In this document: one piece after another, positions 1 to 32,812 of the stretch
How positions within the stretch are numbered: the stretch's first letter is position 1
Layout of the letters: every line of letters starts with the position of its first letter
Origin: Candidatus Saccharimonadota bacterium
Lineage (GTDB): Bacteria > Patescibacteriota > Saccharimonadia > Saccharimonadales > Saccharimonadaceae
Direction of reading: 5' to 3'
Assembly (NCBI GenBank): GCA_017514905.1
Contig: JAFWIK010000023.1
Coordinates: forward strand, 1 to 32,812
Length of the DNA: 32,812 nt
Program-made: the position numbers and the translations under genes
The notes under the pieces: generated by a model
Seen by the model: the letters and a program-made list of their open reading frames with translations, nothing else
The model's database searches: none
What the model was told of the DNA's origin: nothing

Positions 1-1
1 A

Positions 2-469
2 AAAGGTTCGGAAGCCATATTGGAGCTAGAGCAAATCAAAGGTGTAGATTCTACTATCCGAAAAACCCTCGCTGACTTAGCTGACGATGCTAAGCTTTTT
101 GTCAAAGAACGTCTCTTTACTCATGGCCGCCAAACTGCCGAAAGTATTTATGAAGTTGATTTAAACGGTCAAAACTCTACTGCCGATATCGCCTCCCGTT
201 CTATTGCGCAAGATTTTTCTAAGCAACTTTTTAAGGCCACCATCACAGGGAATAACAAATGCCGTGGTCACTCTGCCTGTGATGCGATTATTATGGACGA
301 AGCCAAAGTCCACGCCATTCCAGCCCTCGATGCTAGAACTAAAGACGCTGAATTAATCCACGAAGCCGCTATCGGCAAAATCGCCGGCGACCAAATTATG
401 AAGCTCATGACTCTCGGTGCTACCAAAAAAGAAGCTGAAAGCAAAATTATTAATGGCTTTTTACGATAA
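2..469 (+). CDS. SufB/SufD-family Fe-S cluster assembly protein, 3' part
   Basis: The reading frame is open to the left window edge, so only the C-terminal ~155 residues are present; the TTG at 20 is internal. The protein matches the C-terminal beta-helix of the SufB/SufD family: a run near K-C-R-G-H-S-A-C-D followed by A-L-D-A-R and then H-E-A-A-I-G-K-I, ending in the helical tail with G-A-T-K-K-E-A and I-I-N-G-F. In this family such proteins form the SufBCD scaffold on which Fe-S clusters are built in the cytoplasm. The motif order supports the family strongly, but choosing SufB or SufD needs the missing N-terminal half. It ends 10 bases before a large inverted-repeat element and is not coupled to nrdD, which has its own promoter. 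An Fe-S assembly gene fits beside the radical-SAM enzyme NrdG, although that link is inference. Confidence 0.88.
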   Translation, partial: KGSEAILELEQIKGVDSTIRKTLADLADDAKLFVKERLFTHGRQTAESIYEVDLNGQNSTADIASRSIAQDFSKQLFKATITGNNKCRGHSACDAIIMDEAKVHAIPALDARTKDAELIHEAAIGKIAGDQIMKLMTLGATKKEAESKIINGFLR

Positions 470-478
470 GATCTAGCC

Positions 479-594
479 AATCAGAAACAGTACTATTTGG
501 GACATTTCGGAGCGCGGCAGCGCGAGAATTAGCGCCGGCCGCCCGTGGCGACGGGCCGGCCGGACGCGTGTCCCAAATGGTGCTATTTCTGATT
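479..594. repeat. Large intergenic hairpin element A (GC-rich core)
   Basis: Outer arms 479-503 and 570-594 are 25-base imperfect inverted repeats (three mismatches, two of them G-T wobble capable). The core is very GC-rich and forms a second stem: 535-546 pairs with 551-563 with one bulged base around a GGCG loop. It fills the gap between the sufB/D-like gene and the nrdD promoter. There is no run of T directly after the right arm, so it is not a textbook terminator. Elements at 16157-16323 and 26426-26542 share the plan but not the sequence, apart from a short CGGACGC word also found in the second. Confidence 0.8.
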
Positions 595-624
595 TTGATT
601 CATAAAAAATAACCATAAAAAGTC

Positions 625-671
625 TTGCAATTCCATATTTAGTGTTATATACTGGGTATTAAGCACTAAAT
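625..671 (+). promoter_or_regulatory. nrdDG promoter with overlapping inverted repeat
   Basis: TTGCAA (625-630), a 17-base spacer and TATACT (648-653) form a good sigma-70-type promoter ahead of nrdD. A perfect 8-base inverted repeat, ATTTAGTG at 637-644 and CACTAAAT at 664-671, brackets the -10 box and expected start, where a repressor would bind. Its fit to the NrdR box is poor, so the regulator is not named. Confidence 0.6.
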
Positions 672-726
672 GTAGCGTCTGAAACATTTAACACATATAT
701 ATTTGAACAAAATGAAGGAGGTATCA

Positions 727-2922
727 ATGTTCAAAAGAATCGTCAAACGGGATGGTAAAATCGTCAAATTTGATCCCGATAAAATTACCGAGGCCATCGC
801 GAAAGCTGGCCTTGCCACTGAAGAGTTTAAGTATGACCGCGCTAAAGCTCTGACCGAAAAAGTTTTAAAACGTGCCGATGAAACAATTACCACTCGTACT
901 CCTAATGTCGAGCAGATTCAGGACATCGTCGAAGAAGTTCTGATGGAGTCCAGCTTCAAAAAGACGGCTAGGGCTTACATTCGTTATCGCCAAGAGCGTT
1001 CTCGTGTCCGTGATGCGAAATCTGATCTCATGATGATTTATCGTACAATTTCTCATGCTGACGCCTCCGAAGATTCCGATATTAAACGCTCAAATGCTAA
1101 TGTTGACGGCAACTCCGCCATGGGTAAAATGCTTCAATTCGGCGCTGAAGGCTCCAAAGTTTTTGCTAAGTCTTTACTTTTAAGACCAGACATCGCTGCC
1201 GCTCATGATAATGGTGACATTCATATTCACGATCTTGATTTTTACGCCACCGGCACTCTGACTTGCTGCCAGTCCGATCCTTTCCGCATGTTCGAAAATG
1301 GTGGTTTTAATACTGGCCACGGTCATCTTCGCACTCCAAATTCGATCGCTTCTTATGGTGCGCTTGCGGCTATCTTACTCCAAGCCAATCAAAACGAGCA
1401 ACACGGCGGTCAATCTATTCCGAATTTCGATTACGCTATGGCGCCAGGCGTTCACAAATCTTTCCGTAAAGCTTTAAAGAAGAATCTTGAAAAATATAAT
1501 AAATTCACTGGCAAAAAACTTAATCTCACTATCAAAGATGATTACGAATATGGCGACGACAAGAGGTTGAAGAAAGACAAATGGCCCAAAGAAATCATTG
1601 AAACTTCTAATGAAGATGTTGAACGTGAAACATTCCAAGCCATGGAGGGCTTCATTCACAACCTCAACACTATGCACTCCCGTGCTGGCGCTCAGGTGCC
1701 ATTCACTAGTATTAATTTCGGTACCGACACTACTCCAGCCGGTCGCCTAGTTTCAAAATGTTTGCTTGAGGCTACTGAAAATGGTCTAGGCAAAGGCGAA
1801 ACTCCAATTTTCCCAATTTCAATTTTCAAAGTTAAAGAAGGCGTTAACTATAATCCTGAAGATCCTAATTATGATCTCTTCCAGAAATCTATGGCCGTTT
1901 CTGCTAAACGTCTTTTCCCGAACTTCTGTTTTATCGATGCTCCGTACAATCTCAAGTACTACAAGAAAGGTGATTATCGCACTGAGATTGCTACCATGGG
2001 TTGCCGCACTCGCGTCTTCTCGTCGGTCTTCCCAGAATCTGATGGTATCGTGACTGGTCGTGGCAACCTTTCCTTTACCACTATTAATTTGGTTCGTATC
2101 GGTATCAAACACGGCATTTGCTTGAAAGAAAGAAAAGAAGCTGATTGGGATGGTTTCTACAAAGAGCTTGATGAAAAAATGGATCTGGTAAAAGACGAGC
2201 TCTTAGACCGATTCGATTTCCAAGCCAAGCAGCATGTTCGTAATTTCCCGTTTCTCATGGGACAAGGGAACTGGTTTGGCTCCGAAAAACTTGGACCAAA
2301 TGACACTTTACGTGACGTTATCAAACACGGTACGCTCTCTATCGGTTTCATTGGCCTAGCTGAAACCCTCGTTGCTATGACTGGCAAACACCATGGTGAA
2401 GACGAAGACGCTCGCGATCTCGGCCTTGATATCGTTAGTCATATGCGCGAAAAATGCGACGGTTATTGCAAGAAATATCATCTAAATTTCAGTTTACTCG
2501 CTACTCCAGCCGAAGGCATTGCTGGTCGATTTACCAAGCTTGACCGCAAAGAATACGGCAAGATTAAAGGTGTTACCGATCGTGAATTCTATACCAACTC
2601 ATTCCATGTGCCAGTTTATTTCCCAATTTCTGCCTTCGAAAAAATTGAAATTGAGGCACCTTATCATGCGCTTTGTAACGCTGGTCACATTACCTATATC
2701 GAGCTCGACGGTGATCCATCTCAAAATCTCCCAGCCTTCGAAGCCGTGATTCGTAAAATGCACGATGAGGGTGTTGGCTACGGTTCCGTTAACCATCCAG
2801 TTGACCGTGATCCAGTTTGTGGCTTTTCTGGTGTAATCTCTGGCGATCGCTGCCCGCACTGTGGCCGTCTTGAAGGTGATGTCCCATTCGAAAAGGTTTG
2901 CAGTTGCGCCAAAGGAGAATAG
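727..2922 (+). CDS. nrdD: Anaerobic (class III) ribonucleoside-triphosphate reductase
   Basis: Reduces ribonucleotides to deoxyribonucleotides in the absence of oxygen; the family is activated by the radical-SAM enzyme NrdG, encoded next. The 731-residue product has an N-terminal ATP-cone (about 3-92, starting F-K-R-I-V-K-R-D-G) that should bind ATP/dATP as an allosteric site. The catalytic barrel follows, with a Cys pair at 180-181 after H-I-H-D-L-D-F and the finger-loop Cys426 in M-G-C-R-T-R. The C-terminal zinc-ribbon cysteines are Cys698 and C709-P-H-C712. The start at ATG 727 is set by GAAGGAGG at 714-721; in-frame TTG 703 and ATG 712 lie upstream of or in that site. Oddity: after V-P-F-E-K-V (719-724) the usual R-R-x-x-G-Y glycyl-radical segment and basic tail are absent; the protein ends C-S-C-A-K-G-E. 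No frame shift restores the motif. The stop directly abuts nrdG. Confidence 0.95.
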   Translation: MFKRIVKRDGKIVKFDPDKITEAIAKAGLATEEFKYDRAKALTEKVLKRADETITTRTPNVEQIQDIVEEVLMESSFKKTARAYIRYRQERSRVRDAKSDLMMIYRTISHADASEDSDIKRSNANVDGNSAMGKMLQFGAEGSKVFAKSLLLRPDIAAAHDNGDIHIHDLDFYATGTLTCCQSDPFRMFENGGFNTGHGHLRTPNSIASYGALAAILLQANQNEQHGGQSIPNFDYAMAPGVHKSFRKALKKNLEKYNKFTGKKLNLTIKDDYEYGDDKRLKKDKWPKEIIETSNEDVERETFQAMEGFIHNLNTMHSRAGAQVPFTSINFGTDTTPAGRLVSKCLLEATENGLGKGETPIFPISIFKVKEGVNYNPEDPNYDLFQKSMAVSAKRLFPNFCFIDAPYNLKYYKKGDYRTEIATMGCRTRVFSSVFPESDGIVTGRGNLSFTTINLVRIGIKHGICLKERKEADWDGFYKELDEKMDLVKDELLDRFDFQAKQHVRNFPFLMGQGNWFGSEKLGPNDTLRDVIKHGTLSIGFIGLAETLVAMTGKHHGEDEDARDLGLDIVSHMREKCDGYCKKYHLNFSLLATPAEGIAGRFTKLDRKEYGKIKGVTDREFYTNSFHVPVYFPISAFEKIEIEAPYHALCNAGHITYIELDGDPSQNLPAFEAVIRKMHDEGVGYGSVNHPVDRDPVCGFSGVISGDRCPHCGRLEGDVPFEKVCSCAKGE

Positions 2923-3477
2923 ATGAATACGGATTGGCACAAGATTTCTTTAGAGAAAATCTCAAAGCAGCTTGAAACTCCAGAGGGTTACATTAGGCTT
3001 AGCGGCCCTCTGGAGCACGACAACATCGTCAACGGCGATGGCCTTCGTGTAGTTCTCTGGACACAAGGTTGTCCTAACCACTGCAAAGGTTGCCAAAACC
3101 CTGAGACTTGGGACTATGAAGCTGGCTTTTTAGTTAAAATTGATGATCTTAAAAACGAATTAAGAGAATTTAAAGGCCAAGCTGGTCTTACTTTCTGCGG
3201 CGGCGAACCTTTTGTTCAGGCTAAATCTTGCAAGGAAATTGCTGACTGGTGCCGTAAGGAACTTGGCTGGAATATTTGGAGCTTCTCTGGTTTTACTTAC
3301 GAGATTATCAAAGAACACGGTGGCGCTCCTTGGGAACTCCTCAAATCCTTGGATGCCCTAATTGATGGACCTTTTATTCTTAGCCAACGCGACCTCAGTC
3401 TCAGATTTCGCGGTTCCAAGAACCAGCGACTTCTAAGACTCGAGCTTGGTACCGGCAAAATCTTGTCAATTGAGTAA
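2923..3477 (+). CDS. nrdG: Anaerobic ribonucleotide reductase activating protein (radical SAM)
   Basis: A 184-residue radical-SAM enzyme that, in its family, cleaves S-adenosylmethionine to make the glycyl radical on NrdD. Cys50, Cys54 and Cys57 form the CxxxCxxC 4Fe-4S motif, preceded by N-G-D-G-L-R-V-V-L-W; F-C-G-G-E-P at about 87-92 is the SAM-binding GGE motif, and F-R-G-S-K-N-Q-R near the end is typical of NrdG. About 30 residues precede the usual family start. ATG 2923 follows the nrdD stop with no gap, and AAAGGAG at 2911-2917 within the nrdD end is its ribosome site, so the two genes are co-transcribed and probably translationally coupled. The intact activase makes the missing radical motif in NrdD puzzling. 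Confidence 0.95.
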   Translation: MNTDWHKISLEKISKQLETPEGYIRLSGPLEHDNIVNGDGLRVVLWTQGCPNHCKGCQNPETWDYEAGFLVKIDDLKNELREFKGQAGLTFCGGEPFVQAKSCKEIADWCRKELGWNIWSFSGFTYEIIKEHGGAPWELLKSLDALIDGPFILSQRDLSLRFRGSKNQRLLRLELGTGKILSIE

Positions 3478-3482
3478 TAGTT

Positions 3483-3491
3483 TGGTACAAT
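3483..3491 (+). promoter_or_regulatory. Extended -10 promoter of the DUF916-like gene
   Basis: TGGTACAAT is an extended -10 box. Transcription would start near 3498, downstream of the ATG at 3492, so that ATG cannot be the translation start; GGAGG at 3507-3511 serves ATG 3516. Confidence 0.6.
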
Positions 3492-3515
3492 ATGCCTAAT
3501 AACTGTGGAGGACAT

Positions 3516-4385
3516 ATGGAAGAAAATAGTAATACTTTTACCGTCTTGCCGATGAGTCAGCGGTTTTCCTTAAAAGCGGGAGAAAAAGTTGAAGGTGATA
3601 TCACCGTCGTCAACCCAGTTGACGCCAAAGAAGATTTCGCTTATAAAGCAGCAGTCGCTCCTTACGGTGTCATCGAGAATGAACATGCCGACTATACTAT
3701 CGACTTAGTTGGTACCTCATCCTATACAGAGATTGCTAAATGGATCAAAATCGATAATCCTACTGGTACAGTTAAGCCTAATGAATCCAAAAAGATTCAT
3801 TTTACTATCAACGTGCCAAAGAACGCTCCAGCTGGTGGCCAATACGCGGCCATCGAAATTTCTTCCGATCAGAAAAAAGAAGGTAACGAAGGCGTCAACA
3901 TTCAAAACGTTTTCGAAATGGCGAGTATTATTTATGGTACCGTCGATGGCAAAACCAAGCACGAAGGCGAAATTCTCGAAAACAACGTTCCAGGCTTTAT
4001 TGTTAGCCCCCCAGCTACTCTGGGTGCCATGATTTCTAATCACGGTAACGTTCACGAAGATGCCTCCTTTGTAATTACTGTTTCGGATTTCTTTACCGGT
4101 AACGTCATCCTTCCTACTGAAGAAGACGAAGGCAAGTATTCAGAAATTGTCATGCCGGAGACTACTCGTTATATTGAACGCGAGATCAACAATCTCCCAG
4201 CTCTCGGTGTGGTCAAAGTCAATCAGACCATTTATTACAATGGTAATGTTTCCACTGTCGAAAGCAACATTCTAATTTGTCCAATCTGGTTTATGATTCT
4301 CGTCCTTATCACTCTAGGCGCGATTATCGCTTCGGTTGTGCACCTAATCAAAAAGCACCACCACAAAAAACCAGAGGTTGCCTAG
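3516..4385 (+). CDS. DUF916-like Ig-fold protein with C-terminal membrane anchor
   Basis: This 289-residue protein resembles the extracellular beta-sandwich proteins found with WxL systems (DUF916 type): an N-terminal F-S-L-K-A-G-E-K-V-E-G segment, a P-K-N-A-P-A-G-G-Q-Y-A-A-I loop near 110, and a second beta-rich half. One strong hydrophobic helix lies near residues 250-275, followed by a basic K-K-H-H-H-K-K tail that should stay in the cytoplasm. That predicts a protein displayed outside on a C-terminal anchor, yet no signal peptide is visible and no in-frame upstream start would add one (a stop lies at 3471). The start is fixed by GGAGG four bases upstream and by the promoter position. The role is unknown; envelope binding is only an inference from the fold. 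Confidence 0.65.
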   Translation: MEENSNTFTVLPMSQRFSLKAGEKVEGDITVVNPVDAKEDFAYKAAVAPYGVIENEHADYTIDLVGTSSYTEIAKWIKIDNPTGTVKPNESKKIHFTINVPKNAPAGGQYAAIEISSDQKKEGNEGVNIQNVFEMASIIYGTVDGKTKHEGEILENNVPGFIVSPPATLGAMISNHGNVHEDASFVITVSDFFTGNVILPTEEDEGKYSEIVMPETTRYIEREINNLPALGVVKVNQTIYYNGNVSTVESNILICPIWFMILVLITLGAIIASVVHLIKKHHHKKPEVA

Positions 4386-4388
4386 CTG

Positions 4389-4397
4389 TTGTATAAT
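4389..4397 (+). promoter_or_regulatory. -10 promoter giving a probable leaderless rel mRNA
   Basis: TATAAT at 4392-4397 sits exactly six bases before ATG 4404, so transcription should begin at or next to the start codon. No Shine-Dalgarno is present. Confidence 0.65.
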
Positions 4398-4403
4398 ATA
4401 GTT

Positions 4404-5879
4404 ATGAATAAAAAGATCGCTAAAACCGATTCCGAGCGTGTCAAACGTGCGGTTGAAGTAGCAAAAAACGCCCACGAAGGTCAGTTTCGAAAAACTGGCG
4501 AGCCCTATATCGTGCATCCTTTAGCCGTTAAAAAAATCCTCGAGGAATGGGGCATGGACGAGGACACTATCATTGCTGGTATTTTGCATGACACCGTTGA
4601 GGACACCGACCTCACTCTTGATGACATCCGCAAAGAATTCGGCGATTCTGTAGCTTTTCTAGTTGATGGTGTTACTAAGCTCTCTACTGCACGCGACGGT
4701 ATGCGCGACATCGATACCTATCTCCCTGCGACCAAAGATAATTTTCTTCGTCTCATGATTGCCCTCGGTGATGATATTCGAGTCCTGATCATTAAGCTCG
4801 CTGATCGTTTGCATAATTTGCGTACGCTTTCGGCCCTCCCGCCCGATAAACAGAGAAAAATCGCTAAAGAGACTCTCGAGATTTTTGCTCCCTTAGCTGA
4901 TCGGCTCAATATGGGGCTCCTTCGTGTTGAGCTTTCAGATCTTTCTTTTAAGTATGTCGACCCCAGACGTTTTGAAGAACTTAAAAAATTGATTGAGACT
5001 CGCAATAAATCCGCCGAAAAATCCCTCAAAAAGATCGAAGAAGAAGTCACTGCCGCCCTAAAAAAAGAAAAAATCAAGTTCGAGCTCTCTGGTCGCGTGA
5101 AGTCAGTTTACTCGCTTCACAAAAAACTTGCCAAATATGATCAAAATATCAACGCGGTTTATGATCTCACAGCTCTCCGCGTAATCGTGGATGATGTCAC
5201 TGATTGTTATTTGGCGCTTGGCATCATTCATTCGCTTTATACTCCTATGAATGGCCGGATTAAAGACTATATTGCTATGCCTAAACAAAACGGCTACCAA
5301 TCCATCCATACTACTGTAATTACTAAAGATAAGCATGTTGTCGAATTCCAGATTCGTACCAAAGAAATGCACGAATACGCCGAGCGTGGTCTCGCTGCCA
5401 GCTTTTATTATAATGAGCAAAAATTAACAGAGAACTATAAAAAAGGGAAGATCGAGCATCTTCCCACAAATCTGCTTTGGATTACCGAGCTGCAAATGAC
5501 TGCTGCTAAGCTTCGCGAAGGTAAAAAGGTAGATTTGAAAAAACTCAAGATCAATCTTTTTGCCGATAAAATCTTCGTTTACACCCCGAAGGGTGATATT
5601 ATCGATTTGCCAAAGGGAGCTTTGCCACTTGATTTTGCTTATCGTCTGCACTCCGAGATTGGTGACCATGTAGTAGGTGTAAAGATCAACGGGAAGATGA
5701 GCAACTTGAATAAAAAATTAGAACAAGGCGACATCGTCGAAATCCTCACTTCCAAAAATCAAACTCCTAAAACCTCCTGGCTTGACCGCATCATCACTTC
5801 GCATGCCCGCACTAAGTTGCTTCACGCTCTTCGTCCTTCCACAATCCCAGATCGGCCTGCCAAGAAAAAGCGCAAATAA
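4404..5879 (+). CDS. rel: Bifunctional (p)ppGpp synthetase/hydrolase, short Rel/SpoT form
   Basis: Makes and degrades the alarmone (p)ppGpp that controls the stringent response. The 491-residue protein has an N-terminal HD hydrolase domain with H62-D63 followed by E66-D67 in H-D-T-V-E-D. A RelA synthetase domain follows, with Y253-D254 in Y-D-L-T-A-L-R-V-I and E314 in E-F-Q-I-R-T, then a TGS domain from about 390 (F-V-Y-T-P-K-G-D-I). It stops soon after TGS; the helical, zinc-finger and ACT regions of ~740-residue Rel proteins are missing, so ribosome sensing may be simplified. The family G-x-A-A-H-W segment reads G-L-A-A-S-F here. ATG 4404 is preferred over TTG 4389 because the -10 box lies between them. 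Both catalytic sites look intact. Confidence 0.93.
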   Translation: MNKKIAKTDSERVKRAVEVAKNAHEGQFRKTGEPYIVHPLAVKKILEEWGMDEDTIIAGILHDTVEDTDLTLDDIRKEFGDSVAFLVDGVTKLSTARDGMRDIDTYLPATKDNFLRLMIALGDDIRVLIIKLADRLHNLRTLSALPPDKQRKIAKETLEIFAPLADRLNMGLLRVELSDLSFKYVDPRRFEELKKLIETRNKSAEKSLKKIEEEVTAALKKEKIKFELSGRVKSVYSLHKKLAKYDQNINAVYDLTALRVIVDDVTDCYLALGIIHSLYTPMNGRIKDYIAMPKQNGYQSIHTTVITKDKHVVEFQIRTKEMHEYAERGLAASFYYNEQKLTENYKKGKIEHLPTNLLWITELQMTAAKLREGKKVDLKKLKINLFADKIFVYTPKGDIIDLPKGALPLDFAYRLHSEIGDHVVGVKINGKMSNLNKKLEQGDIVEILTSKNQTPKTSWLDRIITSHARTKLLHALRPSTIPDRPAKKKRK

Positions 5880-5881
5880 TG

Positions 5882-5890
5882 TGGTATAAT
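5882..5890 (+). promoter_or_regulatory. Extended -10 promoter of tRNA-Thr
   Basis: TGGTATAAT lies 14 bases before the mature tRNA 5' end, leaving a short 5' leader for RNase P to remove. Confidence 0.7.
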
Positions 5891-5904
5891 AACATCAGAC
5901 AGAC

Positions 5905-5980
5905 GCCGATGTAGCTCAGTTGGTAGAGCAGCTCATTCGTAACGAGCAGGTCACAGGTTCGATCCCTGCCATCGGCTCCA
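5905..5980 (+). tRNA. tRNA-Thr (anticodon CGT)
   Basis: Acceptor stem GCCGATG (5905-5911) pairs with CATCGGC, followed by T73 and an encoded CCA ending at 5980. The D arm is GCTC...GAGC, the anticodon loop TTCGTAA carries CGT, which reads ACG, and the T-loop is TTCGATC. Two A-C mismatches are visible: the last pair of the anticodon stem and the outer pair of the T stem. The gene overlaps neither neighbour and is followed by T6. Confidence 0.95.
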
Positions 5981-6014
5981 TTTTTTAAGGTTCGATCAGA
6001 CGACGAAGTGAATA

Positions 6015-6040
6015 AATATCGTGAGCTTGCTCACGATATT
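6015..6040. repeat. Perfect 12-bp hairpin in the tRNA-Thr downstream module
   Basis: 6015-6026 and 6029-6040 are perfectly complementary around a TT centre. It lies between tRNA-Thr and the copy of its 3' end and is not followed by a T run that would make it a clear terminator. Confidence 0.8.
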
Positions 6041-6058
6041 TTGAACGAGGAGGATGAA

Positions 6059-6081
6059 AGACTTTTGCAAAGCAAAAGTCT
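6059..6081. repeat. Hairpin with TTTTGC-n3-GCAAAA core next to the tRNA-Thr echo
   Basis: 6059-6068 pairs with 6072-6081 around AAA. It abuts the copied tRNA 3' end starting at 6082. A hairpin with the same core sits in the same place behind tRNA-Val (9640-9664). Confidence 0.8.
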
Positions 6082-6105
6082 ATCCCTGCCATCGGCTCCA
6101 TTTTT
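6082..6105 (+). repeat. Copy of the tRNA-Thr 3' end (24-base direct repeat)
   Basis: Identical over 24 bases to 5962-5985, covering the last T-loop bases, the 3' T stem, the 3' acceptor strand, CCA and five following T. The spacing is 120 bases. The remaining 5' part of the tRNA is absent here, so this cannot be a second tRNA gene. It resembles the duplicated end left by insertion into a tRNA T-loop, but no integrase is nearby. Confidence 0.9.
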
Positions 6106-6121
6106 ATTTTTGAAAAACTTA

Positions 6122-6130
6122 TGATATAAT
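6122..6130 (+). promoter_or_regulatory. Extended -10 promoter of the HdeD-like gene
   Basis: TGATATAAT, with start expected near 6137. The leader contains AAGGAG (6141-6146) six bases before ATG 6153, so this is a conventional leadered gene. Confidence 0.65.
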
Positions 6131-6152
6131 GAAAACATAAAAGGAGTTTTTT

Positions 6153-6776
6153 ATGGCAAAAGCAGAGATTATTAAGCAACCGGTCAAACAAGTCGGCGGC
6201 GAGATTAAGAAAACCGCTTGGCTTTCCATTGTTGAATCGCTTGCTCTGATCATTTTAGGTCTTCTATTTATCATTTTGCAACAGCCAATGGTAGAAGCCT
6301 TGTCTTATGTCGTAGGTGCTTTTTTCATCGTTAAAGGTGGTTTTCAAATCATCAATTATTTTATCGATAACGGCCCCAAAGATTTCTTTAACAACAACTT
6401 ACTTTCTGGCGTAGTTTCCGTTCTGATTGGTGTGGCTTTTCTAGTTGTTGGCGAAGATATCACTAATGTTTTTCGCGTCATCATCGGTATTATTATCATT
6501 TACGAATCACTAGTACGCATTAATTCCGCTATTAAACTTGCCAATGCCAAAATTGAAACCTGGAAATATATCCTTATCTTGGCGCTTCTTATGCTCGTTA
6601 TTGGTGTCTTTGTCACCTTCTATCAAGGAGCGGTTATCACTTTGGTTGGCGCTTTGATGATTGCCACCGGTGTGATTGGAGTGATTGGTGACGCCATGTT
6701 CATTCAACATGTTAATGCCATTGTTGAACAATTAACTAAAGTTTCTGACTCAACTAAGTCAACGGAAAATAATTAA
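6153..6776 (+). CDS. HdeD-like (DUF308) six-helix membrane protein
   Basis: A 207-residue integral membrane protein with about six hydrophobic segments in three pairs (first pair roughly 24-65), separated by short loops, and polar ends rich in K at the N-terminus and S/T/N at the C-terminus. Repeated helix pairs with G-x-x-F-I-V-K-G-G motifs are characteristic of the HdeD/DUF308 family, whose E. coli member is linked to acid resistance but whose molecular activity is not known. It leads a group of tightly spaced membrane and glycosyltransferase genes running to 8780, which hints at an envelope role. The start is supported by AAGGAG at correct spacing. Confidence 0.75.
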   Translation: MAKAEIIKQPVKQVGGEIKKTAWLSIVESLALIILGLLFIILQQPMVEALSYVVGAFFIVKGGFQIINYFIDNGPKDFFNNNLLSGVVSVLIGVAFLVVGEDITNVFRVIIGIIIIYESLVRINSAIKLANAKIETWKYILILALLMLVIGVFVTFYQGAVITLVGALMIATGVIGVIGDAMFIQHVNAIVEQLTKVSDSTKSTENN

Positions 6777-6790
6777 TTCTCACTAAAAAA

Positions 6791-7153
6791 ATGAAAACTT
6801 TAAAAGATGACCTTATCAAAATCTATCAAACCGAGCGCGGAATTCTGCTCCTGATGATTTTTAACGTTTTTGCTGCACTGGCGCTACTAATTTTTTCAAT
6901 TATCGCCCTGAACCCCGAGGCACCTGTAGTCAGGGTTGGCTATGGTGACATCGGAGGTTATCGTGATGGCACTTGGATCGGGCTCCTCACTTTTCCAATT
7001 CTTGCAGTGGTTTTTGGCGTTTTCCATAATATCCTCACGCTTCGAATTTTTCATAAACGTGGAGCCGGCATGGCTAAATTTTTCTTAATTACCACTTCTT
7101 GTTTGATTTTCGGTACCGCACTAGTCTTAATTCGCTTGCTCGGAGAAGAATAA
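6791..7153 (+). CDS. Small three-helix membrane protein of unknown function
   Basis: I do not recognise a family. The 120-residue product has hydrophobic segments at about 18-41, 64-87 and 95-115. Between the first two lies a 20-residue loop rich in G, D and Y that includes V-G-Y-G-D-I-G-G-Y and should be outside the cell if the charged N-terminus is inside. It begins 14 bases after the HdeD-like gene without a clear Shine-Dalgarno and ends one base before the glycosyltransferase start, so it is probably translated within the same operon. The context suggests a partner of the glycosyltransferase; this is inference. Confidence 0.75.
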   Translation: MKTLKDDLIKIYQTERGILLLMIFNVFAALALLIFSIIALNPEAPVVRVGYGDIGGYRDGTWIGLLTFPILAVVFGVFHNILTLRIFHKRGAGMAKFFLITTSCLIFGTALVLIRLLGEE

Positions 7154-7154
7154 A

Positions 7155-8780
7155 ATGCGACAAAACCTTGAAATTCCCCAAGGTAAACGTACTAGGCTTT
7201 ACCGTTTTCTCGAAATCATACCAGGTGCAATTTCTTATGGTGCCATCATTTTATTATTTGTAATTTCCCTGATCAACCCAGTCTGGGGTGCTATTTATTT
7301 ATTCATTCTGATTTCTAGCACCCTCGTCAAAGCCATTGGCGTTGCCTATCGCACAGTTCAGGGCTACAACATCATAAAACGCGCCGAAAGAGTCGACTGG
7401 CATGAGCGTCTAAAAGATTTAGAGAATCCTCATGATGCTTATGAAAGGTTGCACGATAACAACAAAAAAAGCTATCATTTCGAAGAACATCTCGATAATC
7501 TCAAAATGATGTCTGCAATGGGGAAGGACTACCCCAGCCCCTCACAGGTTTACCACGTTGTAATTATGGCAGCTTACAACGAAACCGAAGATGTCTTGGC
7601 GCCCTCTATTGAAGCGGTCAATCGTAACACTTTTTCAAACGATCATATCATTTTTGTGCTTGCTTATGAGGAGCGCGGCGGTGAAAAAATGGCAGAAACA
7701 GCAAAAACGCTCCAAACAAAATATAAGGGTGTTTTTAAAGATTTTCTACTTGTTAAACATCCCGCGAACCTTCCAGGCGAAGTGGTTGGCAAAGGTCCAA
7801 ACCTGACTTACGCCGGCCAGGCCGTCAAAGATTACGTTGAAAAAAAGCATCTACCTGTCGAAAACATTATTGTTACATCTCTTGATAGCGACAATCACAT
7901 GGCAATCAAATATCTTGATTCAGTCGCATATGAATTCATTGTGCACCCCAATCGCCAACGGCTCAGCTATCAGCCGGTCTCTATCTTTACTAATAATATT
8001 TGGGATGCTCCGGCCCCAGCTCGCGTCATTGCCATTTCCAATTCATTCTTCAACGTGATTACCACTATGAGACCGCATGCTTTACGCAATTTCGCTTCAC
8101 ATTCGCAACCTCTCCAAGCTCTTGAAGCTATGAATTTTTGGTCCAAACGTACAATCGTAGAAGATGGCCACCAGTATTGGCGTAGCCTATTCTTCTTTTT
8201 CGGTGATTACTCTGTGTTACCTATCCGTATTCCAATCTATCAAGATGCCGTGATTGACGACACTTTTTGGAAAACTATCAAAGCTCAGTTTGTTCAAGTC
8301 CGACGCTGGTATTACGGCGCCAGTGACGTTGCCTACGTTGGTACTAGGCTTTTTGTCCCTAAAACTAAGCGCCCCATGCCGTTTTGGCACCTCTTTCCTA
8401 AATTCTGGCGTTTACTCGATGGCCACGTTACCCTCGCTATCATGGCGCCGATCATCACGTTTGGAGGGTGGGTGCCAATGATCATGAACAATTCTTCTCA
8501 CGATATGGTCGCTTATAATTTACCTAATATTGTCAGTATTATTGAAACCGCCGCTTCTATCGGTCTCTTTATCACCGTGTTAATATCGTTTCGTATTCTG
8601 CCTAAACGTCCTGCTAAATATCGCAAAGGTCGCAACCTCCTTATGGTACTTCAGTGGATTTTGATACCGGTCACTTCTATTTTATACCAGTCTCTTGCCG
8701 CTTACTATGCTCAGACTCGTCTAATGTTAGGCCTCTATATGGAAAAATTTGACGTCACCAAAAAGGTAGTTAAAAAATAA
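7155..8780 (+). CDS. Membrane-bound family 2 glycosyltransferase
   Basis: A 541-residue processive-type GT2 enzyme, expected to polymerise or transfer sugars at the inner face of the membrane. Two helices at about 20-60 precede the catalytic domain, in which A-A-Y-N-E-T-E-D (about 138-145) begins the nucleotide-binding fold, D-S-D-N (about 243-246) is the metal-binding DxD-type motif, V-E-D-G-H supplies the acidic general base region (about 334), and Q-V-R-R-W (about 380) matches the Q-x-x-R-W motif of cellulose/hyaluronan synthase-like enzymes. Several further helices fill the last 130 residues. It starts one base after the preceding gene, with GGAGAAG inside that gene's end as ribosome site. 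Sugar and product cannot be told from sequence; a surface polysaccharide is likely. Confidence 0.88.
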   Translation: MRQNLEIPQGKRTRLYRFLEIIPGAISYGAIILLFVISLINPVWGAIYLFILISSTLVKAIGVAYRTVQGYNIIKRAERVDWHERLKDLENPHDAYERLHDNNKKSYHFEEHLDNLKMMSAMGKDYPSPSQVYHVVIMAAYNETEDVLAPSIEAVNRNTFSNDHIIFVLAYEERGGEKMAETAKTLQTKYKGVFKDFLLVKHPANLPGEVVGKGPNLTYAGQAVKDYVEKKHLPVENIIVTSLDSDNHMAIKYLDSVAYEFIVHPNRQRLSYQPVSIFTNNIWDAPAPARVIAISNSFFNVITTMRPHALRNFASHSQPLQALEAMNFWSKRTIVEDGHQYWRSLFFFFGDYSVLPIRIPIYQDAVIDDTFWKTIKAQFVQVRRWYYGASDVAYVGTRLFVPKTKRPMPFWHLFPKFWRLLDGHVTLAIMAPIITFGGWVPMIMNNSSHDMVAYNLPNIVSIIETAASIGLFITVLISFRILPKRPAKYRKGRNLLMVLQWILIPVTSILYQSLAAYYAQTRLMLGLYMEKFDVTKKVVKK

Positions 8781-8797
8781 AACCTTCAGGGGGCAAG

Positions 8798-9388
8798 GTG
8801 ACACTTAGAATTACTGAACAAAAACTTAGAAACAAACGATTCTTAAAAAGCGAAGAAACAACTATTGTCACTCTTCTTTCAGTTAAAGAAATGATAAGTA
8901 TGAATCGCTTTATTCGGCTCGCAAAAATCTCTCGCTCTACCATTAATCGTCATCATGGCAACCTCCAATCAGTTGCCCCCGATTATGAAAAGTATCTCAT
9001 GAACCGTTGTCGATCCGTAACCAAACGTCTAAGGAATGATCCTAGCTCAGAGCTTAAAGCATTATTTTTTCGGGTTCTCATTTTTCTGTTTGTCAACCGT
9101 TTGTATGTTACATTAGTTCTAGAAAAAGGGAATCACGATGTTATCGAAAAATTGATTCTCATTCTCAAACCCAAAATTTTGGCTTCTAGCCAAGTTAGTG
9201 ACGGCGAAATGTTTGATGTCTATCTCAAGGAGATCTCTGGTCTGATCGAAGCTTGGTGTAGAGCTGGTTTTAATAAAAAATCTCTCTCTGCTACTGTCGC
9301 AAAAATTACATATCTCACTGACACTGCCAACATTCGCTTAAGCCCGCTAGCTTCTTTTAATAATGATCGGTCGCTCGATGAAGACTAA
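8798..9388 (+). CDS. TetR-like helix-turn-helix protein
   Basis: A 196-residue protein whose N-terminal half contains a helix-turn-helix around I-S-R-S-T-I-N-R-H-H, closely like the TetR recognition region, followed by an all-helical domain with a hydrophobic stretch near 90-105 as in TetR ligand/dimer domains. It starts at GTG 8798, 17 bases after the glycosyltransferase, with a G-rich site at 8787-8793. Position at the end of the envelope operon suggests it could control that operon, but no matching operator was found. Family assignment is by the HTH only and is moderate. Confidence 0.6.
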   Translation: MTLRITEQKLRNKRFLKSEETTIVTLLSVKEMISMNRFIRLAKISRSTINRHHGNLQSVAPDYEKYLMNRCRSVTKRLRNDPSSELKALFFRVLIFLFVNRLYVTLVLEKGNHDVIEKLILILKPKILASSQVSDGEMFDVYLKEISGLIEAWCRAGFNKKSLSATVAKITYLTDTANIRLSPLASFNNDRSLDED

Positions 9389-9405
9389 CATTTTTGTACA
9401 CTCTG

Positions 9406-9414
9406 TGGTATAAT
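9406..9414 (+). promoter_or_regulatory. Extended -10 promoter of tRNA-Val
   Basis: TGGTATAAT ends 9 bases before the mature tRNA 5' end, so the primary transcript has only a few extra bases. Confidence 0.7.
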
Positions 9415-9423
9415 TACTCTAAT

Positions 9424-9500
9424 GGGTTGTTAGCTCAGCTGGCTAGAGCGTCTCGTTTACACCGAGAAGGTCGGGGATTCGAGCTCCTCACAACCCACCA
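9424..9500 (+). tRNA. tRNA-Val (anticodon TAC)
   Basis: Acceptor GGGTTGT (9424-9430) pairs with ACAACCC, with discriminator A and encoded CCA ending at 9500. The D arm is GCTC...GAGC, the anticodon stem TCTCG/CGAGA, the loop TTTACAC with anticodon TAC, and the T arm GGGGA-TTCGAGC-TCCTC. All stems pair. The last A of CCA is already the first base of a 17-bp terminator-like hairpin. Confidence 0.95.
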
Positions 9501-9537
9501 TAGAAAATATCCAACCCTCAGGTTGGATATTTTCTAT
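9500..9537 (+). terminator. 17-bp hairpin directly after tRNA-Val
   Basis: 9500-9516 and 9521-9537 are perfectly complementary around CTCA, so the transcript would fold immediately after CCA. There is no long T run after it; it may end the tRNA transcript or guide 3' processing. A sequence-diverged but structurally equal hairpin (17 bp, 4-base loop) follows the copied tRNA end at 9682-9719. Confidence 0.7.
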
Positions 9538-9554
9538 AGATAAGTTAGAGGGGT

Positions 9555-9664
9555 GCGAATCCCATAGGGATTCGCTCGTGGTAGGAGCCGCATAAAAGTC
9601 TAACCTTTAGGTTAGACTTTTCAAGGCGACGCCCCACGAATTGTTTTTGCGTAGCAAAAACAAT
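9555..9664. repeat. Hairpin cluster between tRNA-Val and its 3'-end copy
   Basis: Three perfect hairpins follow each other: 9555-9563/9567-9575 (9 bp), 9594-9605/9610-9621 (12 bp, TTTA loop) and 9640-9650/9654-9664 (11 bp, core TTTTTGC-GTA-GCAAAAA). The last abuts the copied tRNA end at 9665. TCGTGG near 9574 and CCACGA near 9634 can also pair, enclosing the middle hairpin. No open reading frame is present. Confidence 0.75.
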
Positions 9665-9719
9665 GCTCCTCACAACCCACCATGAAAAATACCAAATCTT
9701 CTGATTTGGTATTTTTCAT
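9665..9719 (+). repeat. Copy of the tRNA-Val 3' end plus its own 17-bp hairpin
   Basis: 9665-9683 is identical to 9483-9501: last two T-loop bases, 3' T stem, 3' acceptor strand and CCA, at a spacing of 182 bases. It is followed at 9682-9698/9703-9719 by a perfect 17-bp hairpin with a 4-base loop. That hairpin resembles the one behind the real tRNA but differs at several stem positions with pairing kept on both sides. Confidence 0.88.
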
Positions 9720-9870
9720 ATGTAGTCGAGAAGCGAGAATCCCTTGGGATTCGGACCCATTATGTTTTCAGTTTTGACACAAATGTTGCAAAACTTTTCA
9801 ATCAAAAATCTTGCATCGTTTTCTTTGTGGTAGAATGGGCAAAGCGGAGGAGAAAGGATTATATTTTTAG
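9720..9870 (+). promoter_or_regulatory. Upstream region and extended -10 promoter of the racemase-like gene
   Basis: Holds a 7-bp hairpin (9737-9752) and an extended -10 box TGGTAGAAT at 9828-9836. GGAGGAG and AAAGGA follow at 9846-9857, which is further from ATG 9871 than usual. Nothing coding is seen before 9871. Confidence 0.5.
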
Positions 9871-10533
9871 ATGCTAAAAATTGTGGTATTTGATAGTGGT
9901 TACGGCGGTGAATTCTTTGCTGACAAGCTTGCCGAAGAGTTGCCCATCGTCGAAATAATCAGAGTGATTGACTGGCGTCATGCTGACCAGATCCTAAAAA
10001 GCCCTAAAGCAGCGCGAAAACTTGCTCTAGACGCCCTGCGTCCTTACATCGGCAAAGTCGATCTAATCATTTTTGCCAATTATCTCCTTACTCTCACTAG
10101 TCTCGGCTATTTCCGCCACAAATTCAAATCCCAATCTTTTGTCGGTATGGCTTTTGACCGTCCGCGGCACTTGAAAAAGCGCGAAGAAATCCCAGTTTTA
10201 ACTACTAAGGCTGTAGCCAAAACACTAAGATATCAAGGCTTTATTTTTAAACTACACTTCAAAACCAAGACCATTACTCTAGATTCCTGGCCTGCCAAGA
10301 TTGACGATGGGGAATTAAACTTCGAAGAGATTAGATTAGCTCTCGCGCCCCTATTTAGAAATGGTCGCCCGCATTCCATCGTGCTAGCTTGTTCCCAATT
10401 TTACGATGTCAAATCAGAGCTCAAAAAACTCTTTGGCCCCAAACTCATTATTTACGACAATTTTGCTGACACCATCAACAACGTTAATAGGTCTCTTAAA
10501 ATTCGCGGTGGCGTCAAGAAATCTAAGGATTAG
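9871..10533 (+). CDS. Glutamate racemase-like (Asp/Glu racemase superfamily) protein lacking one catalytic Cys
   Basis: The 220-residue protein begins like MurI with V-F-D-S-G-Y-G-G, and has D-L-I-I-F-A-N-Y where MurI has A-C-N-T, L-T-T-K-A-V at the T-T motif, and L-A-C-S-Q-F where MurI has G-C-T-H-Y. Glutamate racemase uses two cysteines to make D-glutamate for peptidoglycan. Here the first is gone and only the second (near residue 175) remains, and the protein is shorter than the usual ~265 residues. The fold is therefore probably kept but ordinary two-base racemisation is doubtful. The start is chosen because the family motif begins within six residues. Its stop overlaps the stop of the convergent gene by four bases. 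Confidence 0.65.
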   Translation: MLKIVVFDSGYGGEFFADKLAEELPIVEIIRVIDWRHADQILKSPKAARKLALDALRPYIGKVDLIIFANYLLTLTSLGYFRHKFKSQSFVGMAFDRPRHLKKREEIPVLTTKAVAKTLRYQGFIFKLHFKTKTITLDSWPAKIDDGELNFEEIRLALAPLFRNGRPHSIVLACSQFYDVKSELKKLFGPKLIIYDNFADTINNVNRSLKIRGGVKKSKD

Positions 10534-11450
10534 TAGCTATAAATTCTCTTCATATAGAGAGTTTTTGGAATCATTTGCATCGCTTTGCTAGTCGCATTCG
10601 AGTCTAGCTTCACGCTATAGTATACGGCATAAACTTTACCATCTAACTTCGTGGCATAAGCTAGGGCATAGGCGTTTTCGGCTTGCACCCAAGTAGTACC
10701 ATTCATCCTATAATAGCTATTCGTTATGTCTAGATAAGAGCTAATCCGGTTCGTTATAAATGTGGCTGGCGTTAATGAACTGTTTTCGGCGTAAACCAAA
10801 ACTTGCGCCCAGCCATCATCGTTGGTCAAATTATAAGTATAAGCACCATCTTTATTCTTGCCACCGGCTTTAAATTTGCTCGGCAGATAAAATTCTAGAT
10901 CACCAACTTTTACTAGCGTGCCATTTTCTTTAACTTGCTTATTCGTATTATTTATAATCCTACTTTGGCTAGTTTTACCACTGTTATAGCTACTATCATC
11001 ATCGATCGGCTCAGCATCAGAATCCCTGCCGTCGTACCGATGATTATAATAATCGTCATCATCATTGTCGTCATCGTCCTTATTATCGTCTATTTGATCT
11101 TGATTACCACCGTCATCCGCCGTCGTGGGCTCATTGCTCTCGTTACCGCCGAATTTAATCACACCTGTTGCAAATAGCACTATAAATAGAATTATTGCGA
11201 GGCTTAGAATCGTAGCAAGCGCCACGATTGCAATTGTTTGTCCACTGCCCGATTGCTTTTTTACTTCCGGGGCTTTTGTCTCTGCAGGCTTAGTTTCTGC
11301 AGTATCTACTTCTTTTTCTGCAGGCTTAGCCTCCGCAGTGTCGACTTGCTTTTCTACGGGCTTGGCCTCTTTTTCTGCGGACTTCGCCCTTTTTGCCTCA
11401 GTATCTTTTTTGGTTGCTGGTTTTTCTGATTTTTGCGTTTCTTTTGTCAT
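10530..11450 (-). CDS. Single-pass membrane protein with Lys/Glu-rich repeats and acidic linker
   Basis: Not recognised as a named family. The 306-residue product has a cytoplasmic N-terminus of about 70 residues rich in K, E, A and P, with repeats of the pattern K-P-x-E-K-x-V-D-T-A-E. One transmembrane helix follows at about 73-97, then a very acidic D/N-rich low-complexity linker (about 105-140) and a folded C-terminal domain (about 170-306) with many Y, N and T. Positive-inside charge places the C-terminal domain outside. The transcript starts from TGATATAAT (minus strand, 11469-11477) and has GGAG before the ATG. It is divergent from the AEC permease and convergent with the racemase-like gene. 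Role unknown; cell-surface exposure is an inference. Confidence 0.75.
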   Translation of the reverse strand: MTKETQKSEKPATKKDTEAKRAKSAEKEAKPVEKQVDTAEAKPAEKEVDTAETKPAETKAPEVKKQSGSGQTIAIVALATILSLAIILFIVLFATGVIKFGGNESNEPTTADDGGNQDQIDDNKDDDDNDDDDYYNHRYDGRDSDAEPIDDDSSYNSGKTSQSRIINNTNKQVKENGTLVKVGDLEFYLPSKFKAGGKNKDGAYTYNLTNDDGWAQVLVYAENSSLTPATFITNRISSYLDITNSYYRMNGTTWVQAENAYALAYATKLDGKVYAVYYSVKLDSNATSKAMQMIPKTLYMKRIYSY

Positions 11451-11468
11451 AAAACTCTCCTTTCCATC

Positions 11469-11477
11469 ATTATATCA
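11469..11477 (-). promoter_or_regulatory. Extended -10 promoter of the acidic-linker membrane protein
   Basis: TGATATAAT on the minus strand, followed by a leader with AAAGGAG and ATG at 11450. It lies 9 bases from the divergent extended -10 of the AEC gene, so the two promoters nearly touch. Confidence 0.6.
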
Positions 11478-11486
11478 TGTCTTATA

Positions 11487-11495
11487 TGCTAAAAT
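11487..11495 (+). promoter_or_regulatory. -10 promoter giving a probable leaderless AEC-gene mRNA
   Basis: TGCTAAAAT ends six bases before ATG 11502 with no Shine-Dalgarno in between. Confidence 0.6.
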
Positions 11496-11501
11496 AAACT
11501 T

Positions 11502-12428
11502 ATGCAGATTGAATTAACAGAGTTCTATGCTCGTCTTGGTGCCATTGGCCTTATCTTAATTCTGGGTTTTTGTCTCGGTAAGTGGAAACTAATTAGTACT
11601 ACTACCAATAAAGAGCTCACTAATCTCCTTCTTACGGTTTTTATGCCGGCTTCGCTTTTTATGGCTTTTCCGTCCACCTATAATGAATCATCGCTCAATT
11701 TGTTCTTTGCCGGTTTAACCGCCGGTATTCTAATCATGTTGACTCTAATTATTCTTTCCAAACTCATTTTTAATAAATGGTGGGCCAAAGGCGGTTTACG
11801 CTACGAATCTCAATTTGCCTTTATTTTTAATAATGCAACCTTCCTAGGGTATCCGATTGTCGTTAATACTTTCGGTTCCTCTGGCGTCATTGCTTATTGT
11901 GGTTTTATCATTGCCTTTAATATTGCTCTCTTTTCTTACGGCATCTGGCTCTTTGAGCATAAAATTACGTTGAGGTTAGTCAAAAACATCGTTACTAACC
12001 CTAACAACATAGCCGTAATTCTAGGTATGTTTATGTTCTTAGCTAATCTACATCTACCTCTTTTTATGTCTGATGCTGTAGGGTTTGTTGGTAACGCCAC
12101 CACGCCACTTTCGATTATTTGTATTGGTTTCATGCTTTCACGCGCCGACTACAAATCTCTGTTTAAAAAGTGGCGCCTTTTAGTCGTTGCGTCTATTCAG
12201 CTTATTCTTGGCCCAATCGTTACGTTTTCTCTCTTAAAATCTCTCAATTTCCCGCCCGAAGTCGTAGAAGTTTGTACTCTTATTCAGGCCTTACCTACTG
12301 CTACTTCGCTTGGCCTCTTTGCCACTAAATATGGCGGAAATAACATTGAGGCCTCCGAACTTGTCACTGTCTCGACTATTCTTTCAGTTGTAACTATGCC
12401 AACTATGGTTTTGATTCTTTTAGTTTAA
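11502..12428 (+). CDS. AEC (auxin efflux carrier) family permease
   Basis: A 308-residue integral membrane protein with about ten helices arranged as two five-helix halves, matching the bacterial AEC transporter family. Supporting features are N-N-A-T-F-L-G-Y-P-I near 109 in the first half and Q-A-L-P-T-A-T-S near 264 in the second, the conserved unwound-helix regions of the family. Members export or import small organic acids; the substrate cannot be assigned. The N-terminus is outside the membrane in the family. The start is set by the -10 box six bases upstream, predicting a leaderless transcript. It is a single gene; thrS behind it has its own promoter. Confidence 0.85.
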   Translation: MQIELTEFYARLGAIGLILILGFCLGKWKLISTTTNKELTNLLLTVFMPASLFMAFPSTYNESSLNLFFAGLTAGILIMLTLIILSKLIFNKWWAKGGLRYESQFAFIFNNATFLGYPIVVNTFGSSGVIAYCGFIIAFNIALFSYGIWLFEHKITLRLVKNIVTNPNNIAVILGMFMFLANLHLPLFMSDAVGFVGNATTPLSIICIGFMLSRADYKSLFKKWRLLVVASIQLILGPIVTFSLLKSLNFPPEVVEVCTLIQALPTATSLGLFATKYGGNNIEASELVTVSTILSVVTMPTMVLILLV

Positions 12429-12453
12429 AAACCAACAAAACAGATTATTTTTG

Positions 12454-12462
12454 TGCTATAAT
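12454..12462 (+). promoter_or_regulatory. Extended -10 promoter of thrS
   Basis: TGCTATAAT, then a ~18-base leader with AGGGA at 12477-12481 and ATG at 12487. The leader is too short for a T-box or an operator that mimics tRNA-Thr. Confidence 0.65.
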
Positions 12463-12486
12463 TAATACAAATAAAAGGGAATCAAA

Positions 12487-14232
12487 ATGGATAAAATAGA
12501 AGAGATGAGACATACTCTAAGCCACGTACTGGCTGCAGCAGTACGCGAACTTTACCCAGGTGCCAAATTTGGCATTGGTCCAGCCATCGAGAATGGCTTT
12601 TACTACGATATCGACTTTGGTGATACCAAGTTATCAGATACCGATTTAGCAAAAATCGAAAAGAAGATGCGTGGCATCATCGCCCGTAAACTCCCAATGA
12701 CAAAGCGAAAAGCTACAAAAGATGAGGCTTTGAGCTGGGCACGTGACGAAAAACAAGATTATAAAATTGAACTTATCAAAGAGCTCCCCGAGAGTGCCGA
12801 AATCTCTTTCTATGATATGGGAGACTTATTCACTGATCTCTGTAAAGGTCCACACGTTAAAGATTTGTCCAAAATTGGTCCCTTTAAGCTAGTCCGTATT
12901 GCTGGTGCCTATTGGCGTGGCGACGAAAAGCGCCCGATGCTCACGCGTATTTACGGCGTTGCTTTTAATACTGAAAAAGAGTTAGATGATTATCTAAAGC
13001 GTCAAGAGGAAGCTAAAAAGCGTGACCACCGCAAACTCGGCAAAGAGTTAGACTTATTCTGTTTCTCAGATCTAGTCGGAGCTGGTTTGCCTCTCTTTAC
13101 CCCGCGCGGCACTACCTTGCGTGAACTTATGGCGAATTATTCATTGTCTCTGCGTGGTCGCGAAGGTTTTGAAAAGGTTTGGACTCCTCACATTACCAAG
13201 ACCGATCTCTATAAAACCTCTGGCCACTATGCCAAATTTGGTGACGAACTATTTATGGTACACTCCCAAGTCAGTGGCGAGGATTTCGCTATGAAGCCCA
13301 TGAATTGCCCACACCACGCTCAGATTTTTGCCTCACGTCCTCGTACCTACCGTGATATGCCAGTGCGTTATATGGAAGCTACCACTGACTATCGTGACGA
13401 AAAAACTGGTGAACTTGGCGGCCTTTCCCGCGTTCGTTCACTTACTCAAGATGATTCTCACGTCTTTTGTCGTAACGATCAGATCAAAGAAGAAGTCAAA
13501 AAACTTGTTGGTATTGTTAAAGAGCTCTACGAAACCATGGGTATGCAAAAACTCCGCGCTCGTCTCTCTTATCGTTCCGATGAAGATAAGTATCTCGGTG
13601 ATAAAAAGCTCTGGGAAATGTCCCAAAAGCAAATTAAACAAGCCGCCATCGATAACCATCTTGACTACTTCGAACAAGAGGGCGAAGCCGCCTTCTATGG
13701 TCCGAAGATCGATTTTATGGCCGAAGATGCTCTTGGTAGAGAGCATCAACTCGCCACGATTCAACTTGATTTTGTCCAACCAGAGCGTTTCGGTCTCGAA
13801 TTTACCAACAAAAAGGGCGAAAAAGAGCGCCCAGTGATGATTCACCACGCTACTCTCGGCTCCATCGAGCGCTTCCTCTCTGTCTTTATTGAGCATACCG
13901 GTGGTTGGTTCCCGTTCTGGTGTGCTCCTGAGCAGGTTCGTGTCGTTACGGTAAACGATCAGGTTAATGATTATGTTGCTAAAATCACTAAGGTTCTCGA
14001 CGACATCGTGCTTGAAAAACCATTGAAGTATAACGAACTACGCTACAGTGTAGACGATTCTGATGACTCTCTCGGTAAAAAGATTCGTCGCGCCACTGCT
14101 ATGAAAATCCCAGCCATCCTAGTTGTCGGCCCGAAGGACGTCGAAGACAAAGTCGTCTCCATCCGTCTTCGCGACAAAGAGGACAAGGTTAAACTTACCA
14201 AGCTCGCCGACTACCTCAAAGGATTAAAATAG
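12487..14232 (+). CDS. thrS: Threonyl-tRNA synthetase lacking the TGS domain
   Basis: Charges tRNA-Thr with threonine. The 581-residue protein opens directly in the editing (second additional) domain, with H-T-L-S-H-V-L-A-A-A-V and I-G-P-A-I-E-N-G-F-Y-Y-D; the ~60-residue N-terminal TGS domain of E. coli ThrRS (642 residues) is absent. The class II core shows the zinc ligands Cys274 (M-N-C-P-H-H), His325 (D-D-S-H-V-F) and probably His453 (M-I-H-H-A-T). The C-terminal anticodon-binding domain starts near 480. Editing seems kept because the H-x-x-x-H pattern near residues 9-13 and the C-x-G-P-H motif (about 119) are present. No in-frame start upstream would add TGS. miaA follows at 30 bases and may be co-transcribed. 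Confidence 0.95.
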   Translation: MDKIEEMRHTLSHVLAAAVRELYPGAKFGIGPAIENGFYYDIDFGDTKLSDTDLAKIEKKMRGIIARKLPMTKRKATKDEALSWARDEKQDYKIELIKELPESAEISFYDMGDLFTDLCKGPHVKDLSKIGPFKLVRIAGAYWRGDEKRPMLTRIYGVAFNTEKELDDYLKRQEEAKKRDHRKLGKELDLFCFSDLVGAGLPLFTPRGTTLRELMANYSLSLRGREGFEKVWTPHITKTDLYKTSGHYAKFGDELFMVHSQVSGEDFAMKPMNCPHHAQIFASRPRTYRDMPVRYMEATTDYRDEKTGELGGLSRVRSLTQDDSHVFCRNDQIKEEVKKLVGIVKELYETMGMQKLRARLSYRSDEDKYLGDKKLWEMSQKQIKQAAIDNHLDYFEQEGEAAFYGPKIDFMAEDALGREHQLATIQLDFVQPERFGLEFTNKKGEKERPVMIHHATLGSIERFLSVFIEHTGGWFPFWCAPEQVRVVTVNDQVNDYVAKITKVLDDIVLEKPLKYNELRYSVDDSDDSLGKKIRRATAMKIPAILVVGPKDVEDKVVSIRLRDKEDKVKLTKLADYLKGLK

Positions 14233-14262
14233 ATAATCAAAAATTGCTTTTGAGGAGCATTA

Positions 14263-15102
14263 ATGAGATTTAGACCAGATTTTCGAATGTCGAATCGAGT
14301 AGATGTAGTGTCTGGAAATAGAGCGTTCCGAAAAAGCATTTTTCCAGACACAATAATTATTCTGGGCCCGACAGGCTCTGGCAAAACTGGCGTTTCTATT
14401 AAACTCGCAGAAGCTTTAAACGGTGAGATTATTTCTGCCGACTCTCGTGCTATTTATAAAGGCATGGACATCGGCACTGCCAAGCCTACATCAAAAGAGC
14501 AACATGACATTCCTCACTACGGTTTAGATTTGGTAAATCCCGGCGATAGGTTTACCGTAGCCGACTGGAAATCCTATGCTGAACAAAAAATTACCGAGAT
14601 TCATGCGCGTGGCAAAGTTCCGATTATTGTTGGCGGTACCGGGCTTTACATTGATGCGCTCATTTATGATTATCATTTTAAGGGGCCTACCGGAGAGAGA
14701 ATCGGTGATTTTGAACAAAAAACTTGTACAGACCGCAAAGAGATCAAGGGAAATTATTTGCTGGTCGGTATAAAATGTTCAGACACTGAACTACGTTCTA
14801 GACTCAAAAAACGTATCGATCAAATGTTCTGTGAAAACTTATACAAGGAAACACGCTCCCTTGTGCAACAATATGGATGGGACAACCAAGCCATGAAAAG
14901 CAATATCTATCAATATGTCTGGCAGTACTTAAAAGGGAACCTTACACTAAAAGAGGCCAAAGAACGTTGTTTTTTTGATGATTGGCACCTAGCCAAGCGC
15001 CAGATTACCTGGTTCAAGCGTAACCCTCAGATTACTTGGCTGGAGCTTGAAAAAGTTTATTCGTATGTGATAAAATATATACAAGATGAGCAAAGAAAAT
15101 AA
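14263..15102 (+). CDS. miaA: tRNA dimethylallyltransferase
   Basis: Transfers a dimethylallyl group to A37 of tRNAs that read codons starting with U. The 279-residue protein has the P-loop G-P-T-G-S-G-K-T at 35-42, the D-S-R-A-I-Y-K-G-M-D-I-G-T-A-K-P region at about 62-77, and V-G-G-T-G-L-Y near 122, all diagnostic of MiaA. About 28 residues precede the P-loop, longer than usual; ATG 14263 has GAGGAG five bases upstream, while ATG 14287 would remove eight residues. The C-terminal basic segment with K-R-Q-I-T-W-F-K-R-N is present. It overlaps the next gene by 17 bases. Confidence 0.93.
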   Translation: MRFRPDFRMSNRVDVVSGNRAFRKSIFPDTIIILGPTGSGKTGVSIKLAEALNGEIISADSRAIYKGMDIGTAKPTSKEQHDIPHYGLDLVNPGDRFTVADWKSYAEQKITEIHARGKVPIIVGGTGLYIDALIYDYHFKGPTGERIGDFEQKTCTDRKEIKGNYLLVGIKCSDTELRSRLKKRIDQMFCENLYKETRSLVQQYGWDNQAMKSNIYQYVWQYLKGNLTLKEAKERCFFDDWHLAKRQITWFKRNPQITWLELEKVYSYVIKYIQDEQRK

Positions 15103-15691
15103 TTCTCCTACCGAAAAATTATTTGGCTCGAAGACTAGGGCTAAGCTTCTTCAGCTATTTTTTGAAAATCCTGAAAAAAGTTTTTATGTGCGCGAGATGA
15201 CTAGAGTGATCGACGAGCAAATCAACTCAGTTCGCCGTGAGCTTTTAAATCTCGAAAGTATCGGCATCATTAAAAATGAGACTTTTGATAATAAAGTTTA
15301 TTACTCAGCCAATAGTAAACATCCATACACACGCCCACTCGTTGATATCTTTTCTAAAAAAATTGATACAAGTCGTGACAAAGATATTAAAGAAACCACT
15401 TGGGAGGAATATTGCCGTCCAGTCAAGAACTACTTAAAAGGCCTTATTGTTACGAATCGCTTGCCTGGCCAGGAAGGTATTGATCTTTTGATCATTGGTA
15501 ATGATCGCACCAAGAAGCTTACTCATTGGGCAGAACTAATTGAGAAAAAACAAGGTAAACCCATCAACTATGTCATCATGTCTCCGGATGATTTCTCTTA
15601 CAGAAAAAGCGTGCGAGATCGTTTTGTCAGAGAAGTACTAGAGATGGAGATCTCTGAAATAATTGATCCAGAAAAACTAATAAAAGGATAG
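15086..15691 (+). CDS. Winged-helix protein with C-terminal nucleotidyltransferase-like domain
   Basis: The 201-residue protein has an N-terminal ArsR/MarR-like winged helix (about 10-75): a G-S-K-T-R-A-K-L-L helix, Y-V-R-E-M-T-R and a recognition helix with N-S-V-R-R-E-L. The second half (about 105-200) resembles the small nucleotidyltransferase-like domain joined to such winged helices in Patescibacteria (L-L-I-I-G-N-D region), but a clear GS...DxD catalytic pattern is missing, so it is probably regulatory. It begins inside miaA; a TAAAAT box at 15071-15076 lies nine bases before the ATG and may give an almost leaderless second transcript. Targets unknown. Confidence 0.65.
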   Translation: MSKENNSPTEKLFGSKTRAKLLQLFFENPEKSFYVREMTRVIDEQINSVRRELLNLESIGIIKNETFDNKVYYSANSKHPYTRPLVDIFSKKIDTSRDKDIKETTWEEYCRPVKNYLKGLIVTNRLPGQEGIDLLIIGNDRTKKLTHWAELIEKKQGKPINYVIMSPDDFSYRKSVRDRFVREVLEMEISEIIDPEKLIKG

Positions 15692-15698
15692 GAGGAGT

Positions 15699-16145
15699 AT
15701 GTTTGAGATCGAGAGCAAAAACCAAGATCAAATTACTATTATCACCAAGAACGCAACGATTAAATTCAATATCGCTGACGCTGTAATCGACGCTGGTCTA
15801 GCTGTCGGTCAAATTACTGGCCCAGGTGAATTTGAAATCGGTGAAGCCACTATTCGCGGTATTGCTACCGAAAGTGGTAAAACTATTTACGATGTAGAAA
15901 TCGGCGGTGTTCATGTTGGCATTATCGGCGGGATTGAAGAGAATCTTGATGACATTGTAGCTGATGTCCTCTGTACTTCATCGGTTCGTGCTGTGCGCGA
16001 AATCGAGCCAAAATTAGTCGTGTCTATGGGCAATGTTGACGGTATGGTTACTGAACTCAAACTTACTGCTCGTACCGAGAAAAAACTTAAGATTAAGAAT
16101 CTTGACTCTCTCACCGCCAGCAAAGAAGTGATAGTCTTGAGCTAA
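15699..16145 (+). CDS. Degenerate MBL-fold-like protein
   Basis: A 148-residue beta-rich protein with G-P-G-E-F-E-I-G and I-R-G-I-A, a signature seen in small Patescibacteria proteins annotated as MBL-fold hydrolases related to UlaG. The metal-binding H-x-H-x-D-H motif is absent and there is no histidine cluster, so metal hydrolase activity is unlikely from this sequence. Its start is clear (GGAGGAG directly upstream) and only seven bases separate it from the winged-helix gene, so the two form an operon. Codon use looks like its neighbours. Function unknown. Confidence 0.6.
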   Translation: MFEIESKNQDQITIITKNATIKFNIADAVIDAGLAVGQITGPGEFEIGEATIRGIATESGKTIYDVEIGGVHVGIIGGIEENLDDIVADVLCTSSVRAVREIEPKLVVSMGNVDGMVTELKLTARTEKKLKIKNLDSLTASKEVIVLS

Positions 16146-16156
16146 ATAATTGATTA

Positions 16157-16323
16157 GTGGCCGGACGGGCTATTCTGATAGCGTAAAAATGATTTGAGAT
16201 TTTAACACGTATATTCCTGACGGCGCCGAGAAAGTTGCCCTTTAGGGCAACCTTTCCCGGACGCCCAACGTATGACGTGCTTAAAATCTCAAGTCCAGCT
16301 GTCAAAATAGCTGTTCGGCCATA
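16157..16323. repeat. Large intergenic hairpin element B (~167 bases)
   Basis: Nested inverted repeats run through the whole stretch. 16157-16182 pairs imperfectly with 16299-16323, 16191-16212 with 16272-16295, a GGCG-CCG segment near 16222-16233 with 16252-16265, and the tip is a perfect stem 16234-16240/16245-16251 around TTTA. It fills the gap between the MBL-like gene and the promoter of the M50 protease gene. There is no coding frame and no terminal T run. Confidence 0.8.
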
Positions 16324-16330
16324 TCTATAA

Positions 16331-16339
16331 TGATATAAT
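16331..16339 (+). promoter_or_regulatory. Extended -10 promoter giving a probable leaderless M50 mRNA
   Basis: TGATATAAT ends six bases before ATG 16346; no ribosome site lies between. Confidence 0.65.
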
Positions 16340-16345
16340 AGTACC

Positions 16346-16990
16346 ATGAACTTCAATCCTGGATATGTCATCATCATTTTTCTCATCGTCATCTTTTCGG
16401 TGATTCTGCATGAGTTATCCCATGGTATTGTAGCCTACTGGCTCGGAGATAGCACTGCTAAAGACGCCGGCCGTCTCACTTTCAACCCTATCAAACACAT
16501 CGATCCGTATCTATCCATTTTGGTGCCAGTTATACTGTATATAATTGGTGCTCCTGTCTTTGGCGGTGCGAAACCTGTCCCGGTTAATTATCGCAACCTC
16601 AAATGGCGTGAATGGGGTATGGCACTTGTAGCCGTTGCTGGGCCCCTAGCTAATTTTCTAATCGCACTTTTGTCATTTCTAATTGGACATTTTTCTGGTG
16701 CTCTCTACGGAATAGGCGGTGAAATTGTAAAATTTATTTTTACAGAATTAGTCTATATTAATCTCGGTTTTATGCTTTTTAATCTCATTCCTGTTCCGCC
16801 CCTAGACGGCTCTAGAGTGCTTTACGCTATTTCGCCTGATTCTGTTCGAAGCTTCCTCTCTAGAATAGAAGTCTACGGCTTTATTATAGTCTATGCTATG
16901 ATCCTGATCTTTGGCGAAGTTTTCTCACACTTCATGGTTAGTGGCATGAATGGCATCATTGATTTCTTCTACCTGTTAGTTGGAAGATAA
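16346..16990 (+). CDS. Site-2 protease family (M50) membrane metalloprotease
   Basis: A 214-residue protein with about five membrane helices. H-E-L-S-H at 22-26 is the zinc-binding HExxH inside the first helix, and N-L-I-P-V-P-P-L-D-G (Asp154) supplies the third ligand, as in intramembrane site-2 proteases. These cut membrane-bound regulators or signal-peptide remnants within the bilayer. No PDZ domain is present, so it belongs to the short form common in Gram-positives and Patescibacteria. It is expressed from its own promoter six bases upstream and is followed by a separate promoter for the structured leader. The substrate is unknown; no anti-sigma factor is encoded nearby. Confidence 0.88.
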   Translation: MNFNPGYVIIIFLIVIFSVILHELSHGIVAYWLGDSTAKDAGRLTFNPIKHIDPYLSILVPVILYIIGAPVFGGAKPVPVNYRNLKWREWGMALVAVAGPLANFLIALLSFLIGHFSGALYGIGGEIVKFIFTELVYINLGFMLFNLIPVPPLDGSRVLYAISPDSVRSFLSRIEVYGFIIVYAMILIFGEVFSHFMVSGMNGIIDFFYLLVGR

Positions 16991-16992
16991 TG

Positions 16993-17001
16993 TGCTATAA
17001 T
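16993..17001 (+). promoter_or_regulatory. Extended -10 promoter of the structured leader RNA
   Basis: TGCTATAAT ends six bases before 17008, the first base of the long closing stem of the leader, so the RNA starts with that stem. Confidence 0.65.
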
Positions 17002-17007
17002 AATACT

Positions 17008-17156
17008 AGGCCTTGCTAGCAGCATGATTTTCCTGATTAATCATGTTTTAGGGAATTCGTGGCTATGTGCCCGTGGGCATATAGCATAAGAGTTTACCCA
17101 CCTTGTATATATTACGGGGAAAACAGGCTAGCAGGGCTTTAAAGATAAAGGTGGGC
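17008..17156 (+). ncRNA. Structured leader RNA with anti-Shine-Dalgarno (riboswitch-like)
   Basis: A closing stem of 13 pairs joins 17008-17020 to 17127-17139. Inside are three arms: 17023-17029/17039-17045, a strong 11-bp hairpin 17062-17072/17075-17085, and 17092-17099/17116-17124 with one mismatch. After the closing stem comes AAGGTGGG (17148-17155), the ribosome site for ATG 17157. CCCACCTT at 17097-17104 is perfectly complementary to it, and its first bases also belong to the third arm. So folding the third arm should free the ribosome site and opening it could hide it. I cannot match this to a known riboswitch class; a 6S-like or other ncRNA role is also possible. Confidence 0.6.
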
Positions 17157-17999
17157 ATGAAACAAAGAATTCGCGTAGTTGGTTTAGTACAAAATGAAAA
17201 CGGCGTTCTCATTATGAAGCGAAGCCGTGGTCGTTCCGAATCCCCCGCTTTTTGGGAGCTTCCTACCGGCAAGATTAAATTTGGCGAACAACCTGAGGAA
17301 GCTATGGCACGCTCTCTTACAGAATATACTGGTCTCACAGCGGATTCTATCGTCTTAAAAGACGTTATTACTTTTCTTGCTCCCGAAGGCTCTAGTCAAC
17401 TAAGCAACCTCTATATTATTTATGAACTGGGCGTGAGAGGCGATTTAAAGCCGACGCCAAAAGAACGTTATACAGCTTATAAATTCATCAAAGATTCCAC
17501 TGGTGCCAAATTAAATGAGACCACAATCTCTGTGCTCGAGATTGAATGGAACAAAGTCACGGCCAGTCATCTTTCGCCTCGCACCACTGCAAACAGTGTG
17601 ACTATCAGCGTTGATGGTGCTTCTCGTGGCAATCCAGGCCCTGCCGGTATTGGCTACTGCATCCATGACGAGTCCGGTAAAATTATTGAGAGAAAAGGGG
17701 AGTTTATTGGTTTTGCTACTTCACGCATGGCAGAATATTATGCAATGAGAAAAGGCGTCGAGCGTGCCATTGAATTAGGCTTTAAGGCTGTACACTTTGT
17801 TTCCGATAGCCTTATGGTTGTAAACCAGCTGAAGGGCATTTTTAAAGTCAAAAACCAAGATATCTTACCAGTCTATCAAGATATCGAAAAAAAGCTTAAT
17901 GAGTTCGAAGCTGTCTCCTTTACTCACGTACCGCGTAGTCAAAATTCAGCCGCTGATTCTGAAGCTAACGACGCTATAGACGAAATACTGCGTAAATGA
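17157..17999 (+). CDS. Nudix-like domain fused to ribonuclease HI
   Basis: The 280-residue protein joins an N-terminal Nudix fold (about 1-130) to an RNase HI domain (about 148-280). RNase HI removes the RNA strand of RNA-DNA hybrids; all four acidic catalytic residues are visible as D153 (S-V-D-G-A-S-R-G-N-P-G), E193 (M-A-E-Y-Y-A-M), D217 (V-S-D-S-L-M-V) and D267 (A-A-D-S-E-A-N). The Nudix box is degenerate: G-x5-E is present, but R-E-U-x-E-E reads R-S-L-T-E-Y, losing two of the metal-binding glutamates, so hydrolysis is doubtful. ATG 17157 is used because AAGGTGGG precedes it; a TTG at 17103 lies in the structured leader. The stop TGA is part of the rnpB promoter. Confidence 0.88.
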   Translation: MKQRIRVVGLVQNENGVLIMKRSRGRSESPAFWELPTGKIKFGEQPEEAMARSLTEYTGLTADSIVLKDVITFLAPEGSSQLSNLYIIYELGVRGDLKPTPKERYTAYKFIKDSTGAKLNETTISVLEIEWNKVTASHLSPRTTANSVTISVDGASRGNPGPAGIGYCIHDESGKIIERKGEFIGFATSRMAEYYAMRKGVERAIELGFKAVHFVSDSLMVVNQLKGIFKVKNQDILPVYQDIEKKLNEFEAVSFTHVPRSQNSAADSEANDAIDEILRK

Positions 18000-18005
18000 T
18001 ATAAT
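17997..18005 (+). promoter_or_regulatory. Extended -10 promoter of rnpB overlapping a stop codon
   Basis: TGATATAAT, whose TGA is the stop codon of the Nudix-RNase HI gene. It ends five bases before the first P1 base of RNase P RNA at 18011. This gives an internal check of the promoter-to-start distance in this genome. Confidence 0.7.
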
Positions 18006-18010
18006 CAAGG

Positions 18011-18336
18011 GGAGCCTAAAAGGTAGTCGCTTTTTTAAAGAGGAAAGTCCGGGCAACAAAGAGCAAGGTAGTCGCTAACAGCGACCGTCCGTAAGGATAG
18101 GGAAAGTACCACAGAAACAAAACTGCCCTTTTAGGGCGATGGTGAAAAGAGTGGGGCAAGAGCCCACAGCGCGCGGTAGCGATACAGCGCGGAGGCAAAC
18201 CCTACCTGTTGCAAGGAGTGCTATCAGCCTCTGCTCGAGGACGCACGTTCACCGCTAGAGCGTTATAGCAATGTAACGCCAAGATAGATGACTACCAATC
18301 CCTTGGGATTACAGAACCCGGCTTATTGTAGGCTTC
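18011..18336 (+). ncRNA. rnpB: RNase P RNA (catalytic subunit)
   Basis: The RNA that trims 5' leaders from tRNA and tmRNA precursors. The conserved GAGGAAAGTCCGGGC block (18040-18054) and the terminal ACAGAACCCGGCTTA block (18311-18325) form helix P4 and its joining regions. GGAGCCTA at the 5' end pairs with TAGGCTTC at 18329-18336 as P1. The length (~326) and a CAGCGCGCGG-type middle fit the bacterial A-type. It is followed by a terminator and is convergent with rpmB. Confidence 0.96.
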
Positions 18337-18346
18337 TTATCAAAAA

Positions 18347-18370
18347 TCCACCCTTAACGGGTGGACTTTT
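18347..18370 (+). terminator. Intrinsic terminator between rnpB and rpmB
   Basis: TCCACCC/GGGTGGA hairpin (18347-18353, 18359-18365) followed by CTTTT. Upstream A residues make it a weak terminator for the convergent rpmB transcript as well. Confidence 0.8.
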
Positions 18371-18387
18371 GCTTTATACTCACAAGA

Positions 18388-18606
18388 CTATTTCTTCTCG
18401 GACTTGGCCTTCGGGCTTTCAATCAAACCTTTTTTCTTCAAAGTCCTAAGGGCGGAAGTTGAAACATTGCATTTAACTTTTTGTCCATTAATGATCAAAG
18501 TTCGCTTGCTCACATTTGGCTTAAATACCTTGCGCGTATGTCTTTGAGAGAAGGAAACATTATGACCGTACATCTTGCCTTTACCAGTAATTTCACAAAT
18601 CGCCAT
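18388..18606 (-). CDS. rpmB: 50S ribosomal protein L28
   Basis: A 72-residue basic protein of the large ribosomal subunit. I-T-G-K-G at the start, then N-V-S-F-S-Q-R-H-T-R-K and F-K-P-N-V-S, and the C-terminal T-S-A-L-R-T-L-K-K-K-G-L, are diagnostic of L28. Length is typical. It is the last gene of the minus-strand infC-rpmI-rplT-rpmB group, one base after the rplT stop. Its position behind rplT is unusual compared with E. coli, where L28 is paired with L33. Confidence 0.95.
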   Translation of the reverse strand: MAICEITGKGKMYGHNVSFSQRHTRKVFKPNVSKRTLIINGQKVKCNVSTSALRTLKKKGLIESPKAKSEKK

Positions 18607-18607
18607 T

Positions 18608-18955
18608 TTATTTCTCCTTCACTGCCTTTACAATTGCTTTAAACGCCTCAGGATTGTTCACAGCCAAATCAGCCAAAACCTTGCGATCAAGATTGATATT
18701 CTTGGCTTTCATGCCGGCAATCAATTGCGAATAGGAAATGCCAAGTTCTCTTGCGGCATTGTTAATGCGTGTAATCCAAAGCGCTCTCAAATCGCGTTTG
18801 CGGGCGCGTCGATCTCGATAGCTATACTGCAAGGCTTTAATTACACCCTGCTTACCCAAACGAAAACTAGAAGTTCTCGCGTGCTGCATACCTTTGGCAG
18901 CAGTTAGTATCTTCTTGTGTTTCGCGTGTGCCGCGACTCCTCTTTTAACTCTCAT
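18608..18955 (-). CDS. rplT: 50S ribosomal protein L20
   Basis: 115-residue L20, needed early in large-subunit assembly and, in several bacteria, a translational repressor of its own operon. It shows M-R-V-K-R-G, H-K-K-I-L-x-x-A-K-G and [11 protein letters not shown]-x-L-W-I-x-R-I-N. Full length for the family. Two bases separate it from rpmI, so the genes are translated as a unit. Confidence 0.97.
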
Positions 18956-18957
18956 GA

Positions 18958-19152
18958 TTAAACCCCCAATGCTTTCTTAACGTTTTTTGCAATTTTGCCA
19001 TCGATCGTCGCAGCAGTTTTCATGTTGCGCTTCCTGGCCTTAGATTTTTTTGCGAGAATATGATTCCCGAATGCCCGCTCTCTGACTAGCTTACCCGAAC
19101 CGGTAATCTTGATCCTTTTCGCGGTACCTTTATGCGTCTTTAACTTCGGCAT
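18958..19152 (-). CDS. rpmI: 50S ribosomal protein L35
   Basis: 64-residue basic protein with [13 protein letters not shown] and A[15 protein letters not shown], typical of L35. GAAAGGAAAA precedes the ATG. The 82-base gap to infC holds a small hairpin (about 19181-19203) and could carry L20-type feedback control, as in other bacteria; the structure itself is not clearly conserved here. Confidence 0.96.
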
Positions 19153-19234
19153 AATAGTTTTCCTTTCTTTTAAGTTGATATTAGCGCGTAGTTTTTACGC
19201 TAAGGTGCCATCGGCTAGCCTAGGAAGTAGGAAA

Positions 19235-19798
19235 TCACTTCTTTCGTACTTGTACCGATAGGTTACGTCCGTTCAATTGGGTTTTACCTTCCGTCACGAT
19301 ATCGTCACCGAGCATATCAGTTACTTTATTTAGAAGCTCTGAACCGATCTCTTTGTGAGCCAATTCACGACCTCTAAAAACAATCATAATCTTTACTCGG
19401 TCGCCATCGTCCAGGAAAGAACGCATTTTACGGACTTTAATGTTCAGGTCGTTGTCGGAAATCTTTAAGCCAATTTTCATCTGCTTCAACTCGGATTGCT
19501 TTTCACGAGCTTTTTTGCGGTTTTTGGCCTCTTCCTTCATCTTTTGGTACTGGAATTTACCCCAGTCGATGATCTTTACGACCGGCGGATTGGCATTAGC
19601 GGCTATCTCCACTAAATCCACTCCCTGTTCATTCGCCAGAAGTTGCGCTTCACGACTGGACATAATGCCCAGCTGTTCGCCACTAGAACCGATAACGCGG
19701 ACCTCAGGATAACGAATTTCTCCGTTCAGCCGAGTGCGTGTTTGATTTTTTATAATAGTCCTTTCTTCTCTTGAATTAACCTGTGCCCAATTATACAT
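19235..19798 (-). CDS. infC: Translation initiation factor IF-3
   Basis: Binds the 30S subunit and checks start-codon pairing. The product has the N-terminal domain with L-N-G-E-I-R-Y-P-E-V-R-V-I, the Y-Q-K-M-K-E-E-A-K-N linker and the C-terminal K-M-R-S-F-L-D-D-G-D and F-R-G-R-E-L segments. The given start ATG 19798 overlaps the comM stop as TAATG and yields 187 residues. But that ATG directly abuts a TATAAT box (19795-19790), and a ribosome site AAAGGA lies just before in-frame ATT at 19756-19754 and ATA at 19753-19751. Starting there would give an N-terminus as long as E. coli IF-3, whose gene uses AUU. The start is therefore uncertain. Confidence 0.95.
   Translation of the reverse strand: MYNWAQVNSREERTIIKNQTRTRLNGEIRYPEVRVIGSSGEQLGIMSSREAQLLANEQGVDLVEIAANANPPVVKIIDWGKFQYQKMKEEAKNRKKAREKQSELKQMKIGLKISDNDLNIKVRKMRSFLDDGDRVKIMIVFRGRELAHKEIGSELLNKVTDMLGDDIVTEGKTQLNGRNLSVQVRKK
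19790..19795 (-). promoter_or_regulatory. Possible infC promoter inside the annotated start
   Basis: TATAAT on the minus strand right after the ATG at 19798-19796. Transcripts starting about 19783 would lack that ATG and carry AAAGGA ahead of ATT/ATA codons. Confidence 0.4.
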
Positions 19799-21312
19799 TA
19801 TCGTCTCCGAAAAGTCAATGCCTCGGCGAGATGTTTTGCCAGAATTAAATTTGATTGGTCTAGATCGGCGATCGTCTGTGCTACTTTGATGGTCTTAAAA
19901 TATGACCGTGCTGACAGACTCAGCTTTTCTGATGCTTGAAGAAGAAGCTTTTCGGCCGAACGGTCTAGCTTCAATTTTTGCGAAACTTCAAACGACGAAA
20001 GGGAACTATTATATACGCCATCACGGCCGTAACGTGCACGTTGACGCTTGATTGCCTCTGTTATAGTATTTTTTACAACAGTATGTTCACTAGTTTTTTC
20101 AGAGGGCATCTTCCTTAAATCTTCATTGTCCACCCTTTCTACCTCTATATTCATATCTATCCGGTCAAACAGTGGTCCTGATATCTTTTTGCGGTAGTTC
20201 TGAATCTGCGTCTCTGTACACTTACACTCGTGTGTCGGATCGCCCAGATACCCACAAGGGCAAGGATTCATGGTAGCTACTAACATAAAATCCGCTGGGT
20301 AGATAGTTTTATGGTTGGCTCGCGAAACCGCAATTGTTTTATCTTCCAGTGGCTGTCTCAAAGCCTCTAATACTGAGCGAGGAAATTCTGGGATCTCGTC
20401 CAAGAATAAAATGCCCTTATGCGCTAAAGAAATTTCTCCTGGCATTGCCCCCACGCCGCCCCCAATGATCGAAATCGAACTTGCTGTATGATGTGGATTC
20501 CTAAACGGTCGGGCTTTTACCACCTCGTCAGTCGAAAGTCCGGCGAGAGAGTAAATCTTAGTAATTTCAATCATTTCCTCTGGCGTCAGGCCAGGCAGTA
20601 AATTAGCTGCAGCTTTCGCTAATAAGGTTTTGCCTGCACCAGGTGGCCCCGATATCAAAATATTATGGTGCCCAGCAATTGCAATTTCCATTGCGCGTTT
20701 GGCCATTTTTTGCCCTCGTATATGATCTAGAATCGGTCCATCAGGCTCAGCCAAAATAGATCCGACGTCATTTCTTGTCAGTGTTTTTGCGACTGGACTA
20801 ATCTGGCCTTTTAGTATTAAAAACAGCTCTCGTAGGGATCCTACCCCATACACGGTAATTCCACCCACGAGCAGAGCCTGCGACAAATTGCTAGTTGGCA
20901 CGAAAATTTCTTGAAGATGTGCTTTTTTAGCTGTCTCCACAATGTTTATAATGCCTCTAATTGGCTTTATTTCGCCGTTTAACGACAATTCTCCCACAAA
21001 TGCGCGCTCATAGACATCGCTTTTTATTAGTTGCCCAGAAAGCAGTAGCACGGACAATGCAATTGGCAGATCCAAATAAGTGCCGTCTTTTAAAAGTTCC
21101 GCAGGAGCTAGATTAATGGTAACTTTTTTGTCAGGGAAAGAAAAACCAGAGTTAAGAACCGCGCTTCGTACTCTTTCTTTGGCTTCATTTATTGTTTTAT
21201 TGGCCATACCTACTATATTGAAAACTGGCAAGCCTCGACTCATGTCGCCTTCCACTTCGACCAACTTACCTTCAAAACCGTATGGCACTATTGAATGTAT
21301 TTTACTTGTCAT
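19798..21312 (-). CDS. comM: ComM/YifB-family Mg-chelatase-like AAA+ ATPase
   Basis: A 504-residue AAA+ protein; the ComM family is a hexameric helicase that helps branch migration during natural transformation. An N-terminal Lon-protease-like fold (about 1-170, with G-F-E-G-K-L-V-E-V-E and V-N-L/I-N-L-A-P-A-type motifs) precedes the ATPase with Walker A G-P-P-G-A-G-K-T at about 220-227 and Walker B L-F-L-D-E-I-P-E. A cysteine-rich insert C-P-C-G-Y-L-G-D with C-K-C-T is typical, and the Mg-chelatase C-terminal helical domain ends the protein. Size is normal. It heads the minus-strand group ending in rpmB. A likely role is DNA uptake, consistent with Patescibacteria that scavenge DNA, but that is inference. 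Confidence 0.92.
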   Translation of the reverse strand: MTSKIHSIVPYGFEGKLVEVEGDMSRGLPVFNIVGMANKTINEAKERVRSAVLNSGFSFPDKKVTINLAPAELLKDGTYLDLPIALSVLLLSGQLIKSDVYERAFVGELSLNGEIKPIRGIINIVETAKKAHLQEIFVPTSNLSQALLVGGITVYGVGSLRELFLILKGQISPVAKTLTRNDVGSILAEPDGPILDHIRGQKMAKRAMEIAIAGHHNILISGPPGAGKTLLAKAAANLLPGLTPEEMIEITKIYSLAGLSTDEVVKARPFRNPHHTASSISIIGGGVGAMPGEISLAHKGILFLDEIPEFPRSVLEALRQPLEDKTIAVSRANHKTIYPADFMLVATMNPCPCGYLGDPTHECKCTETQIQNYRKKISGPLFDRIDMNIEVERVDNEDLRKMPSEKTSEHTVVKNTITEAIKRQRARYGRDGVYNSSLSSFEVSQKLKLDRSAEKLLLQASEKLSLSARSYFKTIKVAQTIADLDQSNLILAKHLAEALTFRRR

Positions 21313-21319
21313 GTCTCCC

Positions 21320-21348
21320 TAAGTAGCACGGTCAAAACTAAATATCAA
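21320..21348 (-). promoter_or_regulatory. Probable comM promoter, near-leaderless
   Basis: On the minus strand TTGATA (21348-21343), a 17-base spacer and TACTTA (21325-21320) preceded by TGC. The -10 box ends seven bases before the comM ATG, so the mRNA should begin at or next to the start codon. Confidence 0.45.
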
Positions 21349-21486
21349 CCCCCCTCACTTTTTCAAGCTTTTTCGTTAAAAAAATCGGTCTTTAAAACTA
21401 GCTATTAAAAATTCTACTCAATTATACAGTGTAAAATGCTTGTGGAAAACTTTACAAAAATATACAAAAATTGTTCAAAAAATCTA

Positions 21487-21515
21487 TTGACATTACCATT
21501 TTTTCGCGCTATTAT
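21487..21515 (+). promoter_or_regulatory. Consensus promoter with no gene behind it
   Basis: TTGACA (21487-21492), 17-base spacer and TATTAT (21510-21515): one of the two perfect -35 boxes in the window (the other drives the rRNA operon). Start expected near 21522. Confidence 0.75.
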
Positions 21516-21521
21516 AGAGAT

Positions 21522-21634
21522 AGCTTTTGAATAAAAAAATTATTCAGAAGGTCAAAACAAAAATTTAGCCAAAATAACTCCACACTCTACTTATATAAGA
21601 CCGGTTTTCCTCGCAGTTACCGGTCTTATTTTTA
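21522..21634 (+). ncRNA. Candidate small RNA (~110 nt)
   Basis: Between the consensus promoter and an intrinsic terminator there is no open reading frame and no ATG. A small hairpin (21528-21534/21540-21546) is followed by ~50 unpaired A- and C-rich bases, including stretches that could pair with mRNAs. The RNA ends with the stem AAGACCGGT/ACCGGTCTT (21597-21605, 21619-21627) and ATTTTT. This is a complete promoter-to-terminator unit typical of a trans-acting sRNA. It lies in the gap between divergent comM and convergent ssrA. Target and function unknown. Confidence 0.6.
21597..21634 (+). terminator. Intrinsic terminator of the candidate sRNA
   Basis: Perfect 9-bp stem with a 13-base loop followed by ATTTTTAT. 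Confidence 0.8.
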
Positions 21635-21827
21635 TCTCTCGTTTTTTAGAACCAAAAAATACTATGAATCTACCTATTCCTAGTGGGCCTGAACTAAATT
21701 CGTTATAGCTAAATTATTTCAATTAAGCATAATTGCAAAAAATGTGGGCACCGCAGCTCTTCTAAAAGAATCAGACAAGTTTTTTATGCTAACAAAAAGC
21801 TTTAAATTACGAATTCTATCTATTAAT

Positions 21828-21856
21828 AAAAAAAGTTTTGGAATGTATTTTCCAAA
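21828..21856 (-). terminator. Intrinsic terminator of ssrA
   Basis: On the minus strand TTTGGAA (21856-21850) pairs with TTCCAAA (21843-21837), followed by AC and seven T. It lies 45 bases beyond the tmRNA 3' end. Confidence 0.7.
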
Positions 21857-21900
21857 GCTTTTAACAATCTTTTTTGCTTTTTTAAAAAAGTAAATTTGTG

Positions 21901-22254
21901 TGGTGGAGCTGCCGGATACTGCCTCCGGGTCCGAGTCATCACTGGGCCATAATTCTACGTGCGTAGTTTTCTGTTTCATCTTGACTTATTCTAGCAGCAG
22001 CAGAGAACGAAACTGCTAAACGTCATGGCGTTTTTGTCGGGCTATTTTTTGCCAAATAAACAGCTCTATCCTCGTTGTATGATAATTCTGGCTCTACGAA
22101 GCCTTAAGTCAGAACCAGCTTAGATCAAACTAAGCATAAGCCGGCATGTACATAACATGCGCGGTTTTCGTGTTTTTAGCACTTATTAATACTTACGGTA
22201 TTTGATCGGCACGCCTTACGACTGTTAATGATCCGTCTAAGCTTTTTCAGCCCC
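21901..22254 (-). ncRNA. ssrA: Transfer-messenger RNA (tmRNA)
   Basis: Rescues stalled ribosomes and tags the unfinished protein. On the minus strand the 5' end GGGGCTG (22254-22248) pairs with CAGCTCC before ACCA (21911-21901), and GACGG follows as in other tmRNAs. AAGGCGTGCCGA mirrors E. coli AAGGUGCAUGCCGA, and its CGTGC pairs with GCACG near 21960 as helix P2; TCGGAC precedes the T arm. The likely tag frame is complement 22130-22180: resume GCT after AATAAGT, peptide AKNTKTAHVMYMPAYA, stop TAG within a GCTTAG...CTAAGC hairpin, as usual for tmRNA. Oddity: the T-loop reads GGCAGTA between CCGGA and TCCGG instead of the usual TTC-type loop. The rest of the RNA holds the pseudoknot region. 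Length 354. Confidence 0.88.
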
Positions 22255-22265
22255 AACTGCTTTCT

Positions 22266-22294
22266 ATTTTACCATAACGCCCTCAAAAAGACAA
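22266..22294 (-). promoter_or_regulatory. ssrA promoter
   Basis: On the minus strand TTGTCT (22294-22289), 17-base spacer, TAAAAT (22271-22266) preceded by TGG. The box ends 11 bases before the mature 5' end, leaving a ~5-base leader for RNase P. Confidence 0.7.
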
Positions 22295-22416
22295 CATAAA
22301 GCCAAAAATGAACTAATATTGTTGTAAAAAAAACAACAAAATAAACAAGAAATTTGAACAGGGAACAATTGAGACTAATGTTGTAAAAAATACACTATAA
22401 AAGCTGAACAAAACTA

Positions 22417-22445
22417 TTGCATTTTTCTTGTGGTTATGCTACTAT
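22417..22445 (+). promoter_or_regulatory. Promoter of the leader-ORF/structured transcript
   Basis: TTGCAT (22417-22422), 17-base spacer and extended -10 TGCTACTAT (to 22445); start expected near 22452. The next standard gene (22820) has its own promoter, so this one drives something in the gap. Confidence 0.65.
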
Positions 22446-22492
22446 TTAGACAGTCGAGATGACTAAAATAAAAACTAAAAAAAGGACAAAAA

Positions 22493-22522
22493 ATGAACAA
22501 AAAAAGACAACGTAAACCATAA
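22493..22522 (+). CDS. Nine-codon basic leader ORF
   Basis: AAAGGA (22481-22486) six bases before ATG 22493 opens a frame encoding MNKKRQRKP and a TAA stop. The ribosome site and spacing are better than those of many real genes here, and it is about 40 bases behind a good promoter. The peptide is too short to suggest a function by itself; a regulatory uORF whose translation affects the folded RNA behind it is the simplest reading. Chance cannot be excluded. Confidence 0.4.
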   Translation: MNKKRQRKP

Positions 22523-22800
22523 ATCTTGGCGGGCGAAAAGGTAATTTCTAGCCATAAATTACAACCTTAGGAATTACCTAGAGCTCCGCGAAGAAAAATG
22601 CGTTGAGCGCGTTGAAAAATCTTTCGTTAGCACCTTTTAACATCATAAACCAGAGCGAAAGAAATATCAGCAAGGACAATGCTTCACCTTATGTGAAGCG
22701 GTCAAAAGGGTAGGCGGATCAGGGTTGCGGTCAATATTTAATCTTTTTAGGTACCGGATAACCCCCGCCCCCTTCCAAAAAGACTTGGGGGCATCAAACT
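22523..22800 (+). ncRNA. Unidentified structured RNA region
   Basis: Several stems follow one another: 22539-22550/22568-22579 (12 pairs, one G-T), a stem joining TCTTTCG near 22619 to CGAAAGA near 22655, the perfect GCTTCAC/GTGAAGC hairpin at 22681-22699, a GC-rich compound stem about 22712-22770, and GCCCCC/GGGGGC near 22767-22791. No protein frame fits. I do not find SRP RNA, 6S, T-box or other known landmarks. There is no clear T-run terminator before the next promoter at 22805. It may be a leader acting on 22820 or an independent RNA. Confidence 0.45.
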
Positions 22801-22804
22801 AATA

Positions 22805-22813
22805 TGATATAAT
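22805..22813 (+). promoter_or_regulatory. Extended -10 promoter giving a probable leaderless mRNA (22820 gene)
   Basis: TGATATAAT ends six bases before ATG 22820. Confidence 0.6.
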
Positions 22814-22819
22814 GAGGTT

Positions 22820-23173
22820 ATGAAACATAACCGTATTCTCTTTGGTATCAGCGTCGTGGCGCTCGCAGCACTAGTCCTGATGATGAATTTAATCTCTCCG
22901 ACGGAAATTGGTCCGTTCGGAGTTTTATTATTTTTTACAACAGTTTATATTGCTGTTTTTGGTTTCGTTACTCTTTTTGTCTTTCTATTCCAGCGCATTG
23001 CTTTTAAAAAGGATTCTTACCGTGGCAAAGACTATCTTTATTCCGCCATCATTTCTTTTGGTCCCATTATGTTCTTAATGGCACGCTCTTTTGGCGCCAT
23101 TAACCTCTGGACAATCGCCCTGATTACAATTTTTATCTTTTTAGCAGAATTTCTAGTCTACAAAAAAATTTAA
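22820..23173 (+). CDS. Small four-helix membrane protein of unknown function
   Basis: I do not recognise a family. The 117-residue product has hydrophobic segments at about 7-25, 31-56, 70-90 and 94-113, with a short basic/polar loop F-K-K-D-S-Y-R-G-K-D-Y between the second and third that should be cytoplasmic, as should both ends. It has no cysteines and no catalytic-looking motif. It is followed 18 bases later by the disordered protein gene with its own promoter, then by the TraG/VirD4-like ATPase. By position it may belong to the same envelope or DNA-transfer function, which is inference. Confidence 0.75.
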   Translation: MKHNRILFGISVVALAALVLMMNLISPTEIGPFGVLLFFTTVYIAVFGFVTLFVFLFQRIAFKKDSYRGKDYLYSAIISFGPIMFLMARSFGAINLWTIALITIFIFLAEFLVYKKI

Positions 23174-23176
23174 ATG

Positions 23177-23185
23177 TGGTAAAAT
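23177..23185 (+). promoter_or_regulatory. Extended -10 promoter giving a probable leaderless mRNA (23192 gene)
   Basis: TGGTAAAAT ends six bases before ATG 23192; no ribosome site. Confidence 0.55.
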
Positions 23186-23191
23186 AAGCAT

Positions 23192-23752
23192 ATGAACAAT
23201 GGTCAAAGCTCAAATTCACCTATCAGCAGGGATTCAATCATCTCCAGTGCTGGAATTCCATCCATTTCTGATACAGGCATGACGACTCATCCAGAGCTAA
23301 ACCCCGTCGAAAATCTTGACCTTAATTCACCATCTTGGGCTCCAAACAGTATTAACTCCCAACCCCAAGAACTCGCTAAACCAACTAGTGAACTTCGCGG
23401 CGCAAAAACTATGGAATCCTCTAATTCTAGCAATAGTGCAAGGAGAGAACTGCCTTTCGAAGAACCTGGGTCAAATCAAAACCAACCTCTCGGGCAAATC
23501 ATTGATATGGAAATGCCACCATCAAGCCACAATTCAAAAACCCCTGCCTCTTACGCTGAAGATAGCATTAATCATGCCGCTTTCAAAACCACCGAATCTC
23601 TCAACATTGAAGGTGTTAAAGAGACCGATGTGATTATCGACAAGATTAGACAAGCCAAAACCGGAGAGGAGCTAGCAGCTTCTTACGACCTCGCCCGCAC
23701 TGCTATGGAAGACAACCTAGCTGAGTCTTATAACAGAAAGCTGGCAGCATGA
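23192..23752 (+). CDS. Mostly disordered hydrophilic protein upstream of the TraG-like ATPase
   Basis: Not recognised. The 186-residue protein is rich in S, N, P and E for its first ~140 residues, with no hydrophobic segment and no signal peptide, and is expected to be unfolded. Only the last 45 residues (about 140-186) look helical, with E-T-D-V-I-I-D-K-I-R-Q-A-K and Y-D-L-A-R-T-A-M. It ends 54 bases before the 871-residue ATPase and may be transcribed with it, so it is a candidate soluble partner, adaptor or substrate. Composition matches its neighbours, so recent transfer is not suggested. Confidence 0.7.
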   Translation: MNNGQSSNSPISRDSIISSAGIPSISDTGMTTHPELNPVENLDLNSPSWAPNSINSQPQELAKPTSELRGAKTMESSNSSNSARRELPFEEPGSNQNQPLGQIIDMEMPPSSHNSKTPASYAEDSINHAAFKTTESLNIEGVKETDVIIDKIRQAKTGEELAASYDLARTAMEDNLAESYNRKLAA

Positions 23753-23806
23753 AAATAATCTGTTTTAGTATTTTTTACAACAATAAATACAGAGGGGAAT
23801 TGTAAT

Positions 23807-26422
23807 ATGAATCCTTGGGTGGTAGTTTTGATTATGATAGCAGCCTTCGCCCTTTTGATTGCTATTGTTTTTGGCACGCAAATTTCCAAAATGCGTAAAG
23901 CTAAGAAATACGAACGTGGCCTCAAGATGGTACCACTTCTAATTCATCTACCTCCGTCTACCGAAGATATCGAAGCCGGCAGCCGCGACGAGAGGGATAT
24001 CAATAGCGAAGCAATTTCTAAAGCCCAAGTAATGTATTCTATTCTTTCTTCCACCATCACCAAGGGATTCAAAACCAAAATATACGGCCAAAGACATTTT
24101 TCGTTTGAGATTATCGCTACCAACGGTGTTATCAGATACTATGCTATCGTTCCAGCCGTTCTAACAGAAACGGTTGTGCAAGCCGTTCAATCCGCCTATC
24201 CTACAGCTCGCCTCGAGGAAAAGCGCGAAGAAAACATCTTTAAAGGTGGTGGCGGCATTGATGCCGTTACGGGAGCGGAGTTGACTCTAAACAAAGAGTC
24301 CTTCCTCCCAATTGCTACTTATGAAGATACCAAACGTGATGCCCAAATGGCAATTTTAAACGCCTTATCTGGTTTGAACAAAGGAGAAGGAGCTGCTGTA
24401 CAAGTTTTGTTTCGTCCTGCACAAAAAACTTGGTTTGATAAGGCTAAACAGTATATCGAAAACGTGCAAACTGGTAAAAAGACCACTAAGAGCGTGGGTG
24501 GCGGTCTTGGTGATTTTGCCGTAGATCTTATCAAGGCCCCATTTGAAGTCCCTGGTGAACACGAGAAAAAAGAAGAAACTACTACTATTTCAGGGGTCAA
24601 GCAAGATGAGATAAACGCCGTTACCAACAAAATGCGCTACCCAGTTTTTGAAACCCTCATCCGGGTTATCTCTAGCGCTGAATCCGAGCCTCGTTCACAG
24701 GCTATTACGAATAGCATTATTTCTTCGTTTTCTCAGTTTAACTCCCCAGAACTCAACAGCTTTAAAGTTGAGCCCACTAGGGATACTAAAAAACTCGTCA
24801 TCGACTATACTTTTCGTTTCTTCCCGATAGGCACCAAAGAAAACGTCTTGAACAGTGTAGAACTAGCCTCTGTTTATCATTTGCCAGAGCAAAATGCTAT
24901 TCCGAGTACTTCGGTCGAGCGTCAACTAGTTAAGCAAGTAGATGGTCCCGCCAAATTAGCTACTGAAGGGCTATTTCTTGGCACTAACGAGTATCGCGGT
25001 CAAAAGAAGGCTATCTTCCTGCAAGAAAAAGATCGCCGTCGCCACACTTATATCATTGGGCAAACCGGTATGGGTAAATCCGTTTTCCTCGAAAACCTAG
25101 CTTTTCAGGATATGTGTGATGGACGGGGCTTTGCCTTTATCGATCCGCACGGTGATGCTGTAGAAGCACTTCTCAAACGTGTTCCAGAGGAGCGTATTGA
25201 TGATGTCATTTACTTCGATCCTGCCGATATTGAACACCCCGTAGGTATGAACATGTTCGAATTTACTTCCGAAGACCAAAAGGACTTTATCGTCCAAGAG
25301 GGAATTAGCATGCTCCAATCGCTCTTTGATCCTCAAAATCAAGGCTTCTTCGGTCCTCGTGGCCAGCATATGTTTAGAAACGCCGCTCTCCTTTTGATGT
25401 CAGATCCGGCCGGGGCAACTTTTATTGACATTCCTCAATGTTTCACTGATCCGGAATTCGTTAAAGAAAAGCTTAAATATGTCACCGATAAAGCAGTGTA
25501 TGATTACTGGACCAAGGAGTTCCCAGATTCCAAGAAATCTAGCGATTCTGGCGAAGTCATCACTTGGTTTGCTTCCAAATGGGGCCCGTTCATCGCTAAT
25601 ACCATCATGAAAAATACCCTTGGCCAGGTTAAATCTGGCTTTAATATCCGTGATATCATGGACCACAAAAAAATCTTCCTTGTTAATCTCTCTAAAGGTC
25701 GACTCGGTGATATCAATGCTAATCTTCTCGGTATGATTTTCGTCATGAAATTCCAGCAGGCGGCTATGAGTCGCCAGGATATACCCGAAGATCAGCGCCA
25801 AGATTTCTGCCTTTACGTGGATGAGTTTCAGAATTTTGCCACCGATAGCTTTGAATCTATCCTCTCTGAAGCCCGTAAATATCGTCTCAACCTGATCGTA
25901 GCTAACCAGTTTATGACTCAGCTGACCGATAAAATACGTGAAGCCCTTCTTGGTAACGTCGGTACTATTATCTGTGGTCGTATTGGTGTCACTGATGCAG
26001 AACTAATGGTCAAAGCCTTCACCCCTACTTTTACTGCCGAAGACCTTACCAAGACGCCAAACTTCGCCGCTGTAGCCAAAGTCATGATGTTTGATATGCC
26101 GTCTGCACCATTTACTATGCAGTTGCCACCACCGATGGGCGATCCAAATGATGAGCTCATGGAGACGCTTAAAGCCTATTCTGCCACTAAATATGGCAAG
26201 ACTCGCGCCGAGGTCGAAAAGGAAATTAACGAACGTTGGTCAACGGCCAAGACAGAGTCAAAGCCAGAAATACCCGTAAAACCCGCTTCAGAGCCTTCAC
26301 AAGGCGCCCGTGCTTATAAACCAGCTAATGATGCGTCTAGTACCATAAACCCAGCTTCTAGCACGTCTAATGACTCTCAGAGCGGATTTTTGGATGCCTG
26401 GCTCGCCCAAAACAACAAATAA
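23807..26422 (+). CDS. TraG/VirD4-like type IV secretion ATPase (coupling-protein type)
   Basis: An 871-residue FtsK/HerA-superfamily motor, expected to move DNA or protein at the membrane. One N-terminal helix (about 4-24) anchors it. A long Patescibacteria-type middle region (to ~400) leads to the ATPase, with Walker A G-Q-T-G-M-G-K-S at about 418-425, I-D-P-H-G-D just after, Walker B/sensor L-Y-V-D-E-F-Q-N-F near 669-677 and R-K-Y-R-L-N-L-I-V-A-N-Q, the arginine/Q motif of TraG/TraD proteins. The tail after ~800 is P-, S- and A-rich and probably unfolded. No relaxase, VirB4 or pilin gene lies within the window, so a complete secretion system is not shown. GAGGGG lies upstream of ATG 23807. 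Confidence 0.85.
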   Translation: MNPWVVVLIMIAAFALLIAIVFGTQISKMRKAKKYERGLKMVPLLIHLPPSTEDIEAGSRDERDINSEAISKAQVMYSILSSTITKGFKTKIYGQRHFSFEIIATNGVIRYYAIVPAVLTETVVQAVQSAYPTARLEEKREENIFKGGGGIDAVTGAELTLNKESFLPIATYEDTKRDAQMAILNALSGLNKGEGAAVQVLFRPAQKTWFDKAKQYIENVQTGKKTTKSVGGGLGDFAVDLIKAPFEVPGEHEKKEETTTISGVKQDEINAVTNKMRYPVFETLIRVISSAESEPRSQAITNSIISSFSQFNSPELNSFKVEPTRDTKKLVIDYTFRFFPIGTKENVLNSVELASVYHLPEQNAIPSTSVERQLVKQVDGPAKLATEGLFLGTNEYRGQKKAIFLQEKDRRRHTYIIGQTGMGKSVFLENLAFQDMCDGRGFAFIDPHGDAVEALLKRVPEERIDDVIYFDPADIEHPVGMNMFEFTSEDQKDFIVQEGISMLQSLFDPQNQGFFGPRGQHMFRNAALLLMSDPAGATFIDIPQCFTDPEFVKEKLKYVTDKAVYDYWTKEFPDSKKSSDSGEVITWFASKWGPFIANTIMKNTLGQVKSGFNIRDIMDHKKIFLVNLSKGRLGDINANLLGMIFVMKFQQAAMSRQDIPEDQRQDFCLYVDEFQNFATDSFESILSEARKYRLNLIVANQFMTQLTDKIREALLGNVGTIICGRIGVTDAELMVKAFTPTFTAEDLTKTPNFAAVAKVMMFDMPSAPFTMQLPPPMGDPNDELMETLKAYSATKYGKTRAEVEKEINERWSTAKTESKPEIPVKPASEPSQGARAYKPANDASSTINPASSTSNDSQSGFLDAWLAQNNK

Positions 26423-26425
26423 TTA

Positions 26426-26542
26426 ATTAGTTTTAAACATTAAATTTTGTGAGCATGGCGACCAACGGGGAGCCAGTTTGAGCGAACCCTGTAACGACAG
26501 GAGTGAGCGAAAACGCGAACAAAATTAATGTTTAAAACTAAT
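26426..26542. repeat. Large intergenic hairpin element C
   Basis: Outer arms 26426-26450 and 26519-26542 pair over 24 bases with one bulge and are AT-rich. The ~68-base centre is GC-richer and contains a CCTGT-AACG-ACAGG hairpin (26488-26501) and two copies of TGAGCGAA. It occupies the gap between the TraG-like gene and the gyrB promoter, and is the third element of this plan in the window. Confidence 0.8.
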
Positions 26543-26547
26543 GGAGG

Positions 26548-26576
26548 TTGATTTTTTTGTTTTTTAGGTGTAGAAT
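26548..26576 (+). promoter_or_regulatory. gyrBA promoter
   Basis: TTGATT (26548-26553), 17-base spacer and TAGAAT (26571-26576). GAGG at 26596-26599 serves gyrB ATG 26607. The promoter begins five bases behind hairpin element C. Confidence 0.6.
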
Positions 26577-26606
26577 AGATACAGAATATTAAGATGAGGT
26601 ATAGAA

Positions 26607-28592
26607 ATGGCTGGAAAAGCTGAAAATTATGATTCGTCCGAAATTCGGGTACTCGAGGGCTTGGAACCAGTGCGCCTGCGCCCTGGTATGTATATCGGTT
26701 CCACCGGTTATGATGGTTTGCATCATTTAATCAAGGAAATTGCCGATAACTCCATTGATGAAGCTATCGCCGGTTTCGCTAACAGAATAGAAATCACTGT
26801 CTTAAAAGATGGTGGTGTGCGCGTAGATGATAATGGCCGTGGTATCCCTGTAGATATCCATCCCAAGACTCATAAATCTACTCTAGAAACGGTTCTTACC
26901 GTTCTCCACGCTGGCGGTAAGTTTGGCGATGGTGGTTACAAAGTTTCCTCGGGCCTACACGGTGTAGGCTCATCCGTAGTTAACGCCCTGTCCACTCACA
27001 TGGTCGCAGAAGTTTACAGAGACGGCAAAACCCACCATATTGAATTTGACGTCGGTAAACCCACCATGGAGCTAAAAGTCACCAGTGGCGCTCCTCGCGA
27101 ACATGGTACCTCTATTACTTTCTATCCTGACCCTAATATTTTCAAAGAAACCACTACCTTTGATTACAACTGGGTGGCCAGTTATGCTCGCCACCAAGCT
27201 TATCTAACTAAGGGCATTTTAATCATCGTAAAAGACGAGCGTACCGGTGCCAGTGAGTCTTTCTATTTTGAAGGTGGCATTAAAAGTTACGTCAAGCGTC
27301 TCAACCAGGGCAAGGAAGTTCTCTCAGATGATATTTTCTACGTTGAAAAACAGGTTAACGAAGCCGGCATCGAGATTGCTCTTCAATATAACGATACTTA
27401 TGCCGAAATCATGAAACCATTTGCTAACAATGTTCTCACCCCTGATGGCGGGATGCATGTGGTCGGTTTTCGTACCGGTCTCAACCGCGTTATCAATGAT
27501 TATGCCCGCAAGAATGGTCTTCTTAAAGAGAAAGAAGAAAACCTTACCGGTGATGATATTAAGGAAGGTCTTACCGCTGTAATCTTAGTTAAGCTCCCTG
27601 ACCCACAATTCGAAGGTCAAACCAAGAATAAACTTGGTAACCCAGAGGTACGTGGTTATGTTGACAAGGTAATGAGCGAGTATTTCGGCTATTACCTCGA
27701 AGAAAACCCTGCCATCGCCAAAAAGATCGTCAGTAAAGCTACTTTAGCCGCTCGAGCCCGTAAAGCTGCCCGCGCCGCTAGAGATAATGTCATTAGAAAA
27801 GGCGCCTTTGAAGGGCTTAATTTACCATCTAAACTGGCTGATTGTTCTTCTAGGAACGCCGAAGATTGTGAGCTCTTCATCGTAGAGGGTAATTCCGCTG
27901 CTGGTTCCGCAAAGGAAGGCCGCGATTCTAAAATTCAGGCTATTTTGCCTCTAAGAGGTAAAGTTCTTAACACCGAGCGGGCTCGTCTTGATAAGATGCT
28001 CGCAAACGCCGAGCTGGTCTCTCTAATCAAAGGTCTCGGTGTTGGCATTGGTGACCAATTCAACATCGATGGTTTGAGATACCACAAGATTGTATTTATG
28101 ACTGATGCCAATGTCGATGGTTCGCATATTTCTACCTTGCTTCTGACTTTCTTCTTCCGCTATATGCCAGAAGTGATTAAGGCCGGTCACGTTTATTTGG
28201 CTAAACCACCACTCTTTGGTCTAATTAAAGGTACAGGAAATGGCCGCAAGATTGACTACATCTATGATGAGGAAGCCTTGGAACGCACTCTAACAGAGAA
28301 AATTGAGGAGCGCAAGAAACAGGGCGTGAAGATTAACCCCGAAGACGAGCGTTTCAAACAAGCTGGTTATACCGCACAGCAACGCTTTAAAGGTCTTGGC
28401 GAGATGGACGCCTCTCAGCTTTGGGAAACCACTATGAAACCAGAAAATCGCGTATTGATTAGAGTGAACATTGAAGATGCTGAAAAGGCCGACGCCATCT
28501 TCTCTAAACTCATGGGCGACCAAGCCGAACTGCGTAAAAACTTTATTCAATCGAGGGCAGCTTCCGTTGACCTTGATGATTTGGACTTCTAA
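26607..28592 (+). CDS. gyrB: DNA gyrase subunit B
   Basis: ATPase subunit of gyrase, which adds negative supercoils. The 661-residue protein has the GHKL ATPase with [17 protein letters not shown] and G-L-H-G-V-G-S-S-V, the transducer domain, the TOPRIM domain with E427-G-N-S-A-A-G-S-A, and the C-terminal tail with Q-R-F-K-G-L-G-E-M. Length is that of short Gram-positive-like GyrB, without the E. coli insert. Oddity: the metal-binding DxDxD is D500-A-N-V-D504, so the middle Asp is Asn. gyrA begins eight bases after the stop. A ParE identity is less likely, as the partner has GyrA features. Confidence 0.94.
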
Positions 28593-28600
28593 GGAGGAAT

Positions 28601-31195
28601 ATGGCAGAAGATAAGCAACCAGAAAACAACGACGAAACAGGGAAACATATCGATTTTGGTGGCGATATTGAACAGGTTGACGCTGTTAAAGCCACAGATG
28701 GTGAAGTCACCGCCGAAGATGGCATTGAACTTCGTACCGTTGAAAACACCATGGAGGACTACTTCCTCCGTTACTCACTCTCTGTGATTGTGGATCGTGC
28801 TCTCCCAGATGTTCGCGATGGCTTGAAGCCAGTCAATCGCCGTATTCTCTATGCAATGAACAAAAACGGCTGGAAAGCTCCCCACGCTACGGTGAAATCC
28901 GCTCGTATCGTCGGTGAGGTCATGGGTAAATACCACCCGCACGGTGATTCTTCTATCTATGAAGCCATGGTCAACCTCGCTCAACCTTGGAAAATGCGCT
29001 ACACTCTCGTCGAGGGTCAGGGTAACTTCGGTTCCATGGATGGTGATGAAGCCGCCGCCTCCCGTTATACTGAGGCTCGTCTCGATAAAATCGGCGTCGA
29101 GCTTCTCGCCGACATCGATAAAGACACCGTAGATTTCCGTGATAACTTCGATGGTACCGAAAAAGAGCCATCCGTACTTCCAGCTGCTGTGCCAAATATT
29201 CTCTTAAACGGTCAGATGGGTATTGCTGTCGGTATGGCTACCAATATTCCACCGCATAACCTCGGTGAATTAGTTGACGCTACTGTCGCTCAGATAGATG
29301 ATCCAGATATTACGCTCGAGGGTTTGATGAAATACGTTAAAGGTCCAGATTTCCCGACTGGTGCTGAGGTTTATGGTGGCGCTCCGATGAAAGAAGCTTA
29401 CGCTACCGGTAAAGGTTCCGTCACAATTCGAGCTGTTGCTAACATCGAAGAGCGTAAAAACGGTCGTTACAACATCGTCATCACTGAAGTACCTTATGGT
29501 ATGAGTAAGGAAGATTTTATCGACAAGGTCCGCGATCTGGTGCTCGCCAAAAAGTTAGATCACATCGCTGACGCCAGAGATGAGTCTGCTAGAGGTAAAA
29601 TCCGTGTAGTTGTTGAACTCAAAAAAGACGCTTTCCCCAAGAAGATCTTAAACCAGCTCTATAAACTCACCCCCTTACAAACTTCTTTTCATTATAATAT
29701 GCTAGCCCTAATCGACGGTATTCAGCCTCGTATTCTCGGTCTCAAAGAAATTTTGGCCGAGTTTATCAAACACCGTCAAAAGGTTATCCGTCGTCGTACC
29801 GAATTCGACCTTGCTAGAGCAAAAGAGCGTGCTCACATCTTAGAGGGGTTAAAGATCGCCCTCGATAACATCGACGAGGTAATTAAGGTAATTCGTGCCT
29901 CCTATGATGACGCTGATCAGCAACTCATGAAACGTTTTGGCCTTTCTGAAATTCAGGCTAATGCGATTCTACAAATGCAACTTCGTCGTCTCCAGGGTCT
30001 CGAACGCGACAAAATTGAAGACGAGTTGAAACAACTTCACGAATTAATCAAGAAGCTCGAAGCTATTTTGGCTGACGAGAAGGAAATCTTGAGAGTAGTA
30101 AAGGAAGAGTTAATCGCCGTTAAAGAGAAATACGACGATCCGCGCCGCTCCAAGATCATCAACCACGAAGTTGGTAAATTCTCTGAGGAGGAGCTTATTC
30201 CAGAAGAAGAAAGTGTCATTCTCTTAACTTCCGAGAATTACATGAAACGCGTTGCTCAAACTGACTTTAGAAAGCAAAACCGCGGTGGCAAAGGTAAGCG
30301 TGGCATGACTACCAAGGAAGAAGATATGATTGCTCAGATTCTCACTGCCAATTCACATGACTTCCTCTTATTCTTTACTAATCAGGGTCGCATTTTCCGC
30401 TTAAAAGCCTACGAAGTGCCACAAGCTTCACTCGCCGCTAAAGGTACCGCCGCCGTCAATCTTCTCAATATGCATCCAGAAGAGAGAATAACTGCTATCA
30501 TTAAGCAAGGTGATGCCGGTGAAAACGGATTCCTCTTTATGGCTACTAAGAAAGGAACTATCAAAAAGTCCGCCATTAAAGATTTCTTTAATATTCGCTC
30601 TAACGGTTTGATCGCTATTAAACTCGACCAGGGTGATGAACTCAAGTGGGTTAAAGAGACTACTGGCTCTAATGATATTGTAATTTCTACCTCCGCTGGC
30701 CAAGCTACTAGATTTAACGAAAAAGATGTTCGCGCTATGGGTCGTGCTGCCATGGGCGTAAGAGGCATGCGCCTCCGTCCAAAAGACGAAATTGTTGGTA
30801 TGGATGTAATTACTGACCCCAATCAAAAACTAATTGCGGTTTCAGCCAATGGCTATGGTAAAGCTACTCTAGTCGCTAACTTCCCGCCACACAAGCGTGG
30901 TGGCGTAGGTATTAAGGTCGCCACTGTCACCGCCAAGACAGGGCCAATTGTTGCTGTTCATACTCTCGACCCACAGGCTAAAGAAGTTATCATGATGTCT
31001 ACCAAGGGCCAAGCTATCCGCGTAGCCATGAAAGAGATCCCGACCCTCGGCCGCGCTACCCAGGGCGTCCGCATTATGAAGATGAGCGAAGGTGACACTG
31101 TAGCCTCTATCGGCATTGTGCTTCCAGACGATGACACTAAAGACGAAGAAGACAGCACTAAAAAAGACAATAAAAATCAAGAAGCTAAGAAATAA
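28601..31195 (+). CDS. gyrA: DNA gyrase subunit A
   Basis: Breaks and rejoins DNA for gyrase. The 864-residue protein has an acidic N-terminal extension of about 35 residues compared with E. coli, then the winged-helix/tower core with catalytic Tyr156 (S-R-Y-T-E-A-R-L). The quinolone-binding stretch [10 protein letters not shown] keeps Ser at the E. coli 83 position and has Glu at 87, as in many Gram-positives. The C-terminal beta-pinwheel includes the GyrA box as Q-N-R-G-G-K-G near 558, one change from Q-R-R-G-G-K-G, supporting gyrase rather than topoisomerase IV. The last ~20 residues are D/E/K-rich. AAGGAGG precedes the ATG; the gene ends at a strong terminator. Confidence 0.95.
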
Positions 31196-31200
31196 ACCTC

Positions 31201-31229
31201 AAAAAACTGCGCTAAAAGCGCAGTTTTTT
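31201..31229 (+). terminator. Intrinsic terminator of gyrBA
   Basis: Perfect 12-bp stem 31201-31212/31218-31229 ending in T6, then GG and T6. Six bases after the gyrA stop. Confidence 0.9.
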
Positions 31230-31305
31230 GGTTTTTTACCAATAGCATAATCCTATATTTTTCAGAGGTCATACAGCTTAAGCCTATAAAACCCCGTGAT
31301 AGGGG

Positions 31306-31334
31306 TTGCATTTTTTTATTTTTGTGCCTATACT
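31306..31334 (+). promoter_or_regulatory. Promoter of the LPKSG surface protein
   Basis: TTGCAT (31306-31311), 17-base spacer, TATACT (31329-31334). A small AACCCC/GGGGTT hairpin (31290-31307) overlaps the -35 and could be an operator. The leader holds AAGGAG at 31373-31378. Confidence 0.65.
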
Positions 31335-31382
31335 CCCGCAAATTAAATAATTGAATCTAACTAACGATTCGAAAGGAGTTTT

Positions 31383-32666
31383 ATGTACCAAAAAATATTA
31401 ATTATAGTGGCTGTCCTTGTTAGCAGCATTGCCTTAGGCATGCCAACCTCAGCTAAAGAAGTCAGAAACGGCGTCGATTATTGGACTGTATCAGAAATGC
31501 GTGAATTCATGTTAGAAACAGAAGCCGAATTCTCCACTCTTTGTGGCAACGACGGAAATTGCAAACGAGATCTACTTTATGAACGCGCCGAAACTGACCA
31601 TAAGTATAGAGCTCTTGAAAACTTCGAAATGGAAAAACTGATTCTTTCTTCGGTCAACCCATCTAACAACACTATCAAAGTGTATTACCAGGACGAAGAC
31701 AAAATGCATAGTTACATGTTTGGTCACCAAAAAACAAGTAGCATTGAAGATTTTTATATGCTTTGGGTAGAAGAATGGCTTGGTAATCCCTTTAAAAATG
31801 GTTCTTGGCTTACTTACGGTGAGCGTTACCCCTATTTTCTAGGTGATGCAGCCACTGTGGAATCCGCTTCCCATTTAATGATCGACGAGGATAAGGAGAG
31901 AAATGGCTCTGAATGGTTTACCCCAAATATTGAAAGGGAATATTTAGTTAAAAATAGCAATCTTAATGATAATACTGCTAGGATGTTCTACTATTCTTTA
32001 TTAGAGTCTAACGGTGGACGCACTAATGGCATCAAAGACTACCGCTCTTGTTTTAAAGATACAGATTATGAACCTGGTATGGAGTGTCGTTACCTCTTTG
32101 GCTCTGACGGTGTTTCACGTTATTTCCCGTTTAATCCAGAGTCTACAGCCACCCCAACAGCTAACACGACTGAGCCTAGCCCAGAGGTAACAAATGACGC
32201 AGTAGAGACTAATTCTGACACCAAAGTGGACAGTCCCACAAATTCTAGTAAAGAAAAGATCACTGTTAAAGATTCTCCAACGACCAACAAAAAAGCAACA
32301 GATCAAGCCACAGCATCTGTTTTGTCAGTTGTTTCCAAACCAGTTATTGTAGATTCTAATAAAACTCCAAAAACTAATCAAATAAGTCCCAAAACCGCAG
32401 AACCGGCTACATCAAACAGTAGTCAATCGGCAGCTATCTCTTCCTCTCAGCCTTCCACTACTCAGGATACGCCAACGGCTGATAATGCTGGAAACGATGC
32501 TATCTCTAGCGCTCCAGCCATTGAATTGCCAAAATCCGGCGGTTGCGAGAAGGAAACCATCTTTCCGTGGTGGTTTATTATACTAGTTACTATTTGTGAT
32601 GCCATCATTATGTGGTTTTTTTGGCCAAAAAAGTCCGAAAAAGGGGTTGACAAAAGAGTAAATTAG
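31383..32666 (+). CDS. Secreted surface protein with LPKSG sorting-like signal
   Basis: A 427-residue exported protein. A signal peptide (about 1-24, cut after T-S-A) leads to a folded domain of ~230 residues with six or so cysteines, suggesting disulfide bonds, and many W/Y/F. Then comes a ~120-residue linker rich in T, S, P, N and A of the kind that spans a cell wall. At 382-386 L-P-K-S-G is followed by a hydrophobic helix (about 394-415) and a K-K-S-E-K tail, which together match a sortase-type cell-wall sorting signal with S in place of T. No sortase lies in the window. I do not recognise the folded domain. AAGGAG is well placed for ATG 31383. The gene end contains the -35 box of the rRNA promoter. 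Confidence 0.8.
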   Translation: MYQKILIIVAVLVSSIALGMPTSAKEVRNGVDYWTVSEMREFMLETEAEFSTLCGNDGNCKRDLLYERAETDHKYRALENFEMEKLILSSVNPSNNTIKVYYQDEDKMHSYMFGHQKTSSIEDFYMLWVEEWLGNPFKNGSWLTYGERYPYFLGDAATVESASHLMIDEDKERNGSEWFTPNIEREYLVKNSNLNDNTARMFYYSLLESNGGRTNGIKDYRSCFKDTDYEPGMECRYLFGSDGVSRYFPFNPESTATPTANTTEPSPEVTNDAVETNSDTKVDSPTNSSKEKITVKDSPTTNKKATDQATASVLSVVSKPVIVDSNKTPKTNQISPKTAEPATSNSSQSAAISSSQPSTTQDTPTADNAGNDAISSAPAIELPKSGGCEKETIFPWWFIILVTICDAIIMWFFWPKKSEKGVDKRVN

Positions 32667-32675
32667 CGATAAAAT
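32647..32675 (+). promoter_or_regulatory. rRNA operon promoter
   Basis: TTGACA (32647-32652), 17-base spacer, TAAAAT (32670-32675). The -35 box lies in the last codons of the surface-protein gene. Start expected near 32682, about 110 bases before 16S. Confidence 0.75.
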
Positions 32676-32723
32676 GGGAACAGTCTAAAACTGCGAGTAT
32701 TTTTTACCAGTCTTTAGAAATAG

Positions 32724-32735
32724 TTTAACAATTTA
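32724..32735 (+). promoter_or_regulatory. boxA-type antitermination site in the rRNA leader
   Basis: TTTAACAATTTA is identical to the core of the E. coli rrn boxA region, where the NusB/S10 complex loads to protect rRNA transcription. Confidence 0.6.
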
Positions 32736-32791
32736 GTTGTGCAATTAATCATCGTCAGTTTATATTTTATGTTGAACTATGTTCAAACACT

Positions 32792-32812
32792 TTAATGGAG
32801 AGTTTGATCCTG
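32792..32812 (+). rRNA. rrs: 16S ribosomal RNA, first bases only
   Basis: AGAGTTTGATCCTG at 32799-32812 is the universal 16S 5' sequence (E. coli positions 8-21). The gene continues beyond the window; the 5' end at 32792 is by alignment. Confidence 0.93.

Follow-up and report, generated by a model that had tools for sequence, protein, structure and literature searches.

A probable split class III ribonucleotide reductase in Candidatus Saccharibacteria with its radical glycine on a separately encoded protein

Introduction

Where does a class III ribonucleotide reductase (RNR) carry its glycyl radical when the catalytic subunit, NrdD, ends before the radical glycine? The question is raised by an nrdD gene in a 32,812-nt stretch of DNA (hereafter the window), which is contig C9 of a Candidatus Saccharimonadota genome (G000; 700 kb in 26 contigs, 86.8% complete, 3.84% contaminated) and which, among named entries, most closely matches Candidatus Saccharibacteria, chiefly of ruminant-gut origin. 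In the NrdD of P. copri the radical cysteine is Cys416 and the radical glycine Gly711, as given in the accessible part of PMC11226230. A preliminary description of the window had reported that its NrdD lacks a recognisable glycyl-radical site and had offered three explanations, namely a separate small protein that supplies the glycine, a different chemistry, or a damaged gene.

Results

The features discussed below are collected in Table 1. Translation of positions 727-2919 yields 731 residues with the C-terminus ...CPHCGRLEGDVPFEKVCSCAKGE, followed by a stop codon at 2920, and the matches to three family models all end early: PF13597 (E 1.2e-179) is covered from model position 2 to 529 of 562, TIGR02487 from 2 to 548 of 581, and the NF011292 match ends at 581 of 618. 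PRK07111 matched with 1028 bits, and the P. copri NrdD (8p23) with E 1.2e-182 over aligned residues 1-714. The last ~33 PF13597 positions, those holding the radical glycine, are absent and the rest of the protein is intact. The thiyl cysteine lies in a GCRTR loop of the barrel, as is characteristic of class III RNRs, and Cys426 is invariant in all 20 rows of an NrdD alignment (A7); a radical-glycine segment in the same polypeptide, likewise characteristic, is missing. The translation and the model end points confirm the preliminary description of an NrdD that terminates in CSCAKGE without a glycyl-radical site. Its statement that the motif is found in no frame before nrdG also holds, since no NrdD-type RRxTGY segment occurs in any frame of the window; the matches to a looser RxxGY-like pattern all lie in contexts other than an NrdD-type segment. 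The zinc ribbon, described earlier as intact, does have Cys698, Cys709 and Cys712, but it is not the four-Cys form, the first Cys being replaced by Asp695 (codon 2809-2811). Because these four residues are invariant in 20 of 20 A7 rows, full-length relatives among them, the substitution is unrelated to the truncation. The same Asp stands at the first zinc-ribbon Cys position of a viral NrdD (L153, RDPVCG). The predicted structure of the truncated NrdD had a mean pLDDT of 61, too low for use. Upstream of nrdD, a GC-rich palindromic stretch (499-585) interrupts an AT-rich intergenic region; no repeat copy of it was seen within the window and no repeat family was found for it.

Table 1. Features of the split RNR; coordinates refer to the window unless a contig is named.
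Feature	Position	Strand	Evidence
nrdD, truncated class III RNR catalytic subunit, 731 aa	727..2922	+	PF13597, PRK07111, 8p23 alignment
N-terminal ATP-cone of NrdD, intact, residues 4-92	736..1002	+	PF03477, E 6.7e-22
Cys426 codon, thiyl-radical cysteine	2002..2004	+	aligned with P. copri Cys416 (8p23)
Zinc-ribbon region: Asp695, Cys698, Cys709, Cys712	2809..2862	+	sequence, 8p23 alignment, A7
Variable replacement tail CSCAKGE, where relatives have RRITGYLVG...	2899..2919	+	sequence and relatives
Shine-Dalgarno-like AAAGGAG of nrdG (putative), within nrdD 3' end	2911..2917	+	sequence
nrdG, radical-SAM activase, 184 aa	2923..3477	+	TIGR02491, 132.3 bits (cut-off 126.1)
N-terminal extension of NrdG, 23 residues before IRLSGPL	2923..2991	+	comparison across loci
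S, ~145 aa, radical segment RRITGYLVG	G000:C11:10325-10759	-	NrdD-tail profile

The activase gene begins at 2923 with no gap after nrdD, and its product scores above the TIGR02491 cut-off, in agreement with the earlier statement that NrdG is intact. The codons of the NrdD tail residues AKGE (GCC AAA GGA GAA TAG ATG) overlay the putative Shine-Dalgarno sequence and the start of nrdG, which is probably why (A)KG(E/K) recurs in otherwise variable truncated tails, from which it is sometimes absent. The window NrdG also has an N-terminal extension. Among truncated loci, an extension of at least 20 residues before IRLSGPL was present in 63 of the 63 in which NrdG was located (of 81 loci), compared with an extension of at least 15 residues in 12 of the 43 full-length loci in which it was located (of 60); at the remaining loci no NrdG was found within the stretch examined. 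The extension may be an adaptation to a two-protein enzyme.

Alignment of the C-termini of relatives, as the preliminary description had proposed, revealed that the truncation recurs with different tails. Among 110 loci, most NrdD frames end in short variable tails after CPHCGRLEGD..FE(K/R)(V/L/I), and the remainder run on through FERLRRITGYLVG(S/T)L(E/D)RWND.KKAEE.ARVKH. Inspection of 141 NrdD frames, in which some species were fetched twice and which exclude two loci missed by the ORF script (L234 and L271), gave 81 without the radical segment, one of these (L110) being a contig-end fragment, and 60 with it. In an NrdD-core tree of 97 rows (37 truncated and 60 full-length, thinned from 140 by keeping truncated rows under 94% identity, with L110 not placeable for want of a cut point), the truncated rows require one change and form a clade with SH-aLRT 80, adjoined by full-length sister lineages. 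The cis radical segment of NrdD was lost once, in the ancestor of the truncated clade. Relatives with the normal motif, which had been named as grounds for refutation, thus do exist, but they do not refute the truncation, because the split form derives from these sister lineages. The other proposed ground, a sequencing or assembly error, is excluded by the same truncation in dozens of independent genomes. A programmed frameshift, intron or misassembly at 2880-2930 was likewise considered and rejected, given that the truncation is clade-wide, the tails differ and nrdG follows immediately. For the window nrdD, dN/dS was 0.016 against L109 (dS 0.40) and 0.017 against L031 (dS 1.5); two further pairs gave 0.02-0.04, and four pairs were saturated at synonymous sites. 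These low ratios indicate that the truncated nrdD is kept as a working protein under strong purifying selection.

With six normal NrdD tails as a profile, a scan of 36 genomes of the genus recovered such tails and a separate frame of ~145 codons, here called S. All 18 genomes that encode a truncated NrdD had this frame, as did 7 of the 17 that encode the full-length form; the remaining genome, G021, held neither NrdD nor the radical segment. The N-terminus of S reads MK(K/N/Y)I(I/V)Y and is preceded in most cases by purine runs resembling ribosome-binding sites. FERLRRITGYLVG is unchanged in all 27 aligned S proteins, and residues 85-117 of the G000 copies correspond to the missing end of NrdD. 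In four S proteins tested, the matches covered PF13597 from 531/532 to 562, NF011292 from 582/584 to 617 and TIGR02487 from 548/550 to 581; since these ranges start where the window NrdD stops, the two proteins are complementary halves. In the alignment with P. copri NrdD, Gly94 of S falls on the radical glycine, and two S pairs gave dN/dS of 0.02-0.05. PF01228, the family of GrcA/YfiD and T4 Y06I, had no match at E up to 10 in the four S proteins, and a PF01228 search of G000 returned only the NrdD body, below the cut-off, with no GrcA-like protein above it. S, with its NrdD-type radical segment and no PF01228 match, therefore lies outside the GrcA/YfiD family, contrary to the earlier suggestion that the missing partner would be GrcA/YfiD-like.

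In the truncated clade the gene for S is found in a single conserved block, between polA and a group comprising fpg, a holA-like gene and rpsT; the block varies slightly between genomes, and all gene names, including rnhB, were read from sequence. S of the full-length lineages is located elsewhere, four times near an rnhB-like gene. As S is distant from nrdDG, there is no operon link between them. The S proteins of the truncated clade have HVSC or HASC in 20 of 20 rows, and those of full-length genomes have L, V or R at the Cys in 7 of 7; the Cys is a change that accompanied the split. G000 itself has two S copies, on contigs C11 (L112) and C17 (L113). In the S tree, from which L221 and L229 were omitted as repeats of these two, the C11 copy groups with L143 and L144 from the nearest sister genomes and the C17 copy with L126 from another genome. 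Because of this grouping, the same gene block around both copies and the contamination estimate of G000 (3.84%), C17 is probably a contaminant contig. The C17 copy served as the first row of the S alignment (A3) and as a query, with no effect on the conclusions.

S-profile and NrdD searches across the genus (147 genomes), in which most truncated genomes were classed from match tables as having no long frame with the radical segment, placed truncated NrdD in 79 genomes (74 with S and 5 with S undetected) and full-length NrdD in 62 (40 alone and 22 with S). The other six comprised two with S and no NrdD match (G097, 77% complete, and G132, 85%), one with S and an NrdD fragment (G152, residues 1-265 only, counted outside the 79) and three with neither (G021, G119 and G161). 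At completeness of at least 93%, S accompanied truncated NrdD in 48 of 48 genomes and full-length NrdD in 14 of 34. A repeat search at E 10 of the five truncated genomes without S (G076, G093, G124, G137 and G163) was also empty, and incompleteness is the likely cause, two of the five being 92% complete. PF02867, the class I/II RNR large chain, was detected in 0 of 147 genomes and in 11 of 14 control genomes, so that NrdD is the only RNR seen in the genus, and another RNR in these genomes is rejected as far as the class I/II large chain is concerned. Of 379 genomes sampled across the phylum, 371 had no match to the S profile, which includes the radical segment, and the matches were confined to this genus and a sister genus (g32); in g32, S and full-length NrdD occurred together in 4 of 4 genomes. 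The simplest history is that a separate segment was added to a full-length NrdD, that the cis segment was then lost once, and that S was lost in other lineages. One genus offers an evolutionary series of cis segment only, cis segment plus separate piece, and separate piece only.

The first ~80 residues of S matched no Pfam, NCBIfam or PHROG family convincingly. The Pfam ATP-cone gave no match in S at E up to 10, and hhalign of this N-terminal domain against the NrdD ATP-cone returned a probability of 6-9%, so sequence comparison alone fails to support an ATP-cone assignment. The fold was assessed on a phage homologue (L146), modelled from a five-row alignment (A6) with a mean pLDDT of 71 and N-domain blocks at 77-90. 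Foldseek found nothing in the PDB at E <= 0.001 for this model, and most of its best rows were RNR or NrdR chains. With VIA-align, the top 19 rows for the N-domain were all ATP-cone proteins, at Z 5.5-8.1 (Z under 8 can reflect a common arrangement) and rmsd 2.1-3.1 over 73-79 residues; the next row, at Z 4.7, was an unrelated protein. On this model the N-domain of S likely has the ATP-cone fold, and S may consequently associate with the ATP-cone of NrdD or be under nucleotide control. The KRDG loop of the NrdD ATP-cone is absent from S.

A scan of IMG/VR with the S profile gave 47 loci. L146-L150 are homologous to S over most of its length (residues 4-121 or more), at 47-55% identity, and in L146, L147, L148 and L150, which are distinct sequences, the S homologue lies downstream of a terminase large subunit gene (recognised by clustering in L147); further genes of these loci encode a portal protein (L148), a dihydrofolate reductase (L147) and, in L150, a MazG-like protein. 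L147 (9633-9923) and L148 (6305-6607) also encode small CxxC proteins of one cluster, without a Pfam or PHROG match, which are possibly glutaredoxin-like and part of the same nucleotide module. Many other IMG/VR loci contain frames of 49-137 codons that end in the NrdD-type segment after unrelated N-termini. For 36 of the 47 loci PF13597 was compared with the entire record, itself possibly a fragment, and 33 of these records held the segment only, without an NrdD core. L153 and L172 combine a truncated NrdD core with a separate segment, whose gene comes before nrdD in L153 and directly after it in L172, and L184 has an NrdD matching positions 15-560 plus a separate segment. In the cultured Eggerthella phage EL753P1 (L274, OP172808.1 4595-9672) the annotated nrdD stops after the zinc ribbon, and the radical segment lies unannotated downstream with its frame broken at RRI/TGYL, a break that may be real, spliced, decayed or an error. 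Since L153, L172 and EL753P1 share the split point of the window NrdD, the split probably arose more than once at the same boundary; the phage cases may have a single origin among themselves.

Intron-like stretches of ~240-840 nt interrupt small segment genes in L180 (~5260-5993) and upstream of the matches in L187-L192, with insertion points at the radical glycine (RRITG^YLVG or RRI^TGYLVG); Rfam at gathering level, applied to the six loci other than L189, named no intron. A stand-alone NrdD-type segment of 54 codons is also found in 'plasmid 8' of Subdoligranulum variabile (90.5 kb; L275 2947-3108, OY725842.1), and no other part of NrdD was noticed in the scanned 6 kb.

Discussion

The co-occurrence of S with the truncated NrdD and the lack of a class I/II large chain make it most likely that the radical is held in trans, and we assign a probability of roughly 0.88 to the reading, drawn from sequence comparison, that the window enzyme is a split class III RNR whose glycyl radical is carried by S. 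The preliminary suggestion of a separate small protein supplying the glycine is thereby strongly supported, an S frame being present in G000 and in 74 of the 79 truncated genomes. In the proposed mechanism, NrdD would contribute the ATP-cone, the barrel with its thiyl cysteine and the zinc-ribbon region that it has kept, and S would provide in trans the ~35-residue radical segment that NrdD has lost. The RRITGYLVG loop of S would insert into NrdD next to Cys426, NrdG, bearing an N-terminal extension specific to the clade, would form the radical on Gly94 of S, and the radical would then pass from Gly94 to Cys426, with ribonucleotide reduction proceeding as usual. We put forward more tentatively, as a picture less likely than not to be right, an obligate two-protein enzyme in which S combines an ATP-cone-like domain with the radical segment and docks, perhaps cone to cone, under a nucleotide switch on radical delivery, in which radical subunits encoded by phages of anaerobic gut bacteria rescue or take over host NrdD, and in which, in one Saccharibacteria clade, a spare part has become the sole radical site.

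Three other explanations have to be set against a radical carried in trans. That S is a mere repair part for oxygen-cleaved NrdD, comparable to YfiD for pyruvate formate-lyase (PFL) and not obligatory, would fit the presence of S in 22 of 62 full-length genomes, the pairing of S with full-length NrdD in all four g32 genomes, and the phage records with a radical segment alone. In the truncated clade, however, there is no cis segment to mend and no class I/II large chain, so S must be obligatory there; a repair function has very little chance of being the answer for the window, and the role of a spare part is likely the ancestral one of S rather than its role in the window lineage. Slightly less improbable, though still very unlikely, is that no glycyl radical is involved, the 5'-deoxyadenosyl radical of NrdG oxidising Cys426 directly while S has another job. 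NrdG and Cys426 are intact and the NrdG extension is present in all 63 truncated loci in which NrdG was located, as direct activation would permit, but S holds a near-perfect copy of the missing segment, invariant in 27 of 27 proteins, and its co-occurrence with the truncation would be left unexplained. A different chemistry, as raised in the preliminary description, is unneeded given S.

We regard as the least probable explanation of all that NrdD is a decaying gene in epibionts that obtain deoxynucleotides from their hosts. Three of the 147 genomes (G021, G119 and G161) do lack both NrdD and S, and 371 of 379 phylum genomes gave no match to the S profile, radical segment included, so that life without it is possible in related lineages. 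Against decay stand a dN/dS of ~0.016 at dS 0.40 between the window and L109, a full-length frame with catalytic residues invariant across the clade, and the presence of S in 48 of 48 truncated genomes at completeness of at least 93%. The idea of a damaged gene is rejected on the near-0.016 ratio and the clade-wide conservation.

A glycyl radical normally resides in the very enzyme that it serves, and here a natural, apparently split NrdD is the sole RNR detected in its genomes. Such an enzyme would open to experiment how catalysis in one protein is driven by a glycyl radical located in another, whether docking of a radical subunit can serve regulation, and how phages may exploit or restore host NrdD in anaerobes. 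For NrdD genes without the glycine in general, the rest of the genome should be searched before the gene is called broken. A separate NrdD radical protein is not described in the accessible parts of papers on RNRs, split RNRs and GrcA (PMC9669993, PMC9531940, PMC3653736, PMC12338860, PMC12386605, PMC12288474). In the open-access literature, subscription papers being mostly outside our scope, we found no report of an NrdD spare part and nothing that pairs NrdD with Saccharibacteria.

In comparison with known systems, the window enzyme shares with a canonical class III RNR (P. copri, 8p23) the ATP-cone, NxN flap, barrel, thiyl cysteine, zinc-ribbon region and adjacent nrdG, and it differs in having the radical glycine on a second polypeptide and three Cys and one Asp in the zinc-ribbon region. 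Other RNRs likewise consist of two or more coding pieces, among them class II NrdJa/NrdJb, the genes-in-pieces nrdA of Aeh1, the fragmented nrdD of phiAS4 and the intron-split nrdD of T-even phages; as far as the available portions of PMC9669993 and PMC3653736 go, these splits mainly involve introns, inteins, homing endonucleases or class II domains, and none is described as moving the NrdD radical glycine to a separate protein. Aminoacyl radical enzymes are also glycyl radical enzyme homologues without the catalytic glycine, but according to the part of PMC11528403 available they have Ala, Ser or Thr in its place in cis, whereas in the window the whole segment is gone and is found in trans with its Gly. 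A further parallel is with GrcA/YfiD and T4 Y06I, which are, like S, small separate proteins with a glycyl-radical domain and which, according to PMC8683613 and PMC12338860, are activated by the parent activase and complete a core without a radical site of its own; PMC8683613 gives YfiD and Y06I, both for PFL, as the only validated spare parts, others being raised as a possibility. Unlike these two proteins, which serve PFL, S has an NrdD-type segment and an ATP-cone-like N-terminal domain as modelled, and in the truncated clade it is the only radical site, the parent gene having lost its own. From its sequence, the split NrdD of the window would be a class III RNR variant operating in the manner of a glycyl radical enzyme completed by a spare part, one that comes from outside the GrcA family.

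Follow-up and report, generated by a model that had tools for sequence, protein, structure and literature searches.

Background

Among described repeats, those closest in kind to the element reported here are the Rickettsia palindromic elements (RPE), together with the Wolbachia palindromic elements. According to the review PMC2229807, the RPE are palindromic sequences of 105-146 bp, found in frame in conserved genes and also within the tmRNA and M1 RNA genes; no transposase of their own is given there, and their target site duplication is listed as unknown. ERIC, YPAL/RU-2, Correia/NEMIS and RUP are described there as small, non-autonomous, stably folded repeats, with target duplications of 3-26 bp for YPAL (PMC2229807). 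The element of this study was found in a stretch of 32,812 nucleotides from a Candidatus Saccharimonadota bacterium, referred to below as the window. Like the RPE as described there, it is small and palindromic, occurs in frame in a protein gene and lies beside RNA genes, a likeness of kind. Unlike the RPE, it belongs to another phylum, has a large tRNA-linked subfamily, carries an exact copy of tRNA nucleotides 59-76 and has arms matched to its target. With ERIC, YPAL, Correia and RUP it shares small size, lack of autonomy and a stable fold, but it has no fixed terminal inverted repeats: the stems at its ends are matched to the target, which is the 3' end of a tRNA. We know of no established insertion mechanism for small palindromic repeats in bacterial genes such as the RPE.

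Integron cassettes, with their attC sites, are folded, sequence-variable units, assembled in arrays in which the newest unit comes first. The element is likewise folded, variable in sequence and arranged with the newest unit first, but it is geneless, its repeat is the 3' end of a host tRNA, and no integron integrase was identified. Phages, islands and tycheposons integrating at tRNA genes rebuild or duplicate the tRNA sequence from the T loop to the 3' end, as the element does; to our knowledge, they are far larger, carry an integrase and have no target-matched antisense strand. An exact 59-76 copy combined with target-matched arms, at most kinds of tRNA, is new to us, the kind being otherwise RPE-like. 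The literature searched, including PMC8172020, PMC8040213, PMC2694212, PMC2229807 and PMC10969869, contains no description of the family in the portions accessible, subscription journals being covered in part. What is reported here is therefore an apparently undescribed family of folded elements of about 100-190 nt, located beside many kinds of tRNA gene and without a protein of their own.

Results

The two tRNA loci of the window

An intact tRNA-Thr(CGT) gene is located by ARAGORN at 5905-5980 (+ strand, as all features of the window given below), and is matched there by the Rfam tRNA model with 60.6 bits; its nucleotides 59-76 correspond to 5963-5980. A first-pass annotation had pointed to an exact 24-base repeat behind this gene, and the search bears it out: 5962-5985 recurs at 6082-6105, these are the sole two matches in the window at up to 3 mismatches, and none is expected (100 shuffles), which rules out a chance repeat. 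In tRNA numbering, the repeat consists of nucleotides 58-76 followed by five T, and it reaches 27 nt if one mismatch is allowed; the exact copy of nucleotides 59-76, followed by T5, occupies 6083-6100. The two hairpins previously noted between the repeats are also present. The first (6014-6026/6029-6041) has 13 perfect base pairs, while the second (6056-6068/6072-6084) pairs at 92% over 13 positions, around a perfect core, GACTTTTGC-AAA-GCAAAAGTC. A third piece of tRNA had been missed. Directly behind the gene and ahead of this piece stands TTTTTTAA, with a T6AA spacer at 5981-5988; next comes GGTTCGA (5989-5995), equal to tRNA nucleotides 52-58 and so repeating part of the tRNA-Thr T arm. As it is found just left of the hairpins, these split a partial second tRNA copy between its nucleotides 58 and 59. 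The element core (5996-6080) includes P3, hairpin III (6014-6041) and hairpin IV (6060-6080), and R1, a model built from 17 elements, matches 5942-6100 with 97.2 bits. Compared with the full-length form described below, the insert behind tRNA-Thr is shortened; both belong to one family of structured elements.

A counterpart with the same downstream gene (L181, genome G193) shows the same succession: tRNA, T6A, tRNA nucleotides 45-58, core, and tRNA nucleotides 59-76 with one change. At three other loci (L012, L020, L051) a mini tRNA-like repeat, GCCGGAGCGTCCCAAG..GGC..CGGCTCCATTTTT, was observed behind tRNA-Thr, partly in tandem. Contigs break within or at the end of tRNA-Thr(CGT) in G020 (C34/C37), G013 (C26) and G049 (C46), as would be expected if the insert there differs between strains.

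The full-length element, also missed earlier, stands behind the only other tRNA of the window, a tRNA-Val(TAC) at 9424-9500 (ARAGORN). Together with its 18-nt copy it covers 9501-9682, and the R1 match spans 9537-9682 with 117.1 bits. Directly after CCA comes hairpin I (9501-9536), a terminator-like structure with a perfect 16-bp stem, followed by R' (9547-9554), which is paired with the copied tRNA-Val nucleotides 59-66 in the predicted fold, and by hairpin II (9555-9575), whose 3' strand, GGGATTCG, copies the unusual T arm of tRNA-Val. The core (9576-9664) is predicted to fold into P3 (9577-9581/9634-9638), hairpin III (9594-9605/9610-9621) and hairpin IV (9640-9650/9654-9664), and is followed by an exact 18-nt copy of tRNA-Val nucleotides 59-76 (9665-9682). 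The remnant of a further, right-truncated unit follows at 9683-9754, and is composed of a hairpin I (9683-9718) and a hairpin II. No listed frame of at least 80 aa falls within the inserts of the window, of about 100 and 180 nt, and no integrase gene is found in the element.

The plan of the element is thus the following. Directly behind the intact tRNA, the 3' region of that tRNA is repeated in part, up to its exact 3' end; since hairpin II repeats the T arm and the copy starts at 59, the core divides this repeat between nucleotides 58 and 59. In its full form the element has, in addition, the terminator-like hairpin I and the R' sequence pairing with the copied nucleotides 59-66.

Structure of the element

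In the typical predicted fold, hairpin I is separate, while R' and the copied 3' end close a junction of arms II, III and IV; the core of about 85 nt corresponds to P3, hairpin III and hairpin IV. A few of the 18 folded units deviate when folded as single sequences (e.g. L078_Lys_1, L084, L085 and L087_Ser_3). In an alignment of 17 elements, 33 of 38 consensus pairs show changes on both sides. Hairpins I, III and IV contain 33 G-U pairs as against 9 A-C pairs, an excess compatible with a mutational process as well as with selection on a sense-strand RNA; it suggests some selection of the latter kind and argues against a purely mutational origin.

Units also occur in tandem arrays of two or three and in arrays of unlike units, separated by the same tRNA copy. 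Left-truncated copies keep the right side, and right-truncated units are also present. Other small cassettes have hairpin I, R' and the 3' copy in common with the element, with a different or almost absent core. At locus L002, in the genome of the window (contig C20), two such tandem cassettes of 43 and 57 nt stand behind tRNA-Tyr, each followed by an exact copy of the tRNA-Tyr 3' end; their cores differ, and they appear as a sister class with the same hairpin I/R' plan. The second cassette at L067 likewise shares only hairpin I, R' and the 3' copy.

A hairpin starting at CCA was found at 51 of 72 tRNA genes with a 3' copy versus 21 of 115 without, in a sample of 187 distinct genes biased to loci fetched for the element or for tRNA-Thr. 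Most of the 21 hairpins at tRNAs without a 3' copy show remains of the element.

Size and distribution of the family

By DNA search against 99 related genomes, the window insert was found again at other places in other genomes. A tRNA was detected by ARAGORN at four of six such places (L067, L068, L069, L071), and a fifth (L066) has the end of a tRNA-Gln at its edge. A 20-nt core pattern, searched in genome_contigs, returned 23 stretches, 18 of them from Saccharibacteria. A tRNA lies just upstream in 17 of these, and the remaining one (L097) shows a partial tRNA-Gln at the contig edge. The five other matches (three Planctomycetota, one Veillonella, one Microbacterium) are in coding-like DNA without tRNA, and look like chance.

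R1 matches 139 of 174 genus genomes at E <=0.01, leaving 35 without any match, and reaches up to 18 copies per genome; the genome of the window has 9 (14 places at E <=1). Elsewhere in the phylum the family is rare: in a phylum-wide sample, 14 of 379 genomes were positive at E <=1e-4, namely 4 of the genus, including that of the window, 4 others of its family and 6 more distant. At 9 of 12 loci outside the genus, a tRNA on the same strand directly precedes the element, and at 7 its 3' end is repeated. Copies are carried by tRNAs of 15 amino acids (14 in one survey, plus Thr), and which tRNAs carry the element differs between species. Among known Rfam RNAs only tRNA was matched, with nothing else above the gathering score.

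Transport as phage or plasmid cargo was considered and rejected. Of three core patterns searched in viral_contigs, two found nothing and one found a single stretch (L217), which was taken as chance because the viral contig is GC-rich and the match falls in coding-like DNA without tRNA. Among the matches listed from phage and plasmid collections, the query was covered at its tRNA part only, and the core alone as query gave no phage match.

Matching of the element to its tRNA

The copies were compared with the tRNA they follow in 53 elements, a set in which only copies with at most 2 mismatches were kept. Identity is 92-100% at nucleotides 59-76, 75% at 58, 9% at 57 and 30% at position +1; 41 of the 53 copies are exact. 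At L207, a tRNA-Gln (ARAGORN) without an encoded CCA, the repeated copy stops at the gene end, likewise without CCA, so that what was copied is the gene and not the mature tRNA.

R' is matched to its own target, R. Over 71 elements, from which those with no detected tRNA, a distance outside 30-125 nt or a length of at most 120 nt had been left out, the R'-R duplex energy was -16.7 kcal/mol with the own R and -10.8 kcal/mol (sd 0.34) after permutation, the lowest value in 10000 permutations being -12.2 kcal/mol. Since R1 rewards R'-R pairing, the unbiased test is its repetition on 17 elements obtained by a core-only pattern, where again 0 of 10000 permutations reached the observed value. Over 60 elements, R' is Watson-Crick paired with tRNA nucleotides 59-65 in 82-93% and with 66 in 67%, and less beyond, percentages raised by an alignment chosen on the inner eight positions. 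The match of R' to the acceptor part (67-73) does not exceed chance in 57 elements, and R' as a full-length inverted copy reaching the acceptor stem was rejected as not significant on the same number.

Arm II agrees with the T arm of its own tRNA at 7.72 of 10 positions versus 6.86 after permutation, a value reached in 0 of 5000 permutations. Unusual T stems, such as AGTTCAA in tRNA-Pro, are matched by arm II in 7 of 8 tRNAs, as judged by eye. Hairpin I was also considered as a copy of the downstream flank, and rejected as not significant (48 elements).

Evidence for movement

A comparison of the same tRNA in relatives, with and without the module, had been proposed in the first-pass annotation. 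Among 56 tRNA-Thr(CGT) genes, a 3' copy was found within 500 bases in 6 and not in 49, the last one being at a contig end. The downstream gene of the window is present at 11 tRNA-Thr loci: 8 lack a copy, this family occupies 2, and one (L028) is occupied by another cassette. Different inserts occur at the same tRNA in relatives (L009, L028, L051, L052). The empty sites, the different inserts and the copies at other tRNAs rule out a static old duplication. In the first-pass annotation, a module found at this place in every relative, with no site empty, was to count in favour of such a duplication; the outcome went against it.

Two tRNA-Val loci from two species (L110 and L108) carry elements differing at 1 of about 165 bases, with both flanks unalignable; in each species, both 18-mers are of the allele of its own tRNA. 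In G006, this element stands between the tRNA and an older, decayed unit, and the downstream gene is that of the tRNA-Val of the window. The earlier suggestion of a minimal mobile element at a tRNA T loop is therefore upheld, by the empty sites (8 of 11), the occurrence of the same family behind other tRNAs and the near-identical element in two species with unrelated flanks.

When elements were compared by core, 8 of 82 had their nearest neighbour within their own genome (3.6 expected), and 31 of 82 had it at a tRNA for the same amino acid (6.1 expected). This clustering suggests that many copies are old or bound to their locus, and that moves between tRNA types are rarer. In pairs with similar cores (>=80%) at tRNAs of different amino acids (76 pairs), similarity was 0.61 for hairpin I and 0.56 for R', with backgrounds of 0.61 and 0.53; the corresponding values for the same amino acid (38 pairs) were 0.71 and 0.69. 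As hairpin I and R' are at background between tRNA types, the arms do not appear to travel with the core, and would be remade.

Relatives in or beside protein genes

Six weaker R1 matches in the genome of the window are not associated with a tRNA. One (L134, 1501-1624, equal to C13:38401-38524) lies in frame in alaS; two GC-rich core relatives lie in frame in an Obg-type GTPase frame (L136, 1501-1602, contig C13) and in a diacylglycerol kinase frame (L138, 1501-1602, contig C11), both named by eye. Of the others, L137 falls close to a PNPase-like frame but not within it, L133 coincides with the end of a frame resembling a surface protein, and L135 is beside a sigma-factor-like frame. Structure prediction for L134, L136, L137 and L138 places the core within long inverted arms, which differ by site.

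The insert in alanyl-tRNA synthetase accounts for about 59 residues; its older part is a palindromic insert, inside which the core is nested. An alaS match was obtained in 28 of 30 genomes, including that of the window, mostly split at residues 485/545. The loci of 12 of 27 relatives could be aligned through the site, the 15 others being dropped because one flank or another had no blastn match; 10 of the 12 show no insert or a few codons, and 2 (G007 and G006) a palindromic insert without the core. In-frame insertion with uninterrupted homologues is thus seen at alaS, the one gene for which homologues were compared. The three alaS inserts have three different arm pairs, each self-complementary by eye, which suggests that the stems drift in sequence while pairing is kept.

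Enzymes encoded in the genomes

Of 80 genomes, 78 encode Phage_integrase, in many cases by one Xer-like gene only; the genome of the window has exactly one. RVT_1 is present in 50 of the 80; mean copy number of the element, tallied by hand with genomes absent from the R1 listing counted as zero, is 2.7 in these 50 versus 2.6 in the 30 without it. RVT_1 is absent from the genome of the window and from several nearly complete genomes carrying copies. Cas1, which a casposon- or CRISPR-type insertion would call for, was found in 7 of 60 genus genomes, Y1_Tnp in 2 of 60 and Resolvase, a serine recombinase, in 35 of 60; all three are absent from the genome of the window, a draft 87% complete, which qualifies its absences. 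Over the 60-80 genomes, none of reverse transcriptase, Cas1, Y1 transposase and serine recombinase tracks the element. At L210, in a genome from the same taxonomic class, an open frame (1797-2891) resembling part of a serine recombinase by eye is located between tRNA-Ser and an element.

As a small repeat with a long stem-loop fold, many copies and no protein of its own, the element is of the palindromic, MITE- or RPE-like kind. Set beside a classical MITE, its ends vary with the target, a parent element was not found, and Y1_Tnp is as rare as stated.

Discussion

The preferred reading, to which we assign a probability of roughly one half, is that the element is a non-autonomous palindromic mobile DNA of Saccharibacteria, with arms made by template switching and spread by short-homology exchange. 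The core would settle in hairpin loops, at tRNA genes in the T loop of a T-arm copy and elsewhere in GC-rich palindromes within or close to protein genes. The arms would be made or repaired by template switching inside the palindrome, and so re-matched to the current target. Template switching during replication is reported to create and mend hairpins (PMC8794818). Selection would keep the upstream tRNA intact; termination of its transcript at hairpin I and masking of the surplus 3' half by R' would make insertion cheap for the host. Elements could pass between species when DNA is taken up and recombines at the tRNA over short homology; an enzyme acting in trans is the alternative. The edges at 59 and 76 are sharper than template switching alone would predict, and the lack of an acceptor match in R' leaves an original full-length inverted copy unsupported. 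Since only the Xer-type recombinase is nearly universal and the other enzymes are missing from the genome of the window, template switching with short-homology exchange is favoured, and the rival explanations are kept.

Taken together, R' and arm II would be antisense to tRNA nucleotides 52-66, spanning the insertion point at 58/59. They could be the address of a protein-free, self-addressing element, which would read its target by pairing, have its core inserted by a house-keeping enzyme (Xer or replication) and have the address copied anew at each new tRNA; we regard this as possible, though rather doubtful. It is unlikely, and somewhat more so than self-addressing, that the units are integron-like cassettes, in which the resident Xer or phage integrase would recombine a folded single strand with the T arm, near-identical across tRNAs. 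The near-universal Phage_integrase, single in the genome of the window, the newest unit adjoining the tRNA and the same repeat separating the units of arrays are all consistent with it. Identity from the T loop to the 3' end is the classical footprint of tRNA integrases, and the element fits it. However, a conservative crossover leaves one copy of donor type, unless conversion followed, while in L110 and L108 both 59-76 copies are of host type in elements otherwise 99% identical. In addition, resemblance to the tRNA drops to background left of the right junction, and between tRNA types a similar core is not accompanied by a similar hairpin I or R'. No conserved recombinase core site was found at the junction: only the host tRNA nucleotides 59-76 are shared, the left side being at background. 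The integrase att-site footprint initially proposed for the repeat finds no support, as the sequence adjacent to the junction is unconserved and neither hairpin I nor the anti-target strand accompanies the core.

Two further explanations are less probable again. The element may be a host regulatory RNA, i.e. a functional tRNA trailer, selected and immobile, tracking its own tRNA by compensatory change. Strong covariation, the excess of G-U over A-C pairs, clustering by amino acid and the terminator-like hairpin at CCA would all suit such a trailer, but different tRNAs carry the element in different species, empty sites occur, and 35 of 174 genus genomes lack it at E 0.01; tandem, truncated and decayed copies, a near-identical copy across species with unrelated flanks and relatives in or beside protein genes weigh in the same direction. 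Slightly lower still is the probability of an RNA-guided or tRNA-primed retroelement, in which a reverse transcriptase would copy the core in after pairing of R' with the tRNA or the tRNA gene. Nucleotides 59-76 are the same 18 nt used as primer binding site by retroviruses, and the exact 18-nt boundary, the target-matched R' and the left-truncated copies keeping their right side agree with this mechanism; against it are the absence of RVT_1 from the genome of the window, a copy number that is nearly the same with and without RVT_1, the L207 copy, which lacks CCA and ends at the gene end, and the existence of right-truncated units.

Many copies record their target, in the 18-nt copy, the T-arm copy and the matched arm, and near relatives offer empty sites; insertion and arm matching can therefore be read from sequence in this family. 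If template switching makes the arms, as in the preferred reading, replication errors alone would build compensatory stems that mimic the evolution of a structured RNA. If the arm acts as an address, pairing-directed insertion that needs no dedicated protein would have a minimal natural example here. Repeats of tRNA 3' ends in tiny genomes need not be integrase sites.

Follow-up and report, generated by a model that had tools for sequence, protein, structure and literature searches.

Structured palindromic units behind tRNA genes of Saccharibacteria: a probable family of non-autonomous mobile elements

Why is a tRNA gene followed, 182 nt on, by a second copy of its own 3' end? The question is raised by a tRNA-Val gene in the window analysed here, by which we mean the whole stretch of 32,812 nt from contig JAFWIK010000023.1 (GCA_017514905.1) of a Candidatus Saccharimonadota bacterium, family Saccharimonadaceae. 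We followed it through the 700-kb, 87% complete genome to which the window belongs (G000), taking in all 41 tRNAs found there, and through related genomes. This sequence comparison leads us to think it rather probable, with the mechanism proposed below included, that the second copy, here called the echo, marks the distal end of a non-autonomous mobile element of 182 nt whose insertion point lies directly behind the CCA of tRNA-Val, and that this element is one of a palindromic, structure-conserved family of Saccharibacteria.

As the initial annotation had claimed, positions 9483-9501 recur from the T-loop on at 9665-9683; the direct repeat is exact over 19 nt, has a spacing of 182 and lies inside a 56-nt pair with 79% identity (features are listed in Table 1). 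Both copies do run, as was also claimed, into a perfectly paired 17-bp hairpin with a 4-base loop, namely the head hairpin (9500-9516/9521-9537, loop CTCA) and a post-echo hairpin at 9682-9719 (9682-9698/9703-9719, loop TTCT). The 183-nt stretch 9501-9683 has a fold z of -13 as DNA and -12 as RNA, and directly 5' of the echo stands HP2, with a perfect 11-bp stem (9640-9650/9654-9664). In Rfam searches of 9380-9800 at gathering and permissive thresholds, only the tRNA reached a gathering score and no family for the unit was found. The head hairpin is probably the transcription terminator for tRNA-Val; a simple terminator scan did not call it as one. Elsewhere in the window, a tmRNA at 21901-22254 on the minus strand is matched by Rfam (86 bits), with no call by ARAGORN.

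Table 1. Features at the tRNA-Val and tRNA-Thr loci of the window
Feature	Coordinates	Strand	Evidence
tRNA-Thr(CGT)	5905..5980	+	ARAGORN
120-nt unit: AGGTTCG copy, flipped core variant, HP2 GACTTTTGC-AAA-GCAAAAGTC, echo to 6100	5981..6100	+	Repeat analysis; empty site in relative L289
tRNA-Val(TAC), intact, encoded CCA; insertion target	9424..9500	+	ARAGORN; Rfam RF00005, 63.1 bits
Inserted unit, complete, 182 nt: first base after CCA to CCA of echo	9501..9682	+	Repeat spacing; boundaries as at related loci; fold z -13
Head hairpin, 16-17 bp, 5' arm A-rich, 3' arm T-rich	9500..9537	+	Repeat analysis; fold
S1 5' strand, antisense to T-stem 3' side, paired with 9664-9670	9548..9554	+	Fold; arm matching in 74 units
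H1 hairpin GCGAATCCC-ATA-GGGATTCGC: T-stem 5' strand, antisense and sense	9555..9575	+	Fold; loop survey of relatives
Conserved core (model R1): P1, GTAGGAG-NN-CGA ... hairpin ... CGACGCC, two tandem G-A motifs	9576..9639	+	78.0 bits, E 9.8e-18; covariation
HP2 hairpin ATTGTTTTTGC-GTA-GCAAAAACAAT	9639..9664	+	Repeat analysis; fold
Echo: tRNA-Val T-loop to CCA (+T), copied	9665..9683	+	Direct repeat
Older second unit in tandem, remnant: head hairpin and S1/H1 remnant, core and echo lost	9682..9758	+	D1 and D2 repeats at spacing 182 and 180

From the two differing but perfectly paired hairpins the initial annotation had concluded that structure is under selection. The conclusion holds through covariation in relatives, but the two window hairpins do not represent alternative forms of a single site: each stands at the head of a different unit, the units following one another in tandem and the second being decayed, so that the proof by compensatory change comes from the relatives. 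The annotation had also pointed to a TTTTTGC/GCAAAAA hairpin before the echoes of both tRNA-Val and tRNA-Thr. Such a hairpin is indeed found at both, the Thr echo (5959-5985 against 6079-6105, 26 of 27 nt identical) being preceded by its own HP2; the letters themselves, however, are not conserved, and the hairpin is one instance of a freely varying element in which loop type and GC closure are the favoured features. The Thr unit holds a core variant, also seen in L048, in which the strands of the internal loop are swapped (GACGACG...GAGGAGG for GTAGGAG...CGACGCC).

Echoes are common among the tRNAs of this genome. An exact echo of the last 16 nt was found within 400 nt downstream of ten of the 41 G000 tRNAs, about a quarter (Tyr, Arg-TCG, Ser-TGA, Val-TAC, Thr-CGT, Asn, Gln-TTG, Arg-CCT, Arg-TCT and Leu-CAG), with two echoes apiece at tRNA-Tyr and tRNA-Arg-CCT. 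Controls on the same 41 tRNAs gave no match upstream, none with mid-tRNA segments and none in 200 rounds of shuffled flanks, while tRNA 5' ends gave one, which was a neighbouring tRNA-Pro. The echoes are thus real and far above chance, and the proposal that different tRNAs share one mechanism is supported, as many other tRNAs of the genome and genus carry the module.

In G000, long units lie at the Val, Arg-TCG, Asn and Leu-CAG tRNAs, and a shortened form at Thr. The order in a long unit is CCA, head hairpin, S1, GA, H1, core, HP2 and then A(T-loop), T-stem 3' side, acceptor and CCA. Here S1 is antisense to the T-stem 3' side and part of the acceptor, and H1 consists of the T-stem 5' strand in antisense, a GNA-type loop and the same strand in sense with a terminal TTCG; from the H1 sense strand to the echo, the layout therefore amounts to a second T-arm with the core in its loop. 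An approximately 100-nt head hairpin (GGCGCCATCTCGGCGTTTTTT..AATCTGGCGCC) stands ahead of different units, at tRNA-Asn of G000 (L026) and at L059, L053 and L077. Short units of 60-80 nt lack the core; in three of them (L066, L094, L033) the loop TTCTTCGAAT lies within the inverted T-arm and is common to different tRNAs and genomes, and these probably constitute a second element family.

The core has the consensus P1-GTAGGAG-NN-(C)GAG-Y-hairpin-CGAG-NN-CGACGCCC-P1' and contains two tandem G-A steps that lie 3 bp apart. In GTAG the leading G is paired with C (85 of 86 sequences have GC at this pair), and the TA falls in an internal loop inside P1. Its pairing is kept in relatives through massive covariation, as the initial annotation had hoped to see. 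Two alignments were used, A1 being an ungapped MAFFT alignment and A2 one fitted to the model and hence biased towards the structure: both sides had changed in 18 of 23 pairs among 13 seed sequences (0 of 500 shuffles) and in 21 of 23 among 91 distinct sequences (again 0 of 500 shuffles). In the larger set 96.8% of cells were paired, against 73.6% when shuffled and less than 48% in slid versions. Among 58 units of relatives, 44 have a C(GNA)G loop in H1. As this is a particularly stable type of DNA mini-hairpin, the loops hint at single-stranded DNA; the mismatches in the core, however, show little strand bias, G-T and A-C being balanced (14 versus 17) once the pairs at columns 18/58 and 20/56 are set aside.

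Comparison of genomes suggests that the units are mobile. At one orthologous tRNA-Val site, two relatives (L042, L057) are empty, a third (L065) has an 82-nt unit and a fourth (L217) a 189-nt unit, and all four flanks align from the first base past the CCA or the echo; units therefore insert precisely after CCA. The Thr unit of the window is likewise absent at L289, where the downstream gene and flank are orthologous. Units also pass between genomes: L052 and L062 hold a 188-nt Val unit that is 98.4% identical within unrelated flanks, and in each the echo is that of its own host's allele. In the tRNAs themselves the acceptor stem is still paired. Most echo alleles match the host, and the direct repeat is 18-19 nt at insertions with an intact echo, yet three echoes (L171, L202, L208) show an allele seen in other hosts. 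A strict target-site duplication is weakened by these foreign alleles and is not proven against a carried identity segment; the echo may either travel with the unit or be copied.

The arms of a unit are matched to its target. Over 74 units, 572 of 666 S1 positions pair with the echo of the same unit, compared with 390 (maximum 414) when echoes are dealt among the units; where echo and tRNA differ, S1 agreement is split about evenly between them. Near-identical cores are found at different tRNA species, and in each case S1, H1 and echo have changed to suit the tRNA, as in a Val unit (L052) and a Glu unit (L200) that are almost exactly alike in core and HP2 and differ in S1, H1 and echo.

Seven more core copies in G000 lie away from tRNAs, and four of these are in stop-free open frames, in alaS, obg, tsaE/tsaB and a DAG-kinase gene. 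Large palindromes, in frame and differing from one another, also occupy the linker of obg, between the GTPase domain and the C-terminal domain, in about half of the sampled genus genomes (L226-L251); their folds are of about -65 to -110 kcal/mol, and several of them fall outside the R1 core family. At L088 (about 1500-1620), a core copy is seen shortly before what looks like the beginning of a 23S rRNA gene, with a 13-nt direct repeat, AGGAATCGAACTT, similar to a reversed T-loop, on either side of it.

The core was found in 30 of 40 genus genomes, with up to 13 copies (12 modules in G000, 8 in G013, 13 in G038, 4 in G028) and no core match in the other 10. In a phylum-wide sample it was present in 9 of 287 genomes, most strongly within the same family. 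Across about 85,000 named species genomes, the exact core pattern matched 79 stretches, of which 76 are labelled Saccharibacteria, many from rumen or gut; one further match (L309, an unlabelled MAG) is a typical tRNA-Gly unit, and two in Actinomycetota (L274, L275) look like coding sequence and were set aside as chance. The core is thus essentially confined to Saccharibacteria. No Rickettsia appeared in the named-genome scan, and viral contigs gave no match to the pattern, so that no viral vector was seen. Among 90 sampled modules, 79 stand behind a tRNA (16 amino-acid types), with a typical unit of 175-190 nt, but the sample favours high-scoring, exact-motif copies, so 79 of 90 is not a genome-wide rate, and of the 12 core copies in G000 itself, 5 stand at tRNAs. 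In a different genus within the family (G323), three of eight sampled tRNAs have a head hairpin, S1-GA-H1 and an echo at 179-196 nt; at the Lys, Tyr and Val tRNAs there (L353, L359, L363, L371, L377) the core is unrelated to R1. The frame of the unit is thus alike where the core is different, and so would be older or wider than the core.

No dedicated mobilising enzyme is visible among the families tested (Y1, tyrosine recombinase and reverse transcriptase), and no relative carrying a transposase gene of these families was seen. Y1/RAYT (Y1_Tnp, PF01797) has a match in one of the 40 genus genomes and none in G000, and RVT_1 has none in G000 (12 modules, 87% complete), G010 or G036, all of which have modules. 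At least one tyrosine recombinase is present in all but two of the 40. It is single, and presumably housekeeping, in G000 (on another contig), G013 and G038, and none was detected in G028 (97% complete, 4 modules). Y1/RAYT, reverse transcriptase and an extra tyrosine integrase were each considered as mobiliser and rejected, since none tracks with the modules.

On the reading we favour, a copy of the element, most likely in the form of one folded DNA strand with GNA loops and tandem G-A pairs, would be joined to a tRNA gene at its T-arm/CCA end. Joining would duplicate the T-loop-to-CCA segment, about 18-19 nt, so that the tRNA stays whole, and the terminator, now displaced, would be replaced by the element's own head hairpin. 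The copies of the T-arm around the core, antisense and sense, would be either made from the target or selected to match it, and in protein genes the core would be tolerated because it is inserted in frame. More tentatively, the units could be mobile DNA of a new class, moving as one folded strand whose arms are tailored to each target: the T-arm would be copied both ways along with the T-loop-to-CCA segment, and the core, with no enzyme of its own, could settle at the end of any tRNA gene or, in frame, inside a protein gene.

Other explanations must be set against a mobile element of this kind. The units may be scars of a tyrosine recombinase, either dedicated or the housekeeping Xer, that puts small satellite circles at tRNA 3' ends, with the echo and the tRNA 3' end as attR/attL identity segments and the antisense arm as part of the core binding site. 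Their layout is that of the classical tDNA island, in which the target is restored and the displaced fragment lies at the far end (PMC4383910), and both the foreign alleles of some echoes and the near-ubiquity of tyrosine recombinases would fit. We nevertheless consider it unlikely, as the module-rich genomes G000, G013 and G038 have a single such enzyme and G028 has none detected, and as the arms and echo follow the tRNA species, so that one recombinase would have to accept nearly all tRNAs; the in-frame copies inside protein genes and the common body of L052 and L062, each with the echo of its own host, speak against it too. We give somewhat less credence to a functional RNA, in which a tRNA read-through transcript would adopt the shape of a tRNA-like minihelix ending in CCA and affect tRNA processing or serve as a decoy or regulator. 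Strong covariation, the tandem G-A pairs and an alternative T-arm fold with the downstream antisense are what such an RNA would offer, but presence at orthologous tRNAs is patchy, a quarter of the genus genomes (10 of 40) have no core match, echoes decay freely, copies lie inside protein genes, and the excess of G-T over A-C is not seen in most of the core.

Local fold-back (snap-back) replication of the T-arm, with no mobile element and a core acquired secondarily, strikes us as highly improbable. It would account for short units that hold little beyond an inverted T-arm and 3' end, and for an obg linker crowded with other palindromes; it does not account for one conserved core motif common to tRNA species, protein genes and genomes, nor for a whole unit common to two genomes with unrelated flanks.

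The family put forward here works like Rickettsia palindromic elements and tDNA-targeting elements, without the enzyme features that define REP/RAYT systems and integrase islands. The elements of Rickettsia (RPE), described by Ogata et al. (2000, 2002) and reviewed in PMC10969869, are likewise palindromes of about 100-200 bp that lie stop-free and in frame in unrelated essential genes and occur in reduced genomes of host-dependent bacteria, with no transposase known; the likeness is one of described behaviour. In contrast to RPE, the units target mainly the tRNA 3' end with a T-loop-to-CCA echo, have target-matched arms, keep structure while sequence is largely free, and belong to an unrelated lineage. 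REP palindromes of the GTAG and CGTC types, with their RAYT, are also short, structured and tolerated between or inside genes, and the core too starts with GTAG (PMC3733652). However, 39 of 40 genus genomes, including that of the window, have no Y1/RAYT, the unit is larger, multi-branched and tRNA-directed, and its GTAG lies in an internal loop rather than unpaired at the foot of a simple hairpin. Integrative elements with a tyrosine integrase that target tRNAs (Islander) likewise restore the tRNA 3' end and leave a displaced copy at the far end (PMC4383910), but they measure kilobases, whereas the 182-nt unit has no integrase gene, occurs in tandem and at many tRNA species and carries an antisense arm matched to its target. 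MITEs resemble the units in being short and non-autonomous, with inverted repeats and a direct repeat of the target, which in the units the echo may be (PMC10969869). They differ in that the inverted arms of the unit copy the target and not the element, that its direct repeat, 18-19 nt long, always corresponds to one and the same stretch of a tRNA, and that no parent transposon was found among the enzyme families tested. A search of the openly accessible literature gave no description of such elements in Saccharibacteria.

If this reading is correct, tRNA 3'-end echoes and palindromic linkers in these genomes should be annotated as insertions, and not as second tRNA genes or native protein domains. 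The units would be a case of mobile DNA that is free in sequence but bound in structure, with very clear covariation, and would offer a natural system for studying spread without a visible transposase and how arms come to match their targets. They would also form an independent parallel to the Rickettsia palindromic elements. Structured selfish DNA would then be colonising the genomes of host-dependent Saccharibacteria, of only 0.7 Mb, at the genes they can least do without, with those genes left working.
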